In this document: one piece after another, positions 1 to 64,000 of the stretch
Numbering within the stretch: the first letter of the stretch is position 1
Layout: each line of letters begins with the position of its first letter
Program-made: the position numbers and the translations under genes
The notes under the pieces: generated by a model
Databases searched by the model: none
What the model saw: the letters and a program-made list of their open reading frames with translations, nothing else
Told to the model about the DNA's origin: nothing
DNA from: Spirosoma rigui
GTDB lineage: Bacteria > Bacteroidota > Bacteroidia > Cytophagales > Spirosomataceae
Length of the DNA: 64,000 nucleotides
Direction of reading: 5' to 3'
NCBI RefSeq assembly: GCF_002067135.1
Contig: NZ_CP020105.1
Span: forward strand, 930,001-994,000

Positions 1-144
1 TGTTTGCAGCCGGACCGGGTTTGGGAAACGGCGCAAGTTACTGCAGAAACCATTCTCCCTTTGCTTAGGTTGTTGCCAATGTATTCTGTTCGTCCGATAG
101 TGGGCGAGGATCGTTGTTCATTACACGCTGTATGTCACGGATAG
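1..144 (+). CDS. 3' end of an unidentified protein (partial)
   Basis: Reading frame 1 is open from the left edge to a TAG at 142-144, about 47 codons. The C-terminal part is a mixed, soluble-looking sequence (for example VWETAQVTAETILPLLRLLP). It would overlap the preferred mlaE start at 132 by 13 bases, which would suggest translational coupling. I do not recognise the family, and frame 2 is also open for some distance, so this is only a probable gene end. Confidence 0.35.
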   Translation, partial: CLQPDRVWETAQVTAETILPLLRLLPMYSVRPIVGEDRCSLHAVCHG

Positions 145-863
145 GCCGGTACTTTATTTTTTTGGGGTCTCTTTTTCGCAACCGCGAAAAAATGGGTGTT
201 TACCTGAAACTGATTATGGATGAGTGCAACTCCATTGGGGTTGGGTCGGTATTCATCGTTGCCCTCGTAGCATCGTTTATTGGAGCCGTTACCTGCGTCC
301 AGACGGCCTATAACCTATCCAATCCGTTTGTTCCCAGAAACATTATTGCACTCATCGTTCGGGACAGTACCATTCTCGAACTGGCCCCTACCATCACCTG
401 CATCGTACTGGCCGGTAAAGTAGGTTCGAACATTGCCGGCGAACTGGGTACCATGCGGATTACGGAGCAGATCGACGCGCTGGAAGTGATGGGCATCAAC
501 TCCAGTTCGTACCTGATTTTACCGAAAGTAATTGCCTCCATCCTGATGTTCCCGCTATTGGTTATTCTGGCGGGCTTCCTGTCTATTCTGGGTGGCTACA
601 TTGCCGGTGTGCTGGCCGGTGTTATCTCACCCGAGGACTACGTTTCGGGGCTTCGGTACGATTACAAACCGTTCGGCGTAGCGTTCGCCCTCATCAAGAC
701 AACTGCCTTTGCCTTTTTAACATCAACCATTTCCGCTTTTCAAGGCTATAACGTTTCGGGGGGGGCGCTCGAAGTAGGCAGCGCATCAACGTCGGCAGTC
801 ACCAACAGTTGTATTGCCATTGTAGCCGCTGACTTTATCCTCACGCAACTGCTGTTAACCTAG
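132..863 (+). CDS. mlaE: MlaE-family ABC transporter permease
   Basis: Inner-membrane permease of the Mla-type phospholipid transport system, which moves lipids between inner and outer membrane with an ATPase (MlaF) and an MCE-domain substrate protein (MlaD). The protein is strongly hydrophobic with about five membrane segments. It carries the family core around the motif ELGTMRITEQIDALEVMGI, which contains the conserved coupling region. I place the start at ATG 132 (243 aa), since the only longer start is a TTG at 114; 132 gives the usual N-terminus (MSRIGRYFIFLGSLF). The ATPase gene mlaF follows in the same direction after an 84-base spacer with an imperfect inverted repeat. No MCE gene is visible in the window, so it may lie elsewhere. 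Family assignment is firm; the lipid substrate is inferred. Confidence 0.9.
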   Translation: MSRIGRYFIFLGSLFRNREKMGVYLKLIMDECNSIGVGSVFIVALVASFIGAVTCVQTAYNLSNPFVPRNIIALIVRDSTILELAPTITCIVLAGKVGSNIAGELGTMRITEQIDALEVMGINSSSYLILPKVIASILMFPLLVILAGFLSILGGYIAGVLAGVISPEDYVSGLRYDYKPFGVAFALIKTTAFAFLTSTISAFQGYNVSGGALEVGSASTSAVTNSCIAIVAADFILTQLLLT

Positions 864-939
864 TGAGTGCGTAAGTGATGGAGTGACTATTGCCTGCAAC
901 GGCTGTTCACTCCGTCGCTCATGCACTCATGTACTCACT
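862..939 (+). repeat. Imperfect inverted repeat between mlaE and mlaF
   Basis: The left arm (862-886) and right arm (907-939) are both built of agtgag/gagtga-type words and pair with small gaps. The left arm begins inside the mlaE stop codon and the right arm ends 8 bases before the preferred mlaF ATG at 948. An in-frame ATG at 921 lies inside the right arm, a reason to reject it as the mlaF start. Confidence 0.55.
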
Positions 940-947
940 CGAAGAGA

Positions 948-1694
948 ATGATCGACATTAAGCACGTAGCAAAAACGTTTGGCGACCGGCAGGTACTGGC
1001 AGGTATTGACGGCACATTTAAGCCAGGCGAAACCAGTCTTATTATTGGCGGTAGCGGTACGGGGAAAAGCGTACTGTTGAAGTGTATGATCGGACTGATC
1101 AAGCCCGACGAAGGGCAGGTCCTCTACGACGGACGGGACTTTCTGACGGTTGATGAAGACGATCAGAAGACCATCCGGCGCGAAATGGGCGTACTCTTTC
1201 AGGGATCAGCCCTGTTCGATTCTAAAACGGTGCTGGAAAACGTCCGCTTTCCGCTCGATATGCTCACCGATCAGTCCAAAGCCGACAAAAAAGACCGGGC
1301 TATGGAGTGTTTACAGCGCGTTGGCTTACAGGAAGCCGCCGACCGGATGCCCTCGGAGATTAGTGGCGGGATGAAAAAACGGGTTGGTATTGCCCGGGCC
1401 ATCGTGCTAAACCCCAAGTATCTCTTCTGCGACGAACCTAACTCCGGGCTTGATCCACTGACGTCGATCAAGATCGATCAGCTCATCAAGGAAATTACCG
1501 ACGAGTTTAAAATCACGACTGTCGTTATTACCCACGATATGAACTCGATGATGGAAATTGGCGACAAGATTATGTTTCTTTATCAGGGCAATAAACTGTG
1601 GGAGGGCAACAGTGCTACCCTCACCCAGTCTAGCGTTAGCGAGCTGAACGAGTTTATTTTCGCCAGCAAGCTTATTCGTGATATGCAGCATTAA
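948..1694 (+). CDS. mlaF: MlaF-family ABC transporter ATP-binding protein
   Basis: Cytoplasmic ATPase partner of the MlaE permease just upstream; it powers phospholipid movement at the cell envelope. Visible motifs are a Walker A (GGSGTGKSV, about residues 35-43), an ABC signature (ISGGMKKRVG, about 135-145), a Walker B with the family's DEPNSGLDP, and an H-loop (VITHDM). Start at ATG 948 gives MIDIKHVAKTFGDR, a normal MlaF beginning, and 248 aa, within the usual family size. The longer start at 921 would add nine residues encoded by an inverted-repeat arm. The gene ends 26 bases before the stop of the convergent TonB receptor. Confidence 0.92.
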   Translation: MIDIKHVAKTFGDRQVLAGIDGTFKPGETSLIIGGSGTGKSVLLKCMIGLIKPDEGQVLYDGRDFLTVDEDDQKTIRREMGVLFQGSALFDSKTVLENVRFPLDMLTDQSKADKKDRAMECLQRVGLQEAADRMPSEISGGMKKRVGIARAIVLNPKYLFCDEPNSGLDPLTSIKIDQLIKEITDEFKITTVVITHDMNSMMEIGDKIMFLYQGNKLWEGNSATLTQSSVSELNEFIFASKLIRDMQH

Positions 1695-1720
1695 TCAGGC
1701 TCGTACAAGCCTGGCTGTTC

Positions 1721-4117
1721 CTAAAACCTGACCCGTATGCCCGCCAGAAAATTTCGGCCGGCCTGTGGGTAGTAGGCATTCTCGGCCGTGACCTTGCCTT
1801 CGGCAATGTAGGCAAACGTGTAGCCATTCGATTCATACAACTCGTTCAGGACGTTGTTGAACAGCAGCGTGAACGCAATCTCCTGCGCAAATTTCGGCTT
1901 AATCGAATAGATGATCCGAATATCGTTGGTTGTGTAAGCATTCAGCTTGCGACCCTCGTTGGAGGTATTATCCAGGTACTGTTTGCCTACGTGCTTCGAT
2001 AGCAGGCCCAACTCCAGCCCTTTTGCGGGCGTAAACAGTAGTTGAGATCCGGCAATCACGTTCGGCGAAAAGGAAATGTCCGTTTCCCGGTATTGAAAGC
2101 TCTGCTGGCTGCCATCGTCGAAGTTATCCAGGTACTCCGTGAAATTCTTGACCTTATTCTGGCTGAAGGTTGCATTGACATTCCAGCGAAGATTTTTGGC
2201 CAGCCGCACACCCGCTTCCAGCTCTATACCAGCCCGGTAACTAACGGGAATATTGATCCGGTTAGCAGCTCCCACGTCGTTCAGCTTACCAGACAGCGCC
2301 AGTTGATTTTTATAATCCATGTAATACAGGTTGGCCGTAAAAGCCAGCCCTGACGACTGGATCTTGTAGCCCGCTTCGTAGTCGATTAGCTGCTCGGCCT
2401 TGGGACGGCTTTGCGGAGTCGACTGGGTATAATCATCACGGTTGGGTTCCCGGTGCCCAACGCCCACAGAGGCATATACCGTACTACGGTCGTTCAGGGT
2501 ATAGGTTACTCCGGCTTTGGGATTGAAGAAGGTCAGGCTGGCCGATTGCTGCACGTTTTGCAACTGGCTGTTGAAGCCCAGAAACGAGTACCCAACCGTG
2601 CGCACCTGCATATCGGCAAAAGCATTGAGCTTCGGACTAAACTGGTAGAATGCTTTCGCATACAGGTTGAAATCGGTTTTAACAGCATCATCATTATAAT
2701 ACCGATCGCGGATATTGGTGTTGCCCGCCACCCGCGCCCAGATTATTTCGCCGTAGTGCCCACCCTGATACTGGTTCCAGCCCCCGCCAATGTTGGCCGT
2801 CAGCTTCCCGAAACTGTTGTAATCAAGTGAGAAAACAGTGCCGTAGTAATCATTGGCCAACCACCGGCGCCGAATGATATCCGTGCGCTGGATAATCGAA
2901 TCGCCGATGGTAACGTTGGGCAACCCGTAATTGCTGTACTTGTCGTTGGGGCGGTACTGCTCGTAATACCCTTTTCCTTTGGTGTAGAAAAATGACGTAT
3001 TGAGCCGCCAGTTTCGACTCAGTTCGTGTGAGCCGATCAACTGGTAATTATCCTGCTGATAGTTATCAATTTCGTTTTCGTACGTATAAGGGTTAAACGT
3101 CCGGTTCGTTTTTAGTAAATTCTCCGGCACACCGCCCCACGACTGATACGTCCGCTCCTGACCCGAAAACACGTTGAACCGGATAAAGCTCTTATCCGAA
3201 TAGTAACCACCCGACAGATAGAACGACTTCAGGTCCGAAAAGGCCCGGTCGACGTAGCCATCAGAATTGATTTTTGAGAGCCGGGCATCCAGCACAAAAT
3301 GGTTATTGAGCAGGCCCGTTCCGGCCAGTACGTTCACTTTTCGCGTGCCAAATGATCCCGCCGATAGGTTCGTTTCGGCATACGGTTTAGCCTCCAGCTT
3401 GTTGGTCTGGATATTGACCGATGCGCCAAAAGCACCCGCACCGTTGGTCGACGTACCGACTCCCCGTTGAATCTGGATACTGCTCACCGACGAGGCAAAA
3501 TCAGGCATATCCACAAAAAAGGTGCCCTGCGACTCGGCGTCATTATACGGAATACCATTGAGCGTTACGTTGACACGGGTCGCGTCAGAACCCCGGATCC
3601 GGATGCCCGTGTAGCCCACCCCCGTACCCGCGTCGGAGGTCGTTACAATGGATGGGGTGAAGTTGAGCAATTGCGGAATATCCTGCCCCATGTTAAGCTT
3701 GTCCAGGTCCCGGCGCGATACGTCGGTATAGGCGATAGCCGATTTCTGATTGGCCCGGGTGGCGCTCACCACAACCTCATCGACGGCAATAGCCGTTTTT
3801 TTCAGCACAATCGGCAGCGTAACATCCTGCGTCAGGTTGAGCATCTGGGTTTGTGGCTCGTAACCCAGCAGCGACACCCGCACCGATACGGGTCCGGGTT
3901 TAAGATTGGTCAGGCGAAAATTTCCGCTGGCATCGGTAAACGTACCGATGTATGTTCCTTCAATAGTGATGGCAGCGCCAGGCAGCAACTGGCTGGCCGT
4001 AGCCTGGTCATCGGTTTCACGGACGGTACCGGAGATAACCAGTTGCGCCTGGACCTGGCAAACAGACAGGCATAGCAGGAGTAGTAATGATGCGTAGTAG
4101 GTCGTCTTTTTTTTCAT
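1721..4117 (-). CDS. TonB-dependent receptor, probable thiamin transporter
   Basis: Outer-membrane beta-barrel receptor of 798 aa that takes up its ligand using TonB energy. A signal peptide (MKKKTTYYASLLLLLC..., about residues 1-24) is followed by a carboxypeptidase-regulatory-like domain (about 27-115, with the GAAITIEGTYIGTFTDASG strand pattern), a plug domain (about 130-235, with IRIRGSDATRVNVTLNGIP) and the barrel, which ends in an aromatic residue (RVRF) as expected for BAM insertion. The mRNA leader contains a TPP riboswitch 73 bases upstream of the start. TPP control of TonB receptors is known in Bacteroidota and points to thiamin or a thiamin precursor as the ligand; that substrate is an inference from regulation, not from the protein. 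No other thiamin gene follows, so the receptor is a single-gene regulon member here. Confidence 0.9.
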   Translation of the reverse strand: MKKKTTYYASLLLLLCLSVCQVQAQLVISGTVRETDDQATASQLLPGAAITIEGTYIGTFTDASGNFRLTNLKPGPVSVRVSLLGYEPQTQMLNLTQDVTLPIVLKKTAIAVDEVVVSATRANQKSAIAYTDVSRRDLDKLNMGQDIPQLLNFTPSIVTTSDAGTGVGYTGIRIRGSDATRVNVTLNGIPYNDAESQGTFFVDMPDFASSVSSIQIQRGVGTSTNGAGAFGASVNIQTNKLEAKPYAETNLSAGSFGTRKVNVLAGTGLLNNHFVLDARLSKINSDGYVDRAFSDLKSFYLSGGYYSDKSFIRFNVFSGQERTYQSWGGVPENLLKTNRTFNPYTYENEIDNYQQDNYQLIGSHELSRNWRLNTSFFYTKGKGYYEQYRPNDKYSNYGLPNVTIGDSIIQRTDIIRRRWLANDYYGTVFSLDYNSFGKLTANIGGGWNQYQGGHYGEIIWARVAGNTNIRDRYYNDDAVKTDFNLYAKAFYQFSPKLNAFADMQVRTVGYSFLGFNSQLQNVQQSASLTFFNPKAGVTYTLNDRSTVYASVGVGHREPNRDDYTQSTPQSRPKAEQLIDYEAGYKIQSSGLAFTANLYYMDYKNQLALSGKLNDVGAANRINIPVSYRAGIELEAGVRLAKNLRWNVNATFSQNKVKNFTEYLDNFDDGSQQSFQYRETDISFSPNVIAGSQLLFTPAKGLELGLLSKHVGKQYLDNTSNEGRKLNAYTTNDIRIIYSIKPKFAQEIAFTLLFNNVLNELYESNGYTFAYIAEGKVTAENAYYPQAGRNFLAGIRVRF

Positions 4118-4189
4118 GATGAAAAAGCATTGACGATAGGCAAGGGGCCAATCCTACCTCTTAGTAAGCAATACGAGAATAAATGATGA

Positions 4190-4272
4190 ACTCCAGTTCC
4201 CTTCCCGGCATTATCCGGGCAGGTTCAATGGGTATAATCTCAGCCCGTTATGTTAGGGCACCCCTTCAAAGA
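4190..4272 (-). ncRNA. TPP (THI-box) riboswitch
   Basis: Read on the minus strand, the leader holds the conserved THI-box landmarks in order: GGGGTGCC, then GGGCTGAGA, then ATACCC followed by TTGAACCTG, then the second helix with CCGGATAATGCCGG and AGGGA. These are the pyrimidine-binding and pyrophosphate-binding halves of the thiamin pyrophosphate aptamer. It sits directly upstream of the TonB receptor at 1721-4117 in the same orientation. High TPP would be expected to shut off the receptor. I see no strong T-tract terminator between aptamer and start codon, so control may act on translation initiation. Confidence 0.95.
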
Positions 4273-4281
4273 TTAGCGATA

Positions 4282-4307
4282 CAAATGTACGCTTTTCCAC
4301 AAAACAA
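4282..4307 (-). promoter_or_regulatory. Probable promoter of the TPP-regulated receptor
   Basis: The minus strand reads TACATTTG at 4289-4282, an exact match to the Bacteroidota -7 box TAnnTTTG, placed about 10 bases before the riboswitch. A TTG lies 15 bases further upstream (4307-4305), slightly closer than the usual 17-23. Confidence 0.55.
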
Positions 4308-4350
4308 CCGGAAATCTCGCGCGTTAACTAGTAAATCAGTATAGTTAAGT

Positions 4351-4593
4351 ATGAGCGAGTTTGATTTAGTTGTATTGCAGGATGATACTGCTAACGGACG
4401 CCTGAAAGTGGGCGATGTAGGCACAATTTTGACCGTATATAACGACGGAAAAGCGTTCGAGGTTGAGTTCGTTACGCTTACCGGCGAATCAGTTGCGGTG
4501 GAAACACTGTTACCGCATCAGATTCGGATGGTACGATCGTCGGAAGTGATGGCGGTTCGGGACATGATGGTAAAAGAAGAAACCAATTCGTAA
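4351..4593 (+). CDS. DUF4926 domain protein
   Basis: Small 80-residue protein of the DUF4926 type: a single beta-rich domain with the pattern LKVGDVGTILTVYNDGKAFEVEF followed by a GESVAVETLL strand. Family members are small proteins of unknown biochemical role, often found near toxin-antitoxin or accessory genes, but there is no such partner here. It is divergent from the TPP-controlled receptor and 67 bases upstream of the TPR protein gene. No signal peptide or membrane segment is seen, so it should be cytoplasmic. Confidence 0.75.
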   Translation: MSEFDLVVLQDDTANGRLKVGDVGTILTVYNDGKAFEVEFVTLTGESVAVETLLPHQIRMVRSSEVMAVRDMMVKEETNS

Positions 4594-4633
4594 AGTTTTG
4601 AGCTTTATGCTTTTCCACTCGAACAAATAGTTC

Positions 4634-4658
4634 TAATTTTGCAATCCAAATTGCAAAA
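4634..4658 (+). promoter_or_regulatory. -7 promoter box and palindrome before the TPR gene
   Basis: TAATTTTG at 4634-4641 matches TAnnTTTG exactly. It overlaps a palindrome with 9-base arms, ttttgcaat (4637-4645) and attgcaaaa (4650-4658), which ends two bases before the ATG at 4661. The overlap suggests an operator or a very short leader. No -33 TTG is found at the right distance. Confidence 0.5.
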
Positions 4659-4660
4659 CC

Positions 4661-5356
4661 ATGAGCAAAAAGAACACCGGCTTGGATTTTTTAGAAGACC
4701 CGGACGCATTAGAAAATAAGTTAGAAGATGTTGGTGATTTCTTTCAGCAGAATCGGAACATCGTGCTGGGTTTAGTTGGCGGTCTTGTTGTGCTGATCGT
4801 TGGTTTCTTTGGCTACCGCGCCTACGTTGGCAGCCAGGACGAAACGGCACAGGTTGAATTGTTTCCTTCGGTTTACAAACTCGAAGCCGATTCGCTGAAG
4901 CAAGCCCTCAATGGTGATGGCAAAACGCCCGGTTTGCTGGCCGTTGCCGATAATTACGGGTCTACGCCCGGTGGTAATCTGGCCGAGTTTTACGCTGGCG
5001 TCGGATTATTGAAACAGGGTAAGTATGATGAAGCCATTGACCACCTGAAAGATTTCAGCTCGTCGGATCTGCTGGTGCAGGCACGTGCCTATGCCCTGAT
5101 CGGCGATGCGTATATGGAAAAGAAGAGCTACGACGAAGCCGCTGACTATTACCAGAAGGCTGCCGACTATAAATCGAATAAGTTCTTCACCCCCGGCTAC
5201 CTCATGAAACTGGCCGTTGCTTACGAGCAGGCCAAGCAGAATGACAAAGCCATCAGTACTTACAACGATATCATCGAAAAATACGCTCAGTCTGCCGAAG
5301 CCGTAAGTGCCAGGAAGTATAAATCCGTGCTTGAAGCGACGGTCGGCGAGTCATAA
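4661..5356 (+). CDS. Membrane-anchored tetratricopeptide repeat protein
   Basis: 231-residue protein with a short cytoplasmic N-terminus, one membrane helix (about residues 35-55, IVLGLVGGLVVLIVGFFGY) and a C-terminal periplasmic-facing part made of TPR-like helices (YDEAIDHLKDF, YDEAADYYQKAADY, DKAISTYNDIIEKY). The layout is like the YfgM/BamD-adjacent class of single-pass TPR proteins that help envelope protein folding; the exact role is not known. A rho-independent terminator follows the stop codon, then ribH. Confidence 0.8.
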   Translation: MSKKNTGLDFLEDPDALENKLEDVGDFFQQNRNIVLGLVGGLVVLIVGFFGYRAYVGSQDETAQVELFPSVYKLEADSLKQALNGDGKTPGLLAVADNYGSTPGGNLAEFYAGVGLLKQGKYDEAIDHLKDFSSSDLLVQARAYALIGDAYMEKKSYDEAADYYQKAADYKSNKFFTPGYLMKLAVAYEQAKQNDKAISTYNDIIEKYAQSAEAVSARKYKSVLEATVGES

Positions 5357-5381
5357 GCGTATCTGAACCAATCAATACAGC

Positions 5382-5417
5382 AAAGGACAAAGCCACAACG
5401 GGTTTTGTCCTTTTTTT
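5382..5417 (+). terminator. Rho-independent terminator after the TPR gene
   Basis: A 10-base stem (aaaggacaaa, 5382-5391, with tttgtccttt, 5404-5413) has a 12-base loop and runs into a T tract to 5417. It separates the TPR gene from ribH. Confidence 0.8.
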
Positions 5418-5424
5418 ATAAACG

Positions 5425-5526
5425 GTAGCCCAGATGCCCACATCTGGCGAGTTGCGAAAGTGACTAGGATTATTGCTGCCAAGCCAGCCTACGGGCCACC
5501 TTACCGGATGTGGGCATCCGACCTAC
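5425..5526 (+). repeat. Inverted repeat upstream of ribH
   Basis: Arms of 20 bases (5425-5444 and 5507-5526) pair at 17 of 20 positions around the core gatgcccacatc, with a 62-base loop. The distal arm ends 7 bases before the ribH ATG at 5534. The alternative upstream ATG at 5510 falls inside the arm. Confidence 0.7.
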
Positions 5527-5533
5527 GCATACT

Positions 5534-6034
5534 ATGTCTTCAGCCCACAAAAACCTAAGCGTCTTTTCCACGAGCGAACTGCCCGATATCAGCCACCGCC
5601 GGTTCGTTATCCTGGTTTCGGAGTGGAACACCGATGTTACCGAAGCGCTGTTTGAAGGCGCCTACAACGTCCTGGTCGAGCACGGGGCCAAAACCGAAAA
5701 CATCATCCGGGGTAACGTACCAGGCAGTTACGAATTAAGTCTGGGAGCGCTGTGGTTTGCACAACGCGATGATATCGACGCTGTTATTGCTCTTGGCTGC
5801 GTCATTCAGGGCGAAACCAAGCACAACGATTACATTAACCATGCCGTAGCACAGGGCCTGACCAACGTCAGTCTGAAAACCGGTAAACCAGTTATTTTCG
5901 GTGTGCTCACGCCCAATGACCAGCAGCAGGCGCTCGACCGGGCGGGTGGCAAACACGGTAACAAAGGCGATGAGGCCGCTATTACGGCTATCAAGATGCT
6001 GGGTCTGCAAAAGCAAGTGTACAGTAAATTATAA
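5534..6034 (+). CDS. ribH: 6,7-dimethyl-8-ribityllumazine synthase
   Basis: Penultimate enzyme of riboflavin synthesis: it condenses 5-amino-6-ribitylamino-uracil with 3,4-dihydroxy-2-butanone 4-phosphate and forms icosahedral or pentameric shells in the cytosol. Family motifs are GNVPGSYELSLGA, GCVIQGETKHNDYI (with the catalytic His) and PVIFGVLT. Start at ATG 5534 gives 166 aa, normal for RibH; the longer ATG at 5510 lies in an inverted-repeat arm and adds an unusual peptide. Other rib genes are not adjacent. Aspartate kinase follows in the same direction after a 94-base spacer. Confidence 0.95.
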   Translation: MSSAHKNLSVFSTSELPDISHRRFVILVSEWNTDVTEALFEGAYNVLVEHGAKTENIIRGNVPGSYELSLGALWFAQRDDIDAVIALGCVIQGETKHNDYINHAVAQGLTNVSLKTGKPVIFGVLTPNDQQQALDRAGGKHGNKGDEAAITAIKMLGLQKQVYSKL

Positions 6035-6035
6035 C

Positions 6036-6121
6036 AAGCGAACGGGCAAACGAGTGAATGCGCGAATTTAGCCATGCCCTCTCCTGCCCCTTCGTTCATT
6101 GACTCATTCACCCTTTCACTC
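6036..6121 (+). repeat. Imperfect inverted repeat between ribH and aspartate kinase
   Basis: Two 31-base arms (6036-6066 and 6091-6121) pair at 22 of 31 positions with a 24-base loop. The left arm starts one base after the ribH stop codon and the right arm ends 7 bases before the next ATG. The right arm is rich in ttca/ctca words, like the repeat before mlaF. Confidence 0.6.
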
Positions 6122-6128
6122 TTTAACA

Positions 6129-7469
6129 ATGCACGTCTGGAAATTTGGCGGTACGTCGGTTGGAAAGCCTGAGCGTATGCAGTCCATCCGCACCCTCATT
6201 ACGAGTGACGATACTCGTAAAGTTGTCGTTTTGTCGGCCCTCTCGGGCACGACCAATGGTTTGTTAGCCATCGGCGAATCGCTGAAGGCCAACAACGATG
6301 CCGATGCCAACGAAAAGATAGATGCCCTGAAAGCACACTATGATGCGTTCATTGGCGAATTATACAAAACGGATGCAGGCCGGGCGGCTGGCCAGCAGGC
6401 GGTGGACAGTGAATTTTCGTTCATCCGGTCGTTAACGAGTATCAAGCCCTTTACGCTCAAACAAGAGAAGGAACTGGTGGCCGAAGGTGAACTGCTGAGT
6501 ACCCAGCTTTTCCAGGCATACCTCACCGAAGAAGGAGTTACGTCAACGCTCTTGCCCGCGCTGGAATTTATGCGGATCGACGCCGACAACGAGCCGGAGA
6601 TCCAGTATACCGAGCAGCGGCTGGCCGAGATGCTGCCCCAGCACGCCGATAAGCAGATTATTGTTACGCAGGGTTTCATCTGCCGCAATCCCCGGGGCGA
6701 AGTCGACAACCTGAAGCGGGGCGGCTCTGATTATACAGCCTCGCTGATTGGTGGAGCCATTCGGGCGGAAGAAATTCAGATCTGGACCGACATCGACGGT
6801 ATGCACAATAACGACCCGCGTATTGTGAAAAATACCTTCCCGGTTCGGGAGCTGACGTTCGACGAGGCTGCGGAACTGGCATATTTTGGGGCTAAGATCC
6901 TGCACCCGTCGACCATCACGCCCGCCCGCATGTTCGGGGTACCCGTCCGATTGAAGAACACCATGGACCCGGCGGCTCCGGGTACGCTCATTGCCGAACG
7001 TACAGATACGCCATCGGCCAGTGATCAGGTATTTAAAGCCGTAGCAGCAAAAGACGGCATTACCGCGCTCTATATTCATTCGAGCCGCATGCTGAACGCA
7101 TATGGATTCCTGCGCCGTATTTTCGAAATATTCGAGAAGTACAAAACGCCAGTCGATATGCTTGCTACCTCGGAAGTGTCGGTATCGGTAACGATCGACA
7201 ACACCGAACGTATCGACGAAATCATGGCTGAGCTGAGCACGTTCTGTAGCTTGGAAGAGCCCGATTACGACCAGACGATTATCTGCATCGTGGGTAATTT
7301 CAGCGCCGATAATGAAGGTGTAGCGGTCCGGGTGTTCAACGCTATGAAGAATATTCCGATTCGGATGATTTCCTACGGCGGCACCGAGAGTAACCTGTCG
7401 ATGCTGGTTCACGGAACCTACAAAGCACAGGCGCTCAATGCGCTTAACGAAGGATTATTTTCAGCGTAG
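6129..7469 (+). CDS. Aspartate kinase, monofunctional
   Basis: Phosphorylates L-aspartate, the first step to lysine, threonine and methionine. The kinase domain opens with KFGGTSVG (residues 4-11) and contains the GGSDYTASLIG substrate region; the C-terminal third holds tandem ACT-type regulatory folds (around TALYIHSSRM and IICIVGNF). No homoserine dehydrogenase domain is fused, as the protein ends at 446 aa. Start chosen at ATG 6129, which puts the kinase motif right at the N-terminus; the TTG at 6099 lies inside an inverted repeat. Feedback control by an end-product amino acid is expected from the ACT part but the effector cannot be read from sequence. Confidence 0.93.
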   Translation: MHVWKFGGTSVGKPERMQSIRTLITSDDTRKVVVLSALSGTTNGLLAIGESLKANNDADANEKIDALKAHYDAFIGELYKTDAGRAAGQQAVDSEFSFIRSLTSIKPFTLKQEKELVAEGELLSTQLFQAYLTEEGVTSTLLPALEFMRIDADNEPEIQYTEQRLAEMLPQHADKQIIVTQGFICRNPRGEVDNLKRGGSDYTASLIGGAIRAEEIQIWTDIDGMHNNDPRIVKNTFPVRELTFDEAAELAYFGAKILHPSTITPARMFGVPVRLKNTMDPAAPGTLIAERTDTPSASDQVFKAVAAKDGITALYIHSSRMLNAYGFLRRIFEIFEKYKTPVDMLATSEVSVSVTIDNTERIDEIMAELSTFCSLEEPDYDQTIICIVGNFSADNEGVAVRVFNAMKNIPIRMISYGGTESNLSMLVHGTYKAQALNALNEGLFSA

Positions 7470-7608
7470 CTTTGTTATCACGAATGCCATTACCTGGAGT
7501 GAAAGAGTATGGCCCTTTCGTCGAGTGTACTGGATACGGTATCTTACCCGTAGTACCACAAACTGAAGAATTCATGGACGTTATCAGGCGTCTTATAAAT
7601 AAAAGCTA

Positions 7609-8880
7609 ATGCTTCAACTTTCTTTCATCCGCGACAATAAAGAAGCAACGCTGGCCGGACTGCATAAAAAACACTTCGCCAATGCCGAAACAGTCGTGGA
7701 CCAACTCATCGACCTCGACCAGCAACGGCGTGACACCCAGAACGAACTCGACAACGTACTGGCCCAGTCTAACGTGAAAGCAGGGCAAATCGGCGCGCTG
7801 ATGAAAGCAGGCGATAAAGCCGCTGCCGATGCCGCTAAAGTGGAAACAGCCGCTCTGAAAGCCCGCTCGAAAGAGCTGGGCGATAGCCTCCGCCAGCTCG
7901 AAGCTGATTTGCAGGCGGTTCTGGTGACACTTCCAAACCTGCCCCACAGCAGCGTTCCCGAAGGTCGTACGGCCGACGATAACGAAGTGATCTTTGAGCA
8001 TGGCACCATTCCAACGCTCCACGACAACGCCCAACCGCATTGGGAACTGATCGAGAAGTACGACATCATCGACTTTAAGCTCGGCGTCAAAATTTCGGGG
8101 GCGGGGTTCCCGGTCTATAAAGGCAAGGGAGCCCGGATTCAGCGGGCCATGATCAACTTCTTCCTCGACGAAGCCCTCAAAGCGGGTTATGCCGAGGTTC
8201 AGCCGCCGATCCTGATCAACGAGGAGTCAGGGTTTGGAACGGGGCAGTTGCCCGACAAGGAAGGTCAGATGTATTTCGCCACTGACGATAAGCTGTACCT
8301 GATTCCCACCGCCGAGGTACCCATCACGAACATGTACCGCGATGTGATCCTGCCCGAAGCACAGCTCCCCACCAAGAACGTTGGCTATACACCCTGTTTC
8401 CGGCGTGAAGCAGGTTCATGGGGCGCTCACGTCCGGGGTTTGAATCGCCTGCACCAGTTTGACAAAGTTGAAATTGTGCGGGTCGAAAGACCAGAGAACT
8501 CGTATGCCGCCCTGGAAGAAATGAGTCAGTACGTACAATCGCTGCTGCAAAAGCTGGAGCTTCCGTATCGGGTACTACGGCTCTGCGGGGGCGATATGGG
8601 CTTCACTTCGGCGCTGACCTACGACATGGAAGTGTGGTCGGCGGCTCAGGGGCGCTGGCTGGAGGTGAGCTCGGTATCGAATTTTGAAACCTACCAGGCA
8701 AACCGGCTCAAACTGCGCAGTAAGCTCGATGGCAAGATGCAGCTCCTGCATACCTTAAACGGGTCGGCGCTGGCGCTGCCCCGCATCCTGGCTTCTATTC
8801 TGGAAAACAACCAGACGCCCGAGGGAATTCGTATTCCAGCCGTACTGGTCCCCTACTGTGGCTTCGATACGATTGCCTGA
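7609..8880 (+). CDS. serS: Seryl-tRNA synthetase
   Basis: Class II synthetase that charges tRNA-Ser with serine. The 423-residue protein has an N-terminal antiparallel coiled-coil arm for the tRNA long variable arm (about residues 25-105) and a catalytic domain with motif 2 (FRREAGSWGAHVRGL) and motif 3 (ALPRILASILENNQ). TAEVP of the serine pocket is present. It stands alone between spacers of 139 and 288 bases and ends at a clear terminator. A TAGCTTTG promoter-like word overlaps the upstream stop codon at 7467-7474, with no TTG at the right spacing. Confidence 0.96.
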   Translation: MLQLSFIRDNKEATLAGLHKKHFANAETVVDQLIDLDQQRRDTQNELDNVLAQSNVKAGQIGALMKAGDKAAADAAKVETAALKARSKELGDSLRQLEADLQAVLVTLPNLPHSSVPEGRTADDNEVIFEHGTIPTLHDNAQPHWELIEKYDIIDFKLGVKISGAGFPVYKGKGARIQRAMINFFLDEALKAGYAEVQPPILINEESGFGTGQLPDKEGQMYFATDDKLYLIPTAEVPITNMYRDVILPEAQLPTKNVGYTPCFRREAGSWGAHVRGLNRLHQFDKVEIVRVERPENSYAALEEMSQYVQSLLQKLELPYRVLRLCGGDMGFTSALTYDMEVWSAAQGRWLEVSSVSNFETYQANRLKLRSKLDGKMQLLHTLNGSALALPRILASILENNQTPEGIRIPAVLVPYCGFDTIA

Positions 8881-8903
8881 TTAGTGCCCTACCGGGCCAT
8901 AGT

Positions 8904-8959
8904 AAAGCATCCACCAACAATCTGGGTACGCTCCGGTTGTTGATGGATGCTTTGTTTTT
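8904..8959 (+). terminator. Terminator of serS
   Basis: Arms of 17 bases (8904-8920 and 8937-8953) pair with a single G-T mismatch around a 16-base loop and are followed by gtttttg. It begins 23 bases after the serS stop. Confidence 0.85.
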
Positions 8960-9132
8960 GGGTAGTGAACAGGCGGGGCATACGTTCATTCAGGGGGAAG
9001 CACCGGGACCAGAGCCATCCGGATGAATCCCCAGCGGCATACATTTTCCCGCGTTGTGTTATCGTTATACTAACTAATACCCTCCTTTCAGGGTTGTGTG
9101 AGGGGCCGGAAAGCCAGGCAGACAGAACGACC

Positions 9133-9140
9133 TATTTTTG
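9133..9140 (+). promoter_or_regulatory. -7 promoter box upstream of the SNF2 helicase
   Basis: TATTTTTG is an exact TAnnTTTG match 28 bases before the ATG at 9169. No TTG is seen at 17-23 bases upstream. The rest of the 288-base spacer after the serS terminator shows nothing else I can name. Confidence 0.45.
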
Positions 9141-9168
9141 TACTTAATTCGATACCCAATTTAGCATC

Positions 9169-12100
9169 ATGGCGGAACGTATCACCTACGGCAAAACGTG
9201 GTGGGGACAACAGTGGCTCAATGCGCTGAACAACATTGATATGGCAAACCGCCTGCCGCGCGGGAAAACCTATGCCAACAAAGGAGCCGTTCAGGGACTA
9301 AAGATCGATGGGAACCAGATCAGCGCTTCCATCAAAGGCGCTGCCCCCCGACCCTATCGCTCCAAACTGTCGGTACCCCTGTTTGCCAAGGAAGATAACG
9401 CATTGCTGCTCGCCGAAATTCAGGAAAATCCCGCCATCCTGGCTCAGCTACTGAACCGGCAGTTGCCCAGCGAATTAACCGATTTTGCGCAGCAGCAAGG
9501 TATCGAGCTTTTTCCGCGCACATACGATGATTTGACCATGGGCTGCTCCTGCCCCGACAACGCCCTTCCCTGCAAACACCTGGCGGCAGTCGTGTACGTT
9601 ATTGCCAACGAAATTGACCGTAACCCTTTTCTGGTTTTTCAGCTGAAGGGGTTGGATATTCTGGCTGAACTGGAAAAACTCAAGGCCGACTCCCCCGGCC
9701 GGGGCATTGAAGCGGTACTCTCTTTCAGAGAGCTGTGCACCGAAGACATCCCCGATGAAGATGAAGACTGGAAACCCGACGATACCGTACGCGCCGGCCT
9801 GGACTTTGCCACCATCCCTACCCTTACCGACCAGCTGCTCGATCTGCTGGCACCGGAGGTAACCTTTGCCAAGAGTGATTTTCACAAATCATTAGCCAAA
9901 GCCTATAGGCTGTTCAGTAAAGCCGAGTCGGCACGCCCTATCCCGGTCCAGACCGATGACGAGCACGACGCCAGCGACGTACCTGACCCCAGCGACAGTA
10001 TCGAGATTCAGATCGATGAACTGATGAAGCTGCGGAAGATCAATATATTCAGCGAACACGGCGAGCCCCGGCCACTCAAGGATTTTTCGCTGACCGACCT
10101 GACCGGCTGGCTCGATACACTCACCGAAGCCGACTGGCCCGAAATGAGCGACTCGGTCAGGGCGCTGTACCTGACGCAGCAGTTTACGGCCGTGCTCCTG
10201 CGCCGGGGGGCGGTAGTTCCCCAGCTACTACGGGTTGGGCCTACCGAAGAGCAATATCGGGTTCGCTGGTTACCGGCCACCCTCAACGAGACGGTGCGTA
10301 ACCTGACCAGCCAGCTTACCTCACAGCTCTCACCTACCCTGCTCACCGTACGCTGGCAGAAAGATATTCTGGCCCTGCCCAACGAACAGCAGGTGCTTAT
10401 GCTCTGCTCACTGCTGATGCGCCGTACCATCAAGCAGTCGACCATCGAACTATGGGAACGCTGGCCGCTCGAAGATGCCGACCGGCTGTTTTTTGGTATT
10501 GAAACAATACGGTTCGAAGGGTTCGGCAAGCGGGACATACCCCTTGCCATGCAGCTCTGGCTAAACGATTTCTTCCTGAGCCACAAGCGATTTGTGCCCA
10601 TCATGATGGTGGAAGATAACGAATTGGGCGACGAGTTTCGGCTCAGTCTGCTCATCCGGGACCGCGAAGCCGACGATACGGCGTCTCCCGTTCCTCTACC
10701 GGAATTACTGACCGAGAAACGCCACGCCACCATTCGGATGGCCGTTCTGCAGGACTTGCTCGTTCTCTCGCGCCACTTCCCCGACCTGGCGAAGCTGACC
10801 CAGAAAGACGGTCCCGCTTACCTGTTCTACAAACCCCAGGATTTTGTGAACGTTCTGCTGGATACCCTGCCACGTATGCAGCTGCTGGGCATTAGCCTCC
10901 TCCTGCCCCGGTCGCTGCGGCACTGGGTTCGGCCGCAGGTGGGTGGCCGGCTGAAAGCCAAGGTGACGGACAAGACTGCGTTCATGCGGCTGGACGACAT
11001 GCTCACCTTCGACTGGCAGATTGCGCTGGGCGACGAGATGGTGAACGTTCGGGATTTTCAGAAGCTGGTCAACAACTCGTCGGGTCTGATTAAAATAAAA
11101 GACCAGTACGTATTACTCGATCCTACGGAGTTGACCAAACTGTACAAACAACTCGAAAGTCCACCGGAGCTAACGGGTCCTGAACTACTCCGGGCGGCCC
11201 TGACGGAAGAGTACCGAGGAGGGCGGCTGGGAATTTCGGCGGATGTGCGTGGTCTCATCAAGAAGTTTATCGATAGTCCCGAGCAACCGCTACCTACTAC
11301 GCTCAAAGCAACGCTTCGCCCCTACCAGCATCGTGGTTACGACTGGCTCGTCAAGAACACGGAACTGGGTATGGGCAGCCTGCTGGCCGATGATATGGGG
11401 TTGGGAAAGACCCTGCAAATCATTGCCCTACTGCTCAAATTCAAGCAGGAGGGTCGATTCAAAAAGCAAAAAGGGCTCGTCGTATTACCCACTACACTGC
11501 TCACCAACTGGCAGAAAGAAATTGCCCGTTTCGCGCCCGAATTGCAGGCCCGGGTGTACCACGGGTCGAGCCGGAAGCTACCCGCTTCGGCCGATACGTA
11601 TGATCTGTTACTGACAACCTATGGTGTCGTTCGCTCGGACCTCGACACGCTAAAAAAAATGACCTGGGCGGTCGTCATCATCGACGAAGCGCAGAACATC
11701 AAAAATGCCGATACCGAGCAGACGAAGGCTGTCAAAGCCCTTAAATCGTCCATCCGAATCGCCCTCAGCGGCACACCCGTCGAAAACCGGCTGTCGGAAT
11801 TCTGGAGCATTATGGACTTTGTTAACAAAGGCTACCTGGGCGGGATGAGCAAATTCAACGAAGAGTTTGGCAAACCCATTCAGCAGGAACGCGACCACCA
11901 GAAACTCGACCAATTCCGGCGCGTAACGAGCCCATTTCTGCTACGGCGCGTCAAGACGGACAAAACTATTATCAGCGACCTGCCCGACAAGATCGAGAAT
12001 AACCAGTTCTGTGCCCTCACGCCCGAACAGGCCGCCCTGTACCAGAACGTAGTACAGGAAAGTTTACGCGCCATAGAAGACAAAGACGGCATTGCCAGGC

Positions 12101-12714
12101 GTGGACTGGTGCTTAAGCTGATGACAGCGCTCAAGCAGATCGGGAACCACCCGCATCAGTACCTGAAGAAGGGAAACGCGGCACCATCCCTTTCCGGCAA
12201 GGCTACCCTGCTGCTCAACCTGCTCGAAACGATCTATGCCAACCACGAAAAAGTGTTGATCTTCACGCAGTACAAAGAGATGGGTGAACTGTTGCAACAG
12301 TTCATTCAGCAGGCGTTTGGGCAGCAGCCGTTGTTTTTGCATGGGGGTACCTCCCGCGCCGACCGCGACGAGATGGTTGAGCAATTCCAGCGCAACCGCT
12401 CCGACCACACGTTCATCCTGTCGCTCAAAGCGGGCGGTACGGGTCTGAACCTGACCCAGGCCAACCACGTCATTCACTACGACCTGTGGTGGAATCCTGC
12501 CGTGGAAAGCCAGGCCACTGACCGGGCTTTCCGGATTGGTCAGACAAAGAACGTATTGGTCTACCGCCTGATGAATCAGGGAACGCTGGAAGAGAAGATC
12601 GACGCCATGATTCGCTCCAAACGCGAGCTTGCCGACCTCAGCGTCAAAACCGGCGAAACCTGGCTCGGCGATCTCAGCGATGAAGAACTAACCGAACTGG
12701 TGAGTTTGGGATAG
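9169..12714 (+). CDS. SWIM zinc-finger SNF2-family helicase
   Basis: Large 1181-residue DNA-dependent ATPase of the bacterial SNF2 (RapA-like) type, expected to remodel nucleoprotein or RNA polymerase complexes. In order: an N-terminal SWIM region with a CxCx6CxH zinc finger (CSCPDNALPCKH, about residues 126-137); a long bacterial SNF2 accessory domain (about 300-650); helicase motif I LADDMGLGKTLQ (about 740-751) and motif II IIDEAQN (about 837-843); motif III SGTPVENRL; and the helicase C lobe with motifs V and VI (SLKAGGTGLNLTQA, ATDRAFRIGQ). All catalytic motifs look intact. A monocistronic gene by spacing. The cellular target is unknown. Confidence 0.93.
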   Translation: MAERITYGKTWWGQQWLNALNNIDMANRLPRGKTYANKGAVQGLKIDGNQISASIKGAAPRPYRSKLSVPLFAKEDNALLLAEIQENPAILAQLLNRQLPSELTDFAQQQGIELFPRTYDDLTMGCSCPDNALPCKHLAAVVYVIANEIDRNPFLVFQLKGLDILAELEKLKADSPGRGIEAVLSFRELCTEDIPDEDEDWKPDDTVRAGLDFATIPTLTDQLLDLLAPEVTFAKSDFHKSLAKAYRLFSKAESARPIPVQTDDEHDASDVPDPSDSIEIQIDELMKLRKINIFSEHGEPRPLKDFSLTDLTGWLDTLTEADWPEMSDSVRALYLTQQFTAVLLRRGAVVPQLLRVGPTEEQYRVRWLPATLNETVRNLTSQLTSQLSPTLLTVRWQKDILALPNEQQVLMLCSLLMRRTIKQSTIELWERWPLEDADRLFFGIETIRFEGFGKRDIPLAMQLWLNDFFLSHKRFVPIMMVEDNELGDEFRLSLLIRDREADDTASPVPLPELLTEKRHATIRMAVLQDLLVLSRHFPDLAKLTQKDGPAYLFYKPQDFVNVLLDTLPRMQLLGISLLLPRSLRHWVRPQVGGRLKAKVTDKTAFMRLDDMLTFDWQIALGDEMVNVRDFQKLVNNSSGLIKIKDQYVLLDPTELTKLYKQLESPPELTGPELLRAALTEEYRGGRLGISADVRGLIKKFIDSPEQPLPTTLKATLRPYQHRGYDWLVKNTELGMGSLLADDMGLGKTLQIIALLLKFKQEGRFKKQKGLVVLPTTLLTNWQKEIARFAPELQARVYHGSSRKLPASADTYDLLLTTYGVVRSDLDTLKKMTWAVVIIDEAQNIKNADTEQTKAVKALKSSIRIALSGTPVENRLSEFWSIMDFVNKGYLGGMSKFNEEFGKPIQQERDHQKLDQFRRVTSPFLLRRVKTDKTIISDLPDKIENNQFCALTPEQAALYQNVVQESLRAIEDKDGIARRGLVLKLMTALKQIGNHPHQYLKKGNAAPSLSGKATLLLNLLETIYANHEKVLIFTQYKEMGELLQQFIQQAFGQQPLFLHGGTSRADRDEMVEQFQRNRSDHTFILSLKAGGTGLNLTQANHVIHYDLWWNPAVESQATDRAFRIGQTKNVLVYRLMNQGTLEEKIDAMIRSKRELADLSVKTGETWLGDLSDEELTELVSLG

Positions 12715-12828
12715 AACCTATGAACTCAATGGACTCGGTCAGTCAACGACCTGTACACCTATCTGGATTTTACAACGCAGCTGTATGATCCGGCAAACAC
12801 AGGTCATGAATCAGGAGGTTAACGCAGC

Positions 12829-13998
12829 TTATTTTAGCAATGCCATGACAGCACTGTCACCCATGACGGCGCGGGCGGGGCGCGCATGTTCCGCGTTGAA
12901 TACCTGCAACGCGGCTGGTTCGAGCACCGTATTGGGTGTTTCATCAATCTGGCCGTCTTTCAAAATCCGGTTGAGGTCCAGCTTCAGGTGCTTAGCCAGA
13001 AACCGGTAGGCTGCCGCCCGTTTACTGGGACCATAATCATGTCCTTCGGTGGACAGGTGCACATTCTCTACCCGATCACCGGCACCGTAGTAGCTGTAAA
13101 CGGTCTGTATATATGGAAACTCAACGGTGGGCGTATTTTTTGTCCAGTCCTTGCCATCCGAGACCAGCAGGAGCGGCCGGGGTGCGGCCAAAGCAGCAAT
13201 GTCTACGTTGCTGGCCTGGTGGGTCGGGCGTTTGTGAATAGGCATCCCGCTCTCGCAGACGCACCCGCCAAAGAAGTGCGCCGACACCATCACAACGGGC
13301 ACCGAAACCGTCACGCGGGCATCCAGCGCCGTAAGCAGGAACGTTTGCGTTCCCCCGCCCGATTCGCCCGATACAGCTATACGATTTACATCCACATCGG
13401 GAAGGCTTGCCAGGAAGTCGATTGACCGCATGCCGTTCAGGATCTGCAGTTTCAGAGCCTCGGGTATCTTGTGCGAACACTGCTTCGAGTCGCCGTAGCC
13501 GAGCATGTCATACACGAAGACAACGGCTCCCATCCGGGCCATTGTCGCGCACCGCTGCTGGGTCTGCTCCCGAAAACGGGCCGCTTCGTTGGGATCATGC
13601 CCGTGAGGACAAAGTACGGCGGGGCGTTTGCCAGTCATAGTCAGTGGCCGATATAAATTACCCGTCACAAAGAAGCCCGGCAAACTCTCGAAGGTCACGT
13701 TCTCAACGGTATAACCTTTCATAGTCCGCAGGCTGTGGCGAATGGGTTTGAGGGGTGCATAGGCTGGTTTAGCGGGTAGCTGCATACCCTCCCTCAGGCC
13801 CTGACGAACCAGGGCCGCTCGCTGCTCCCAGGAAGCACGATCATGGTGCGTTTCCGCAGCGTTGTGCAGTGCAGCAGCGCCCTCCGCTTCGGTGTAATAG
13901 GCACCCTGGCACAGATCAGGCCGATCGGGGTTAGGCTGGGCTACACTCGTGGCGATACCCACAGTGCAACAGAGTACAAAGGCGATTCCGACGTTCAT
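12829..13998 (-). CDS. Secreted alpha/beta hydrolase, acetyl-xylan-esterase-like
   Basis: 389-residue predicted esterase. A signal peptide (MNVGIAFVLCCTVGIATSVAQ, cleaved near residue 21) sends it to the periplasm or outside. The hydrolase fold has an oxyanion and nucleophile elbow GESGGGTQTF, a candidate acid in LLLVSDGKDWTKN and a candidate catalytic His in STEGHDYGPSKR. A CxC stretch (FFGGCVCESG) follows the nucleophile strand. The build resembles the large Bacteroidota and Planctomycetes family of sugar-related acetylesterases; substrate not known. The CPBP-like gene on the same strand lies 53 bases upstream, so the two may be co-transcribed. Confidence 0.75.
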   Translation of the reverse strand: MNVGIAFVLCCTVGIATSVAQPNPDRPDLCQGAYYTEAEGAAALHNAAETHHDRASWEQRAALVRQGLREGMQLPAKPAYAPLKPIRHSLRTMKGYTVENVTFESLPGFFVTGNLYRPLTMTGKRPAVLCPHGHDPNEAARFREQTQQRCATMARMGAVVFVYDMLGYGDSKQCSHKIPEALKLQILNGMRSIDFLASLPDVDVNRIAVSGESGGGTQTFLLTALDARVTVSVPVVMVSAHFFGGCVCESGMPIHKRPTHQASNVDIAALAAPRPLLLVSDGKDWTKNTPTVEFPYIQTVYSYYGAGDRVENVHLSTEGHDYGPSKRAAAYRFLAKHLKLDLNRILKDGQIDETPNTVLEPAALQVFNAEHARPARAVMGDSAVMALLK

Positions 13999-14051
13999 AG
14001 GAGAAAGGATAAGACATCACCCAAAGCAGCCTACGCGGGTATGTTTACTGC

Positions 14052-14981
14052 CTAACGCTGCTGGAGAAAAGCGGCCAGCTCCATGCCCCAGGCTATGCCG
14101 ATATGGATCAGCAAACCACCCCAGATGCTACGTGTACTCAGCGCCAGCACACCCAGCAAATAACCGCCGAAAACGGATGAAACGGCCTCACCCAATGGCC
14201 GGCCGAAGTGAATGGCGCAGTACCAGACTACCATCGGCAGCACCGCGCCGGGTCCCAGTACCCGGCTCATACCAATGACCAGGAATCCCCGGAACATCAA
14301 TTCTGTTGGAACGAAGTCCCAGCCGTAGCAGAGTTCGTAAACCAGTGCCGTCACCCATTCGGGCACGTTGAAAAATTCGTTGGCACTGGTGTCTTTATAC
14401 GTTGGGTACGAAGCCAGAAAGTCGGGCTGAAACGAAGCCAGCGTGATGAGCGGAACCATCAGCGCCAACAGGATAGCATACAGCGCCAGCCCTTTTCGCT
14501 TTGGTACCACCCCGTAAAAACCGGATGGGTACTGATCAACCAGCTTGTAGAACAAATAGAGCGGCAATACAACTGTCAGGAGCGATTGCAGATTGCGGAA
14601 GCAGTAGTAGAGAAAAACAAAGACCTGCCCACCAAACAACTGCTGGCTCCAGGCGTTGTGGGCGTAGAAACCGGCATAGGTGGCGTAACAGACGAGAGCG
14701 GTACTGCTCCTTAGCCAGAAGCCCCGGTTACGCCATACATCGGTCCGACGATGAAAAGTTGTCCAGAGCCACACGCTACCGTAGTAAGCCGTTGCATACA
14801 GACTAAAATAGAGGAATGGCCAGCGCGGATCGTTCTGGAACGCGTCGATGTAACTATCCTCAACATCGAACGCATAGTTTACAGCCAGCAGCAGCGAGAG
14901 CCAGAGGGCCGTAGCCATGTAAAGGTCGGGCCTGAAATCGGTGCGGAGATGGTGGCGAAGATCACGCCAAAGGGATTTCAC
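14052..14981 (-). CDS. CPBP-family intramembrane protease-like protein, degenerate first motif
   Basis: 309-residue integral membrane protein with about eight hydrophobic segments. The C-terminal part matches the CPBP (Abi, type II CAAX-prenyl endopeptidase) layout: TELMFRG at motif 1, a His in CAIHFGRPLGEA at motif 2, and a last motif GGLLIHIGIAW. Motif 1 normally reads EExxxR; here the first Glu is Thr, so catalysis may be altered or lost. The start is a GTG at 14981; the first in-frame ATG (14918) lies at the edge of the first membrane segment. Family members act as proteases or as bacteriocin-immunity or scaffold proteins. No partner gene identifies the role here. Confidence 0.7.
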   Translation of the reverse strand: MKSLWRDLRHHLRTDFRPDLYMATALWLSLLLAVNYAFDVEDSYIDAFQNDPRWPFLYFSLYATAYYGSVWLWTTFHRRTDVWRNRGFWLRSSTALVCYATYAGFYAHNAWSQQLFGGQVFVFLYYCFRNLQSLLTVVLPLYLFYKLVDQYPSGFYGVVPKRKGLALYAILLALMVPLITLASFQPDFLASYPTYKDTSANEFFNVPEWVTALVYELCYGWDFVPTELMFRGFLVIGMSRVLGPGAVLPMVVWYCAIHFGRPLGEAVSSVFGGYLLGVLALSTRSIWGGLLIHIGIAWGMELAAFLQQR

Positions 14982-15105
14982 AACGGTACCGGTCGGGGCG
15001 ATTAAACACGAATGGCTGACCGGGCCGGAAACAGTCTCCAGCCAACAGCCAGCCAGTGCAAATCTATTCAGATTCCGGAATTATCCCGTTCCCGGTCTGC
15101 ACCCG

Positions 15106-15378
15106 TTAACAGGCACACGAATAATCATCGTAACCGGGATACCTGGGCGACATATGACCGTCGACCCGAATTACGCGGTCAAGCGGGATTTGCTCGCCCG
15201 TAGCCAGTTCGAGATGGTCGACGCCATCGATATTAACGATTCCTTTCGTGAGTGCGTCAGCTTTGATGAACTCGCGCAACTCCGTGAAGTAATGAAGCCG
15301 GACATATTTGTTGATCGGGATCAACGCCATGAATTCGGCGTCGGTCATTGGGGCGGATGTGAGTGTGTTCGTTTCCAT
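15106..15378 (-). CDS. Small hypothetical protein, faintly Rof-like
   Basis: 90-residue soluble protein. After a short variable N-terminus it shows a compact beta pattern, IPINKYVRLHYFTELREF and then LELATGEQIPLDRVIRVDG. The final part is weakly like the Rho-binding antiterminator Rof, which has a short C-terminal strand ending in RLDRI; this is a resemblance only. It ends in two cysteines (SCAC). It lies downstream of the DUF349 gene, separated by a perfect 32-base palindrome that probably terminates the DUF349 transcript. Confidence 0.55.
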   Translation of the reverse strand: METNTLTSAPMTDAEFMALIPINKYVRLHYFTELREFIKADALTKGIVNIDGVDHLELATGEQIPLDRVIRVDGHMSPRYPGYDDYSCAC

Positions 15379-15404
15379 ACTGCTACAACAACGGCGTAAA
15401 ACGA

Positions 15405-15436
15405 AACGTGCCCCGGCTGATCAGCCGGGGCACGTT
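15405..15436 (-). terminator. Perfect 32-base palindrome, probable terminator of the DUF349 gene
   Basis: The halves aacgtgccccggctga and tcagccggggcacgtt are exact reverse complements with no loop. On the minus strand it is followed by a T-rich stretch (ttcgtttt), which fits termination after the DUF349 gene, whose stop is 22 bases upstream. Confidence 0.75.
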
Positions 15437-15458
15437 GCTACCGTAGTCCTGTTTGTAT

Positions 15459-16736
15459 CTAATACCCTACCGTTTCCAGTTGCTTCTGGAACTCGCGAAG
15501 GATTGTTTCTTTCATGGCGATCTTCCGCTTCTGGGTATTGATCTTGTTCAGAATCTGCTTGTCTTCGTCCTTGTTCGGGTCGAGGCCGTCGGCATCCTGA
15601 AGCGCAAACTGCAGGTCACTTTTCTCGCGCTTGACGAGGTATTCCATCTCCCGAATTTTGGTACGGATTTGCTCCGACTGGCTTTTCAGTTCAAATGCCG
15701 GGTACTTGCGGGTCAGCACGCGACCCAGGTAGCTCAGTTCAAAAATCTTGTCGCAGGCGGCCCGGAATCGCTCGTTGACGGCTTTATCCTGTAGCTTAAA
15801 CGGCACCCTGATTTCTTTCCAGCTGTTGAGCAGGACTTTGGCCCGCTCGGCGGCAGCGAAGATATCAGCCTGTTTTGACAGCTTCTCGGCTTCGTCGGCC
15901 ATTTTCATCTGCTGCTCAATCCGGGGGTCAATCTTCGGCACGATCACAATGCCTTTCGCATCGTTATACTTGGCGTAGAAAGCGGTGGTTGCTTTCTTGA
16001 ACGACTTGTACAGCTTTCCGCTTTTCTTGATGGGTACCTCGCCCACCTGTTTCCAGGCGTTGTTGAGCCGGCGAACCTCCTGAAATGCCGCGTCCAGATC
16101 GCCCAGACGATTAGCCCGGAACGCCAGCCGGATGAGTTCGTCGTACTTGTCGAGCCGCTCCTGAATAACCTTGTTCTGCTCGTTGAAGAATTCACGCCGG
16201 CGGGTAAAAAACCCATCAAGCAGTTCCTGAAACCGACCTTCAACCTCCGCTTCGACCGATTTGTCGACGGGTCCGGTTTTGATCCATTTCATTTTGATTT
16301 CCTGCAGGGCATCGGCCGTCTCGCGCCACTCGGTACTATTGGCAATGGCTTCGGCTTCGGCAATCAACGCGCGTTTGATTTCGAGGTTTTTGAGTTGATT
16401 GACAGAAATCAATCCCGACAGAATATCCTCCTGGGTGTCCAGTCGATCGAGCAGGGGCGGAAAATCACCGAGTGCATCGAAACCGAGTAATTTTTTCCGA
16501 AGCTGAACCAGTTTCGTTAAGTAAGACCCTTTGTTCTGGGCTTCTTCAATGTCCTTCTCTAACTGGGCTACTTTATTCTCGGCGATGATGAAGCGGTTCT
16601 TGAAATAATCGAGCGCTTCCTGCTCAGTGCGTTTGACTTCGCCAATCTGGCGGTCTTCAAAATTCAGGTAGCCTTTCAAAAATACCTTTCCGTCTTTGAC
16701 GTAACCGTATTCGTCTACCAGTGAAGCGTTTTCCAT
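15459..16736 (-). CDS. DUF349 domain-containing protein
   Basis: 425-residue, highly charged and mostly helical protein with repeated DUF349 units (for example IKMKWIKTGPVDKSVEAEVE, then the matching WKQVGEVPIKKSGKLYKSFK and WKEIRVPFKLQDKAVNERF). Each unit has a conserved Trp-Lys and an FR/Fxxx core. The C-terminus is coiled-coil. DUF349 proteins are common in Bacteroidota and Actinobacteria; their role is unsettled. It is divergent from ettA, with only 74 bases between the two starts. Confidence 0.85.
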   Translation of the reverse strand: MENASLVDEYGYVKDGKVFLKGYLNFEDRQIGEVKRTEQEALDYFKNRFIIAENKVAQLEKDIEEAQNKGSYLTKLVQLRKKLLGFDALGDFPPLLDRLDTQEDILSGLISVNQLKNLEIKRALIAEAEAIANSTEWRETADALQEIKMKWIKTGPVDKSVEAEVEGRFQELLDGFFTRRREFFNEQNKVIQERLDKYDELIRLAFRANRLGDLDAAFQEVRRLNNAWKQVGEVPIKKSGKLYKSFKKATTAFYAKYNDAKGIVIVPKIDPRIEQQMKMADEAEKLSKQADIFAAAERAKVLLNSWKEIRVPFKLQDKAVNERFRAACDKIFELSYLGRVLTRKYPAFELKSQSEQIRTKIREMEYLVKREKSDLQFALQDADGLDPNKDEDKQILNKINTQKRKIAMKETILREFQKQLETVGY

Positions 16737-16744
16737 TACTGTTC

Positions 16745-16775
16745 TTGGTTAAGGCTGCGCTGTGGGTTATTTTTG
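16745..16775 (+). promoter_or_regulatory. Promoter of ettA
   Basis: TTG (16745-16747), 20 bases, then TATTTTTG (16768-16775): both elements of the Bacteroidota consensus at the ideal spacing, 35 bases before the ettA ATG. Confidence 0.75.
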
Positions 16776-16810
16776 GGAGTTATTGCCAACCACAAATCTA
16801 TCAGAAATTA

Positions 16811-18478
16811 ATGAGTCAGGAAACCATAATTTTCTCAATGGCGGGCGTGAGTAAAAATATTCCGCCTAACCGACAAATCCTAAAGAACATATACCTTTCC
16901 TTCTTTTACGGCGCTAAAATCGGTGTTTTAGGTCTGAACGGTTCCGGTAAATCGACACTGATGCGCATCATTGCCGGTATCGATAAGAACTATACCGGGG
17001 AGGTTGTTTTCTCCCCCGGCTACTCCGTTGGCATGCTGGAACAGGAGCCTCAATTCACGCCCGGCCGTACCGTTCGCGAAATTGTGGAGGAAGGTGTTCA
17101 GGAAGTGGTAGACCTGCTGAAAGAGTTCGAGGTCATCAACGAGGCCTTTGGCGACCCCGATGCCGACTTCGATAAACTGATTGCCCGGCAGGGTGAAGTA
17201 CAGGAGAAAATCGACCATTTCAACGGCTGGGAAATAGACCAGAAGCTCGAACGGGCGATGGACGCGCTACGTTGCCCCCCCCCGGACGCGGTCATCGATC
17301 ACCTCTCCGGTGGCGAAAAGCGCCGGGTAGCCCTCTGCCGCCTGCTCCTGCAGCAACCCGACGTACTGCTGCTCGACGAGCCAACCAACCACCTCGATGC
17401 GGAGTCGGTATTGTGGCTGGAAGAACACCTGCGCCAGTATGCGGGAACGGTCATCGCCGTAACCCACGACCGCTACTTCCTGGACAACGTAGCGGGCTGG
17501 ATTCTGGAACTCGACCGGGGCGAAGGTATTCCCTGGAAAGGAAACTATTCGTCGTGGCTGGAGCAGAAGCACAATCGGCTCGCTAAAGAAGAAAAGACCG
17601 AGTCGAAACGCCAGAAAACTCTGCAGCGTGAACTGGAATGGGTACGGATGGCACCCAAAGCCCGTCAGGCCAAATCCAAAGCCCGTTTGGGTGCCTACGA
17701 AAAACTCCTCGACGAGGATACGCGTCAGAAAGACGAGCGGCTCGAAATCTTTATTCCATCAGGCCCCCGGCTGGGTGCCAAAGTGATCGAGGCCGACGAC
17801 GTGGCCAAGGCCTTTGGCGATCGGCTACTATTCGAACACCTGGGTTTCCGGCTGCCACAGGGCGGTATCGTGGGTATCATTGGTCCCAACGGAGCCGGTA
17901 AAACAACCTTATTCAAGCTCATCACCGGTCGCGACAAGCCCGATGCGGGTACGTTCGACGTGGGCGAGACGGTAAAAGTGGCTTACGTCGATCAGGAGCA
18001 CGACGGCCTCGACCCCAACAAAACAGTGTACGAAACCATTGCGGGTGGTAATGACTGGATCATGCTGGGCGGCAAACAGGCCAACGCCCGTGCGTATGTA
18101 AGCCGGTTCAACTTCGCCGGTGCCGATCAGGAAAAGAAAGTAGGTACGCTGTCGGGGGGGGAGCGCAACCGGGTTCACCTGGCCATGACACTCAAGGAAG
18201 GCGCAAACCTGCTCCTGCTCGATGAGCCAACCAACGACCTCGACGTGAATACACTGCGGGCGCTGGAAGAAGGTCTGGAGAATTTTGCCGGGTGTGCCGT
18301 TGTCATTAGCCACGATCGCTGGTTCCTTGACCGTATTGCTACGCATATTCTGGCCTTTGAAGGCGACTCGCAGGTGTATTGGTTCGAAGGCAATTTCTCC
18401 GAATACGAAGAAAACCGACGCAAGCGCCTGGGTACCGACGCTACACCAACCCGAATCAAGTATAAGAAGCTGGCATAA
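16811..18478 (+). CDS. ettA: Energy-dependent translational throttle protein EttA (ABC-F)
   Basis: ABC-F ATPase that binds the ribosomal E site and gates entry into elongation according to the ATP/ADP ratio. Two ABC domains sit in tandem without membrane segments: Walker A GLNGSGKST (about residues 41-49) and GPNGAGKTT (about 358-366), signatures LSGGEKRRV and LSGGERNRV, and Walker B LLLDEPTNHLD and LLLDEPTNDLD, joined by the charged linker that contacts the P-site tRNA. Starting at ATG 16811 gives 555 aa, the same length as E. coli EttA; upstream ATG 16721 would start inside the divergent DUF349 gene. A strong hairpin follows the stop. Confidence 0.95.
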   Translation: MSQETIIFSMAGVSKNIPPNRQILKNIYLSFFYGAKIGVLGLNGSGKSTLMRIIAGIDKNYTGEVVFSPGYSVGMLEQEPQFTPGRTVREIVEEGVQEVVDLLKEFEVINEAFGDPDADFDKLIARQGEVQEKIDHFNGWEIDQKLERAMDALRCPPPDAVIDHLSGGEKRRVALCRLLLQQPDVLLLDEPTNHLDAESVLWLEEHLRQYAGTVIAVTHDRYFLDNVAGWILELDRGEGIPWKGNYSSWLEQKHNRLAKEEKTESKRQKTLQRELEWVRMAPKARQAKSKARLGAYEKLLDEDTRQKDERLEIFIPSGPRLGAKVIEADDVAKAFGDRLLFEHLGFRLPQGGIVGIIGPNGAGKTTLFKLITGRDKPDAGTFDVGETVKVAYVDQEHDGLDPNKTVYETIAGGNDWIMLGGKQANARAYVSRFNFAGADQEKKVGTLSGGERNRVHLAMTLKEGANLLLLDEPTNDLDVNTLRALEEGLENFAGCAVVISHDRWFLDRIATHILAFEGDSQVYWFEGNFSEYEENRRKRLGTDATPTRIKYKKLA

Positions 18479-18492
18479 GGTAAACTGTATGC

Positions 18493-18541
18493 AGGGGTCT
18501 ATGGGTGGCGCGGCTTGACGCCGTGTCACCCATAGACCCCT
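18493..18541 (+). terminator. Hairpin after ettA
   Basis: Arms of 22 bases (18493-18514 and 18520-18541) pair at 20 of 22 positions with a 5-base loop. There is no long T tract, only tatacgttt, so it may be a processing or stability hairpin rather than a classic terminator. Confidence 0.7.
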
Positions 18542-18632
18542 ATACGTTTAGATGTGGTAAACAATACGCCACAATGCCTTGTAGTAAGTAGGGTGTTCTA
18601 CCCGACACTTCTTACACAAAAAGAACTTAACT

Positions 18633-19676
18633 ATGACTCCGGTAAAAGGATATGCGGCCAAGGAAGTTGGTGCGGATCTTGTCCCGTTCGATTTTGAACG
18701 GCGCGACGTAGGCCCGCACGATGTAGCTATTGACATTTTATACTGTGGCGTTTGCCACTCCGATGTGCACCAGGTGCGCGACGAATGGGGCGGCTCCATG
18801 TTTCCTATGGTACCCGGCCACGAGATTGTCGGCCGCGTTACGAAGGTAGGTGACCACGTCACCAACTTTAAGGTGGGCGACCTCGCGGGCGTTGGCTGTA
18901 TGGTCGATTCCTGCCAGCAATGCGCCAGCTGTCTGGAAGATGAGGAGCAGTACTGTGACCTCGGCAACGCAGGTACGTACAACAGCACCGAAATGGATCG
19001 GAAGACGCCAACCTACGGCGGTTACTCCAAGCACATTGTTGTCACGGAAAACTTCGTCCTGCACATTTCCGACAAACTGGATCTGGCGCGGGTGGCTCCG
19101 TTGCTCTGCGCTGGTATCACAACCTATTCACCACTGCGGCAGTGGAACATTGGTCAGGGTCATCGAGTTGCCGTTGTTGGCCTGGGTGGACTGGGCCATA
19201 TGGCGGTCAAATTTGCGGCTGCCATGGGGGCCGAAGTAACTGTACTGAGCACCTCGCCTAAAAAGGAAGCCGATGCGAAAGAACTAGGGGCGCACAAATT
19301 CGTGGTTACCAAAGATCCGGAAGCGATGAAGGGTGTTCAGAATTACTTCGACTTTATCATCAATACCGTATCAGCTCCTCTCGACATGAACGCCTATCTC
19401 GGCCTGCTACGTCTGGATGGCACAATGGTCCTGCTGGGCGTTCCACCCGAAGCTCCTCAGGTGCACGCGTTCAACCTAATTGCTAAACGGCGTCGGTTGG
19501 CGGGCTCACTCATTGGCGGCATCAAGGAAACCCAGGAGATGCTGGACTATTGCGCCGAGCATAACATCATGTCCGACGTGGAGGTGATTCCCATAGCCGA
19601 TATCAATACCGCGTACGATCGTATGATCAAAGGCGATGTTCATTACCGGTTCGTAATCGACCTGGCGACGTTGTAA
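18633..19676 (+). CDS. Zinc-dependent NADP alcohol dehydrogenase, YahK/CAD type
   Basis: 347-residue cytosolic medium-chain dehydrogenase that reduces aldehydes or oxidises alcohols. Catalytic zinc ligands are in YCGVCHSDVH and PGHEIVG; the structural zinc loop is CxxCxxCx7C-like (SCQQCASCLEDEEQYC). The nucleotide-binding turn is GLGGLGHMAVK, and STSPKK after the second strand fits NADP preference. The NTEMD...GGYSKHIVV pattern is typical of the cinnamyl-alcohol/YahK group. Substrate unknown. It converges on the cystathionine gamma-synthase gene with a long inverted repeat between them. Confidence 0.88.
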   Translation: MTPVKGYAAKEVGADLVPFDFERRDVGPHDVAIDILYCGVCHSDVHQVRDEWGGSMFPMVPGHEIVGRVTKVGDHVTNFKVGDLAGVGCMVDSCQQCASCLEDEEQYCDLGNAGTYNSTEMDRKTPTYGGYSKHIVVTENFVLHISDKLDLARVAPLLCAGITTYSPLRQWNIGQGHRVAVVGLGGLGHMAVKFAAAMGAEVTVLSTSPKKEADAKELGAHKFVVTKDPEAMKGVQNYFDFIINTVSAPLDMNAYLGLLRLDGTMVLLGVPPEAPQVHAFNLIAKRRRLAGSLIGGIKETQEMLDYCAEHNIMSDVEVIPIADINTAYDRMIKGDVHYRFVIDLATL

Positions 19677-19689
19677 GTAGTACAGCGTT

Positions 19690-19779
19690 GTTACGCAGCG
19701 ATGCGCAGAGAAAAAGAAGATACGCAGAATTTATAGGCTCTCTGTGCATTTCCTCTTCCGCTGCGCATCGCTGCGTAAC
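19690..19779. repeat. Long inverted repeat between convergent genes
   Basis: Arms of 39 bases (19690-19728 and 19741-19779) pair at about 32 of 39 positions, with the outer 19 bases identical (gttacgcagcgatgcgcag). It starts 13 bases after one stop codon and ends 9 bases before the other, so a two-way terminator is the simplest reading, though T tracts are absent. Confidence 0.8.
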
Positions 19780-19788
19780 AGCTTTATC

Positions 19789-20928
19789 TTATCCGATTGC
19801 CTGCTTCAAATCCTCGATCAGGTCTTCGACATCTTCAATTCCGACGCTGAGCCGGATCAATGTGTCCTTCAGCCCGTTCTTTTCGCGTTCTTCCTTCGGG
19901 ATGCTCGCGTGGGTCATGCTGGCCGGGTGCGTGCACAACGACTCAACTCCACCCAGCGACTCAGCCAGTGAAAACACCTGAAAACTCTCCATCACCCGAA
20001 CCGCTTCGGGCATCGAATCGCCGTGGAGGGTGAACGAGAGCATACCGCCAAAACCCCGCATCTGGCGTTTGGCCAGTTCGTGGGTCGGGTGCGAGGGCAG
20101 ACCAGGATAATTAACACTGCTTACCTTGGGATGCTGCTGTAAAAACAGAGCCACTTTGAGGGCATTTTCGCAATGCCGTTCCATCCGGATGTGCAGCGTT
20201 TTAATGCCCCGCAACACTAGGAAACAATCCTGCGGCCCCGGTACGGCCCCGCACGCATTCTGGATAAAAGCCAGCCGCTGCGCCGTTTCATCGTCGTTGA
20301 GAACTATAGCCCCCATGACCGTATCGGAGTGGCCCCCGAGGTATTTGGTCACCGAATGAACAACAATATCAGCGCCGAGGTCGAGTGGATTTTGCAGGTA
20401 AGGCGAGGCAAACGTATTGTCGACTACGAGCTGCATGCCGCGCGCTTTGGTGATAGCCGCAATAGCCGCAATATCAACCAGCCGAAGCAGGGGGTTGGTC
20501 GGGGTTTCGATCCAGACCATTTTCGTGGCGGGTGTAATAGCCGCTTCCAGATTGGCCGGATCCTCGAGACCAACGAATTTAAACGTCAGGCCAAACTCCT
20601 GAAAAACGCGTACCATAATCCGGTAGGTGCCGCCGTACAGATCGTTGCTGGCAATAATCTCATCGCCGGGGCGAAACAGCTTCAGAATGGCGTCAGTGGC
20701 TCCCAATCCTGATGAATAGCAAATACCGTGTTTACCATTTTCGAGGGCCGCCAGGTTATTTTGCAACACCGTTCGGGTGGGGTTCTGCGTCCGGGCATAC
20801 TCGTAGCCTTTGTGCTTGCCCGGCGACTCCTGCACGTAGGTCGACGTTTGGTAGATGGGCGTCATAATAGCGCCCGTCGTTGGGTCCGGTTCGATACCGG
20901 CATGGATGGCTTTGGTTCCGAATTTCAT
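19789..20928 (-). CDS. Cystathionine gamma-synthase/lyase family PLP enzyme
   Basis: 379-residue cytosolic PLP enzyme of the trans-sulfuration family (Cys/Met metabolism). The PLP lysine lies in HSVTKYLGGHSD; substrate and cofactor residues are in YSSGLGATDAIL, DNTFASPYLQNP and the C-terminal SLGGVESLCTHPASMTH. The SLGG-ES-CTHPA ending is shared by gamma-synthase and gamma-lyase, so synthase versus lyase cannot be told by eye. Start at ATG 20928 (MKFGTKAIHAG) is typical; the longer ATG at 20991 has no family support. Divergent from the VTT protein with a 90-base spacer. Confidence 0.9.
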   Translation of the reverse strand: MKFGTKAIHAGIEPDPTTGAIMTPIYQTSTYVQESPGKHKGYEYARTQNPTRTVLQNNLAALENGKHGICYSSGLGATDAILKLFRPGDEIIASNDLYGGTYRIMVRVFQEFGLTFKFVGLEDPANLEAAITPATKMVWIETPTNPLLRLVDIAAIAAITKARGMQLVVDNTFASPYLQNPLDLGADIVVHSVTKYLGGHSDTVMGAIVLNDDETAQRLAFIQNACGAVPGPQDCFLVLRGIKTLHIRMERHCENALKVALFLQQHPKVSSVNYPGLPSHPTHELAKRQMRGFGGMLSFTLHGDSMPEAVRVMESFQVFSLAESLGGVESLCTHPASMTHASIPKEEREKNGLKDTLIRLSVGIEDVEDLIEDLKQAIG

Positions 20929-21017
20929 ATACGAAGGTAACAATTGTAAAGCGGACGTGGCTGCCCAACTGGCAACTGTTCCCGAACACAACGACCGCTT
21001 CCCGGTTACAGTAGGTA

Positions 21018-21698
21018 GTGAAAAGCCCTATTCTCCAGAAAATAACCGGCCCGGCCATTGCGGGGGTGGTCCTGTCCGTCCTGCCGATTGTGTTTACGTC
21101 GGTGTTGACGTACTATGCCGTTTTGCACGAAGAGTATATCCGAAGTTTGACGAGTTGGCAATGGGCCATCCTCACCGTCATCTTCTCCATCACATCGGCC
21201 GGGTTGACGCCCCCCACGATCCTGGCGCTCATCTTTGGATATTTCCTGGGTTGGAACGCCCTCCTGCCCATACTGGTTGTCAACTTCGGCGGTATCCTGT
21301 TCATCAACCTCATCGTCCGGTGGATTGATCACGAGCGGTTCATGCGTTTCCTGCGCCGAAACCCAAAAGCCCAATCGGTACTGGACCGGATTCTGAACAA
21401 AGAGCTGGAGGTTATTTTTTTCGCCAAGCTCTCTCCCATTCTCCCCTTCGGATTAACCAATCTTATGTTCGCCCTTTCGGGAGCTAAACTCAGCAATATT
21501 CTGCTGGGTGGTTTCCTGGGTATGACTCCCCGTACCTTACTGGCGATCTGGTCAGGACGGGAAGCCCGCGAAATCAGGACTTTGCTGGACAACCCGAATC
21601 AAAGCTTCTGGGGGCAGATCGTTGTCGTCGTGCTGATTCTCGTTTCTATTGCCGGTCTCTGGCAGGTTATTCAGCGAGCTCTGAAAAAGAACGAATAA
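21018..21698 (+). CDS. VTT-domain (TVP38/TMEM64, DedA-like) membrane protein
   Basis: 226-residue inner-membrane protein with about five to six hydrophobic segments. The core VTT features are visible: PPTILALIFGYFLGW, the re-entrant glycine region, and the FFAKLSPILPFGLTN motif with its charged residue before a proline, followed by GGFLGMTPRTL. Such proteins act as lipid scramblases or undecaprenyl-phosphate/PE flippases; the substrate here is unknown. The start is GTG 21018, as no ATG is available before the first membrane helix. The stop lies two bases from the stop of the convergent hydrolase. Confidence 0.8.
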   Translation: MKSPILQKITGPAIAGVVLSVLPIVFTSVLTYYAVLHEEYIRSLTSWQWAILTVIFSITSAGLTPPTILALIFGYFLGWNALLPILVVNFGGILFINLIVRWIDHERFMRFLRRNPKAQSVLDRILNKELEVIFFAKLSPILPFGLTNLMFALSGAKLSNILLGGFLGMTPRTLLAIWSGREAREIRTLLDNPNQSFWGQIVVVVLILVSIAGLWQVIQRALKKNE

Positions 21699-21700
21699 GG

Positions 21701-22507
21701 TTAGCGCGCCATCCGTTCGGCCGTCAGCTGAATCAGGTGGTTATGGCCCGTTTTTAATACGGTCAGGTCAAAATGCTGCAATTGGTTCGCCAGGGGCAGG
21801 ATGAAACTGCCGGGTACAATACGGTCGAAAGCCCCCGTAAAAAACTGAACCTGTACTGCGTGTCGGTTTAATGAGGACGCCAGCTTACTGATAGTCGGAT
21901 TTATCAGCCGGAACTGTGTCCACACGGTATACACCAGCCTGCGCTGCGTTGGTGTACTCAGCGATAGCTCCGCAAAGCGCATAACCGTTCGGTTGAGTAA
22001 ACCAACCCGGACCAGTGCGTGACCCGCCCGTTCGAGTGTGGACAAATGATATAACCCGTAGCGAAAGAGCCAGCGGCCCGTGGTGGTTGCCGTTGCCAGG
22101 TCATACCACGTGCTCCGGGTGATGCCATCCGGAGCAATCAGAATCAGCCGGTCAACCCGGTCCGCAAAAGCTTCAACCGTTGACAGCGCAAACCGACCGC
22201 CCAGGCTAAACCCCGTGATTGAAAACCGACCGATGCGCTGCGCATCCAGAAACGCGCCAATTAACCTTTGCCAATCGTTTTTTGTTAGTAGATGGTCGCC
22301 CGCGTACCGGCTATCGCCGTGAAAGAAAAGATCGATAGCCAGCACCGTAAACTGGTGACCAACCAGTTCATTTACGGGGCTGAATACATGACCGTTTTGC
22401 CCGAAACCATGAAAAGCCAGCAGCGTTACGGGGCCATGTCCAAGGATACGGTACGCCAGTCGGTTGCCTTCATAATCAAAAAATAAAACGTCACTGGCTT
22501 CGGTCAT
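21701..22507 (-). CDS. Alpha/beta hydrolase
   Basis: 268-residue cytosolic hydrolase. An HGFGQNG oxyanion loop, nucleophile elbow GFSLGGRF, a probable Asp in FTGAFDRIVP and catalytic His in TGHNHLIQL complete the triad. Start chosen at ATG 22507 (MTEASDVLFFDYEGNRLAYR); the longer ATG at 22726 would run back through the oppositely directed MaoC gene. The two starts are 30 bases apart. No substrate can be proposed. Confidence 0.8.
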   Translation of the reverse strand: MTEASDVLFFDYEGNRLAYRILGHGPVTLLAFHGFGQNGHVFSPVNELVGHQFTVLAIDLFFHGDSRYAGDHLLTKNDWQRLIGAFLDAQRIGRFSITGFSLGGRFALSTVEAFADRVDRLILIAPDGITRSTWYDLATATTTGRWLFRYGLYHLSTLERAGHALVRVGLLNRTVMRFAELSLSTPTQRRLVYTVWTQFRLINPTISKLASSLNRHAVQVQFFTGAFDRIVPGSFILPLANQLQHFDLTVLKTGHNHLIQLTAERMAR

Positions 22508-22537
22508 GGCCGCAAATTGCAAAAAACCACAATATCG

Positions 22538-23038
22538 ATGCAAACCTTCGCTAACCTGGCCGACTTTACGGCCCATGCCGGGCAGTCGCTTGGCGAAACC
22601 GAGTACATGACGATTACGCAGGAAATGGTCGACCTGTTTGCGCAGGCCACCGGCGACCACCAGTGGATTCATACCAATCCCGATCGGGCCGCCCTCGAAT
22701 CGCCCTACAAAGCAGCTATCGCCCATGGTTTTCTGACCCTGTCACTGGCCCCCAAACTTATGGCCGAGATCTACCGGGTCGAATCCGTTAAGATGGGTGT
22801 CAACTACGGTGCCAACAAAATCCGGTTTACGAATGCCGTACCGGTTGGGAGCCGATTGCGCATGAAAGCCTGGCTGCACCACGCCGAACCTGACGGACGC
22901 ACAACACCCTCCGGCGCCGATCAGGCCACCGAACAGCCGTCCAGTTCAGTCCGCGCCATCGTCGAATGCGTATTCGAAGTAGAAGGCGCTACCAAACCGG
23001 CCTGCGTAGCCGAACTGATCACTCTGTTATTTGAGTGA
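22538..23038 (+). CDS. MaoC-like (R)-specific enoyl-CoA hydratase
   Basis: 167-residue hot-dog fold protein. The MaoC hydratase motif is clear: ATGDHQWIHTNPDRA contains the catalytic Asp and His, and AIAHGFLTLSL the hydratase loop. These enzymes add water to trans-2-enoyl-CoA, linking beta-oxidation and other pathways. Start at ATG 22538, with MQTFANLADF; the earlier TTG at 22517 is less likely. It lies upstream of an acyl-CoA dehydrogenase in the same direction, which fits a fatty-acid role. Confidence 0.88.
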   Translation: MQTFANLADFTAHAGQSLGETEYMTITQEMVDLFAQATGDHQWIHTNPDRAALESPYKAAIAHGFLTLSLAPKLMAEIYRVESVKMGVNYGANKIRFTNAVPVGSRLRMKAWLHHAEPDGRTTPSGADQATEQPSSSVRAIVECVFEVEGATKPACVAELITLLFE

Positions 23039-23047
23039 TGACGTCAT

Positions 23048-23075
23048 ACTAATGGTATGCATGCATACCATTAGT
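23048..23075. promoter_or_regulatory. Perfect 28-base palindrome, candidate operator of the acyl-CoA dehydrogenase gene
   Basis: The half-site actaatggtatgca is followed at once by its exact reverse complement. It lies 9 bases after the MaoC stop and overlaps the position expected for the -33 element of a weak promoter at 23088. With no T tract and no loop, it looks more like a dimeric repressor site than a terminator. The binding protein is not identified. Confidence 0.6.
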
Positions 23076-23087
23076 CCTATTTTTCCT

Positions 23088-23095
23088 TATCTTTA
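23088..23095 (+). promoter_or_regulatory. Near-consensus -7 box of the acyl-CoA dehydrogenase gene
   Basis: TATCTTTA matches TAnnTTTG except at the last base, 12 bases after the 28-base palindrome and 49 bases before the ATG. The spacing would place RNA polymerase over the palindrome. Confidence 0.4.
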
Positions 23096-23144
23096 CGCTA
23101 TTCTCAACAAACATCAACAACAACCAACCTAAAAACACAATCGG

Positions 23145-24314
23145 ATGGCAACGGCAACGCTGGAGTTACAGGGATTGAATTTTAATTTATCGGAAGAGCA
23201 TGTAGCCGTTCAGGAAGCTGCGCGCGATTTTGCGCAGAATGAATTGATGCCCGGCATCGTCGAGCGCGATAACGAAGCGCGTTTTCCGGCCGCGCAGGTC
23301 AAGCGCATGGGTGAACTGGGCTTCATGGGCATGATGGTATCGCCCGACTACGGGGGCGGGGGTATGGATACAGTTTCCTACGTGCTGGCCATGGAGGAGA
23401 TCTCCAAGGTCGATGCATCGGCGTCGGTTATCATGTCGGTCAACAATTCACTCGTCTGCTACGGCCTGGAAGCTTTCGGTACCGAAGCCCAGAAACAAAC
23501 CTACCTGACCCGCCTGGCTTCTGGCGAAACAATCGGTGCGTTTTGCCTCTCTGAACCAGAAGCCGGGTCCGACGCTACCTCGCAGACCACTACGGCCGAA
23601 GACAAGGGCGACTATTATTTAGTGAACGGCACCAAAAACTGGATCACTAACGGTAATTCATCGGGTATTTGTCTGGTCATCGCCCAAACTGATCGGGAGA
23701 AGAAGCACAAAGGCATCAATTGCCTGATTGTGGAGAAAGGAACGCCGGGTTTTGTGGTTGGCAAAAAGGAAGACAAAATGGGCATCCGGGCATCCGATAC
23801 CCATTCACTGCTATTCACTGACGTACAGGTCCCGAAGGCAAACCGTATTGGCGAAGACGGATTTGGCTTTAAATTTGCCATGTCGACGCTGAACGGCGGG
23901 CGTATCGGTATTGCTGCGCAGGCTCTCGGAATTGCCGCCGGTGCCTACGAACTGGCCCTGAAATACAGCCAGGAACGCCGGGCGTTTGGCAAGCAAATCT
24001 TTGACCATCAGGCCATTCAGTTCAAACTGGCTGAAATGGCGACCAAAATCGAGGCTGCCCGGCTGCTGGTGTACAAAGCGGCCCGGCTCAAAGATGAACA
24101 TAAAGACTACGTACAGGCAGCGGCTATGGCCAAACTGTTCGCGTCGGACGTCGCTATGTGGGCAACGACCGAGGCCGTACAGATTCATGGAGGCTACGGC
24201 TACGTAAAAGAATTTCACGTTGAACGGCTGATGCGCGACGCCAAAATCACCCAGATTTATGAGGGTACGTCGGAAATACAAAAACTTGTGATCGCCCGGG
24301 AGCTTATTCGCTAA
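23145..24314 (+). CDS. Acyl-CoA dehydrogenase
   Basis: 389-residue FAD flavoenzyme for the first step of beta-oxidation (acyl-CoA to trans-2-enoyl-CoA). Family features in order: FCLSEPEAGSDATS (FAD and substrate contact), WITNG, ERRAFGKQIFDHQAIQF, QIHGGYGYVKEFHVERLMRD, and IYEGTSEIQ, which holds the catalytic Glu of the short-chain type. Length is normal. Pairs functionally with the MaoC hydratase upstream; a 28-base palindrome at its promoter suggests repression. A strong terminator follows. Confidence 0.95.
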   Translation: MATATLELQGLNFNLSEEHVAVQEAARDFAQNELMPGIVERDNEARFPAAQVKRMGELGFMGMMVSPDYGGGGMDTVSYVLAMEEISKVDASASVIMSVNNSLVCYGLEAFGTEAQKQTYLTRLASGETIGAFCLSEPEAGSDATSQTTTAEDKGDYYLVNGTKNWITNGNSSGICLVIAQTDREKKHKGINCLIVEKGTPGFVVGKKEDKMGIRASDTHSLLFTDVQVPKANRIGEDGFGFKFAMSTLNGGRIGIAAQALGIAAGAYELALKYSQERRAFGKQIFDHQAIQFKLAEMATKIEAARLLVYKAARLKDEHKDYVQAAAMAKLFASDVAMWATTEAVQIHGGYGYVKEFHVERLMRDAKITQIYEGTSEIQKLVIARELIR

Positions 24315-24350
24315 GTATTTTCACCGATAAATAGAAATTTTCTGAGGGTA

Positions 24351-24387
24351 GAGTGCGTGTTCCAGGCGAATACGCACTCTTTTTTTT
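24351..24387 (+). terminator. Terminator of the acyl-CoA dehydrogenase gene
   Basis: The stem gagtgcgt/acgcactc (outer ends 24351 and 24379) is followed at once by a run of eight T. Confidence 0.88.
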
Positions 24388-24407
24388 GTAAAAGGAAACT
24401 TTTATAC

Positions 24408-24446
24408 TTGTATTAGTTTTGTACAAATTATTAGTTTTGTGCAACT
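24408..24446 (+). promoter_or_regulatory. Tandem 18-base repeat carrying two -7 boxes
   Basis: Copies at 24411-24428 and 24429-24446 share 16 of 18 bases, and each contains TAGTTTTG (24414-24421 and 24432-24439), an exact TAnnTTTG box. A TTG at 24408-24410 lies 21 bases before the second box, completing a full consensus promoter for that copy. The AraC gene starts 40 bases downstream. Confidence 0.7.
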
Positions 24447-24485
24447 TTAGGCGCAGATCCATTTTACAGACATTTCCTTTCAGTT

Positions 24486-25412
24486 ATGGAAGACTATAAT
24501 AAAATCATCGAATCGCTGGGCGTCAAGTTCATCAAGGCCCGTAACATTCGGATTCTTCAACCGATTACGATCAAGAATTTCTACGATGTTGAGAACACGT
24601 TGCTGATTCTGTACAACGGCGAAGTGTCCATCGGCGACGAAAAAATAAAAGTGGACGTTGGCGACATGCTGTTCATTCCGGGCGGTAAACACGTTACTGT
24701 TACCTACGGTGACCCCTCAAATGCCCGTGGCGTATCAAACGAAGAGTTTATGACCCACCGGGAGTCGTACTGGGAAGGGAATCATGATCCGAAGCTGATC
24801 GGGCATATGCCAAACTCATTTGGCTACGTATCGTTCGAAGCCAAGGTGTTCGACTCGGTTAACTTCTTCAACTCGCTCGACGTTCCTCCGTTCATCATCA
24901 AGCGGGAAGACCACCTGGCCAACACCATCGACCAGATTCTGGCCGAAGACATGACCGATCTGGCGGGGAAGGGCCGGATCATCAAGATCAAGACCGAAGA
25001 GATCGTCATTGAAGTTGTTCGGTACATCCTGAAGAACCGCCTGTTCGTTGAGCAGCTGGTGACCAACAGTACCTACTTCAAAGACCCGCGCCTGATCGAC
25101 ATCTTTGCCTATATCAAAGAAAATCTCGGGGGCGACCTGTCGAACAAGGTGCTGGCAAACGTAGCGAACGTGTCAGAGGATTATGTAGGCCAGTACTTCA
25201 AGATGTTGACCGGTATTAACCCACAGGACTACATCGAGTATCAGCGCATGGAAGCCGCCGTTGGCCTGCTACGGACCAGCAAGAAGAGTATCCGGGCTAT
25301 TGGTGCCGAAGTGGGCTACAAAGACACCGCCTACTTCTGCCGTCGGTTTAAAATGATGTTCGGTATTCCAGCCGGAAAAATGCGCCGTCGCGAATCGCTG
25401 ATGAACGTCTAG
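24486..25412 (+). CDS. AraC-family transcriptional regulator with cupin sensor domain
   Basis: 308-residue regulator. The N-terminal half is a cupin-like ligand domain (LLILYNGEVSIGD ... DVGDMLFIPGGKHVTV, about residues 35-85). The C-terminal part (about 205-300) has two helix-turn-helix units: LANVANVSEDYVGQYFKMLT and IRAIGAEVGYKDTAYFCRRF, ending in the AraC signature region FGIPAGKMR. It lies after the acyl-CoA dehydrogenase but behind its terminator and own promoter, so it need not regulate that gene. Ligand unknown. Confidence 0.9.
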   Translation: MEDYNKIIESLGVKFIKARNIRILQPITIKNFYDVENTLLILYNGEVSIGDEKIKVDVGDMLFIPGGKHVTVTYGDPSNARGVSNEEFMTHRESYWEGNHDPKLIGHMPNSFGYVSFEAKVFDSVNFFNSLDVPPFIIKREDHLANTIDQILAEDMTDLAGKGRIIKIKTEEIVIEVVRYILKNRLFVEQLVTNSTYFKDPRLIDIFAYIKENLGGDLSNKVLANVANVSEDYVGQYFKMLTGINPQDYIEYQRMEAAVGLLRTSKKSIRAIGAEVGYKDTAYFCRRFKMMFGIPAGKMRRRESLMNV

Positions 25413-25422
25413 ACTCCGGTCC

Positions 25423-25515
25423 ATCACTAAATAAGCCAAAGAGTCGGAAGATGGCCGGTGCGAGCAAAACCCATTCGCACCGGCCATCTTCCGACTCTTC
25501 GGCTTATTTAGTGAT
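25423..25515. terminator. 41-base inverted repeat between convergent genes
   Basis: Arms 25423-25463 and 25475-25515 pair at 40 of 41 positions with an 11-base loop. Each arm lies 10 bases from the stop codon of the gene on its side (AraC and the TonB_C protein). The stem is far longer than a normal terminator and has no strong T tract. Confidence 0.85.
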
Positions 25516-25525
25516 CAGTTATCTG

Positions 25526-25957
25526 TTATTGCATATTTACCTCGATCGGTAACGTGTAAAACACCGATACCGACTGGCCTTTTACTTGCCCGGGACGCCA
25601 GCGGGGCATTTTCTCGACGGCAGCGATGATTGCTGTCATAAACTCCTGCATACCCTTTCGCATCTCTTTGGGCAGGGGTTTGGTAGTAATCCGGACATCA
25701 TGCACCTTGCCCGCCTTGTCGATGATGAATTTTGCCGAGACAGGGCCCGTATTGTAGTTCTTGCGCATCAGCGAACTCGGAAACTTAATGTTCTGCGCCA
25801 GATATTGACTCAGCGCAGCAGCCCCGCCCGGAAACTCCGGCTGTTCCTCAACAACGGTATATACTAATTCTTTGGGCGCTTGAGCCACTGCCTCCACTTG
25901 GCAAAGCGCCATGGTCAGCGTGAGCAGTACCGCGCCCACTTTCAACATAGATTTCAT
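25526..25957 (-). CDS. Secreted TonB C-terminal domain protein
   Basis: 143-residue exported protein. A signal peptide (MKSMLKVGAVLLTLTMALC..., about residues 1-25) is followed directly by a TonB C-terminal domain: EEQPEFPGGAAALSQYLAQN, the FIIDKAGKVHDVRI strand pair and MPRWRPGQVKGQSV. There is no long proline-rich spacer or membrane anchor, so it is a free periplasmic TonB-like domain rather than a full energy transducer. It follows the GGGP synthase gene by two bases, so the two should be co-translated. Confidence 0.8.
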   Translation of the reverse strand: MKSMLKVGAVLLTLTMALCQVEAVAQAPKELVYTVVEEQPEFPGGAAALSQYLAQNIKFPSSLMRKNYNTGPVSAKFIIDKAGKVHDVRITTKPLPKEMRKGMQEFMTAIIAAVEKMPRWRPGQVKGQSVSVFYTLPIEVNMQ

Positions 25958-25959
25958 AG

Positions 25960-26769
25960 TCAGGCCTGAATAACGGACCGATTAAATTCGTGAATAACGG
26001 TTGATAACTGCGGTAGTAAATCCGGATCCCGTTCGATCCCGTTTCCCACAACGATCATGTCAGCACCAGCTTTGAGCGCTTCGTATGCTTTTTCGCCCGT
26101 ATCGATCCCTCCCCCAACAATAAGGGGTGTGTCAATAACTTCCCGAACGGCTGTGATCATAGCGGGTGATACCGGGCGCGCAGCCCCACTGCCGGCATCC
26201 AGGTACATAAGCTGTAACCCAAGCATTTCTCCTGCCATAGCCGTGCAGGCGGCCACGCCGGGTTTATCGTGGGGCAGAGGCATGGTGCCACTAATGTAGG
26301 AAACGGTCGTCTGCGTGCCACTGTCGACCAGCATATAGCCCGTCGGCAGGATTTCCAAACCACTTTTTTTGAGGAGTGGGGCTGCAATGACATGCTGCCC
26401 GATCAGAAAATCGGGGTTGCGACCCGATATGAGTGATAGAAAAAGAACAGCATCGGCCGAGGGCTCGATGTGTAGTGGATTGCCGGGAAAAAGAACAACG
26501 GGCGTTGACGAATGTCGACGAATGGTGGCAATGACCTCTTTATGGACGTATTCAGTTACCAGACTACCCCCTACCAGAAAAAAATCAACGGGGTAACTCG
26601 CCGTGCGGTTGAGCAGGGATATAAACGAGTCTTGCCCGACCTTATCCGGATCGAGCAAGACAGCAAGCGATTTCTGACCCGACGCCTTACGGCTCCGAAG
26701 TGAAATCAACAGGTTGTGTTGTTGCCTTTTCGTGGTATCTGGTTGGCTCAGCGGTTGGATTGATGGCAT
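25960..26769 (-). CDS. Geranylgeranylglyceryl phosphate synthase family protein
   Basis: Up to 269 residues, TIM-barrel prenyltransferase of the PcrB/GGGPS family, which joins a long polyprenyl diphosphate to glycerol 1-phosphate, the first ether bond of archaeal-type lipids. Motifs: LLDPDKV (glycerol-phosphate site), FFLVGGSLV, LFPGNPLHI, YLDAGSGAARPV and the phosphate-binding IVGGGIDTGEKA ... VVGNGIE. Bacteroidota encode group II members. The ATG at 26769 overlaps the previous gene by 83 bases; a TTG at 26709 would give about 249 aa and a 23-base overlap, so the true start is uncertain. Product and prenyl length in this organism are not known from sequence. Confidence 0.88.
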   Translation of the reverse strand: MPSIQPLSQPDTTKRQQHNLLISLRSRKASGQKSLAVLLDPDKVGQDSFISLLNRTASYPVDFFLVGGSLVTEYVHKEVIATIRRHSSTPVVLFPGNPLHIEPSADAVLFLSLISGRNPDFLIGQHVIAAPLLKKSGLEILPTGYMLVDSGTQTTVSYISGTMPLPHDKPGVAACTAMAGEMLGLQLMYLDAGSGAARPVSPAMITAVREVIDTPLIVGGGIDTGEKAYEALKAGADMIVVGNGIERDPDLLPQLSTVIHEFNRSVIQA

Positions 26770-27217
26770 TATTCTGACGGATGCGGCTCAGAAATCCAGC
26801 TAGCTGTTCCCGGGCAATATTGGTCAGGATGGATGTTACCAACCCACCGATCAACCCACTGGCAGCTGCGGACTTTTGCGTTTCTTTCGCCTGTTTCTTA
26901 ACGGCCTGACGCGTTGACGGACGAGCGGGTGCTTCGTCATCATCGCCATCATACTCACTGTCAAAATCGCGATCCTCTGGCTCACCGTATTTCTCGGCGT
27001 AGCGGTACTCATCGGACTTGGGCAGAATAGCATTGGCAACCAAATATACGGCTAAAGCGGCACCCGCTACAAATGCGGCTGTTTTGCCAAGTTCACTGGC
27101 CTCGCCTTTCATAGAATCTACACTGTCTGATATCGACGTTTTAAACCGCTCAGTAGCAGCCATTAATTGGGCCCGCCGGGCAGTAGTGTCAGCAAAGGGT
27201 ACTTTTGGATCTTCCAT
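26687..27217 (-). CDS. Single-pass membrane protein of unknown function
   Basis: 176 residues: a charged N-terminal helix, one membrane helix (about residues 46-66, TAAFVAGAALAVYLVANAIL), a very acidic stretch (about 75-95), a basic patch, and a second weakly hydrophobic glycine-rich segment (ASGLIGGLVTSILTNIA). I do not recognise a domain. It lies between the holin-like gene and the GGGP synthase on the same strand, and its 3' end overlaps the latter. The domain layout is like YtxH-type stress proteins, but without clear identity. Confidence 0.65.
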   Translation of the reverse strand: MEDPKVPFADTTARRAQLMAATERFKTSISDSVDSMKGEASELGKTAAFVAGAALAVYLVANAILPKSDEYRYAEKYGEPEDRDFDSEYDGDDDEAPARPSTRQAVKKQAKETQKSAAASGLIGGLVTSILTNIAREQLAGFLSRIRQNNAINPTAEPTRYHEKATTQPVDFTSEP

Positions 27218-27274
27218 ATGAATGGTATCTACGTACTGTCAATAAAAATTTAATTCTGATTCGTACTTGGTTTA

Positions 27275-27727
27275 TCAATAGGTTCGGGGTGATTGCGGAT
27301 TCTGCGGAGAGTAACCTTCTTGGTTACCCATCGTTGCGCGCGTTTGGGCCATAAGCTCCTGAACGGCATCTGACTTTTCCTCCACTTTTTTCTCCTGGCT
27401 CTTCTTGATCGCACTATAGGCGGCAACCCGAATTTTCGATTTGAAGAAATCTTTACCGGCCATCCAAATTACCGTAAGGATCAGAAAGAAGGCAGCAACG
27501 ATCAGAAAGCCCAGGTAACGACTGTTCGTCACCTCATTAAGGTAAGCAGCCAGCAGGCTGAACAAGAATATTATGGTCATGGTGCCCAGCAGGGCGAGCA
27601 CAATACCGTGAACGCCAACGACAACTCCTTCCTCCAGTTTACCACGGGTTTCAAGCGTAAAAAGCTCGATTCGTGCTTCTAAATAGCGGAATATATTTTC
27701 CCGAATTTCTTCCAAACGTTCCAGCAT
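27275..27727 (-). CDS. Phage-holin-3-6-like (DUF1469) membrane protein
   Basis: About 150 residues with an amphipathic N-terminal helix (LEEIRENIFRYLEARIELF), two strong membrane helices (about residues 35-58 and 67-90) and a charged tail. This matches the Actinobacterial holin-X/phage holin 3-6 family, which in free-living bacteria is a cell-envelope gene, not evidence for a prophage. Start chosen at ATG 27727; ATG 27739 is an equally good alternative and 27796 adds an unlikely peptide. First gene of a minus-strand run with the two genes downstream. Confidence 0.75.
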   Translation of the reverse strand: MLERLEEIRENIFRYLEARIELFTLETRGKLEEGVVVGVHGIVLALLGTMTIIFLFSLLAAYLNEVTNSRYLGFLIVAAFFLILTVIWMAGKDFFKSKIRVAAYSAIKKSQEKKVEEKSDAVQELMAQTRATMGNQEGYSPQNPQSPRTY

Positions 27728-27796
27728 GATTGTGAGCATTTTGTTACACAGCTCTGCGGTATCTACAAAAAAGCGTCCATTTTGTTCAAAAAACAT

Positions 27797-28080
27797 ACCC
27801 TCCCCCTGGCCAGTACGGCTGGTATGTGGCTAACTGCCTTATTTTGAAGGCATCAGCACAACCGGCAAAAAGAATGACTCAAAAAAGACTATCCTGATCA
27901 GAAACGGGCGGCTCAATGAGTAATTTACCGGTTGATAAACAGGGACAGGATTGTGGAAAAAACGCTCATTCGAGCGCGCTTATGGATCTTTTTACCCATA
28001 GACAATGACTATTCGGCATCATCCGGCCAGTAATACCTGAAGGAGGTCGAAGCGTTTCCGGTACTTTTTGGCACCGGCTT
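27797..28080. other. Non-coding spacer between the holin-like gene and the dksA terminator
   Basis: No convincing gene, promoter consensus or long repeat is seen in this stretch. It is upstream of the holin-like gene and downstream of the DksA gene, so regulatory signals for the former are expected but not visible as TAnnTTTG. Confidence 0.5.
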
Positions 28081-28117
28081 AAACAAAAACAGCCCCGGTA
28101 GAAGACTACCGGAGCTG
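28081..28117 (-). terminator. Terminator of the DksA-like gene
   Basis: On the minus strand a stem of agctccggtag/ctaccggggct (within 28117-28090) with a 4-base loop runs into gtttttgttt (28090-28081). Confidence 0.85.
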
Positions 28118-28201
28118 CCTGAAAAGGGTATGTTTGTGTCAGAAGTAACCGCCGTCGATTAATGCGCTAATGACGGAGTAAGAAATCCTGCGTATAGGTT
28201 C

Positions 28202-28588
28202 CTAATTGGACTGACGTAGCTTCGCTTCAATCGTTTGCTGGGTATGAGGTACCGCCCGCAGCCGCTCCTTAGGAATCAGTTTGCCGGTATCCTTGCAGAT
28301 CCCGTAGGTTCCATTCTTGATACGCACCATAGCTGCATCAAGCTGCTGGGTAAACTTCTGCAAACGGGCTGCCAGCTGGCTCAGATTTTCGCGCTCACTA
28401 GTGTCGGCTCCATCTTCCAGCGCCTTTGAGTTACCCGATGTGTTGTCGGTGCCGCTGTCGTTGCGTTTGCTAAGCGTTTCTTTGATATAGTTTAACTCGC
28501 TGCGGGTAGCCTCGAGCTTCTGACTAATCAACTCCTGGAACTCCCGAAGATCTTCTTCAGAATATCGTTTTTTCTCTTCCTGAACCAT
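28202..28588 (-). CDS. TraR/DksA-family regulator with degenerate zinc finger
   Basis: 128-residue protein of the DksA type, which binds the secondary channel of RNA polymerase. A long N-terminal coiled coil (about residues 8-85) ends in the family's acidic tip (DGADTSERENLSQ). The C-terminal segment keeps the fold signature (GTYGICKDTGKLIPKERLRA), but of the four zinc cysteines only one is present; the others are Thr, Thr/Ile and Ala positions. Many Bacteroidota homologues share this loss, so it is probably zinc-independent. It has its own strong promoter and terminator. Confidence 0.9.
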   Translation of the reverse strand: MVQEEKKRYSEEDLREFQELISQKLEATRSELNYIKETLSKRNDSGTDNTSGNSKALEDGADTSERENLSQLAARLQKFTQQLDAAMVRIKNGTYGICKDTGKLIPKERLRAVPHTQQTIEAKLRQSN

Positions 28589-28628
28589 AACGGTTATCTA
28601 TAAGCAGGTGATTGGCTCAATACAGCTG

Positions 28629-28659
28629 CAAAATTAACGTATTTCAGGCTGATTTTCAA
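28629..28659 (-). promoter_or_regulatory. Promoter of the DksA-like gene
   Basis: On the minus strand, TTG (28659-28657), 20 bases, then TAATTTTG (28636-28629). This is the full Bacteroidota consensus at ideal spacing, 40 bases before the ATG. Confidence 0.75.
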
Positions 28660-28910
28660 TGTACCTTTCGATAACTTATAAGGCATAGACAATTTTTATC
28701 TAACTACAGATAAAACAATTATCCAATTTAAATTCTGCTTTCAGGTTCTGCCGTAACAAACTATTCTGATGTTTTCGGCGAACGTAGACGATTATACGGA
28801 AGCACTTTGTTATACTAATCTGAGAAAAAATATACCTTTCATGATATCGTTATTGTTTTGCTAAGTTTGCGACACACTTCATCGCTATTTTTTGTTTACG
28901 TACCAAAGTT
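28660..28910. promoter_or_regulatory. AT-rich divergent spacer with a -7 box for glutamate dehydrogenase
   Basis: The spacer between the DksA-like gene and gdh is AT-rich and holds no gene. TAAGTTTG at 28862-28869 matches TAnnTTTG and lies 41 bases before the ATG at 28911; a TTG at the right distance is not found. Confidence 0.5.
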
Positions 28911-30191
28911 ATGGCTATGGCATATATTGAACCAGCCCCAATAAAAGATAAAGAGAATCCACTTGAGTCAATGATGTCGCGTTTCGACGCGGCAGCCCGT
29001 ATGCTGGGCATATCAGACGAAATGTACGACATCCTCAAAGTACCGGCCCGCCAGGTCATCGTTGGTCTGCCGGTAACGATGGATAACGGTAGCATTCGGG
29101 TTTTTGAAGGGTATCGGGTTATTCACTCCAACATCCTGGGTCCGTCGAAGGGCGGTATCCGGCTTGACCCCGGTGTTCACCTCGACGAGGTTCGGGCGCT
29201 GGCCGCCTGGATGACCTGGAAGTGTGCCGTTGTTGACATCCCCTACGGTGGTGCCAAAGGCGGAATTGCCTGTAACCCACGCGAGATGTCGGCGGGTGAA
29301 ATTGAGCGGCTCATCCGGCAGTATACGGTTGCCATGCTCGACGTGTTTGGCCCTGACCGCGACATTCCGGCCCCCGATATGGGTACCGGTCCCCGTGAGA
29401 TGGCTTGGATTGTGGACGAATACTCGAAAGCAAAAGGTATGACAGTCAACAATGTTGTAACGGGTAAACCACTGGTACTGGGCGGCTCGCTGGGCCGTAC
29501 TGAAGCAACCGGGCGGGGTGTTACCGTGGCAGCGCTGGCGGCTATGGACAAGATGCGCATGAATCCGTACCGTACTACGGCGGCTATTCAGGGCTTTGGG
29601 AATGTAGGCTCGTTTGCGGCCGAACTCCTGCACGAACGTGGGGTGACGGTGGTAGCTGTGAGTGATATTTCGGGCGGGTATTATAACGCTACGGGTATCG
29701 ACATAACCGCAGCCGTTGCGTATCGAAACGCTAATAAAGGTACTCTGGACGGCTTTAGCGGTGCCGAGAAGATCTCAAACGAGGAACTGTTGTCGCTGCC
29801 GGTCGATGTGCTGGTTCCAGCGGCTAAAGAAGACGTTATAACCGACGATAATGCCGGATCGATCCAAGCTAAGATGATTGTTGAAGGGGCCAATGGTCCT
29901 ACGTCAGCCTCGGCCGACGAAATCATCAACAGCAAGGGCATTCTGGTCGTCCCTGACATCCTGGCTAACGCGGGTGGTGTGACTGTCTCCTACTTCGAGT
30001 GGGTGCAAAACCGGATTGGCTATAAATGGACACTTGATCGCATCAACCGCCGGGCCGACCGCGTCATGAAAGACGCATTCGACCGGGTTTTCGATACCTC
30101 TCAAAAGTACCAGGTACCCATGCGGCTGGCGGCTTACATCGTGGCAATTGACAAGGTAGCCAGTACCTATAAATTCCGCGGAGGCTACTGA
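28911..30191 (+). CDS. Glu/Leu/Phe/Val dehydrogenase, probable glutamate dehydrogenase
   Basis: 426-residue enzyme that interconverts glutamate and 2-oxoglutarate with ammonia and NAD(P). The catalytic lysine and glycine-rich substrate loop are in VDIPYGGAKGGI; PAPDMGTG and GGSLGRTEATGRGV follow; the Rossmann turn is QGFGNVGSFAAELL; and VEGANGPTSASADEI closes the active site. The hexameric 45-50 kDa class fits. An acidic residue after the second Rossmann strand is not obvious, so the cofactor is open. psd follows after a 100-base spacer containing an inverted repeat and promoter. Confidence 0.92.
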   Translation: MAMAYIEPAPIKDKENPLESMMSRFDAAARMLGISDEMYDILKVPARQVIVGLPVTMDNGSIRVFEGYRVIHSNILGPSKGGIRLDPGVHLDEVRALAAWMTWKCAVVDIPYGGAKGGIACNPREMSAGEIERLIRQYTVAMLDVFGPDRDIPAPDMGTGPREMAWIVDEYSKAKGMTVNNVVTGKPLVLGGSLGRTEATGRGVTVAALAAMDKMRMNPYRTTAAIQGFGNVGSFAAELLHERGVTVVAVSDISGGYYNATGIDITAAVAYRNANKGTLDGFSGAEKISNEELLSLPVDVLVPAAKEDVITDDNAGSIQAKMIVEGANGPTSASADEIINSKGILVVPDILANAGGVTVSYFEWVQNRIGYKWTLDRINRRADRVMKDAFDRVFDTSQKYQVPMRLAAYIVAIDKVASTYKFRGGY

Positions 30192-30206
30192 TTTAGCCCA
30201 AAAGGT

Positions 30207-30280
30207 ATGATGTGTACTGTATGATGTATAATTTTGCCCGTACTTGATGCATTAAAAATCCATCATACAATACACATCAT
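30207..30280 (+). promoter_or_regulatory. Inverted repeat with -7 box in its loop, upstream of psd
   Basis: Arms of 20 bases (30207-30226 and 30261-30280) pair at 19 of 20 positions, the exception being a possible G-U pair. The 34-base loop starts with TAATTTTG (30229-30236), an exact TAnnTTTG box. The right arm ends 11 bases before the psd ATG. Confidence 0.75.
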
Positions 30281-30291
30281 AAATTTTTGCT

Positions 30292-30954
30292 ATGCGCTTA
30301 CACCGCGAGGGAAACACGATAATGCTTACAACCGGGCTGGTTCTGCTCACGCTGAATCTGCTCGCCTACTTCTTTTTATTTTCCGATAATTCGACGGCAA
30401 CGCTGCTGCTGGCCGTAGCCAGTCTTATTTTGTTTGTGCTGGTCGTTCAGTTTTTCCGGATACCCAACCGATTGCTGACAACGGGCGATACGAAGGTTAT
30501 TGCCCCCGCCGATGGGACGATCGTTGTTATCGAGGAAACGGAAGAAAGTGAGTTTTTCAAGGCGCGCCGTCGGCAGGTTTCCATTTTCATGTCGCCCCTT
30601 AACGTACACGTCAATCGCAATCCTGTATCCGGCATCGTTCGCTATTTCAAATATTACCCGGGCAAATACCTGGTTGCCTGGCACCCGAAATCCAGCACCG
30701 AAAACGAACGGACAACCGTCGTTATCGAATCGCCTAGCGGTGTTCAGGTACTCATGCGGCAAATTGCCGGTGCTGTTGCCCGACGCATCATCTGGTACGT
30801 GAAGGAAGGCCAGCCCGTTGAACAGGGCGATGAAATGGGATTTATTAAGTTTGGCTCCCGTGTGGACGTGTTTCTGCCCCTTGACGCTGAAATACTCGTC
30901 AACATTGGCGACCGTACCAAAGGGGGTGTAACTGTTCTCGCTGACCTGAAATAG
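30292..30954 (+). CDS. psd: Phosphatidylserine decarboxylase
   Basis: Makes phosphatidylethanolamine from phosphatidylserine at the inner membrane. The 220-residue proenzyme is of the short (Psd-B-like) class: two membrane helices at the N-terminus (about residues 10-50), then the catalytic domain with SIFMSPLNVHVNRNP and the self-cleavage site in FIKFGSRVDVFLP, where the Gly-Ser bond is cut to form the pyruvoyl group. No pssA gene is adjacent. Its promoter lies in the loop of an inverted repeat. The convergent SMP-30 gene ends 15 bases downstream. Confidence 0.93.
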   Translation: MRLHREGNTIMLTTGLVLLTLNLLAYFFLFSDNSTATLLLAVASLILFVLVVQFFRIPNRLLTTGDTKVIAPADGTIVVIEETEESEFFKARRRQVSIFMSPLNVHVNRNPVSGIVRYFKYYPGKYLVAWHPKSSTENERTTVVIESPSGVQVLMRQIAGAVARRIIWYVKEGQPVEQGDEMGFIKFGSRVDVFLPLDAEILVNIGDRTKGGVTVLADLK

Positions 30955-30969
30955 GGTCAATTGCAGCCT

Positions 30970-31776
30970 CTACAGTGCAATACTAAGCAGTTCGCCCCGT
31001 TCACTCTCCGTAACGATAAGGCCGAGCCCACCCGAGGGGTCAAAAAAGCAGTTGGTTGGATTTTGGCCGGGTAGCTGAATATCCCGGATGTGGTCGCCGT
31101 CGATTGATAGAACCCGGACAAGCCCCGCGCCCAATACAGCTACGTATAAGTTTCCGTCGGGTCCCACGGCCATCCCATCAGGGCCGGGTGTATGGGCATT
31201 GGCGAGGCCATCGTTCACCTGCGACCATACCCGAATAGTTTCCCAACTCAGCCCTTCATCATCCCAGTACCCTTCCCATATACGCTGGCGATGGGTTTCT
31301 GCGATCAGCAGGGTTTTGGTGGTTGGAAAGAAAGCCAGGCCTTTGGGGTATGACAGCCCATCGGCAATTACCTGCACGACACCATCGGTTGTATAGACCG
31401 CTACATATCCCGTATCGTCCCCGTCCGGGGAGCCCGGGCAGCTAAAAATCAGATTATTGCGGCTGTCGAACAGCAAGTCGTTGGGACTGCTGAGCGGTAT
31501 TCCACCGACTGCGTCCACAATCGTTTCAGTTTTTTTCGTATTGATGTGCGTCCGGCGAATCGAGTTCTGACCCGAATCGCAAAACCAAACGTAGTTGTTG
31601 TGAATAACGGCCCCGGTCGGACGACCGCCCGTGTGTATACGCAATAGGCTTCCATCCTTATCACGACAGATCAGCCCCTCACCTTCCTGTTCTACACACC
31701 AGAGACAACCTGTTTCATCAAATGCAGGTCCTCCCGGAAACTTAAGTCCGTCAACCAGTACACGTACGTTATCCAT
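30970..31776 (-). CDS. SMP-30/gluconolactonase family protein
   Basis: 268-residue six-bladed beta-propeller lactonase. Visible features: GGPAFDETGCLWCVEQEGEG (first blade), SSPNDLLFDSRNNLIF with the metal-binding Asn-Asp, and GPDGMAVGPDGNLYVAVLG with a further metal-site Asp. These enzymes hydrolyse sugar lactones using Ca or Zn. Start at ATG 31776 (MDNVRVLVDGLKFPGG) rather than 31785. No signal peptide. The divergent neighbour is a GMC oxidoreductase, which makes oxidised sugars or alcohols, so a shared role is possible but unproven. Confidence 0.82.
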   Translation of the reverse strand: MDNVRVLVDGLKFPGGPAFDETGCLWCVEQEGEGLICRDKDGSLLRIHTGGRPTGAVIHNNYVWFCDSGQNSIRRTHINTKKTETIVDAVGGIPLSSPNDLLFDSRNNLIFSCPGSPDGDDTGYVAVYTTDGVVQVIADGLSYPKGLAFFPTTKTLLIAETHRQRIWEGYWDDEGLSWETIRVWSQVNDGLANAHTPGPDGMAVGPDGNLYVAVLGAGLVRVLSIDGDHIRDIQLPGQNPTNCFFDPSGGLGLIVTESERGELLSIAL

Positions 31777-31785
31777 ACTACACAA

Positions 31786-32107
31786 TTAGTTACTCACTAC
31801 ATACGCATTGCCTTCCTCCCCATACACGCAGACCAAAAGCCTGCGGAGCTCACGCTAGGGAAGTTTCTCGTTCCTATTTCGTTGTTTGAGGCTTTAGCAA
31901 TATCCAGCTTTTAGGCCAGCCCTACCGGTCGCACCGGTTTTGCCGTACATACGTAGAAGAGGACACATGTCTTTTTGTTCAAAAAACTTAGTGATGCCCA
32001 AACAAATCAGTACCTGTACATAGAACCCCCGAAATCGCACTCCCGTTATTTACAGCATTATTCTACGATTATTTTGTAGCTTCGTAACATACATAAGCCC
32101 CCTAGCT
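31786..32107. other. Divergent spacer between SMP-30 and GMC genes
   Basis: 322 bases with no gene and no exact TAnnTTTG box for either side. The region just before the GMC start (32070-32107) is AT-rich, with ttattttg, one base short of the consensus spacing. Nothing else is evident. Confidence 0.4.
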
Positions 32108-33766
32108 ATGACATACGATTACATTATTGTAGGCGCCGGATCAGCGGGTTGCGTACTGGCCAATCGGCTTTCCGCCGACCCGGCCATACGGGTTCTGTTG
32201 CTGGAAGCGGGTGGTCCGGACACGAAGCTGGAAGTGCACATTCCGGCAGCTTACTCCAAGCTCCATGGCACGGCCGTAGACTGGGGGTTCTGGACCGAAC
32301 CGCAAACGGCGCTCAATGGCCGTCGTATGTACCAGCCCCGGGGAAAAACGCTGGGCGGCTGCAGCTCAACCAATGCCATGGCCTACGTGCGGGGCAATCG
32401 TCATGATTACAACGATTGGGCTGCCTTAGGCAATCCGGGCTGGAGTTACACTGATGTGCTGCCATATTTTATTCGGTCGGAACACAATGAACAGATCAGC
32501 CAGCTCGATGCGCACTACCACGGCCAGAACGGCCCCCTCAACGTAACGTTTGCCACGCGCTTTAGAACACCGCTGGCCGATGCGTTCGTGCGATCATGCC
32601 AGCAAACGGGTATTCGACCCAATCACGATTATAATGGGGCTGAGCAGGAAGGAACCGGTTTCTTTCAGTTTACGATCAAGGACGGTAAACGCCATAGTGC
32701 CGCTACGGCCTTTCTAAAACCCGCCATGAACCGTCCCAATCTGACGGTGATTACCCACGCCATGACCAAACAGGTCATCCTGAGCCACGATCGGGCTACT
32801 GGCGTGGAGTTTGTGACGGGGAAAAATCAGACCCGTATAGCCACGGCTACCAAAGAAGTCATCCTGTCAGCAGGTGCATTCCAGTCACCCCAGCTGCTCA
32901 TGTTATCCGGCATCGGACCAGCCGACGAACTCCGGCGGGCGGGGATCATGTGCCGGAAAGACCTTCCGGGCGTGGGCCAGAATTTGCAGGATCACCTGTT
33001 TTCGGGCGTTAGCAGTTTATGCTCCCAGCGGGGTATCTCGTCGAACTACCACCTCAAGCCCTTTAATCAGCTAAAAGCGCTGGGCCAGTACCTTCTGTCC
33101 AAGAAGGGGCCGATGACAATCAGCCCGCTCGAAGCCGTAGCGTTTTTGAAAACGGACCCTACTCAGGAACGGATCGACATGCAGTTCCATTTCGCGCCGG
33201 TTCACATGGGCGACGACTACACGGTTGATATGTACGACCTCGCCAGCTGGCCCACCACCGATGGCTACCTTATCCTGCCAACGCTATTGAAACCCAAAAG
33301 TGTAGGCTACGTGGGTATACGATCGGCTAATCCCCTCGATACACCGGTGATCCAGCCTAACTACATGGACCACGAAGACGACCGTCAGGTGCTCATCAAT
33401 GGCATGCGACTGGCACTGGATGTGATGGAAGCCGACGGGTTTGGCCCCTATCGCCAGCGGATTCAAACGCCCATCGCCAGCCGCACCGACGATGTTATCT
33501 GGCAGCATATTCTACAGCAGCTGGAGACGGTTTATCACCCCGTTGGGACCTGCAAGATGGGCCCCCAAACCGATGAAATGGCCGTTGTGGGCAGTGATCT
33601 GCGGGTTCGGGGTATCGAAGGGCTCCGGGTGGTTGATGCGTCGATTATGCCCACGATCGTATCGGGTAACACAAACGCGCCGGTGCTGATGATTGCGGAG
33701 AAAGCCGCCGACCTGATTCTGGGAAATCAGCTGGCTGGCGCGGCCCGGCAAACCGTTTCGCACTAA
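32108..33766 (+). CDS. GMC-family FAD oxidoreductase (choline-dehydrogenase-like)
   Basis: 552-residue flavoenzyme. The ADP-binding motif is VGAGSAGCVLANRLS (about residues 7-21), followed by LLLEAGG. GMC signature 1 is seen in RGKTLGGCSSTNAMAYVRG and signature 2 around GAFQSPQLLMLSGIGPA. The catalytic His lies in VYHPVGTCKMG and a second active-site Asn in SGNTNAPVLMIAEKAAD. Oxidises an alcohol (choline, sugar or other) with transfer of electrons to an acceptor; substrate unknown. It has no signal peptide, so it is cytoplasmic. It ends 6 bases from the stop of the convergent AlgJ-like gene. Confidence 0.92.
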   Translation: MTYDYIIVGAGSAGCVLANRLSADPAIRVLLLEAGGPDTKLEVHIPAAYSKLHGTAVDWGFWTEPQTALNGRRMYQPRGKTLGGCSSTNAMAYVRGNRHDYNDWAALGNPGWSYTDVLPYFIRSEHNEQISQLDAHYHGQNGPLNVTFATRFRTPLADAFVRSCQQTGIRPNHDYNGAEQEGTGFFQFTIKDGKRHSAATAFLKPAMNRPNLTVITHAMTKQVILSHDRATGVEFVTGKNQTRIATATKEVILSAGAFQSPQLLMLSGIGPADELRRAGIMCRKDLPGVGQNLQDHLFSGVSSLCSQRGISSNYHLKPFNQLKALGQYLLSKKGPMTISPLEAVAFLKTDPTQERIDMQFHFAPVHMGDDYTVDMYDLASWPTTDGYLILPTLLKPKSVGYVGIRSANPLDTPVIQPNYMDHEDDRQVLINGMRLALDVMEADGFGPYRQRIQTPIASRTDDVIWQHILQQLETVYHPVGTCKMGPQTDEMAVVGSDLRVRGIEGLRVVDASIMPTIVSGNTNAPVLMIAEKAADLILGNQLAGAARQTVSH

Positions 33767-33772
33767 GGAAAA

Positions 33773-34954
33773 TCAGAGCGCGGTCAGCATGTCGATGTTG
33801 CGCTCAACAATCTCAATCACGAGTACGTCGGGGCGCTCGGCTTTTACCTGGCTCAGGTTAAGCCGGGGGCTCCGTACTACGTACATTTCGCGGAAATAGC
33901 TCGGCACGAACTGGTTCATGGTGTAGCTGAACGAATCTCCCAATAGGAATAGCTTGGGCGACTGGGTGTTGGCCGTCACGAATCGCTCCGTTGGCAGGTT
34001 CGTTTCCGGATTGGGCGTACTCTCCAGCTTTTTGATACGCAGGGGTGCTGGCGGGTCTATCTGGTAATTCACCGAGTCCTGAATTTCCCGGTTCAGCGCC
34101 AGTAGAAATACCAGGTCGCCGGGCGAGCCCGCTTTGGGGCGGATTCGGTAGCCAGCCAGCTGGGGCTGCGGCATCTGAGGGAAATCCTGTCGGACCCGTT
34201 CAGCCAGCCCCATTGAAGCAATCAGGGAGCCAAAATCATTCCAGTGCGTGTCGGTCTGGCAGTACGTTACGTTGATGGTTTTGGCGGCCCGTAGTTTCTC
34301 CCGCACGTCAACGAGTGGAATCGTGGTATGCTGCGCCAGGTGCTGTTTCAGCAAGTCGAAATTGGACGGCGATTTACGTGTTTTCAGGTAATCTGGTACG
34401 TTCTCGGGATAGATCGTGTAGGAATCAGGGGCGACCAGTACGTAGAGTTTCGTGCCCTGTTTAGCCAGTTCCTGCTGGTAACCAACCAGCCGCGTGCTGA
34501 TGGAATCCAGCGTTGCCGTCGAGAGTGGTTTCAGACCCCGGTACTGGTTAACGACCATGTTGTGGCTGTTTCCCGGAAAAAACCAGCCGTTCTTGCCAAG
34601 GACAACCTTCTCGGGCAGGGGGGAAACCCCCAGCACCCCGAACTTCCAGTGACTGTACTGATAAAACAGGGCATTCCGCCAGCCGAAATTCTCTTTGTAG
34701 TACGTACCAAACTGGCTGATAAATGTCCGGACGTGCGGAAACTCGAACGCAGGGAACGGAGCCAGCAACCGCTTTTCGGTACTCTTAAACCCGGCCGACA
34801 AGCCAAGCCACTGATCGAGTGTGGGCAATACCAGCAACGCAATGAACCCTATCCCGGTAGCAAAAAACCGGTAATGTCTGGCGGGTACTTCCTGCCTGGG
34901 GGGTAATGGCTCACCAGTGGTCAATGGGCGAACAGATCCCTTCGATGAAGGCAT
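33773..34954 (-). CDS. AlgJ/AlgX-like SGNH acetyltransferase-associated protein
   Basis: 393-residue membrane-anchored protein, with one N-terminal signal anchor (about residues 30-48). The extracytoplasmic domain has an SGNH-type site: DTHWNDFGSL (the Asp-x-His dyad) and a nucleophile serine in KLFLLGDSFSYTM. This is the AlgX/AlgJ class that attaches acetyl groups to extracellular polysaccharides after an MBOAT protein delivers them. It begins 11 bases after the MBOAT gene, so the two form an operon. Start at ATG 34954 rather than 35131, which would run inside the MBOAT gene. Confidence 0.85.
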   Translation of the reverse strand: MPSSKGSVRPLTTGEPLPPRQEVPARHYRFFATGIGFIALLVLPTLDQWLGLSAGFKSTEKRLLAPFPAFEFPHVRTFISQFGTYYKENFGWRNALFYQYSHWKFGVLGVSPLPEKVVLGKNGWFFPGNSHNMVVNQYRGLKPLSTATLDSISTRLVGYQQELAKQGTKLYVLVAPDSYTIYPENVPDYLKTRKSPSNFDLLKQHLAQHTTIPLVDVREKLRAAKTINVTYCQTDTHWNDFGSLIASMGLAERVRQDFPQMPQPQLAGYRIRPKAGSPGDLVFLLALNREIQDSVNYQIDPPAPLRIKKLESTPNPETNLPTERFVTANTQSPKLFLLGDSFSYTMNQFVPSYFREMYVVRSPRLNLSQVKAERPDVLVIEIVERNIDMLTAL

Positions 34955-34965
34955 ACGAACGAATG

Positions 34966-36411
34966 TTAGAATCGAAAGTAAATGAAGGGGTTGTAGGTAT
35001 CGGCTGCCAGGTACATAACGGCCATGATAAACAACCCAAATAAACCAACGGCGTAGAGCGAATCGAGGGCACGACGGGCAACGCTGTAGCCCAGCCGTAT
35101 CTGCATCTGTTGCCACCCCCGCTGGAACCAATGATAAACGGGCATCGACAGCACAACGCCCAGCAGCAGCGCAGCTACGACTTCGGTGTTCAGTAGAATG
35201 ACCGGCGGGAACGCTACGTTTACACCGGTTGGGGGTGCCAGTCCCAGCATTTTTTTAAGAAAGGCAAGCCCCTCGGTCAGGGTTTCGGCCCGGAAAAAGA
35301 CCCAGCCCACCAGCACCACGATGAGCGCGTACAGGTGCGCAATGGGTGCCCAGATTCGCTCCAGCCATTTGCCCAGCCCCGCCCGCTCGATCATCAGGAA
35401 AAACCCATGGTATAAGCCCCATACAATAAAACTCCAGCTGGCCCCGTGCCACAGCCCCGTGACCAGAAAAACGATGAGCAGATTGCGGTAGGTCCGCATC
35501 TTACTGCCCCGGTTTCCCCCCAGCGGAATGTATACATAATCGCGAAACCAGCTCGATAGTGAAATATGCCAGCGTCGCCAGAAATCCTGGATGGAACGGG
35601 CCACGTAGGGATAGTTGAAGTTCTCTTTGAAGTCGAAGCCAACCATTTTGCCCAGGCCAATCGCCATATCCGAGTAGCCGGAGAAATCGAAATAAATCTG
35701 AAGGGTATAAGCTATGATGCCCAGCCAGGCCGTAGCGGTTGGGTAACTGTCGGGTGGAGCGTTGAAGACGGTATCGGCCAGTTCGGCAAAGGTGTTAGCC
35801 AGCAGGATTTTCTTGGCCAGACCGATGATAAACCGTTCAGCGCCGAGTCCGAATTTCTCAAACGTTGTTGTTCGGTCGGCCAGTTCGGGGGCAATGTCGG
35901 CGTAGCGTACGATGGGGCCGGCAATCTGGTGCGGAAACATTGCTACGTAGGTACCGTAGTCCAGAAAGCTCTTGTTAGCCCGGATACGGCCCCAGTAAAT
36001 ATCGAGAGTATAGGAAATGCCCTGAAAGGTGTAGAAACTGATACCGATGGGCAGGGCTATCTGCGCCAGCGTCAGATTTTCGGCGTCGGGCAGTGCAAAT
36101 GCTTCGGCAAAACCCCGCACGGAGTCAAACAAAAAGTTGGCGTATTTGTAATAAAAGAGCAGCGACAAACTACCCACCAGCGAGAGCCAGAGACCCGCCC
36201 GACGACGGCCCCGCTCAATGAGCTGCCCCGCTACGTAGTTGATCAGGGCCGATCCCAATAAGACCAATACAACCGGTCCTTCGCCCCATGCATAAAAAAC
36301 CAGACTGGCCGCAAACAGGAAGGCATTATGCCAGCGTTTCGGCAGCAGGTAATAGATGAACAGGAATAACGGCAGGTAGAGGAATAAAAAGATTGCCGAA
36401 CTGAATAGCAT
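34966..36411 (-). CDS. MBOAT-family O-acyltransferase, AlgI-like
   Basis: 481-residue inner-membrane acyltransferase with about ten hydrophobic segments. The conserved MBOAT histidine lies in GLWHGASWSFIVWGLYHG, with a second His at the segment end, and the upstream FWRRWHISLSSWFRDYVYIP motif is typical of AlgI/DltB/PatA proteins. They pass acyl groups across the inner membrane for modification of exported polysaccharides. Paired with the SGNH protein downstream. A -7 promoter box lies 25 bases before the ATG. Target polymer is not encoded nearby. Confidence 0.93.
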   Translation of the reverse strand: MLFSSAIFLFLYLPLFLFIYYLLPKRWHNAFLFAASLVFYAWGEGPVVLVLLGSALINYVAGQLIERGRRRAGLWLSLVGSLSLLFYYKYANFLFDSVRGFAEAFALPDAENLTLAQIALPIGISFYTFQGISYTLDIYWGRIRANKSFLDYGTYVAMFPHQIAGPIVRYADIAPELADRTTTFEKFGLGAERFIIGLAKKILLANTFAELADTVFNAPPDSYPTATAWLGIIAYTLQIYFDFSGYSDMAIGLGKMVGFDFKENFNYPYVARSIQDFWRRWHISLSSWFRDYVYIPLGGNRGSKMRTYRNLLIVFLVTGLWHGASWSFIVWGLYHGFFLMIERAGLGKWLERIWAPIAHLYALIVVLVGWVFFRAETLTEGLAFLKKMLGLAPPTGVNVAFPPVILLNTEVVAALLLGVVLSMPVYHWFQRGWQQMQIRLGYSVARRALDSLYAVGLFGLFIMAVMYLAADTYNPFIYFRF

Positions 36412-36443
36412 GTTATTTTTGTCGGGTATTTAGCGCAAAAATA
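36393..36443. promoter_or_regulatory. Face-to-face promoters for the SGNH gene and the MBOAT operon
   Basis: Plus strand: TTG (36393-36395), 18 bases, TATTTTTG (36414-36421), full consensus for the SGNH gene. Minus strand: TATTTTTG (36443-36436) for the MBOAT operon, with a TTG only 14 bases upstream. The two -7 boxes are 14 bases apart and transcripts would run towards and over each other. Confidence 0.65.
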
Positions 36444-36487
36444 CCCTTTTCACGCAACAAACCCAGAAGGATTGTAGACCGGTGCCT

Positions 36488-37693
36488 ATGAAGTCCGTAA
36501 TTGAAATTTTATCCAACAGCACGAATGAATGGGGACCCGGAAGCGCGTCAGCGCATTGGCTGGCGGGTGGCTCCGTGGCTACGTGGATCGGCGTCTCGGG
36601 TCTGTTGCTGCTGGTGCTGGCTGTTTGCGTGAATCGTAACACGCTGAAATTAGGTCGATTACAACCAATAAGAGCATCCTATGCCCTTGCGTGCCTGATT
36701 CTGATTGGTTTCTGTCCACTAGGCTGCGGCCCGATCGATACACTGGAAGATGCGTCGGCCGCCCGCCAGGCAGCCGGTTCAGGTTGCGACCAGCCCGACT
36801 GCCTGCCCCTGGCTCCCACCCGCGTCCCGAAGGGAGTGCCCCCCCCACCCGCTCCGCAGGGGCTACCCGTGCCTACGTTCAGCCCCCAGTCGGGCACGCT
36901 GGCTTTCGGTACCGGTATAAGCCTGGGTGTTACGACGCTGCCCGTTGGCGCCGTTATCGAGTATTCGTATGATGACGGGAAAACCTGGATACCCGGCGAT
37001 AAGGCTCCGATTTTGGGCGTACAACCTATCCTGAGCCGTACCCGGATCAACGACCTCACATCCAGTCCCAGCCAGGCTTCCTTCACGCCCTTTTATAAAC
37101 GCATGATGGTCATTGGCAACAGCATCATGAACCACGGCCCCCTACCCGCCCAGGGTTGGTTCAACAGCAACGGGATGGCAGCGTCGGCACCCGAAAAAGA
37201 TTATGTCCACCTCCTCACCGCACGCCTGGCCCAGCAGTATCCTCAGGTAACCATGCGGCTGGTATCGGGGGGGGATTTTGAGCGTCAGTTTGGTAAGCCC
37301 GACTACAGTATTGATGAATTTAACGAACCCCTGCAACAGTTCAAACCCGACCTGATCATCGTACGGCTGGGCGAAAATGTGGACGAAGGAGACGTATTGA
37401 GTCCCCGGAATTTTGAAGCTCAGTACCGTAAACTGCTCGAGCGACTCGCTACCTACACTGGTCAGCCCGTCAAGATCGTGTGCACGACGAGCGTCTGGAA
37501 ACGCACCCAGACCGACATCGTTATCCGGCGGGTAGCGACGGAGAAAGGTATTACGCTGGTCGACCTGAGTTCGATGGTGGGTCAGGACCAGTTTTTCGCG
37601 TTCAATGAGTACAAGGATGCCGCCATTGGTGCCCACCCGAATGACAATGGCATGAAACGCATTGCTGATTTGATCTGGGCCAAATTGCCCTAA
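36488..37693 (+). CDS. SGNH/GDSL hydrolase with N-terminal membrane anchors and proline-rich linker
   Basis: 401-residue protein. Two hydrophobic helices (about residues 29-50 and 64-80), the second ending in a Cys, anchor it; then comes a Cys- and Pro-rich linker, a short chitobiase-type beta domain with IEYSYDDGKTW, and an SGNH hydrolase: VIGNSIMNHG (nucleophile Ser), GGDFERQFG, LGENVDEGD (Asn) and IGAHPNDNGMKRIAD (catalytic Asp and His). Likely deacylates an extracellular polymer, opposite to the acylation pair next door. Start at ATG 36488, GTG 36482 being two codons earlier. Confidence 0.82.
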   Translation: MKSVIEILSNSTNEWGPGSASAHWLAGGSVATWIGVSGLLLLVLAVCVNRNTLKLGRLQPIRASYALACLILIGFCPLGCGPIDTLEDASAARQAAGSGCDQPDCLPLAPTRVPKGVPPPPAPQGLPVPTFSPQSGTLAFGTGISLGVTTLPVGAVIEYSYDDGKTWIPGDKAPILGVQPILSRTRINDLTSSPSQASFTPFYKRMMVIGNSIMNHGPLPAQGWFNSNGMAASAPEKDYVHLLTARLAQQYPQVTMRLVSGGDFERQFGKPDYSIDEFNEPLQQFKPDLIIVRLGENVDEGDVLSPRNFEAQYRKLLERLATYTGQPVKIVCTTSVWKRTQTDIVIRRVATEKGITLVDLSSMVGQDQFFAFNEYKDAAIGAHPNDNGMKRIADLIWAKLP

Positions 37694-37765
37694 AAGACTA
37701 TTCGAGCCCTGTCTGTGCCCCTGTAGGTCCTTGGTAGCAGTGTCAACGCTGGTGGGCGTTCAACC

Positions 37766-37814
37766 CGTCACAAAAAAGGCGCTCTCTGTTACAGAGAGCG
37801 CCTTTTTTGTGACG
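37766..37814. terminator. Two-way terminator
   Basis: Perfect 24-base arms (37766-37789 and 37791-37814) with a single-base loop. Each strand ends in a run of six T within the stem, so it can stop the SGNH transcript and the convergent one. Confidence 0.92.
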
Positions 37815-37849
37815 TTGGGTCCTTACCCTGACTTCGTCTGAGTATCCGA

Positions 37850-38464
37850 TCAGAAGAAGGACAGGCGTAGTACAAAAGGACTACCGTAAATAGTACGGGC
37901 CAGCGCATTATCACTGTAGTTCAGGTTGTAAAGAGCCGTCAGATTTACCCCGAAACGCCTGGATATGGGCTGCATATACGTCAACCCCAGCAATGGAGCG
38001 GTCAACGATGCCTGTACACTCCCGCGCCCATCTACCTTCTCCTGAATAGTACTGTTCTCAATTTCACCGTGCAGATACAGGTTCGATATGAGGGAAGGAA
38101 TGAATTCGAACATGGCAAAACCCCGGCCACTATACTGGTTGTAGGTTGTAGGAACGTAGTATGGCTCTTTGTAGCGGGTATACGTATAACTACCACCGAT
38201 ACCAACGAGTAGCCGCTCGGTAGCCTGGTAAGCAACAACTGGCGCAGCACCCAGGCTAAAGGGATTACCAAACCGGAAACCATTAATACCGCCACCGAAG
38301 CGCAGCCGCTGACCGAACGGTAATGGGCGGCCTTCCGGCGTTTGGGTGCGCAGGGGGTCCTGGCCCTGGCTACGGCGATCATCGGGGTCTTCGGTTAGCT
38401 GGCCGAAGGCGACGGTGCTGCTGAGCAGAGCCGCGATTACGACTATTTTGTGTATGTAATTCAT
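37850..38464 (-). CDS. Outer-membrane beta-barrel-like protein of unknown function
   Basis: 204-residue exported protein. A signal peptide (MNYIHKIVVIAALLSSTVAFGQ) is followed by a hydrophilic stretch and alternating beta strands (RLRFGGGINGFRFGNPFS, LVGIGGSYTYTRYKEP, FAMFEFIPSLISNLYLHGEI) ending in the aromatic C-terminus FVLRLSFF expected for BAM substrates. No family recognised. ATG at 38464 chosen because the upstream ATG (38536) adds 24 residues before the signal peptide. Confidence 0.7.
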   Translation of the reverse strand: MNYIHKIVVIAALLSSTVAFGQLTEDPDDRRSQGQDPLRTQTPEGRPLPFGQRLRFGGGINGFRFGNPFSLGAAPVVAYQATERLLVGIGGSYTYTRYKEPYYVPTTYNQYSGRGFAMFEFIPSLISNLYLHGEIENSTIQEKVDGRGSVQASLTAPLLGLTYMQPISRRFGVNLTALYNLNYSDNALARTIYGSPFVLRLSFF

Positions 38465-38587
38465 AAGAGATACGAAAGTGCTATTCAGCACGATTAGTAA
38501 CGAAATCTGCCCGTTCAATAGTACGCAGGCGGACACAGCCCTGTTGCATTCTGGTAGAATGACTCTTCCCGGGGGTAAACCGTTCGG

Positions 38588-39217
38588 TCAGAACGTAAAT
38601 TCTTTCACTTCAGGATCGTTGAGCAGCCGTTTGATGCACTTCTCATGGTTCTTCTCCGACCCCTGCACGCGCCACTGCCCAATGATGTCAGTCCCGATAC
38701 GTTGCTGGCGGTTCCGAACGGGCGACAGCCCACATTCGGCAAAGAATTTCTCGTAATGATAGAGCGTCTTGTTCCGAAATGTAGCGACAATTTTATAATC
38801 CCGGCTCTGGTTAGCCTTGCTGATTCGTTTTGATAACCCCGACAGTAGCAGCAGCGATGCGGCAATGAAGCTGAAGCCAACTACGGCAATATCGTACTGG
38901 CCGCTGCCCAGACACATCCCCAGGGCCGAAACCGCCCAGACAGTCGCGGCCGTTGTCAACCCCTTTACGCGGTTCTCTTCCCGAAAAATGATACCGGCGC
39001 CCAAAAAACCAATGCCGTTTACAATGTTAGCCGCCACCCTGTCTTCGGCCCCGCCAAGCCGCCCGGATACAAGCGTGAACAACGCCGAACCCACGCAGAT
39101 CATGATCATAGTTCGAAAACCGGCCGCTTTGCCGTGGTATTCCCGCTCCGCGCCGATAAGCCCGCCCATGAGCAGCGCAGCTGTCAGCCGGATTATGTCT
39201 TCCTCGGCGAACATCAT
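38588..39217 (-). CDS. MgtC/SapB-family membrane protein
   Basis: 209 residues with four to five membrane helices in the N-terminal two-thirds (LTAALLMGGLIGAEREY, MIMICVGSALFTLVS, GIGFLGAGIIFRE, AATVWAVSALGMCLGSG) and a soluble C-terminal ACT-like part. The RE(Y/F), GIGFLGAG and TAATVW motifs are diagnostic. Homologues support survival at low magnesium or in acid and regulate other membrane proteins; the role in free-living Bacteroidota is not clear. Divergent from uvrA. Confidence 0.88.
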   Translation of the reverse strand: MMFAEEDIIRLTAALLMGGLIGAEREYHGKAAGFRTMIMICVGSALFTLVSGRLGGAEDRVAANIVNGIGFLGAGIIFREENRVKGLTTAATVWAVSALGMCLGSGQYDIAVVGFSFIAASLLLLSGLSKRISKANQSRDYKIVATFRNKTLYHYEKFFAECGLSPVRNRQQRIGTDIIGQWRVQGSEKNHEKCIKRLLNDPEVKEFTF

Positions 39218-39319
39218 GGTTTGCCCTCGTCTATATCCTGCATACTCCTGTTCGCTAAAAGAACCTAACCGGCCATAAAACCGTTAAAACTTAGATAGAG
39301 TTTACCCTACTGACTCCGC

Positions 39320-42277
39320 ATGATATCACCTACGGAAACCGAACGCCGAAACGCCGAAACGCAGCGTTCCGTTGACCATCTCGACCCCAAGCAGTTTATT
39401 ATTATCAAAGGGGCGAAAGTACATAATCTGAAAGGAATTGACGTTGCCATACCCCGCAACAAATTAGTCGTACTCACGGGTCTGTCGGGCTCGGGCAAAT
39501 CGTCGCTGGCTTTCGATACACTCTTTGCCGAAGGGCAGCGTATGTACGTCGAAAGTCTGAGCAGCTACGCCCGCCAGTTTCTGGGCCGGATGGAAAAGCC
39601 CGACGTCGAATATATCAAAGGTGTGTCCCCCGCCATTGCCATCGAACAGAAAGTGTCGACCCGCAATCCGCGCTCTACCGTTGGTACCTCCACAGAGATC
39701 TACGACTACCTGAAGCTCCTCTACGGCCGGGTTGGCATAACGTACTCTCCGCTGTCGGGCAACGAAGTTAGGAAGGACACCGTCACTGATGTTGTCAACT
39801 TCATCTACGGCTTTGAAGCTGGCCAGCGTGTCATGATCATGGCTCCGCTACAGATTCGGGAAGGCCGCACGCTGGCGCAGGAACTGAATATCCTGCTTCA
39901 GAAAGGCTATACCCGTATCGTAGCCGATGGTGCCGTGCTCCAGATTGAAGAAGTCCTCGAAGACGAAGAGCAGAAACTGGCGGCCAAGCAGGAAAACCTG
40001 GGCCTGGCTGCGGTGTCCGACAATCTGGAAATCCTCGTTGACCGGAGCACTGTGCTCTACGACGATAATGGCGCGCCGGACGACGACAACCTTTACCGCT
40101 TTTCTGACTCCGTTCAGACTGCTTTCAACGAAGGCGATGGCAACTGCCGCGTCGATGTCGTAGGAAAATCCGGTGAGGTCCAGGCGTCGCGGGTATTCTC
40201 CGACAAGTTTGAGCTGGATGGCATTGTGTTCGAGGAGCCCAGTGTCAACCTCTTCACGTTCAACAACCCCTACGGTGCCTGCCGCCGGTGCGATGGCTTC
40301 GGCAAAGTACTCGGTATTGATCCCGACCTCGTCATTCCCGACAAAAACCTGTCCGTTTTTGAGGGAGCTATCATGCCGTGGCGGAGCGAAAAAATGAATC
40401 AGGAATTCCTGAAACCACTGCTGAAAAACGGTATCCGGTTCGACTTCCCGATTCACCGCCCCTACAAAGACCTTACCTACGACGAGCAGGAACTGCTCTG
40501 GACGGGCAATAACTATTTCGATGGCCTGAACTCGTTCTTTGCCTACGTCGAAAGCCAGACCTTCAAGGTTCAGTACCGGGTCATGCTCTCGCGGTATCGC
40601 GGGAAAACCGTTTGTCCGGAGTGCCGGGGGTCGCGTTTACGCAAAGATGCCTCCTACGTAAAAGTAGCGGGCAAGAGCATTACCGATCTCGTACTGATGC
40701 CCCTCACGCAGGTGACAGCCTTTTTCCGAGATATTGAGTTACCCGCTCACCAGCATCAGGTTGCCAACCGGATTCTGGTCGAGATCCGAAACCGGCTCGA
40801 CTATATGGAGCGCGTGGGTCTGGGCTATCTTACCCTGAACCGGTTAACGAATACTCTGTCGGGTGGCGAGTACCAGCGAATCAAGCTGGCAACGTCGCTC
40901 GGGTCGGCGCTGGTAGGGTCTATGTATATTCTGGACGAACCAAGCATTGGCCTGCACCCACGCGATACACAGCGGCTGGTGAGCGTACTGGAATCTCTGC
41001 GCGATATGGGGAACACGGTTATCGTAGTAGAGCACGAAGAAGAAGTCATGCGGGCGGCCGATCAGCTTATTGACATCGGTCCGGACGCCGGTTCACTCGG
41101 GGGCCACCTTGTATTTCAGGGTACCTGGGCCGACATTGAGGAGTCGACAACTCCTCACGCTCGGAACGCTGGCGGCTCGCTCCTCACGCCCGACTCCTCC
41201 GTATCCCATACCATCGACTTTCTCACCGGTCGGGAAACGGTACCGGTACCTACCTTCCGGCGGAAGTCGGCCAACTTTATCGAGTTGAAGGGCGCGCGGG
41301 AAAATAACCTCAAAAGCGTTGACGTACGGTTTCCCCTCAACACGCTTACCGTAGTAACGGGGGTGTCGGGATCGGGCAAAAGTACGCTTATCCGTAAGGT
41401 ACTGTTTCCGGCGCTGGCGCGTCAGAAAGGCGAGTCGGCCGAAGAGTCGGGTAAGTACGATTCGCTGACCGGATCGCTCGACCGGGTATCGGCAGTGGAA
41501 ATGATCGACCAGAACCCCATCGGTAAATCGAGCCGGTCAAACCCGGTTACGTATATCAAGGCCTACGACTACCTGCGGCAGGTTATGGCCGACCAGCCCG
41601 TATCGAAATCACGAGGCTACAAGCCAAGTCACTTCTCGTTCAACGTCGACGGGGGACGCTGCGAAGTGTGCCAGGGTGAAGGCGAAGTGAAGATCGAGAT
41701 GCAGTTCATGGCCGACATCTACCTCAAGTGCGAAGGCTGCGGGGGCAAACGCTTCAAGCAGGAAGTGTTGGAGGTGATGCTCCACGATAAAAACGTGTCG
41801 GATATCTTGGACATGACCGTCGATGAAGCGATTGACTTCTTCCGGCAGTTTGAGCCCAAAATGGCCGACAAACTACAGCCGTTGCAGGACGTAGGCCTGG
41901 GCTATATCGGGCTGGGACAGTCGGCGAACACGCTGTCGGGGGGGGAAGCGCAACGGGTGAAGCTGGCATCTTTCCTCGGAAAAGGCAACCCCAACAAGGG
42001 CAGTACGCTGTTCATTTTCGACGAACCCACCACCGGTCTGCACTTCCACGACATTCGTAAGTTACTGAAAGCCATCAATGCGCTGGTCGATCAGGGCGAT
42101 TCAGTCATCATCATCGAGCACAATATGGAGGTCATTAAAAACGCCGACCATATCATCGACCTAGGTCCCGAAGGTGGCGAAACGGGCGGATACGTCACGT
42201 TTACCGGTACCCCGGAAGAAATGGTCAAACTAACCGATGGTAATTTCACCGCGCAATACCTGCGAGGGAAAGTATAA
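39320..42277 (+). CDS. uvrA: Excinuclease ABC subunit A
   Basis: Damage-recognition ATPase of nucleotide excision repair, working with UvrB and UvrC. The 985-residue protein has two ABC cassettes: Walker [10 protein letters not shown] (about residues 52-60) and GVSGSGKST (about 684-692), signatures [14 protein letters not shown] and [14 protein letters not shown]. Zinc-module cysteines appear as [25 protein letters not shown] and CEGCGGKRF. Length slightly above the usual 940-950, due to a longer N-terminus and a short insert. A perfect 29-base terminator hairpin follows. The ends of the first ~20 residues are repetitive (codons for ERRNAETQR). Confidence 0.97.
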
Positions 42278-42282
42278 TTCGT

Positions 42283-42345
42283 TTACCTACAGAAAGGCCC
42301 GGCCCGCTTGACACTCTCAAGCGGGCCGGGCCTTTCTGTAGGTAA
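42283..42345. terminator. Perfect 29-base inverted repeat between uvrA and susD
   Basis: Arms 42283-42311 and 42317-42345 are exact reverse complements with a 5-base loop. It lies 5 bases after the uvrA stop and 16 bases before the convergent SusD stop and probably terminates both. Confidence 0.9.
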
Positions 42346-42361
42346 GAAACAACTACTCCAA

Positions 42362-44089
42362 TCAATACCCTGGATTTTGCTTCAACTGCGGAGAAACGTT
42401 GAGTACGTTTTGACCGATGGGGAAAATGGCAGTGTGATTATCAGCATCCGGTTGTTTGTCCCACCACGTACCCGAGTTGAACACACCCCAGCGGATCATA
42501 TCCGTGCGACGACGTGACTCGACCAGAAACTCCCGGCCCCACTCATCGAGCATCTCTTGGTCGGTCAGTTGGCTACCGTCGGGTTTGTACAAACTCGGCG
42601 AATTCGCCGGGTAATTCCGGGCCCGGACGGCATTCAACAGCACCGCAGCCCCGGCTTTATCGCCCGCCCGATATTTGCACTCGGCCAGCGAGTAATAGAT
42701 TTCGGCTAAGCGAATTTCGGCGTAGGCCGATGAAATTTTGTTGGGGTCGCTGCTGGGGTAATACGGGTACTTGACCGGCGTAAGACCCGAATTCTGATCG
42801 GCATTGTTCATGTTCGAGGTCTTGTTGATAATCTTCGTGCCGGGTTTAGCGCCGAGGAACAAGCCCACCTGATCGCGGAAAAACAAAGGATACGGCCCCT
42901 TGGTCGACCGTACCGTATCGACTTTTCCACTCGAGTTGATGTAGGGTAGATACCCCTGCAAAAACATACCCTCCCGCTTGCTGTTACCCAGATTCTTGTA
43001 CGTCTTCAGGCGAACATCATCCGGGTATTTACGAAACTTCAGGTACGGCTTGCCCAGTGCAAAACTGTATTCGGTACTATCGACATCACGCCCCGGCTGG
43101 AGAGCATATTTTGGGTTGGCGGTGCCAAAATCGGTAAAGCCAAAGTAGAAAGTCGCGTTGACGGGCAGCATCCAGAAATACATACCCCCGTCGTATTGCC
43201 AGTGGGTCAGGCCAAAACTACCCGGAAAGCCAAAAACCGTTTCGGCCGACGTTGGATTGGTGTAGTCGAAGGGGGCATCCCAACGCGTTTCCAGCGCATA
43301 CTGCCCGTATTTACCAGCCAGAATATCGGTACACACGGCAGCGCAATCGGCAAAATGATCGGTCCCCGTGTACACCTTTGCGTTCAGGTATAACCGGACC
43401 AGCAAGGCTGCAGCGCCCCCCTGTGTCCAGCGCCCAACGGCATTTTCGCCCAGGCTTTGCCGGGTCGGCAGCTTAGGTAGCGACTCTTTCAGCTCCTGTT
43501 CAATGTAGGTAAACGTTTCCTGAGGAGGTACCTGTGGACCGCCCTGCGTTTCGCCCTTCACTTTCTTGACCAGAACAATGTTGCGGTAAAAATCCAGCAG
43601 CCGCAGGTTGAGCCAGGCACGTAGCGTCCGGACCTCCGCAATCATGCCGTCCAGTTCCGCCTGGGTCATGTTGAACTTTGTCGGATCGGTAATGCCCTGT
43701 AAATCTTCCAGCGTGTTGGTTGCCAGAGTAACACCACCATAGAGCGCATTCCAGGCATCGCTGGTGTAATTATCGTTGGGGGTCCAGGTATGGTAGTGAA
43801 CCCGCTGGAACTGGCCCCCGTCAAACCAGTCGCCCTGCCGGTTAGGCGTCATCAGCTCATCCGTGCTGTTTTCCTGCAGCATGAATGTCGACCCGCCCTG
43901 AATGGTCCAGTAGCTATGCTCGAAGGGCCGCAGAAAATCGCGGATAACGTCTTCTTTTGTTTGTAGAAAGTTGCCGGACGTGATCCGGTCCGAGAGAACC
44001 TCGTCCAGGTTGGTACACCCGCCGGCCACGGCAAAAACGAAGGCGACAGATGCGGTGCGTATGGTATTTAATAAGCGATATCGTTTCAT
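42362..44089 (-). CDS. RagB/SusD family nutrient-uptake outer-membrane lipoprotein
   Basis: 575-residue lipoprotein lid of a SusC/SusD transporter. The N-terminal signal ends in a lipobox (FAVAGGC, Cys near residue 25) followed by TNLDEVLSD. The SusD TPR-type helical core and C-terminal region are recognisable (EIRLAEIYYSLAECKYRAGD, AVLLNAVRARNYPANSPSL, EFLVESRRRTDMIRWG). It forms the cell-surface half of a pedal-bin transporter with the SusC just upstream. Ligand unknown: no glycoside hydrolase or protease lies beside it. Confidence 0.93.
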   Translation of the reverse strand: MKRYRLLNTIRTASVAFVFAVAGGCTNLDEVLSDRITSGNFLQTKEDVIRDFLRPFEHSYWTIQGGSTFMLQENSTDELMTPNRQGDWFDGGQFQRVHYHTWTPNDNYTSDAWNALYGGVTLATNTLEDLQGITDPTKFNMTQAELDGMIAEVRTLRAWLNLRLLDFYRNIVLVKKVKGETQGGPQVPPQETFTYIEQELKESLPKLPTRQSLGENAVGRWTQGGAAALLVRLYLNAKVYTGTDHFADCAAVCTDILAGKYGQYALETRWDAPFDYTNPTSAETVFGFPGSFGLTHWQYDGGMYFWMLPVNATFYFGFTDFGTANPKYALQPGRDVDSTEYSFALGKPYLKFRKYPDDVRLKTYKNLGNSKREGMFLQGYLPYINSSGKVDTVRSTKGPYPLFFRDQVGLFLGAKPGTKIINKTSNMNNADQNSGLTPVKYPYYPSSDPNKISSAYAEIRLAEIYYSLAECKYRAGDKAGAAVLLNAVRARNYPANSPSLYKPDGSQLTDQEMLDEWGREFLVESRRRTDMIRWGVFNSGTWWDKQPDADNHTAIFPIGQNVLNVSPQLKQNPGY

Positions 44090-44100
44090 AAGTTGATGGA

Positions 44101-47100
44101 CTAAAAAGTGACCTGAAGGCCCAGCAGGAGCTGAGTCGTTGATGGAAAATAATTCAGCGTACCAACGATATTACCGTTGTCATTACGTTGATTTATTCCC
44201 GGATATAAACCATTAATCTGAACCAGATCCGGATCGCCCCCCGTGTACTTCGTGAAAGTTTTTAGATTTCGGGTTGTGGCGTAGATGCGCGCCGAGCGAA
44301 GAAACTTGCTTGTTATTGGTTGGGTATAGCTCAGAGTCACGTTATCGACCTTGACGAAGCTACCCGACTCCAGGAAATAGTCCGACAGCGACGAATACGT
44401 TGCCGTATTGGTCAGTTTGGAGTACTTACCCCCATCGTAGGCCGAGGTAAGTGTATTCACATTCTGCTGCGTGGCGGGCGTTCCCAGGTAGAAGGCGTAG
44501 GTATTAAAAATCTGGTAGCCAAACGTACCCCGCAGAAATATGTTCAGGTCCCAGTTCTTGTACTTTAAATTGTTCGTCAAACCACCCGTGAATGTTGGCA
44601 GACCATTGCCCACAAATTGCTTATCGTCGTTGGAAGCCTTGCTGGCCTGGATCACGTCGCCGTTTTTGTTGTAAACCAGTAAGGCACCCGTGTCATCAAC
44701 CCCAGCCGATCTGAGCATGTAAAAGCTACCAATCCGGGTGTTTTCCTGTAATCGTTGTGCGTTACCGGGGCTGCCCGGCGCGGGCATACCCAATACGTCA
44801 ATGAATGTCTGGCCTTTGTAAGCATCATTGGAGAACGAAACAAACTTGTTGCTGTTGGTAGCCCCGGCAAAGGTCACGTTGTAGCTGAAATCCTTGTTGG
44901 CAACCACAGCCGCATTCAGCTGAATTTCCAGTCCCGAATTCTGCATCGTACCCACGTTGGCAAAGGTCGACCCCTGTACGTTGGGCGGGTTAGGCACGGT
45001 GTAGGAACCCAGCAGATCCTTGTTGGTGCGCACGTAGTAGTTCAGGCTACCCGACAACCGGCTGTTTTTAAGAAGATCGAAGTCGACGCCCACGTTAAAA
45101 TTGATGGCTTTCTCCCAGCGCAGATCGTAGTTTGTGTTCTGACTGGGGCCCCAAACCTGATACGAGGTGTTGTTGTAGAGGTAGTATCCGTACCCGCCGT
45201 AGGTATCAAGCGAGAGGTAGTTGCCGAAGTCCTGATTGCCCGTTACCCCGTAGTCGGCCCGCAGTTTCAGTTCGTTTAACCAGGGAATACCCCGTGCAAA
45301 CGATTCCTGAGTGATACGCCAGCCGACCGAAGCCGCCGGGAAGTTACCCCATTTGTTCGCGTAGCCAAACTTGGACGATCCCTCCCGGCGCAGGCTGGCC
45401 GACAGGTAATATTTCTGGTCGTAGTCGTAGTTGACGCGCCCGAAAAAAGCCGCCAGTTTGGAGTTGTTCCGGTAGGAACCTACGTTGTTTATACCCTGCT
45501 GTAAGTTCCACAGCCCCGTTCCCAGGCTGTTGTAGGTCAGCACATCGGACGGGAAGTTCTCGTTGGCAGCACTGAAACCAGACGACGTAAAATACTGGTA
45601 GGAGTAGCCAGCCAGGAGTTTTATGGCATGCTTCTGCACTTCCAATGCGTAGTTACCCGTCCACTCAAAGCTTTTCTGATCGTTCTCGTCCAGGCCCTGC
45701 GAGGCCGTATTTCGTTTCGACCCATTAATGACCGTTGTTAAGGTTGACGGGGTGAAGTTCTCATTTCGAAACGCAGAACTTACCTCCCCTATCGTAACCA
45801 GAGTCGACAGGTTATTCAGCAGGTTGAGTTTAAACGAACCATTAATATCCAGATACTTGACTTCCTGCTGCGACAGAACATTTTTGGCCCGCTCCACGGG
45901 GTTATTGGCGAAGAAGCCCGTGGTTATGTACGCATACCGACCCGCATCGTCAAAAACAGACTGGGTTGGATTGAGGGTCAGTGCGTAGTTAAAACCACTG
46001 TAGTCGGCCAGGTTCGTTCGGGTATACCGGGGGGCTGCCGTGAAAGTAAGCGCGTACAGATTGTTGGCGGAGGTATGGTTGATATTGACCCGGCCTCCGT
46101 ACTCCTGCTTACCCGACCGCAGATCGATACCCGTAGCGTTGCGGTAATCCAGCGAGGTGAAATAGTTGGTTTGCCCGTTGCCGCCCGAAAACTGCAGGGT
46201 ATGCTTCTGCGAAAAAGCCGGGTTACGGCTTACGGCTTTGGTCCAGTCGGTATTACCACCCAGATCGACTCCGCGCTTGTTCGCCAGGAATTCGTCCTTT
46301 GATAACAGCGGCAGTTTGTTGGTGATATAATCGAAGGAGGTATAGCCGTCGTAGAAAATCCGGGATTCCGACGATCCTTTCTTGGTTGTGATCACGATAA
46401 CCCCGTTGCTGCCCCGCGTGCCGTAAATGGCCGATGCAGCTCCACCCTTCAGGACATCAATAGACTCGATTTCATTCTGATTGATGTTATCCAGGTTTCC
46501 TCCGGGTATGCCGTTGATCACAAACAGCGGCCCCAGCCCGGCGCTTCTCGACGAAACCCCACGAAGCTGAATGCTGGGCGTGGAGTTAGGGTCGCCGGCG
46601 GCCGTGTTGGTCACCGACAAGCCCGCTACTTTGCCCTGAATAGCCATCAGCGGGCTGTTGCTACCCACCCGAAGCAGGTCTGACGAAGATAAGTGTGTAA
46701 CGGCGCTGGTAACCTCCCGGCGGTTCAGCGAGCCGTATCCCACAACAACGACCTCGTTGATGGATTTAACATCGGGCTTCAGCTGAACCGATAAGGTTGT
46801 CTGGTTAGTAACGGCCACCTCCTGGGTAGTGTACCCCACAAAGCTGAAAACCAGCGTTTGCGGGCCATCGGCAATGGTGAGCCGGTACGTACCCGACGCG
46901 TCGGTTACGGCCCCCCGGGACGATCCCTTAACGACCACACTGACGCCGGGTAGCCCTTCTCCCTTTTCGTCTGATACAACTCCCGTCACGGTTCGCTCGG
47001 CTGGTGCGTCGATGCCCTCCGTCGATTCGCCCAGCTGAATGTCAACGGGCGATTCGGCGGTACGGGCCAGAACGATCTGTTCACCGGTGAGTTGGAATGT

Positions 47101-47409
47101 TACGTTCAAGGGGGTAAGCAGCTTTTCCAGGACCTCTTTGAGAGTGCTGTTCTGTACCCGCATCGACACCAGCTGTCGGGCATGAACAATTTGCGGACTG
47201 TACGAAAACTTAACGTTGGCGGCTTTTTCAATGCTGCGTAACGCATTTTTCATATGCTGGTTTTGAATGACCAGACTTATTCGCTGGTCGAGCAACTCCT
47301 GGGCTGAAACATCATTAGCCCACGTAATCCCCATGAAAAACATGGCGATCAAAAGCTGGAGGCCGGTAAGTTTCATAAACCTTAGTACATAAGGGTTTAC
47401 TTTTTTCAT
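44101..47409 (-). CDS. SusC/RagA TonB-linked outer-membrane protein with STN domain
   Basis: 1102-residue receptor. Signal peptide (MKKVNPYVLRFMKLTGLQLL..., about 1-37), then an STN signalling domain (about 40-115, LVIQNQHMKNALRSIEKAAN), a carboxypeptidase-regulatory domain (about 140-215, GVVSDEKGEGLPGVSVVVKG), plug (VGYGSLNRREVTSAV ... GGAASAIYGTRGSNGVIVITTKKG) and barrel with terminal LLGLQVTF. The STN domain can contact the FecR protein encoded next upstream and so switch on the sigma factor. SusD follows 11 bases downstream. Confidence 0.95.
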   Translation of the reverse strand: MKKVNPYVLRFMKLTGLQLLIAMFFMGITWANDVSAQELLDQRISLVIQNQHMKNALRSIEKAANVKFSYSPQIVHARQLVSMRVQNSTLKEVLEKLLTPLNVTFQLTGEQIVLARTAESPVDIQLGESTEGIDAPAERTVTGVVSDEKGEGLPGVSVVVKGSSRGAVTDASGTYRLTIADGPQTLVFSFVGYTTQEVAVTNQTTLSVQLKPDVKSINEVVVVGYGSLNRREVTSAVTHLSSSDLLRVGSNSPLMAIQGKVAGLSVTNTAAGDPNSTPSIQLRGVSSRSAGLGPLFVINGIPGGNLDNINQNEIESIDVLKGGAASAIYGTRGSNGVIVITTKKGSSESRIFYDGYTSFDYITNKLPLLSKDEFLANKRGVDLGGNTDWTKAVSRNPAFSQKHTLQFSGGNGQTNYFTSLDYRNATGIDLRSGKQEYGGRVNINHTSANNLYALTFTAAPRYTRTNLADYSGFNYALTLNPTQSVFDDAGRYAYITTGFFANNPVERAKNVLSQQEVKYLDINGSFKLNLLNNLSTLVTIGEVSSAFRNENFTPSTLTTVINGSKRNTASQGLDENDQKSFEWTGNYALEVQKHAIKLLAGYSYQYFTSSGFSAANENFPSDVLTYNSLGTGLWNLQQGINNVGSYRNNSKLAAFFGRVNYDYDQKYYLSASLRREGSSKFGYANKWGNFPAASVGWRITQESFARGIPWLNELKLRADYGVTGNQDFGNYLSLDTYGGYGYYLYNNTSYQVWGPSQNTNYDLRWEKAINFNVGVDFDLLKNSRLSGSLNYYVRTNKDLLGSYTVPNPPNVQGSTFANVGTMQNSGLEIQLNAAVVANKDFSYNVTFAGATNSNKFVSFSNDAYKGQTFIDVLGMPAPGSPGNAQRLQENTRIGSFYMLRSAGVDDTGALLVYNKNGDVIQASKASNDDKQFVGNGLPTFTGGLTNNLKYKNWDLNIFLRGTFGYQIFNTYAFYLGTPATQQNVNTLTSAYDGGKYSKLTNTATYSSLSDYFLESGSFVKVDNVTLSYTQPITSKFLRSARIYATTRNLKTFTKYTGGDPDLVQINGLYPGINQRNDNGNIVGTLNYFPSTTQLLLGLQVTF

Positions 47410-47543
47410 CCTGTTGACTAGTTTAAACGGTTAAGGGATTTGGGAAAAGTCATTCAATACTGGGTGATTCCCGGCGGTACCGGCGACCTGTTGGCAGGGT
47501 TTTGCGACCACTATAGCCTGGGAGAATGTATTGTCAATACGGC

Positions 47544-48650
47544 CTACGGCTGCTCACAACTACCGCCGTTAATGACGACCTGTCCATCAATGATCTCGTA
47601 CGTGGCCCCCACGGTTGCGCAGACGATCGTCAGCTTTTGTTCGAACGATTCGCTGGTCATTGATGAGTTCAGCTGACAATTGGCCAGTGCTTCCCGGTTG
47701 TAACGGATATCAACACCATAGGCCTCTTTCAATTCCTGTAGCACCTGAGGAATTGGGGTATCGTTATACACAAATGAAGGGCCTTTTTTCTGGCGGGTCG
47801 GCGAAGCCAGCAGGATGGGCGTGTTGACCAGCATTTTGTTGAACTGAGCCGTTTCGCGATTGAAAACAACCTGCTGGTTTGGCAGCAGCATAACACCTTT
47901 TTGCCGAACCGACGAGGTCATTGGCTCATTCGGGTAGACCGATACCTGGCCTGATTGTACCTGCACCTGTACGCTGTTTTCCCGGGCAAAAGCACGCACC
48001 GTAAATCGTGTGCCTACCACTTTGGTAACCACTTCGTTCGCATGGACCAGGAAGGGCTTCCCCTTATTTTTTTTTACGGCGAACGTTGCTTCACCGGATA
48101 GATAAACGGTCCGGTTCTGCTGGCCAAAATCAGACTGGTAGCTCAACCGGCTCTGGGGTGCCAGCGAAACGACCGACTGGTCGGGCAGATGAATGATTTG
48201 AACTTGCCGGGTGGTATTTATTTTTTCGGAAAACGTAGTGGTCAGCGTTGCCAGTTGCTGCTCATAGGGGGTAGCCTGGTGGGTAGCCTGCCACCAGATA
48301 CCGATACCCACTGCCAAAAGAACAGCCGCTGCGGCCACCCAGCGCATCCGGCCCCACCGGCGGGCTGCACCACCCGTTGAACGAAGCGGGGCATTTGTCC
48401 GCTGAATCCGAATCAGGAGTTGCTGAATAGTCTCCTCAGGTACCTGCGTTTGCGCGTAGGCGGTCAAGCCCAACCGAATGGCGGCTACCAGCTCGACCGC
48501 CTGCTGGTAGTCCTGCTGTTTGTGTGGATATTGTGCGAGCCAGCTGTCCCAAGCGTTGGTGGATTGTGGCGTGGGGCCAAGCTGGTGATTGACGAAAAAG
48601 TCGTCTGTCAGAAAATCGGGCGTTGAAAAATTCTGGTAATCGTGCTTCAC
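47544..48650 (-). CDS. FecR-family anti-sigma factor
   Basis: 368 residues: a cytoplasmic N-terminal part that binds the sigma factor (with WDSWLAQYPHKQQDYQQ), one membrane helix (about residues 108-126, RWVAAAAVLLAVGIGIWW), the periplasmic FecR domain (SVVSLAPQSRLSYQSDFG ... VYLSGEATFAV ... VVGTRFTVRAF) and a C-terminal DUF4974/STN-binding domain (IPQVLQELKEAYGVDIRYN). It lies between the sigma gene and SusC on the same strand. It should hold the sigma factor until the STN domain signals ligand binding. Confidence 0.93.
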   Translation of the reverse strand: MKHDYQNFSTPDFLTDDFFVNHQLGPTPQSTNAWDSWLAQYPHKQQDYQQAVELVAAIRLGLTAYAQTQVPEETIQQLLIRIQRTNAPLRSTGGAARRWGRMRWVAAAAVLLAVGIGIWWQATHQATPYEQQLATLTTTFSEKINTTRQVQIIHLPDQSVVSLAPQSRLSYQSDFGQQNRTVYLSGEATFAVKKNKGKPFLVHANEVVTKVVGTRFTVRAFARENSVQVQVQSGQVSVYPNEPMTSSVRQKGVMLLPNQQVVFNRETAQFNKMLVNTPILLASPTRQKKGPSFVYNDTPIPQVLQELKEAYGVDIRYNREALANCQLNSSMTSESFEQKLTIVCATVGATYEIIDGQVVINGGSCEQP

Positions 48651-48705
48651 TAGCTACTGAATTTGTCAGTAGATGACGTACGACGAAAAACGTACTCACT
48701 AAATC

Positions 48706-49278
48706 CTAAAAAAAGATGGAAAAAGTTAAAAAGGGTAGAATAATCCAGTCGCGAAGTTTCTCAACAGCGCGAAAGACCAGATTTTTGGCAGACTGCTGGT
48801 TCACGGCCAGGACTTCACCGATCTGGTTGTAATTCATGTTTTCGACAAAGCGTAATTTCAGGGCTTCCTGCTGACGGGGCGGCAGCTGGGCAATGAGCCG
48901 TTGAATCCGTTGCTGGCGAGTGCTGGCCGCTTCCAGTTCCTCAAGTAGTTCCAGCTCATCTGGCTCCGCCCAGAGAACGTCGAAATCCGTTTCATCCAAC
49001 GACTTGTTATACCGCTCTTTTCGTTCGAGCTGGTGCAAAATCCGGTTTCTAAGGGCTTTTAACAGGTAATACCGAATATTATCGGGAACAGTCAGCCGGG
49101 TTCGTTTGGCCCATAATTCGGTAAAAACATCATGCACGCAATCCAGCACAAAAGCTTCTGAAGCAGCAACCAAGCTCATCCCATACCGATACATGGCCCG
49201 GATGTGGAGCTGGTATAGCTGCGTATAAGCTTCTTCATCTCCCGATTGGAAAGCGACCCAAAGTTGCTGTTCGTTCAC
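48706..49278 (-). CDS. ECF RNA polymerase sigma factor, FecI-like
   Basis: 190 residues with sigma region 2 (YRYGMSLVAASEAFVLDCVHD-like helix block, then VFTELWAKR) and region 4 helix-turn-helix (LPPRQQEALKLRFVENMN, YNQIGEVLAVNQQSAKNLVFR). This is the first gene of the FecI-FecR-SusC-SusD operon and should drive its own transcription when FecR is triggered. No clear TAnnTTTG promoter is seen upstream, as expected for a sigma that uses its own promoter type. A short 7-base repeat (tgtcagt/actgaca) spans 49330-49350. Confidence 0.93.
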   Translation of the reverse strand: MNEQQLWVAFQSGDEEAYTQLYQLHIRAMYRYGMSLVAASEAFVLDCVHDVFTELWAKRTRLTVPDNIRYYLLKALRNRILHQLERKERYNKSLDETDFDVLWAEPDELELLEELEAASTRQQRIQRLIAQLPPRQQEALKLRFVENMNYNQIGEVLAVNQQSAKNLVFRAVEKLRDWIILPFLTFSIFF

Positions 49279-49538
49279 CTGAAGCGTCTAATCCATTAAT
49301 AATCCACCCGGTAATTTACTGACCGTATGTGTCAGTTAACAGGCCAATTTGATACTGACAACGGGTTTACTATCCATTGGGGCATCATACCAATAAACGC
49401 GGGAATACAGCGAAATATCCCCTCAATGGTCATAAAAATAAAACATCCCTTCTTCCTTCATGTATACAGCGACACATCCACTGCGTTACATCACTGTGTG
49501 TAACATATACTAAGCGAAATCCACTTTTTGGCCTGACA

Positions 49539-49802
49539 ATGACAGTCGATTTAACGAACATAACCAGCAAAGTTGCCTTTCACCACTTACTCAAACAGGA
49601 GCTTCATTTTCCGGACTGGTACGGAGTAAGCTGGGATGCGTTCTGGGATTGTATTATTGCCGTGGTTGAAATGCCCATCCAGGTGCAGCTCATTCACTGG
49701 CAGGACTTCGCCAGGCAATGCCCGCGCGACATGGAGATTCTGAACAAAATTATTCAGGACTATAATGAGACTATGGCACCCAGGCGTATTATACTGGCCT
49801 AA
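49539..49802 (+). CDS. Barstar-family protein (orphan)
   Basis: 87-residue soluble protein. It matches the barstar fold by the sequence FHHLLKQELHFPDWYGVSWDAFWDC, with the conserved Trp-Tyr-Gly and WDAFWDC helix, followed by a short C-terminal helix. Barstars block ribonucleases or act as immunity proteins to toxins. No RNase or contact-inhibition toxin gene is adjacent, so its target is unknown. Start at ATG 49539, the longer ORF from 49377 having a non-barstar N-terminus. Confidence 0.82.
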   Translation: MTVDLTNITSKVAFHHLLKQELHFPDWYGVSWDAFWDCIIAVVEMPIQVQLIHWQDFARQCPRDMEILNKIIQDYNETMAPRRIILA

Positions 49803-49918
49803 GGTGTACCGATAATACGCAGGGCACGACCCCGGGGCTGGTACCGATGACTAGGATTGTGGACTGGCCTACCCGATTCTCAATGGAGACAGATCATTGA
49901 TGAGTCAGTAAAGCAATT

Positions 49919-49983
49919 CAGTAAAACATAGATAAGGATCTTTATGTATTTTTGACGTAAAGATCCTTATCTATGTTTTACTG
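49919..49983 (+). promoter_or_regulatory. Perfect 26-base inverted repeat with promoter box in the loop
   Basis: Arms 49919-49944 and 49958-49983 are exact reverse complements (core cagtaaaacatagataagg). The 13-base loop is filled by TATTTTTG (49947-49954), an exact -7 box. The right arm ends 7 bases before the amidohydrolase ATG at 49991. Confidence 0.8.
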
Positions 49984-49990
49984 ATTGCCC

Positions 49991-50980
49991 ATGAAAAATA
50001 CATTACTACTACTGGCCTGCCTGATCGGCCTGACAACCAGCATACTGGCCCAGACTACGACTTCGAAGCGCCCGCTACCCATCATTGATGTGCATGTGCA
50101 CGCCATGAAGGTAAACCCCAGCTTTGCCATTGAAATGTGTCCCTGGTTTCTTCGCGATATGCCCGGCGGAGACCCTAACCAGCAGATGCGCGCCTTCCTG
50201 AATACGGAATGCGCCGAGCCGCTTCAGCCAGCTAAATCCGATCAGGAAATGCAGACGGCGGTGCTGAACACAATGGAGCGACTCAACATGACCATCGTGG
50301 CCTTTGGTGACCCGACAATTCTGCGTAAGTGGAAGAAAGCGGCACCCGGTCGTGTCATTGCGGGGATCGGTGTCAGCTCGCCTAAAGAGATGACGGTCCA
50401 GGCCTTCACCGATTCGCTCTCGTCGGGGTTTTACCAGGTAATGGGCGAGGTAGCGCCCCAGTATCAGGGCCTGTCGCCCAGTGATATGAGTTTGGATGGC
50501 TACTTTGCCGCGGCCGAAAAGCTGAATATACCCGTCGGCATTCACATGGGAACGGGCGGCAATGGCATGGCGAACCTGACGCAGGCTACCTACCGCGCTT
50601 CATTGGGAAGGCCTTTTCTGCTGGAAGATATGCTGGCCCGTCACCCGAAGCTGAAGGTATGGGTAATGCACGCGGGTTACCCCATGATCGATGAAATGAT
50701 TGCCCTGATGGGTGCCAATGCATATGTCTATGTCGATCTGGCGGGTTTCATCTGGAGCTATCCCCAGGCCGAAATTCACGCCTATATAAAGCGACTGGTT
50801 CAGGCAGGGTTTGGCAAACGGATTCTGTACGGAACAGATCTGCTGGTGTGGCCCAAGCTCATTGAAACGTCCCTGAGCGTGATCGAAAACGCCGACTACC
50901 TGTCCTTCGACCAGAAACGTGATATCCTGTTCAACAATGCGGTCCGGTTCTTCCGGCTGGACGCCAGTAAGTTCAAATAA
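49991..50980 (+). CDS. Secreted amidohydrolase family 2 protein
   Basis: 329-residue metal hydrolase with a signal peptide (MKNTLLLLACLIGLTTSILAQ). The amidohydrolase fold shows the metal-site HxH in IIDVHVHAM, the second His in VGIHMGTGG, another in VWVMHAGYP and the Asp in ILYGTDLLVWP. Such TIM-barrel enzymes hydrolyse or decarboxylate small rings and lactones; here it is exported, so it acts outside the cytosol. Substrate unknown. The leader is a promoter-in-loop inverted repeat; a second hairpin follows the stop. Confidence 0.85.
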   Translation: MKNTLLLLACLIGLTTSILAQTTTSKRPLPIIDVHVHAMKVNPSFAIEMCPWFLRDMPGGDPNQQMRAFLNTECAEPLQPAKSDQEMQTAVLNTMERLNMTIVAFGDPTILRKWKKAAPGRVIAGIGVSSPKEMTVQAFTDSLSSGFYQVMGEVAPQYQGLSPSDMSLDGYFAAAEKLNIPVGIHMGTGGNGMANLTQATYRASLGRPFLLEDMLARHPKLKVWVMHAGYPMIDEMIALMGANAYVYVDLAGFIWSYPQAEIHAYIKRLVQAGFGKRILYGTDLLVWPKLIETSLSVIENADYLSFDQKRDILFNNAVRFFRLDASKFK

Positions 50981-50988
50981 GTCCAGTT

Positions 50989-51025
50989 CAGTCGGGCTGA
51001 TCCGTGCGCCGGATCAGTCCGACTG
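50989..51025 (+). terminator. Hairpin after the amidohydrolase gene
   Basis: Arms of 16 bases (50989-51004 and 51010-51025) pair at 15 of 16 positions, loop 5 bases. No T tract. Confidence 0.65.
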
Positions 51026-51175
51026 GCCCATGAGGGTAGCATGACCCGACAGGCTTGACTTCCTGCCGGTCAGCGACTCCCGGCCGGTGGACCTTGCCAT
51101 GACTGGTTGCGCTGCCGGCTTGGCAAAACATTGAGTGGTTTATCGGGTTTGTCCTAAAACGAAAAAGCCATCGCA

Positions 51176-52270
51176 ATGAAACAGGCTCCTGCCCATTTTA
51201 GTCCATTACCCTACAATTCATCCTACGAACAACCGGCACCAGATGAGGCAGAAACCATCCGGGATATTATTGCCACCATGGCCGATATCCAGCGGAAGAC
51301 CTACCAGTCGCAGGGCCATGCCATTCGTAGTGTCCACGCCAAAGGACACGCTATTTTAACAGGCGAGCTAACCGTTTTTGATCAATTGCCCCCTTATCTG
51401 GCCCAGGGGCTATTTGCCAAACCCGGCACCTATCCGATTGTAGCCCGTATTTCCACGCAGCCGGGCGATGTGTTGCCCGACAGCGTATCGACCCCACGTG
51501 GCATTTCCTTCAAAGTCGCCGGCGTAGAAGGCGAACACCTGCCGGATGCCGATGAGTCGTCAACGCAGGATTTTATCCTGGTGAACAGTCCAATATTTCC
51601 CCAGACCCTAAACGATTTTCTGACTGGCCTGAAGCGCTTCGATGCGTTGACCAACAAAGCAGAAGGGATAAAGGAAGGAATATCCAAGGTGCTGCGTACC
51701 GTTGGGGAGGTAGCCGAAACGCTGGGCGTTTCCGATACCGGCGTTATGCCCGGCATGGGCGGTCAACTGGCCACGCACCCGATGGGCGATACGTATTACT
51801 CGCAGGTACCCTACATGTATGGGGATTACATGGCCAAATTTTCGCTAACGCCGGTGTCGCCCAACCTGACAGCACTGAAAGACCAGCCCATAGACATCGA
51901 CAGTGACGATGATGCCTTGCGCCACCTGTTGCAGGACTTCTTTGCGGCCAACGGTGGTGAATGGGAACTGGGTGTCCAGCTTTCGACCGATATTAAAAAA
52001 ATGCCGATTGAAGATGCATCAATAGAATGGCCGGAAGATGAAAGCCCCTACCTTACGGTGGGTAAAGTAACTATAGCGCCACAACAGGCGTGGTCTGACC
52101 AGAAGGTGGCGGTTGTTGAAGATAAAATGTATTTCAGCCCCTGGCATGGCCTGGCTGCCCACCGTCCGCTGGGGTCTATCCAGCGGGCACGTAATATGGC
52201 GTACAAAGCATCGGCAGCGTTTCGCCGGAATATGTACGGGAAGTCGGACAACCCGGCCGATGTGCAGTAG
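51176..52270 (+). CDS. Catalase-family haem protein (y4iL-like)
   Basis: 364-residue member of the small catalase-related family. The distal-His region is SVHAKGHAILTGELTVF and the haem face has FAKPGTYPIVARIST and STPRGISFKVAGVEGEHLP; the proximal ligand region is RARNMAYKASAAFR, near the C-terminus with the candidate Tyr. It is shorter than true catalases and has no signal peptide. Activity may be peroxidase- or isomerase-like, not proven catalase. It lies ahead of the YdeP-type molybdoenzyme in the same direction. Confidence 0.82.
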   Translation: MKQAPAHFSPLPYNSSYEQPAPDEAETIRDIIATMADIQRKTYQSQGHAIRSVHAKGHAILTGELTVFDQLPPYLAQGLFAKPGTYPIVARISTQPGDVLPDSVSTPRGISFKVAGVEGEHLPDADESSTQDFILVNSPIFPQTLNDFLTGLKRFDALTNKAEGIKEGISKVLRTVGEVAETLGVSDTGVMPGMGGQLATHPMGDTYYSQVPYMYGDYMAKFSLTPVSPNLTALKDQPIDIDSDDDALRHLLQDFFAANGGEWELGVQLSTDIKKMPIEDASIEWPEDESPYLTVGKVTIAPQQAWSDQKVAVVEDKMYFSPWHGLAAHRPLGSIQRARNMAYKASAAFRRNMYGKSDNPADVQ

Positions 52271-52359
52271 TCTACCAACTAGTTATGGCCCCTGACGGGT
52301 GAGGCAGGGATAGAAAAAAGGCTCACTCATATGAAACATATCCCAGTCTTGCCTGAACG

Positions 52360-54669
52360 ATGGACCAAAATACGCCCCCGGAAGAGTTTACGGGTGATTT
52401 AGAACTCGACAAACCAGAAACAGAAGCCGCTGGTGCAGCCGCCATCGTTGCCTCGTTTGAACATGTGTTACGGGGTACCGGCCCCGGACGGGGCTGGAAA
52501 GCGCTTGTCAACCTGAACCAGAAGGACGGCTTCGACTGTCCGTCCTGCGCCTGGCCCGATCCTGACGGCAAACGCTCGGCCGTTGCCGAGTACTGCGAGA
52601 GTGGAGCCAAGGCAGTGGCCGATGAAGTAATGACCAAGCATACGGCCTCGCCGGTGCTGTTTGAGCGCTACTCAGTGACCGAGTTGACGCAGAAAAGCGA
52701 TCTCTGGCTGGGTCAGCAAGGCCGGTTGACCCAGCCTATGGTCCTGCGACCTGGCGCTACGCACTACGTCCCCATCGACTGGCAGGAAGCGTTTAGCCTC
52801 ATCGCCGACCAACTAAACGCGCTCGAATCGCCCGACCAGGCAATTTTTTACACCTCGGGCCGCGCCAGTAACGAAGCGGCTTTTGTGTACCAACTCTTTG
52901 TGCGGATGTTCGGGACCAACAACATGCCCGACTGTTCCAATATGTGCCATGAGTCGACCACCGTTGCCCTGACCGACACCCTCGGGTTGGGAAAGGCATC
53001 GGTGACCTACGAAGATTATCAGACTGCCGACGTAGTGATGATTATGGGCCAGAATCCGGGCACAACGGCGCCCCGGATGATGACACCGCTGGAAGAGATG
53101 AAGCAAAAAGGCGGCAAGATCATTGCCGTCAACCCCCTCCACGAAACGGGTCTGCTGGCATTTAAATACCCACAGAGCCCAAAGGACATGATCCTGGGGG
53201 GGCAAAAGCTGGCCGACGTGTTTCTGCAGGTTCGTATCAACTCCGACCTGGCACTGCTAAAAGCCATGTGTAAACTACTCCTGGCCGAAGAAGAAAAAGC
53301 CGCTGCGTCGGGCCGGCCGGGTACCGTAGTCGATCGCTCGTTTGTTGAAAAATACACTTCGGGCTATGAAGCTTTCGTAGCCAGTCTGGATTCGTTTGCG
53401 CTGGAGGACCTGGCTGCCCAGTGCGGCCTGAGCGTCGCACAGATTCAGGAGGCCGTCGATCTGTTTAAACACACGCCGAAACTGGTTATCTGCTGGGCCA
53501 TGGGCCTTACGCAGCACAAGAATGCTGTAGCCACCATCAGCGAGGTTATTAATCTATTGCTGCTGAAAGGCAGTATCGGCATTAGTGGTGGCGGAGCCAG
53601 TCCCATACGCGGCCATAGCAACGTACAGGGCGATCGGACGATGGGTGTCTGGGAGAAGCCGAAACCGGAGTTTCTGGATGCCCTGGAGAAGGTATTTAAA
53701 TTTACCCCACCCCGCGAACACGGCTATGACGCCGTGGCTTCCGTTAAGGCCATGCACGAAGGGAAAGCCAGCGTCTTCTTCGGATTAGGCGGTAATTTCG
53801 CAATGGCGGTATCCGATACGAACTACACGGGGGAAGCGCTCCGCGCCTGTAAACTGACCGTGCACGTATCAACGAAGCTGAACCGCAGTCACCTCATTCA
53901 CGGGGAAACGGCGCTGATATTACCTTGTCTGGGCCGAACCGATCACGATATTCAGGCGACGGGTCACCAGTTTATCAGCTGCGAAAGTACAACGGGCGTC
54001 GTGGCACAGTCCCACGGCGTGCTGGAGCCGGTTTCGTCCCATCTGAAAAGTGAAGTAGCCATCATCTGCGAGTTGGCCAGCGCTACGCTGAAAGAGAAGT
54101 CAACCGTCGACTGGACTAGCCTGATGGCAGATTATGACCGGATTCGGGAGTTGATCGCGCAAACCGTAAAGGGCTTCGACAATTACAACGAAAAAGTGCG
54201 TCAGCCGGGCGGCTTCTATATCCCCAATGGTCCCCGCAAGCGTGTTTTCGACACAAGCGACCAGAAGGCGCATTTTACGGTCAACGTGCCCATGCCCATT
54301 GCTGTACAGACGGACGAGTTGCTGTTGATGACCATCCGCAGCCACGATCAGTTCAATACAACGGTTTACAAAAACGCTGACCGCTACCGGGGCATCCATA
54401 ATGAACGGCGGGTTATTTTCATGCATCCCGACGATATAGCACAGCGGGGTTTGCAGGAGAAGCAGGCAATCGACATCCATAGTCTGTACGATGGAGTAAC
54501 CCGGACGGCTCATCGGTTCATCGTGATTCCGTATGACATCCCCCGTGGCTGCACAGCCGCTTATTTTCCGGAAACTAACGTACTGATTCCCATTGACCAG
54601 ATTGCCGAAAAGAGCAACACCCCTATTTCTAAATCGATTAAGGTCACCATAACCCCCGCCCGGGAGTAA
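52360..54669 (+). CDS. FdhF/YdeP-family molybdopterin oxidoreductase
   Basis: 769-residue cytoplasmic protein of the molybdopterin oxidoreductase fold. An N-terminal CPSCAW site replaces the full 4Fe-4S motif. The molybdopterin core shows IFYTSGRASNEAAFVYQLF, DCSNMCHESTTVALTDTLG, a QNPGTTAPRMMTPL dinucleotide loop, and GGGASPIRGHSNVQGD. The C-terminal domain has HPDDIAQRG. YdeP homologues support acid resistance in E. coli; here the role is unknown. It follows the catalase-like gene by 89 bases with no terminator between, so they may be co-transcribed. A terminator follows at 54781. Confidence 0.9.
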   Translation: MDQNTPPEEFTGDLELDKPETEAAGAAAIVASFEHVLRGTGPGRGWKALVNLNQKDGFDCPSCAWPDPDGKRSAVAEYCESGAKAVADEVMTKHTASPVLFERYSVTELTQKSDLWLGQQGRLTQPMVLRPGATHYVPIDWQEAFSLIADQLNALESPDQAIFYTSGRASNEAAFVYQLFVRMFGTNNMPDCSNMCHESTTVALTDTLGLGKASVTYEDYQTADVVMIMGQNPGTTAPRMMTPLEEMKQKGGKIIAVNPLHETGLLAFKYPQSPKDMILGGQKLADVFLQVRINSDLALLKAMCKLLLAEEEKAAASGRPGTVVDRSFVEKYTSGYEAFVASLDSFALEDLAAQCGLSVAQIQEAVDLFKHTPKLVICWAMGLTQHKNAVATISEVINLLLLKGSIGISGGGASPIRGHSNVQGDRTMGVWEKPKPEFLDALEKVFKFTPPREHGYDAVASVKAMHEGKASVFFGLGGNFAMAVSDTNYTGEALRACKLTVHVSTKLNRSHLIHGETALILPCLGRTDHDIQATGHQFISCESTTGVVAQSHGVLEPVSSHLKSEVAIICELASATLKEKSTVDWTSLMADYDRIRELIAQTVKGFDNYNEKVRQPGGFYIPNGPRKRVFDTSDQKAHFTVNVPMPIAVQTDELLLMTIRSHDQFNTTVYKNADRYRGIHNERRVIFMHPDDIAQRGLQEKQAIDIHSLYDGVTRTAHRFIVIPYDIPRGCTAAYFPETNVLIPIDQIAEKSNTPISKSIKVTITPARE

Positions 54670-55026
54670 ATCGGGAGCCAACGGGCAGTCTGGTCTTAAC
54701 TCAGACATAGGCTACGGTGGCACGAGGCTTGATCAGCAGAGCCCAGAAACGACCGGCACAGCCGGTAGCAGCAGACCAGCAAAAGCGGGTATAATGAAAA
54801 AGCGAGTGGCAACACCCGCTTTTTTTATTGCCTCCGCGTTCACGATGGCACCCGGCCAAGGAATAACGTCAACATCTTTCTTCTAATGACAGACTATACG
54901 TCCGTCTTGATTCGGAACGCCCTTGGTCGTAATTTGGTTAAAATTGCACCCACCCAAGATTTTCTCAGTACAAAAATCAGTTCCTCCGCTTTTACCGACG
55001 GAGCTATAGCCTCTTTGTACCTGTTT
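54670..55026 (+). terminator. Spacer holding a terminator at 54781-54827
   Basis: The 357-base spacer contains a stem aaaagcgggt/acccgctttt (54781-54790 and 54814-54823) with a T tract (to 54827). The rest has no gene; a long ORF extension of the next gene runs through it from 54886 but its peptide has no family support. Confidence 0.7.
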
Positions 55027-57795
55027 ATGAAAACGCAATGGATTGTCCTTAGTGCTGTTATCGTTGCCGTTGGGCTGGGCCTCTCGGCATTTCCCGCCAT
55101 TTTTGGAAATCGGGTGGACTACAACACGCAGATCAAACCGCTCCTCAACAAAAACTGCATTGCCTGCCACGGGGGAGTCAAAAAAGCGTCGGGCTTCTCG
55201 CTGCTGTTCAAACACGAAGCGCTGGCACCGGCCAAATCGGGCAAACCAGCCATTATTCCCGGAGATGCCGATGGTAGCGAAATGATCCGGCGACTTACGC
55301 TAACGGATCCTGAAGAACGAATGCCCCTTGATCATCCGGCCCTCAAACCGGAGGAAATTGAACTCCTGCGTGCCTGGATCGATCAGGGAGCCGACTGGGG
55401 CGATCACTGGGCGTATCAGCCCGTTCAGAAACCCGAGGTACCTAAAACCGGCACGTTGTGGAGTCGGCTGGGGCTGTCGGACGATGCCGGGGCCCGGTGG
55501 GTCCGGAATGAAATCGACCCCTTCATTCTGGACAAGCTGAAACAGAACAACCTGAACCCATCGCCCGAAGCAGATCGGACTACGCTCATCCGGCGCGTGT
55601 CGCTCGACCTGACGGGTCTCCCCCCAACGGAAGCCGACGTAGCTGCCTTCGTCTCGGACAAAACACCCAATGCCTACGAGAAGGTAGTGGACCGGCTGCT
55701 GAACGCCCCCACCTATGGCGAACGGTGGACGGGCTGGTGGCTCGATCTGGCCCGCTATGCCGACACCAAAGGGTATGAGCGTGACCCCGGTCGTAAAATA
55801 TGGCGCTACCGCGACTGGCTGATCAACGCCTTTAATCAGGACAAACCATTCGATCAGTTCACGGTCGAGCAACTCGCCGGCGATCTGCTGCCCAACCCTA
55901 CCGATGATCAACTAGTGGCAACGGCATTTCACCGCAACACAATGACCAACGACGAGGGCGGGACGCAGGACGAAGAGTTTCGCGTGGCCGCGCTGCTCGA
56001 CCGGGTAGGCACCACCTGGGATGTGTGGCAGGGTACAACATTCGCCTGTGTTCAGTGCCACAGCCATCCGTATGACCCCTTCGTCCACGAGGAATTTTAT
56101 AAGTACGCGGCTTTCTTCAACAACAGCCGCGACGAAGACGTGACGAGCGATACGCCCGCGCTGCGGTTCTACAAATCAGCCGACTCCCTTAAACTAACGC
56201 AGTTGACCCAATACATTGCGTCGGCCGTACCCGACCGACAGCAGGCCAAAACGCAGACAGCTTACTTCACGAAACTGGCGCGAACAGTTGAGCCAAAGAT
56301 CAACTCCCATGACTTTGACCAGCTGATCAACGCGTCGCTGCTCGACGCCAAATACTTCGGGTTTCAGGATAAGGGGTCAGCCCGCATCAAAAACGTCACA
56401 CTCACCAACCGCCCCCGGCTACTGATTGCCTGGGGTACCAACGCACCCGATGCTGTCGTCACCATTCGGCAGGATAAGCTGGACGGTCCCGTGCTGGCGA
56501 CGGCCCGCGTACCCAAAACCGGCAATCAATGGAACGACACGATCCAGCTTATTCCACTGCCCGTCGTCCAGGGCCGGCACAATCTTTACCTGTCGCTACA
56601 CAGCCCTAAGGCCCCCAAAGACTGGGTGATGATCAAGTGGGCATCGTTTCAGCCGGCGCTACCCGGCCAACCTGCCGATGCCGTTGGGCAGCAGGATAAG
56701 CTGCTGCTCGACCTGCTCAATGCCGAAGCCGAGGACGTACCGATCATGCTCGAGGGATCGGGCGACCTGGCGCGCGAAACGCACGTCTTTGACCGGGGGA
56801 ACTGGCTCGTCAAGGGTAAAAAAGTAACGCCCGACGTACCGAAGATTTTTCCGGCCATGGACCCTCGTTTACCCAAAAACCGGCTGGGGCTGGCGCGCTG
56901 GATGGTCGACCGCAGGCACCCATTGACGGCGCGGGTGGTGGTCAATCGACTCTGGGAACAACTTTTTGGAGCGGGAATCGTGGAAACAGTCGAGGATATG
57001 GGCACGCAGGGGATTCCGCCCACCCACCGCGAACTACTGGATTACCTGGCTGCCGAATTTATGGATACCGATCACTGGAGCGTCAAGAAAATGCTCCGGC
57101 GCATGGTGCTCTCCGCCACGTATCGACAACAGTCGAACGCATCGCCCGAACGGTTGGCAAAAGACCCGTTCAACAAAATGCTGGCCCGTGGTCCCCGCAT
57201 CCGCCTGTCGGCCGAGCAGGTGCGTGATCAGGCACTGGCGGTAAGTGGGCTGTTGAGTACCAAAATGCTTGGCCCCAGTGTTATGCCCAGCCAGCCCGAC
57301 GGCATCTGGCAGTCACCCTACGACGGCGACTCGTGGAAGCTGAGCACCGGTGAAGATCTGCACCGCCGGGCGTTGTATACGTACTGGAAACGGACTGCGC
57401 CTTATCCTTCCATGGTGACGTTCGACAGTCCCAGCCGGGAGTTCTGCCAGTCCCGCCGGATTCGGACCAACACACCCCTTCAGGCGCTGGTAACACTCAA
57501 TGACCCGGTCTACATCGAAGCTGCTCAAACCTTGGCTGCGTATATGCAACAGCACGGCCAATCGCCTGAGAGCCAGATCCAGGCTGGTTTCCGGCGCGTT
57601 ATGCTTCGGAATTTGTCTCCCCGCAAACTCGCCGTGCTCACCCGACTCTACCGCACTACGGAGCAGCACTACCGCCAGCAACCCAACGACGCCCGGAAAC
57701 TGCTGGCCAGTCCATCGGCCACGCCCCAACTGGCCGCCCTGACCGTCACCGCCAACACAATGCTAAACCTGGACGAAGTGATCACCAAAGAATAA
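55027..57795 (+). CDS. PSD1/DUF1549-DUF1553 cytochrome protein (planctomycete type)
   Basis: 922-residue exported protein. Start ATG 55027 gives a clear signal anchor (MKTQWIVLSAVIVAVGLGL). A PSCyt1 haem site CIACH (residues 44-48) comes first, then the DUF1549 domain with NRVSLDLTGLPPTEAD-type sequence, WWLDLARYADTKGYERD and a second CxxCH in FACVQCHSHPYDPF, and then the DUF1553 domain (GLARWMVDRRHPLTARVVVNRLWEQLFGAGIVET; ATYRQQSNASPERLAKDP). Family members are large periplasmic proteins from polysaccharide-rich bacteria, thought to aid degradation of sulfated or complex polymers. A DUF1501 gene follows. Confidence 0.9.
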   Translation: MKTQWIVLSAVIVAVGLGLSAFPAIFGNRVDYNTQIKPLLNKNCIACHGGVKKASGFSLLFKHEALAPAKSGKPAIIPGDADGSEMIRRLTLTDPEERMPLDHPALKPEEIELLRAWIDQGADWGDHWAYQPVQKPEVPKTGTLWSRLGLSDDAGARWVRNEIDPFILDKLKQNNLNPSPEADRTTLIRRVSLDLTGLPPTEADVAAFVSDKTPNAYEKVVDRLLNAPTYGERWTGWWLDLARYADTKGYERDPGRKIWRYRDWLINAFNQDKPFDQFTVEQLAGDLLPNPTDDQLVATAFHRNTMTNDEGGTQDEEFRVAALLDRVGTTWDVWQGTTFACVQCHSHPYDPFVHEEFYKYAAFFNNSRDEDVTSDTPALRFYKSADSLKLTQLTQYIASAVPDRQQAKTQTAYFTKLARTVEPKINSHDFDQLINASLLDAKYFGFQDKGSARIKNVTLTNRPRLLIAWGTNAPDAVVTIRQDKLDGPVLATARVPKTGNQWNDTIQLIPLPVVQGRHNLYLSLHSPKAPKDWVMIKWASFQPALPGQPADAVGQQDKLLLDLLNAEAEDVPIMLEGSGDLARETHVFDRGNWLVKGKKVTPDVPKIFPAMDPRLPKNRLGLARWMVDRRHPLTARVVVNRLWEQLFGAGIVETVEDMGTQGIPPTHRELLDYLAAEFMDTDHWSVKKMLRRMVLSATYRQQSNASPERLAKDPFNKMLARGPRIRLSAEQVRDQALAVSGLLSTKMLGPSVMPSQPDGIWQSPYDGDSWKLSTGEDLHRRALYTYWKRTAPYPSMVTFDSPSREFCQSRRIRTNTPLQALVTLNDPVYIEAAQTLAAYMQQHGQSPESQIQAGFRRVMLRNLSPRKLAVLTRLYRTTEQHYRQQPNDARKLLASPSATPQLAALTVTANTMLNLDEVITKE

Positions 57796-57911
57796 GGTAC
57801 CCCACCCCAACGCCCCACCTAAAGAAAGAGGATAGGTTAAAATGAGAGAATTCTGAAATACTTGAGTGAGATAATCTCGCTTTGAAAATCGAACCACATA
57901 CGCAACGTCCG

Positions 57912-57951
57912 ACCCTCACCCCCGCCCTATTGTAAAGGGCGGGATGAGGGT
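57912..57951 (+). repeat. Inverted repeat before the DUF1501 gene
   Basis: Arms of about 17 bases (accctcacccccgccct and agggcgggatgagggt) pair with one indel and one mismatch, 7-base loop. The right arm ends 21 bases before the ATG at 57973. Confidence 0.65.
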
Positions 57952-57972
57952 GGGTTAACACCTGCAAGCAAC

Positions 57973-59478
57973 ATGAACAAACTCCTTAACGAACTTCAGC
58001 AGGCAGCGGCCGAGCGCGAAACCCGGCGGCACTTTCTGCACACCTGTTCTACCGGATTGGGTGCCATGGCCCTGAGTTCGGTGTTGAGCAGTTGCGGCTT
58101 TTTTGGTAAAGACAGTACGCCAACCACCACGGTTGGCTCGACGCCGTCGACCGACGGACCGGCTACGGCACCGCACCCGTCGCAGTACCTGCCTAAAGCC
58201 AAACGGGTTATTTATATCCACATGGCCGGGTCACCAAGCCAGCTTGAGTTATTTGACTACAAGCCAGAGCTGACGAAGTATGACGGAAAAGACTGCCCGC
58301 AGGCATTACTGGAGGGCAAGAAGTTTGCCTTCATCCGGGGAGTTCCGAAGATGCTGGGGCCGAAAGGGAAGTTTGCCCAACACGGCCAGTCGGGCGCGTG
58401 GGTGTCGGACTATCTCCCCCATTTGCAGGGCGTTGTTGATGATATTTCGTTTCTGAAAGCCATGCATACCGATCAGTTCAACCACGCGCCCGCTCAACTG
58501 CTCATGCATACGGGCAGCGCCCGGCTGGGCCGCCCGAGCATTGGATCGTGGGTGACGTATGGATTGGGTACAGAAAATGACAACCTGCCGGGCTTTATTG
58601 TGCTGGCGTCCGGGGGCAAGTCACCCGATGCGGGTAAGTCGGTTTGGGGCAGCGGTTTTCTGCCATCGGTTTATCAGGGCGTTCAATGCCGTACCGATGG
58701 GGACCCGGTGCTGTATGCGTCGGATCCCATCGGGATGAGCCGTGATGTTCGCAAGAACACCATCGACGCCATCAGCCAGATCAACCAGCAGCAGTATGAT
58801 GACGTTAAAGACCCTGAAATCCTGACCCGAATCGCGCAGTATGAACTGGCCTTCCGGATGCAGATGTCGGTGCCCGACGCCATGGATATCAAAAGCGAAC
58901 CCCAATACATCCTCGACAGCTACGGCGTCGATCCCAATAAAGGCTCGTTTGCGCGTAACTGCCTGCTGGCGCGTCGGCTGGTGGAGCGCGGGGTGCGGTT
59001 CGTGCAGCTCTTCGACTGGGGCTGGGACACGCATGGTACCAGCAAGGATGGCTCAATCGATTTCGGGCTGAAAGACAAATGCCACCAGTCGGACCAGGCA
59101 GTTGCCGCCCTGCTGACCGACCTGAAACAGCGCGGCCTCCTCGACGATACGCTGGTGGTATGGGGCGGTGAGTTTGGCCGGACACCCATGCAGGAAAACC
59201 GCGACGGTCAGGTATTACCGTTCTTCGGGCGTGACCACCATCTCGACGCGTTTACGGTCTGGATGGCGGGTGGGGGTGTCAAAAAGGGGTTCACCTACGG
59301 CGAGACCGACGATATTGGCTACTACGGAGTAAAAGACCAGACTCATGTTCACGACCTCCAGGCCACGATCCTGCACCTGCTGGGCTTCGACCATACCAAA
59401 TTGACCTACCAGTTTCAGGGTCGACCGTTTCGCCTGACCGACGTAGCAGGTAAGATTATAAAGCCGATTATTGCCTGA
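57973..59478 (+). CDS. DUF1501 domain protein, Tat-exported
   Basis: 501-residue protein of the DUF1501 (sulfatase-like fold) family, always linked to DUF1549/DUF1553 proteins. It starts with a twin-arginine motif (TRRHFLHTCSTGLG, Arg18-Arg19) and may be a lipoprotein (LSSC, Cys about 42). Core motifs: YIHMAGSPSQLELFDYKPEL, QLFDWGWDTHG, WGGEFGRTPMQENRDG and GRDHHLDAFTVWMAGGG, with acidic and His residues that suggest metal binding. It lies 177 bases after its DUF1553 partner with an inverted repeat between. Biochemical function is unproven. Confidence 0.9.
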   Translation: MNKLLNELQQAAAERETRRHFLHTCSTGLGAMALSSVLSSCGFFGKDSTPTTTVGSTPSTDGPATAPHPSQYLPKAKRVIYIHMAGSPSQLELFDYKPELTKYDGKDCPQALLEGKKFAFIRGVPKMLGPKGKFAQHGQSGAWVSDYLPHLQGVVDDISFLKAMHTDQFNHAPAQLLMHTGSARLGRPSIGSWVTYGLGTENDNLPGFIVLASGGKSPDAGKSVWGSGFLPSVYQGVQCRTDGDPVLYASDPIGMSRDVRKNTIDAISQINQQQYDDVKDPEILTRIAQYELAFRMQMSVPDAMDIKSEPQYILDSYGVDPNKGSFARNCLLARRLVERGVRFVQLFDWGWDTHGTSKDGSIDFGLKDKCHQSDQAVAALLTDLKQRGLLDDTLVVWGGEFGRTPMQENRDGQVLPFFGRDHHLDAFTVWMAGGGVKKGFTYGETDDIGYYGVKDQTHVHDLQATILHLLGFDHTKLTYQFQGRPFRLTDVAGKIIKPIIA

Positions 59479-59495
59479 CCAGCATACACAAATCC

Positions 59496-60191
59496 ATGCC
59501 CAACCGTATTTTCCTGATTCATGGCTATGTCGAAGACCCAACCATCTTCGACAAACTTAGGCCGCTGCTACCGGCGGCCGACTACGTCCCAATAAATCTG
59601 GCCGACGAATTCCTGCGGTGGAAACCGTCTGGACCCGTCAACGTCCGGTCACTGGCCACGTACCTGACTGACCAGTACGCCATCACGCCTAACGATGTCG
59701 TTATCGGGCACTCGATGGGCGGCTGGACGGCCATTAATGTTAAAGAAGTGAGTGGCGCTACGACCATTCAACTGGCGTCGTGGACGAATCAGAAGAAGAT
59801 CCGATTTCCGACGGATAACCTTACGGTCCTGAAGCTCCTGGCTAAATCCGGTCTTACGCAGGGCCAAGTTCTGACCAATTATTTCATGAAGCAGTATCCG
59901 TTCGACGAGTCGCGCGATCTGTATTGTCGACTGGTGAAAGACTCCCGCCAAATGACGCGGGAGTATATCTGGCAGCAGTTGCAAACGCTGTTCGCCCAGG
60001 TGCCGCCCCTGACGGTCCGGCCAGATCTGCGCATTCACGCCCGGCGCGACAGCATTGTAGGTCCTCCCGACGAAACCTATGTGGACGTGCCGGGCGATCA
60101 TTTCAGTCTGGTTTTCTACCCTGAACTCGTCGCCGGACCTATTCGGATGTTGTTAGAAAAACCCCTGCCAGTGGTCAAAGATGGCTTCTAA
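59496..60191 (+). CDS. Alpha/beta hydrolase
   Basis: 231-residue cytosolic hydrolase, without signal peptide. IHGYVEDPTIF is the oxyanion loop, GHSMGGWTAIN the nucleophile elbow, RRDSIVGPP a possible acid, and VPGDHFSLVF carries the His. It starts 17 bases after the DUF1501 stop, so it is probably co-transcribed. Its last four bases overlap the end of gatC on the opposite strand. Substrate unknown. Confidence 0.78.
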   Translation: MPNRIFLIHGYVEDPTIFDKLRPLLPAADYVPINLADEFLRWKPSGPVNVRSLATYLTDQYAITPNDVVIGHSMGGWTAINVKEVSGATTIQLASWTNQKKIRFPTDNLTVLKLLAKSGLTQGQVLTNYFMKQYPFDESRDLYCRLVKDSRQMTREYIWQQLQTLFAQVPPLTVRPDLRIHARRDSIVGPPDETYVDVPGDHFSLVFYPELVAGPIRMLLEKPLPVVKDGF

Positions 60192-60475
60192 TCCAACACT
60201 TTGGGTACTTCGAAAAACTGTTCGTCGTGTTGGGGAGCATTGGCGAGGGCCTGTTGCCGGGGAAGGTGATTACCCACAACATCGTCGCGCAGTACGTTCG
60301 TTTCGCTGGAAATATGGGTCAGCGGCTCTACGCCGGTGGTATCCACCTCGTTCAGCTGCTCCATCCACGTTAGAACACCGTTCAGGCTGTTGAGCAGTTC
60401 GGCTTCCTCCTCCGGGCGCACTTCGAGTCGCGCGAGGTGGGCAATTTTTTGTAAGGCTTCCTGGTCTACTTTCAT
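60188..60475 (-). CDS. gatC: Asp/Glu-tRNA amidotransferase subunit C
   Basis: 95-residue subunit that stabilises GatA in the complex turning Glu-tRNA-Gln into Gln-tRNA-Gln (and Asp-tRNA-Asn). The family pattern is complete: IAHLARLEVRPEEEAELLNSLNGVLTWMEQL, then DTTGVEPLTH and the C-terminal NVLRDDV. gatA and gatB are not in the window. It follows plsC by 32 bases on the same strand, with purH upstream, so all three may share a transcript. Confidence 0.93.
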   Translation of the reverse strand: MKVDQEALQKIAHLARLEVRPEEEAELLNSLNGVLTWMEQLNEVDTTGVEPLTHISSETNVLRDDVVGNHLPRQQALANAPQHDEQFFEVPKVLD

Positions 60476-60507
60476 TAGGATAAGGTGCGAAAGGCGTAGT
60501 AGCGGGT

Positions 60508-61293
60508 TCAGACCGCTATCGTTTCCTGACGCGTTAGTTCGGTGTCAATAAGTTGATACGTTTCCTGTTTCAGCCGTTCCACATCCGCCTGCGTCATACC
60601 GGCGGTTTCGATGGGCGTGTGGACAACCGCCCGCATGGGGTGCCAGTACATCCGGATACGCCCATCGTCGGGCAGAATCCGGTAATTGGTGAGCAGCGTT
60701 ATGGGTACAATCGGCACCTGCTGCTGGATAGCCATCGTAAAGGCCCCATCTTTAAACGGAGCCATCCGGGGAATATCTTTTGCCACAATCCCTCCTTCCG
60801 GAAAAATCATGATACTACGGCCCGCCTGCAGCGTCCGAATCGACTTGGCCAGCGAATAGGCCCGGCTGTTAGCCTGCTTCCGATCGACCTGCACGTGCAG
60901 TTTGGCAAACATATAGCCCAGTAACGGAATCGTTTTTACGTCACTCTTACCAACAAAGGCGTAATAGTTTTTAATGATGACGCCCATCACCGCAATATCG
61001 ATGTAGGAGAAATGATTGGCGCAGAAAACGTAAACACCGTTCGGATCCGGCCTGAAGCGATACTCAACCCGTACGGGTATTCCCACCAGAACAAAAAACA
61101 CGTGGCCCCAGACCGCATTGATCCGATGAGCCAGCGGTTTCCAGCTTTCACGCTGAAGGCATATGAACTGAACCGGAAACAGGATCAGGTACAAGCCAAC
61201 CAGACAGATGGCACACCAGAGGGTGTAAAGTAACCGCATAACCGTATGGCTGAACCGGGGTTTTCGGGCGATTGAGTTGATTTCCAGGCTCAC
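60508..61293 (-). CDS. plsC: 1-acyl-sn-glycerol-3-phosphate acyltransferase family protein
   Basis: Acylates lysophosphatidic acid to phosphatidic acid at the inner membrane. The acyltransferase motifs are NHFSYIDI (block I, His and Asp), then a basic block near RKQANSRAYSLAK and FPEGGI (block III). One or two hydrophobic helices (LLYTLWCAICLVGLYLIL) lie at the N-terminus. The drawn start at ATG 61293 is doubtful: residues 2-14 are encoded by one arm of an inverted repeat, and ATG 61239 (MRLLYTLWCA), 14 bases after that arm, gives 243 aa with the membrane helix at the true N-terminus. Symbol is by family. Confidence 0.85.
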   Translation of the reverse strand: MSLEINSIARKPRFSHTVMRLLYTLWCAICLVGLYLILFPVQFICLQRESWKPLAHRINAVWGHVFFVLVGIPVRVEYRFRPDPNGVYVFCANHFSYIDIAVMGVIIKNYYAFVGKSDVKTIPLLGYMFAKLHVQVDRKQANSRAYSLAKSIRTLQAGRSIMIFPEGGIVAKDIPRMAPFKDGAFTMAIQQQVPIVPITLLTNYRILPDDGRIRMYWHPMRAVVHTPIETAGMTQADVERLKQETYQLIDTELTRQETIAV

Positions 61294-61358
61294 TGATCGC
61301 TACGCAAAAACAGAGCTTTCCATTCTGAAAATCAACTCAATCAACCGAAAATTCCGGT
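61254..61358 (-). repeat. 34-base inverted repeat spanning the plsC start
   Basis: Arms 61254-61287 and 61325-61358 pair at 29 of 34 positions. The loop (61288-61324) carries, on the minus strand, TGTTTTTG, one base off the -7 consensus. The first arm starts 5 bases after the purH stop codon. Confidence 0.75.
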
Positions 61359-61363
61359 CCTGA

Positions 61364-62914
61364 TTAGTGTTTGAAGTGGCGCACGCCCGTTGTAACCATC
61401 GCCAGTCCATGCTGGTTACAGAAGTCGATCGAGTCCTGATCCCGCACAGAACCGCCGGGCTGTACAACCGCCGTGATGCCCGCCTGAGCCGCTATTTCGA
61501 CGCAATCGGGGAAGGGGAAGAACGCGTCCGACGCCATGACCGACCCGTTCAGATCGAAGCCGAACGCACCGGCTTTTTCGATTGCCTGACGCAGGGCATC
61601 CACGCGTGATGTCTGCCCCACACCACTGGCCAGCAGCCGGCCTTCTTTGGCGAGTACGATCGTATTGGACTTGGTATGTTTACAAACCTTCAGTGCGAAC
61701 TCCAGTGCCCGCATCTCATGCTCCGTGGGCGCTTTCTGGGTCACCGTTTTAAACTGCCCGGCGGTTTCGGTCTGGTTGTCTTTTTCCTGCTCCAGCACCC
61801 CGTTCAATATGGTCTTGAACATAAACGCGGGCAGCGCTACCGACTTTCGTTTCAGCAGAATCCGGTTCTTTTTCGACCGCAGAATATCCAGTGCTTCGGG
61901 CGCAAAATCGGGCGCGATCAGGATTTCCATGAACAGCTTATTCAGCTCTTCGGCCGTTTCCCGGTCAACGGGTACGTTCGTTATGAGTACTCCGCCAAAA
62001 GCCGATACGGGATCGCAGGCCAGCGCGTTCAGGTACGCTTCTTTAGCCGTGGGTGCCGTAGCAATACCACAGGCATTGGTGTGTTTGATGATGGCAAAAG
62101 CAGCCGGGGCTTCGGCATTTTCATCCGAAACCGGGAATTCGTCGATCAGGCTTACGCAGGCATCAACGTCAACTAGGTTATTGTATGACAGCTCTTTCCC
62201 GTGCAGCTTGTCGAACATTGCGTCCAGATCACCGTAGAAGGTTGCCTGCTGGTGCGGGTTTTCGCCGTAGCGCAAGTGGTTGGCGGGCAGCGTTTTAAAA
62301 TCGGCCAGATTACCGGTGGTATCGGCCAGATCCCCTTCGAAGTACGTCCGGATAGCCGTATCGTAGTGCGACGTGACGGCAAACGCTTCTTTAGCGTACC
62401 GACGGCGATCGGCCAGCTCGGGGGCGCCTTTGGTTTCGGTGAGCAACGCAGCCACATCGGCGTACTGACTCCGCGACGACACGATCAGGATGTCGTTGTA
62501 GTTTTTGGCAGCGGCCCGAATCAGGGAGATCCCCCCAATGTCGATTTTTTCAATTACGTCCTCATCCGACGCACCCGATGCTACCGTTTCTTCAAACGGG
62601 TACAGATCCACAATGACCAGGTCGATGGGCGGAATGGCATGCCGTTCCGCCTGAGCCAGATCCTCCGCGTTATCGCGCCGGTAGAGAATGCCGCCCATCA
62701 CAGCAGGATGCAGCGTTTTGACCCGCCCGCCGAAGATGGATGGGTAGCCAGTCAGATCTTCGACAGCCGTTACGGGAATACCGAGTTGCTCGATGAACGA
62801 CTGGGTACCGCCGGTCGAGTAGAGTTTTACGTTTTGCTCGTGCAGAAGCCGGACAATTGGTTCGAGGCCGTCTTTATAAAAAACGGAGATCAGCGCAGAT
62901 GTAATCTGTTTCAT
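61364..62914 (-). CDS. purH: Bifunctional AICAR transformylase/IMP cyclohydrolase
   Basis: Last two steps of purine synthesis: formylation of AICAR and closure to IMP. The 516-residue protein has the N-terminal IMPCHase domain (LYSTGGTQSFIEQLGI, GRVKTLHPAVMGGIL) and the C-terminal AICARFT domain, with ...KHTNACG... and GDLDAMFDKLHGKELSYNNL, and ends in TTGVRHFKH. Length is normal. It is the first gene of a run with plsC and gatC. Its promoter region is shared face to face with the flippase gene. Confidence 0.96.
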   Translation of the reverse strand: MKQITSALISVFYKDGLEPIVRLLHEQNVKLYSTGGTQSFIEQLGIPVTAVEDLTGYPSIFGGRVKTLHPAVMGGILYRRDNAEDLAQAERHAIPPIDLVIVDLYPFEETVASGASDEDVIEKIDIGGISLIRAAAKNYNDILIVSSRSQYADVAALLTETKGAPELADRRRYAKEAFAVTSHYDTAIRTYFEGDLADTTGNLADFKTLPANHLRYGENPHQQATFYGDLDAMFDKLHGKELSYNNLVDVDACVSLIDEFPVSDENAEAPAAFAIIKHTNACGIATAPTAKEAYLNALACDPVSAFGGVLITNVPVDRETAEELNKLFMEILIAPDFAPEALDILRSKKNRILLKRKSVALPAFMFKTILNGVLEQEKDNQTETAGQFKTVTQKAPTEHEMRALEFALKVCKHTKSNTIVLAKEGRLLASGVGQTSRVDALRQAIEKAGAFGFDLNGSVMASDAFFPFPDCVEIAAQAGITAVVQPGGSVRDQDSIDFCNQHGLAMVTTGVRHFKH

Positions 62915-63063
62915 TCAAGGATAATGTAGCATGGAAATGACCAATGCGTCGTGGCGGATAACCCGGCTGAACCTTCAGAAACTACGTTGTTCGGTCGTAC
63001 TACCGGTTACGAGGCTCCCGTCGCTTCCTGAGGTTAGTCATTCTACATCAATCATTCAAAAGA

Positions 63064-63090
63064 CAAAGATAACCAAAGGTCTTAACTTTG
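63064..63090. promoter_or_regulatory. Back-to-back -7 boxes of purH and the flippase gene
   Basis: Minus strand: TATCTTTG (63071-63064), about 150 bases before the purH ATG. Plus strand: TAACTTTG (63083-63090), 64 bases before the flippase ATG. Both match TAnnTTTG exactly. No TTG at the right spacing was found for either. The rest of the 240-base spacer shows nothing else. Confidence 0.55.
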
Positions 63091-63154
63091 TCCGTTAGAG
63101 AGCCGGAGTCTGGACTACATAGCCCCGCCCGGTTGTTTCGTACTTACTGCTTCA

Positions 63155-64000
63155 ATGAGCACATTCAAGAAATTAGCTGGTGATACAGCTCTTTACGGCA
63201 TCAGTACCATTTTGGGGCGTATGCTCAACTTCGTACTGGTTCCGCTCCAGACTTACGTTTTTCCGCAGCCGGGTCAACTGGCTTCCAACGTTGAGTTATA
63301 CAGCTACGTAGCCGTTTTGCTAACCATCTACACCCTGGGACTGGAAACGGCTTTTTTCCGCTTCGCTGCCCGCAAAAAAGGGGAGCAGACCGCCGATGAA
63401 CGGCAGCGTGTATTCAACGATACGCTGAGCATCGTTATGCTGGTGACCGGCGTTTTTACCCTACTGATCATCCTGCTAACGCCCCAGTTAACCGTCTGGC
63501 TCAACTACCCCGGTCAGCAGACATTCATCGTCTGGGTCGCGCTGATCGTTGCGATCGACGCGATCGTAGCCATCCCGTTTGCCCGCCTGCGGGTCGAGAA
63601 TAAAGCCCGGCAGTTTGTGCAGGCCAAAGTGGTCAGCATTGTTCTGGTCGTTTTTTTGAATGTTTTCTTTCTCATCATCTGCCGCGATATCTACGCGGGT
63701 AAGTACCTGAGCGCACTACGTCCAGCGATTGCGTTGTTTTACAACCCCGCCATTGGGCCCGGCTACATCTTTCTGGCCAACCTGCTCGGCAATGCGGCTT
63801 ATTTTGTCATGCTGCGCGATGCATTTCGCGGATTCCGGTTCCGCATCGACCGTGCCGAAACGGGTGTGCTGCTGGCCTACGCGTTTCCCATCATGCTGAC
63901 GGGACTGGCCGCCGTCATCAACAACATGACCGACCGGGCTTTCCTGCGCCACTACCTGCCCGAAGGGTTTTACGAGGGCATTTCCTCGGCCGATGCGCTG
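63155..64000 (+). CDS. Polysaccharide/lipid flippase (Wzx/MATE-like), partial at the right edge
   Basis: Open from ATG 63155 to the window end (282 codons, no stop). The protein begins MSTFKKLAGDTALYGISTILGRMLNF and shows a series of membrane segments (VLLTIYTLGLETAFFRFAA, ETFIVWVALIVAIDAIVAI, VVSIVLVVFLNVFFLIIC), as in Wzx-type flippases and MOP-family transporters that move lipid-linked sugars across the inner membrane. No glycosyltransferase is seen within the window; it may head a polysaccharide cluster to the right. Confidence 0.85.
   Translation, partial: MSTFKKLAGDTALYGISTILGRMLNFVLVPLQTYVFPQPGQLASNVELYSYVAVLLTIYTLGLETAFFRFAARKKGEQTADERQRVFNDTLSIVMLVTGVFTLLIILLTPQLTVWLNYPGQQTFIVWVALIVAIDAIVAIPFARLRVENKARQFVQAKVVSIVLVVFLNVFFLIICRDIYAGKYLSALRPAIALFYNPAIGPGYIFLANLLGNAAYFVMLRDAFRGFRFRIDRAETGVLLAYAFPIMLTGLAAVINNMTDRAFLRHYLPEGFYEGISSADAL

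Follow-up and report, generated by a model that had tools for sequence, protein, structure and literature searches.

A TPP riboswitch before a predicted thiamin receptor of Spirosoma rigui, and a candidate expression platform at the start codon

In Spirosoma rigui, a TPP aptamer precedes the gene of a TonB-dependent outer-membrane receptor. The locus raises two questions: what the receptor imports, and how binding of TPP would reach its synthesis. The window, which is the whole stretch of DNA analysed, comprises 64,000 nucleotides of contig NZ_CP020105.1 (positions 930,001 to 994,000); coordinates below are those of the window. The locus is delimited by three features.

4282-4289, minus strand: -7-type promoter element TACATTTG (TAnnTTTG, as in family leaders), directly upstream of the aptamer
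4181-4275, minus strand: TPP aptamer (THI element), full-length match to RF00059 (model 1-105, 54.0 bits, E 6.9e-10, cmscan over 501 bases)
1721-4117, minus strand: TonB-dependent receptor of 798 aa, assigned to the OMthi/Omr1 type from its Pfam domains and the TPP element upstream of orthologs

The aptamer is real. It has the CUGAGA core and the full length of the RF00059 TPP riboswitch, from which it differs by a weak P1 with non-standard pairs in the alignment. Its score is the lowest of the three TPP matches in the 5.83 Mb one-contig genome, and lies 0.3 bits under the gathering score of 54.3 bits. For that reason the window gave zero TPP matches when scanned against Rfam with default settings, and a permissive scan recovers the aptamer. 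Nor does the low score point to a chance match, since the aptamers of orthologous leaders elsewhere reach 55-79 bits. The first-pass annotation had proposed a complete aptamer and named a covariance-model scan as the refuting test; the scan found it at full length. The proposed span of 4190-4307 does overlap the aptamer, but loses nine nucleotides at its 3′ end and takes in the promoter. Within the 85 nt before the aptamer, 100 of 113 family leaders have the sequence TAnnTTTG, which we take to be the -7-type promoter consensus; in most of them its distance varies by a few nucleotides only. Immediately upstream of the riboswitch, a gene that runs divergently (4351-4593, plus strand) encodes an 80-aa DUF4926 protein.

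The gap between aptamer and receptor gene is 63 nt. The receptor contains CarbopepD_reg_2, Plug and TonB barrel domains (Pfam); NCBIfam returned only TonB families, all under their cut-offs, and a sequence search of the PDB gave no match at E 0.001. The pairing of aptamer and receptor is deeply conserved across the family and the phylum. Of 121 genomes sampled from the family, 119 encode the receptor, and a CTGAGA/TPP motif stood upstream of it at 113 of 117 family loci, the other four being fragments or contig-edge loci. Among 80 named Bacteroidota loci, the closest being that of Spirosoma validum (receptor 80%), 57 have a TPP element above the Rfam cut-off immediately ahead of the receptor, and 22 of the other 23 were recognised by motif. 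At best matches of about 28-33% identity in 20 genomes, a TPP element was upstream in all 20, which argues strongly, by regulation, for a thiamin-class receptor. The conserved pairing suggests that the protein belongs to the known OMthi/Omr1 type of thiamin receptor and would transport that ligand.

The receptor was also described in the first pass as lone, without another thiamin gene nearby. This holds, since the thi, tenA, TPK and pnuC proteins of the same genome have no match in the window, of which the receptor is the sole thiamin-linked gene. The accompanying prediction, import of thiamin or a precursor by a receptor of a kind known in Bacteroidota, gains support from the pairing across family and phylum, and the known case is OMthi (BT2390) of Bacteroides thetaiotaomicron (PMC5613172). 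OMthi, named omr1 in other papers, is likewise a TonB-dependent receptor behind a TPP riboswitch. It was reported to be needed for growth at low thiamin once biosynthesis is removed, and is itself apart from pnuT-tnr3 (PMC5613172). The absence at the window receptor of the pnuT and tnr3 operon, a feature of OMthi/Omr1, is therefore not decisive. The two systems differ in pnuT, since none under TPP control was found in the S. rigui genome; the likeness to BT2390 is one of receptor type and TPP control. In one depiction, omr1 is a transporter of unclear specificity (PMC12442306).

Thiamin is probably the ligand. It is rather unlikely that the receptor takes up a precursor instead (HMP, thiazole, a degradation product) or something else. 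Such a role would suit the salvage genes thiM, thiD and tenA found behind a TPP switch in this genome, and its sole PnuC-type transporter, which scores as a nicotinamide riboside PnuC and is not preceded by a TPP element. Against it, a biosynthesis mutant of B. thetaiotaomicron needs more thiamin after deletion of OMthi (PMC5613172), and a pnuC/pnuT-like gene accompanies some orthologs (it lies on the same fetched stretch as the receptor at 23 of the 226 scanned loci, in some of them not next to it).

The two other TPP elements of the genome score 70.1 and 64.7 bits. One stands upstream of thiS (identified by eye), thiC, thiE, thiG, thiH and a ThiF/MoeB-type gene, and one upstream of thiM, thiD, tenA and a second thiE (again by eye). 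The genes of thiamin diphosphokinase and of the single PnuC are located elsewhere and lack a TPP match. With these biosynthesis genes and the receptor, the organism should be able both to synthesise thiamin and to take it up. The receptor would serve thiamin scavenging in a thiamin-making organism, and the switch-receptor pair may be useful as a marker of such scavenging. Both further leaders contain an anti-aptamer strand, with a duplex of -16.6 kcal/mol in the thiS leader (L001 1501-1700) and a long duplex of -22.9 kcal/mol in the thiM leader (L002 1501-1660), where it overlaps a stem next to the AUG.

The second question concerns the expression platform, which the first-pass annotation did not include. 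Three elements of the leader are relevant.

4260-4265, minus strand: AGGGGU, 5′ strand of P2 of the aptamer, which is proposed to pair alternatively with the platform loop (from A-GGGG conservation and phylum-wide pairing)
4135-4158, minus strand: platform hairpin GGUAGG-AUUGGCCCCUUG-CCUAUC with loop hexamer GCCCCU at 4143-4148 (covariation; covariance model R1)
4102-4136, minus strand: start-codon hairpin, UCGUC (4136-4132) with GACGA (4106-4102, codons 4-6) and inner UUUUUCA/UGAAAAA around the AUG (folding; covariation in relatives)

The anchor pattern of the platform hairpin, CYCC[TA] with the first base left free, is matched by 100 of the 113 family leaders. Their loop hexamers are GCCCCU (53), ACUCCU (28) and GCUCCU (19), summarised as RCYCCU, and every one is complementary to AGGGGU of P2. 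For the stem, 91 hairpins were anchored, 77 with a GG-ended stem, of which 58 were distinct; 39 of these, chosen for clean register, form alignment A2. In these 39 sequences, 99.1% of cells are paired, against at most 63.7% in slid versions, and there are 18 double-change cells versus 4.0 in shuffles (0/500). In the genome, covariance model R1 gave 46.5 bits at the platform site and 18.0 bits (E 2.8) at the next place. Across 61 family genomes, the platform model found a match at E 0.1 or better in 43; of 34 matches at E < 1e-3, 33 are next to the receptor, and the remaining match is on a different contig of its genome (G010). The stability of the platform hairpin alone is no better than that of shuffles (z -0.41). 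The distance from loop to AUG is near-fixed, mostly 27-34 nt in leaders outside L095-L111.

The anchor pattern is missing from 13 family leaders. In 11 of them the AUG follows the aptamer core at a distance of 5-7 nt, which leaves no space for a platform; the two others (L094, L100) are irregular. An A precedes GGGG in 100/100 hairpin leaders versus 5/11 of the direct ones; the other six share one genus, so that this contrast represents few events. Outside the family, filtering left 90 loci, and dereplication 83. In these 83, pairing of the aptamer 5′ strand is stronger with the platform of the same leader than with those of others (-12.81 versus -11.81 kcal/mol; 0 of 10000 permutations). Of the 90 loci, 46 had the strict loop motif, versus 13.8 expected in shuffles. 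The exact RCYCCU loop is therefore a feature of the family, and the phylum-wide statement rests on complementarity. Two other readings of the loop were set aside: that of an anti-Shine-Dalgarno mimic, because 53 of 100 loops read GCCCCU, and that of a partner in the 3′ GAAGGGA, because one invariant loop C would stay unpaired.

In the window, the start-codon hairpin has an energy of -8.3 kcal/mol (z -2.64, 2/200 shuffles equal or better), about equal to the -8.2 kcal/mol of the platform hairpin. In relatives, codons 4-6 (of UUAACGAC type, and frequently Thr-Thr) pair with the GUCGUUAA-type bases that follow the platform hairpin, and an inner pairing UUUUC/GAAAA puts the AUG in or beside the loop. 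With leaders from 39 dereplicated genomes, pairing with their own first codons was better than with those of others (-9.15 versus -6.92, 0 of 10000 permutations). The median folding z over these leaders was -2.11, and 31 of 39 had at least 6 pairs spanning the AUG; against the hairpin, z was above -1 in 8 leaders, and 8 had fewer than 6 such pairs. Shared ancestry is accounted for in the leader counts by dereplication only.

Alignment A3 of this hairpin holds 41 of 57 class I leaders and was biased, having been chosen after the folds were known; hence all 57 were realigned and recounted. The recount, with leaders not selected by fold, is weaker than A3 but still clear: 78.0% of cells are paired, at most 54.1% in slid versions, with 41 double-change cells versus 19.5 in shuffles (0/500). 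Three stem bases are paired upstream in 86/87 cells and downstream in 72/87 (29 leaders). Leaders L095-L111 were excluded from A3 and A5 because their AUG lies inside the stem. They form a second class, in which the 3′ strand of the start-codon hairpin contains the AUG (UUCGUAAUAAU with AUUGUUAUGAA).

It is proposed, with a probability of about 60%, that the riboswitch lowers synthesis of the outer-membrane thiamin receptor when TPP is sufficient, as a translational OFF switch whose target is the start codon. Without TPP, AGGGGU would pair with the platform loop in a pseudoknot that keeps the platform hairpin in place at the expense of the start-codon hairpin, and the receptor would be translated. 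With TPP bound, AGGGGU would be locked in P2, the platform hairpin would lose its support, and the start-codon hairpin would close over the AUG. The elements, their complementarity and their covariation are read from the sequence; that TPP would change the balance between them, we infer. No Shine-Dalgarno sequence precedes the AUG, the 17 nt between hairpin and AUG being GUCAAUGCUUUUUCAUC. This fits published reports that Bacteroidia do not use Shine-Dalgarno sequences (PMC6847099, PMC9976891), their ribosomes not recognising them.

Several observations speak against the proposed switch, among them those given above on the stability of the platform hairpin alone and on leaders with a weak start-codon hairpin. 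Nested folding of the ligand-free leader already gives the start-codon hairpin together with an AGGGGU-CCCCUU pairing (-48.2 kcal/mol), from a program that scores nested structures only, so that the pseudoknotted ON state is outside its reach and ligand dependence is inferred. The overlap of the platform and start-codon hairpins is limited to 2 bases in the window, and is up to 3 in relatives. That the start-codon hairpin forms without ligand could also mean that it is constitutive and sets basal translation, TPP acting only through the anti-aptamer loop, or that a protein or the ribosome reads this loop. CUCCUUU resembles the anti-Shine-Dalgarno tail of 16S rRNA, as do the ACUCCU or GCUCCU found in 47 of 100 loops. 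The other 53 loops, GCCCCU, are less 16S-like yet complementary to AGGGGU, and anti-aptamer bases track the aptamer strand across the phylum, which makes this alternative unlikely.

Transcription termination is common for TPP riboswitches of other phyla, and one hairpin does sit between aptamer and gene. A switch in which a terminator forms ahead of the gene once TPP is bound is nevertheless improbable: no terminator-like site was found on the minus strand of 3900-4700, the U tract begins about 8 nt past the hairpin and is part of the start-codon hairpin, and the distance from loop to AUG hardly varies. In B. thetaiotaomicron, OMthi and pnuT transcripts were reported to change hardly at all with thiamin (PMC5613172), which is consistent with translational control and equally with no control. 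A survey reported transcriptional activity in 6 of 57 TPP switches, with none of the six from Bacteroides (PMC12121620). Finally, the score just short of the Rfam cut-off and the non-standard P1 pairs could be taken for an aptamer that has degenerated and lost its function, which is very improbable given the retained core, the orthologous aptamers that clear the cut-off, and the conservation of platform and complement across 100 leaders.

Translational TPP switches of the E. coli type combine an anti-aptamer strand with sequestration of the Shine-Dalgarno sequence. The proposed translational OFF switch would share with them a platform strand competing for the aptamer 5′ strand, and presumably the OFF logic. 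It differs in that the loop of a hairpin provides the competing strand, and that the start codon and codons 4-6 would be sequestered instead of a Shine-Dalgarno sequence. In a direct type, the aptamer is next to the start codon (PMC2258182); it is matched by the 11 family leaders without platform hairpin (L030, L069, L070, L072, L073, L075-L079, L085), unlike the window leader, with 80 nt from aptamer core to AUG.

How TPP switches function in Bacteroidia was called uncertain in a 2017 study (PMC5613172). Another study, of covariation across whole riboswitches, dealt with terminator types, and its text holds no words starting with 'Bacteroid' (PMC13273304). No description of an expression platform of this kind was found in the literature searched, in which subscription papers were mostly out of scope. 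Aptamer and receptor are thus of a known kind, and the platform is new as far as that search shows. It offers a concrete model, accessible to mutation, of how a riboswitch could control translation in the absence of Shine-Dalgarno pairing.

At 16 of 105 loci the AUG is preceded by a Shine-Dalgarno-like sequence, in many cases with a CCUCC partner; Rhodohalobacter (L234) is an example. Platforms thus differ between lineages: the aptamer-receptor pair stays and the platform changes. A joint reading, held tentatively and at slightly less than even odds, is that translation would be controlled without Shine-Dalgarno sequence, the P2 strand being held by the hairpin loop when TPP is absent and an OFF hairpin, partly in the coding sequence, burying the AUG. 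The type of platform would then follow the ribosome's way of starting across Bacteroidota, with the start-codon hairpin in many lineages, a CCUCC/GGAGG hairpin where Shine-Dalgarno-like sequences occur, and direct occlusion in one genus.

Two minor observations were made in more distant loci. In TPP elements of Mucilaginibacter/Pedobacter-type loci (L131, L135, L189, L196, L211, L216, L223, L226, L235), tens of inserted nucleotides separate the P2 3′ strand (ACCC) from the ACCUG segment. A group I intron match adjoins a tRNA gene in a Cytophagales MAG (L159 5553-5933).

Follow-up and report, generated by a model that had tools for sequence, protein, structure and literature searches.

Geometry of the inverted repeat

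What role does a long, perfect inverted repeat play around the promoter of a secreted amidohydrolase gene in Spirosoma rigui? The repeat lies in a 64,000-nucleotide stretch of the genome, which is referred to as the window. The original prediction described a perfect 26-base inverted repeat with a full −7 box in its 13-base loop, closing just before the start of the gene. A letter check bore out these points. Positions 49919–49944 and 49958–49983 match exactly, and the perfect repeat exceeds the noted length by one base (27 bp, 49918–49944 and 49958–49984, 13-base loop). The box, TATTTTTG, occupies 49947–49954 of the plus strand at the dyad centre, and six bases separate the end of the 27-bp right arm from the ATG at 49991. 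The gene itself (49991–50980, plus strand) encodes 329 residues from this ATG and belongs to the Amidohydro_2 family (PF04909). Upstream on the same strand, a barstar-like gene (PF01337, 49551–49802) ends about 116 bases 5′ of the repeat.

An exact 27-bp repeat is far beyond chance, which is excluded at such an arm length. With one T·G pair allowed, the arms extend to 30 bp (49918–49947 and 49955–49984, plus strand) and enclose a 7-base loop, ATTTTTG. The inner 8 bp of the left arm (CTTTATGT) and of the right arm (ACGTAAAG) are the left and right half-sites of a conserved core, and the outer 22 bp of the left arm are lineage-specific. Folding of the repeat as RNA lengthens the stem by GCAAT/ATTGC with one bulge; the stem ends two to six bases before the ATG. 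The fold has a z score of −7.7 in a 261-nt context, and the reverse strand alone has −13.0. No further copies of the long arms were found in the genome. A search for an Rfam identity gave only sub-threshold matches, mostly to microRNA-precursor families because the stem is perfect, and was set aside.

The −7 box as a probable promoter element

The published promoter consensus of Bacteroidota has TAnnTTTG at −7 (PMC7366714), and the amidohydrolase box, which starts 44 bases before the ATG, matches it. In S. rigui, TAnnTTTG occurs 85 times in 446 upstream regions, compared with 41 times for its reverse complement and 25–28 times for the pattern reversed or complemented. The occurrences cluster 20–80 bases before ATGs, with TTG in excess at a spacing of 19–21. 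TAnnTTTG is hence a credible promoter element in this species. The −33 element (TTG/TTTG) is a point against a promoter-operator at the repeat, as no TTG is present at a spacing of 12–28 from the amidohydrolase box. This element is weak genome-wide in S. rigui, and it is not identifiable in Flavobacterium johnsoniae either (PMC7366714). By the −7 rule, which puts the start about 7 bases past the box, transcription of the amidohydrolase gene would begin near 49961 on the plus strand, inside the right arm. The mRNA would then carry the outer 22 bp of the right arm in its 5′ leader and, having the right arm only, would form no hairpin.

A conserved 23-bp core in relatives

The centre of the repeat is a 23-bp core, CTTTATGTATTTTTGACGTAAAG (49940–49962, plus strand), with the consensus CTTTRYGT-AnTTTTR-ACRYAAAG. 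Of 36 Spirosoma genomes, 19 contain the core with at most one mismatch, and 21 of the 36 have the amidohydrolase; a backward control pattern gave 0 matches at the same threshold. About half of the amidohydrolase orthologues have the same box upstream within a short dyad, CTTTATGTACTTTTGACATAAAG or a variant of it. The orthologues in Arsenicibacter and Telluribacter are preceded by a related form with TACTTTTA, which in Telluribacter has an altered left arm. In the nearest relative (G010, 96% protein identity), the box is kept and the dyad is degraded, which counts against an operator. The orthologue in Spirosoma profusum (L011) is preceded by a different long hairpin (TTTTGTCATCCTGACCAGCGGGAAGGATCTTA...) that has no −7 box.

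The motif search yielded 38 distinct dyad sites. The full core is present at 34, which come from Spirosoma and one related genus. S. rigui has one core site, the amidohydrolase promoter. The dyads precede four gene families: the amidohydrolase, an esterase of about 292 aa (PF00756), a second esterase of about 390 aa, some members of which carry a CBM48 domain, and a GH106 rhamnosidase. Both esterase kinds downstream of the dyad belong to PF00756, and in Spirosoma utsteinense the amidohydrolase adjoins the second one. At 36 of the 38 sites an ORF lies downstream in the TTTT(G/A) direction, a count that took in only ORFs downstream on the motif’s own strand. Since orthologous sites are non-independent, such simple counts overstate the evidence, and more independent support comes from the occurrence before four gene families and from the tandem copies described below. 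The distance from dyad to start codon varies from 6 to 220 bases across sites, and the arms elsewhere are about 8 bp. Upstream of the esterase dyads (L048–L074), a conserved A-rich motif (roughly TAAAAnnTnACAAAAA) is located 29–45 bp or so before the core; it is weak or absent in the window. This motif is possibly an UP-type element or a site for a second regulator.

Half-sites of a predicted NrtR/AraR-type operator

The core arms are invariant save for two R/Y positions per half-site, and comparison across the dyad sites revealed no excess of base pairing at the variable arm positions. Standard pairs make up 0.68 at positions 4/18 and 0.89 at positions 5/17, against 0.74 and 0.81 expected if the positions were independent. 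As the R/Y positions combine regardless of base pairing, protein half-sites are favoured over a hairpin, and for lack of covariation we rejected an RNA hairpin as the reading of the core. Moreover, five sites have a second dyad 26–27 bp upstream, in which the arms are kept and the −7 centre is not. The function of the arms, attributable to a protein, is therefore separable from that of the centre, the −7 box.

We then inspected which regulator might recognise these half-sites. Operators of the NrtR/AraR type are semipalindromes of about 21 bp with the pattern RYGT-N7-ACRY, and the S. rigui half-sites follow it (ATGT-ATTTTTG-ACGT, 49944–49958). The genomes of seven relatives carry a gene for a NUDIX + NrtR_WHD protein divergent from the esterase gene, with the dyad in between. 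The best PDB match of this dyad-linked protein is AraR of Bacteroides thetaiotaomicron (5bs6, 1.3e-30). No NrtR-family gene was seen beside the amidohydrolase gene, and S. rigui has four NrtR-family paralogues, at genome positions 308568, 4630809, 5480536, and 5741840, none of which exceeds 55% identity to the dyad-linked protein. Near the start of one S. rigui NrtR-family gene (L285, 1384–1442), two RYGT-N7-ACRY dyads are 36 bp apart, the first of which, TTGTGCGTACATTTGACGCAATA, has TAnnTTTG in its centre.

The BtAraR operators (BT0354, an NrtR-family regulator) offer a close comparison. The operator in the crystal contains GTGT-TACTTTT-ACAC, the sites are in tandem with 3 bp between them, and L-arabinose releases the protein (PMC4666351). 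The Spirosoma dyads have the same half-site geometry, a T-rich asymmetric centre like TACTTTT, tandem copies spaced about 3 bp apart, and a candidate regulator with Nudix-like plus winged-helix domains; BtAraR targets are genes for plant-polysaccharide degradation, which is a further likeness. They differ from the BtAraR sites in the CTTT/AAAG flanks, in a centre that is a full −7 box of fixed orientation, in their targets (esterases, amidohydrolase, and rhamnosidase) and, in S. rigui, in the extension of the dyad to 30-bp arms.

A PadR operator, with the pattern ATGT-N8-ACAT, was also considered for the core. PadR was dropped in view of the NrtR-family genes beside the dyads and the exact N7 spacing. 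Given the half-site pattern, the tandem dyads, the divergent NUDIX + NrtR_WHD genes, the BtAraR geometry, and the L285 dyad, the core is best read as a predicted NrtR-type operator that overlies the TAnnTTTG −7 box. A dimeric regulator with a Nudix-like sensor domain and a winged helix would sit on 49940–49962 and block RNA polymerase, repression being suggested by BtAraR and by the position of the site on the box. By analogy with L-arabinose and BtAraR, the regulator would be released by a sugar or related effector, whereupon transcription would proceed from near 49961. A non-NrtR regulator, or an activator instead of a repressor, might bind the core instead, and the conserved A-tract at −34 to −29 of the core in other promoters could belong to an activated promoter. 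The divergent NrtR-family genes with the dyad between, together with the matching BtAraR geometry, make this alternative rather unlikely.

The predicted regulon in Spirosoma, with its operator over the −7 box, would comprise a secreted amidohydrolase that is highly conserved, a rhamnosidase, and secreted esterases of two kinds. No description of it was found in the literature searched.

Origin of the outer arms

Palindromy beyond the core extends over 22 bp in S. rigui, 11 bp in the relative G033, 5 bp in G012, and 0–3 bp elsewhere. The S. rigui and G033 repeats align without gaps. They share palindromy at 11 outer pairs, of which eight are unchanged and three are changed on both sides; one extra double change, farther out and past the G033 stem, may be chance. 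Compensatory changes between the arms, which the original prediction had named as a check, are thus seen in G033, but most relatives have the short dyad only. Free variation of the arms, which it had named as contrary evidence, is seen at the core R/Y positions and, in most species, in the outer arms, but not in the outer arms of G033. The two flanks differ in how far they can be followed. The right flank is identical to that of G033 at 16 of 29 positions and can be aligned to that of G010 down to the ATG. In the left flank past 12 bp, only four of 17 positions are identical between S. rigui and G033, which is the chance level.

Changes on both sides, an alignable right flank, and an unalignable distal left flank fit copying by template switching, a process documented to make and maintain perfect stems (PMC8794818). 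These patterns are suggestive of outer arms that arose when the right flank was copied into the left one, possibly repeatedly, with the switch itself resting on two or three species and the direction of copying on few bases. Replication would have switched template at the short dyad and left a near-perfect palindrome, perhaps kept perfect by further switching. Template-switch hairpins and quasipalindrome correction described elsewhere (PMC8794818, PMC7202029) likewise show perfect arms round a short dyad that was there before, and relatives differ by double changes of several bases; those hairpins are in an RNA gene, whereas the S. rigui repeat is on a promoter-operator.

Could the long arms instead have been selected? 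They might make the gene deaf to read-through or its promoter sensitive to supercoiling, with complementarity kept by co-ordinated change. We regard selection of the palindrome, as opposed to a merely mutational origin, as rather improbable, and the two roles proposed for the arms lack conservation. In the first, transcripts from upstream would fold a hairpin of about 35 bp that closes the start region, while transcripts from the loop promoter, lacking the left arm, would be translated freely. Such a read-through filter would suit the very stable fold, the stem end so close to the ATG, and the barstar-like gene upstream on the same strand, and the T4 genes e, soc, and 49 do use inhibitory RNA structures in their start regions (PMC3014915). 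The T4 gene e hairpin also resembles the S. rigui repeat in being a very stable potential RNA hairpin that abuts the start codon and would be missing from a transcript starting inside. The S. rigui hairpin, however, is not conserved in relatives at this place; orthologues vary widely in arm length and in distance to the ATG, and G033 has 17 bases between stem and ATG and its upstream gene on the opposite strand. A filter of this kind is accordingly improbable. In the second role, supercoiling would extrude a cruciform that exposes or disrupts the −7 box, giving a supercoiling-sensitive promoter. The long A+T-rich arms, the 7-base loop, and the complementarity kept between S. rigui and G033 would favour it, but with arm length not conserved, short dyads in most orthologues, and no covariation at the core R/Y positions, a cruciform seems highly improbable.

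We consider it probable that a dimeric NrtR/AraR-family regulator has its operator at the centre of the repeat, over the amidohydrolase −7 box, and that the outer 22 bp most likely came from a template switch. These outer arms would be dispensable for regulator action. The locus is a compact natural example of a dyad for protein binding from which a long perfect palindrome appears to have grown; in such a case, "compensatory changes" between arms may reflect template switching instead of RNA structure.

Long inverted repeats elsewhere in S. rigui

We then surveyed long inverted repeats with a simple ORF caller in 864 kb of the 5.83-Mb S. rigui genome, and found 46 with arms of at least 16 bp, the amidohydrolase repeat included. 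Convergent genes flank 22 of them and tandem genes 20, and nearly all are close to gene 3′ ends. The script put the amidohydrolase repeat under "divergent", as the ORF cut-off excluded the 87-aa barstar-like gene. The prevalence of long perfect hairpins near gene 3′ ends raises the question of whether this repeat is mainly a terminator of the upstream gene that the next promoter overlaps by chance. An intrinsic terminator has a stem and a T run close behind a stop codon; here the repeat lies about 116 bases past the barstar stop, no T run follows either arm, and a conserved regulon motif occupies the centre, which leaves a terminator very unlikely.

The amidohydrolase repeat alone among the 46 has TAnnTTTG in the loop, and it stands out by this box and by its position directly before a start codon. 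It had been put forward as the cleanest example of a promoter-in-loop pattern. At this repeat the −7 box is well supported by its position, by the genome-wide enrichment, and by the fixed orientation in the 34 homologous core sites, but support for hairpin-loop promoters as a general class is marginal. Loops contain 5 of 80 boxes, compared with 2.5% of background positions (p = 0.048), and the window itself accounts for two of these five. The second case in the window is an imperfect 30-bp inverted repeat at 30200–30287, between glutamate dehydrogenase-like and phosphatidylserine decarboxylase-like genes, with TATAATTTTG in the loop and a right arm that ends four bases before the ATG. Near-perfect long hairpins at 25423–25515, 42283–42345, and 37766–37814 have convergent genes on either side, as is typical of most gene ends in S. 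rigui.
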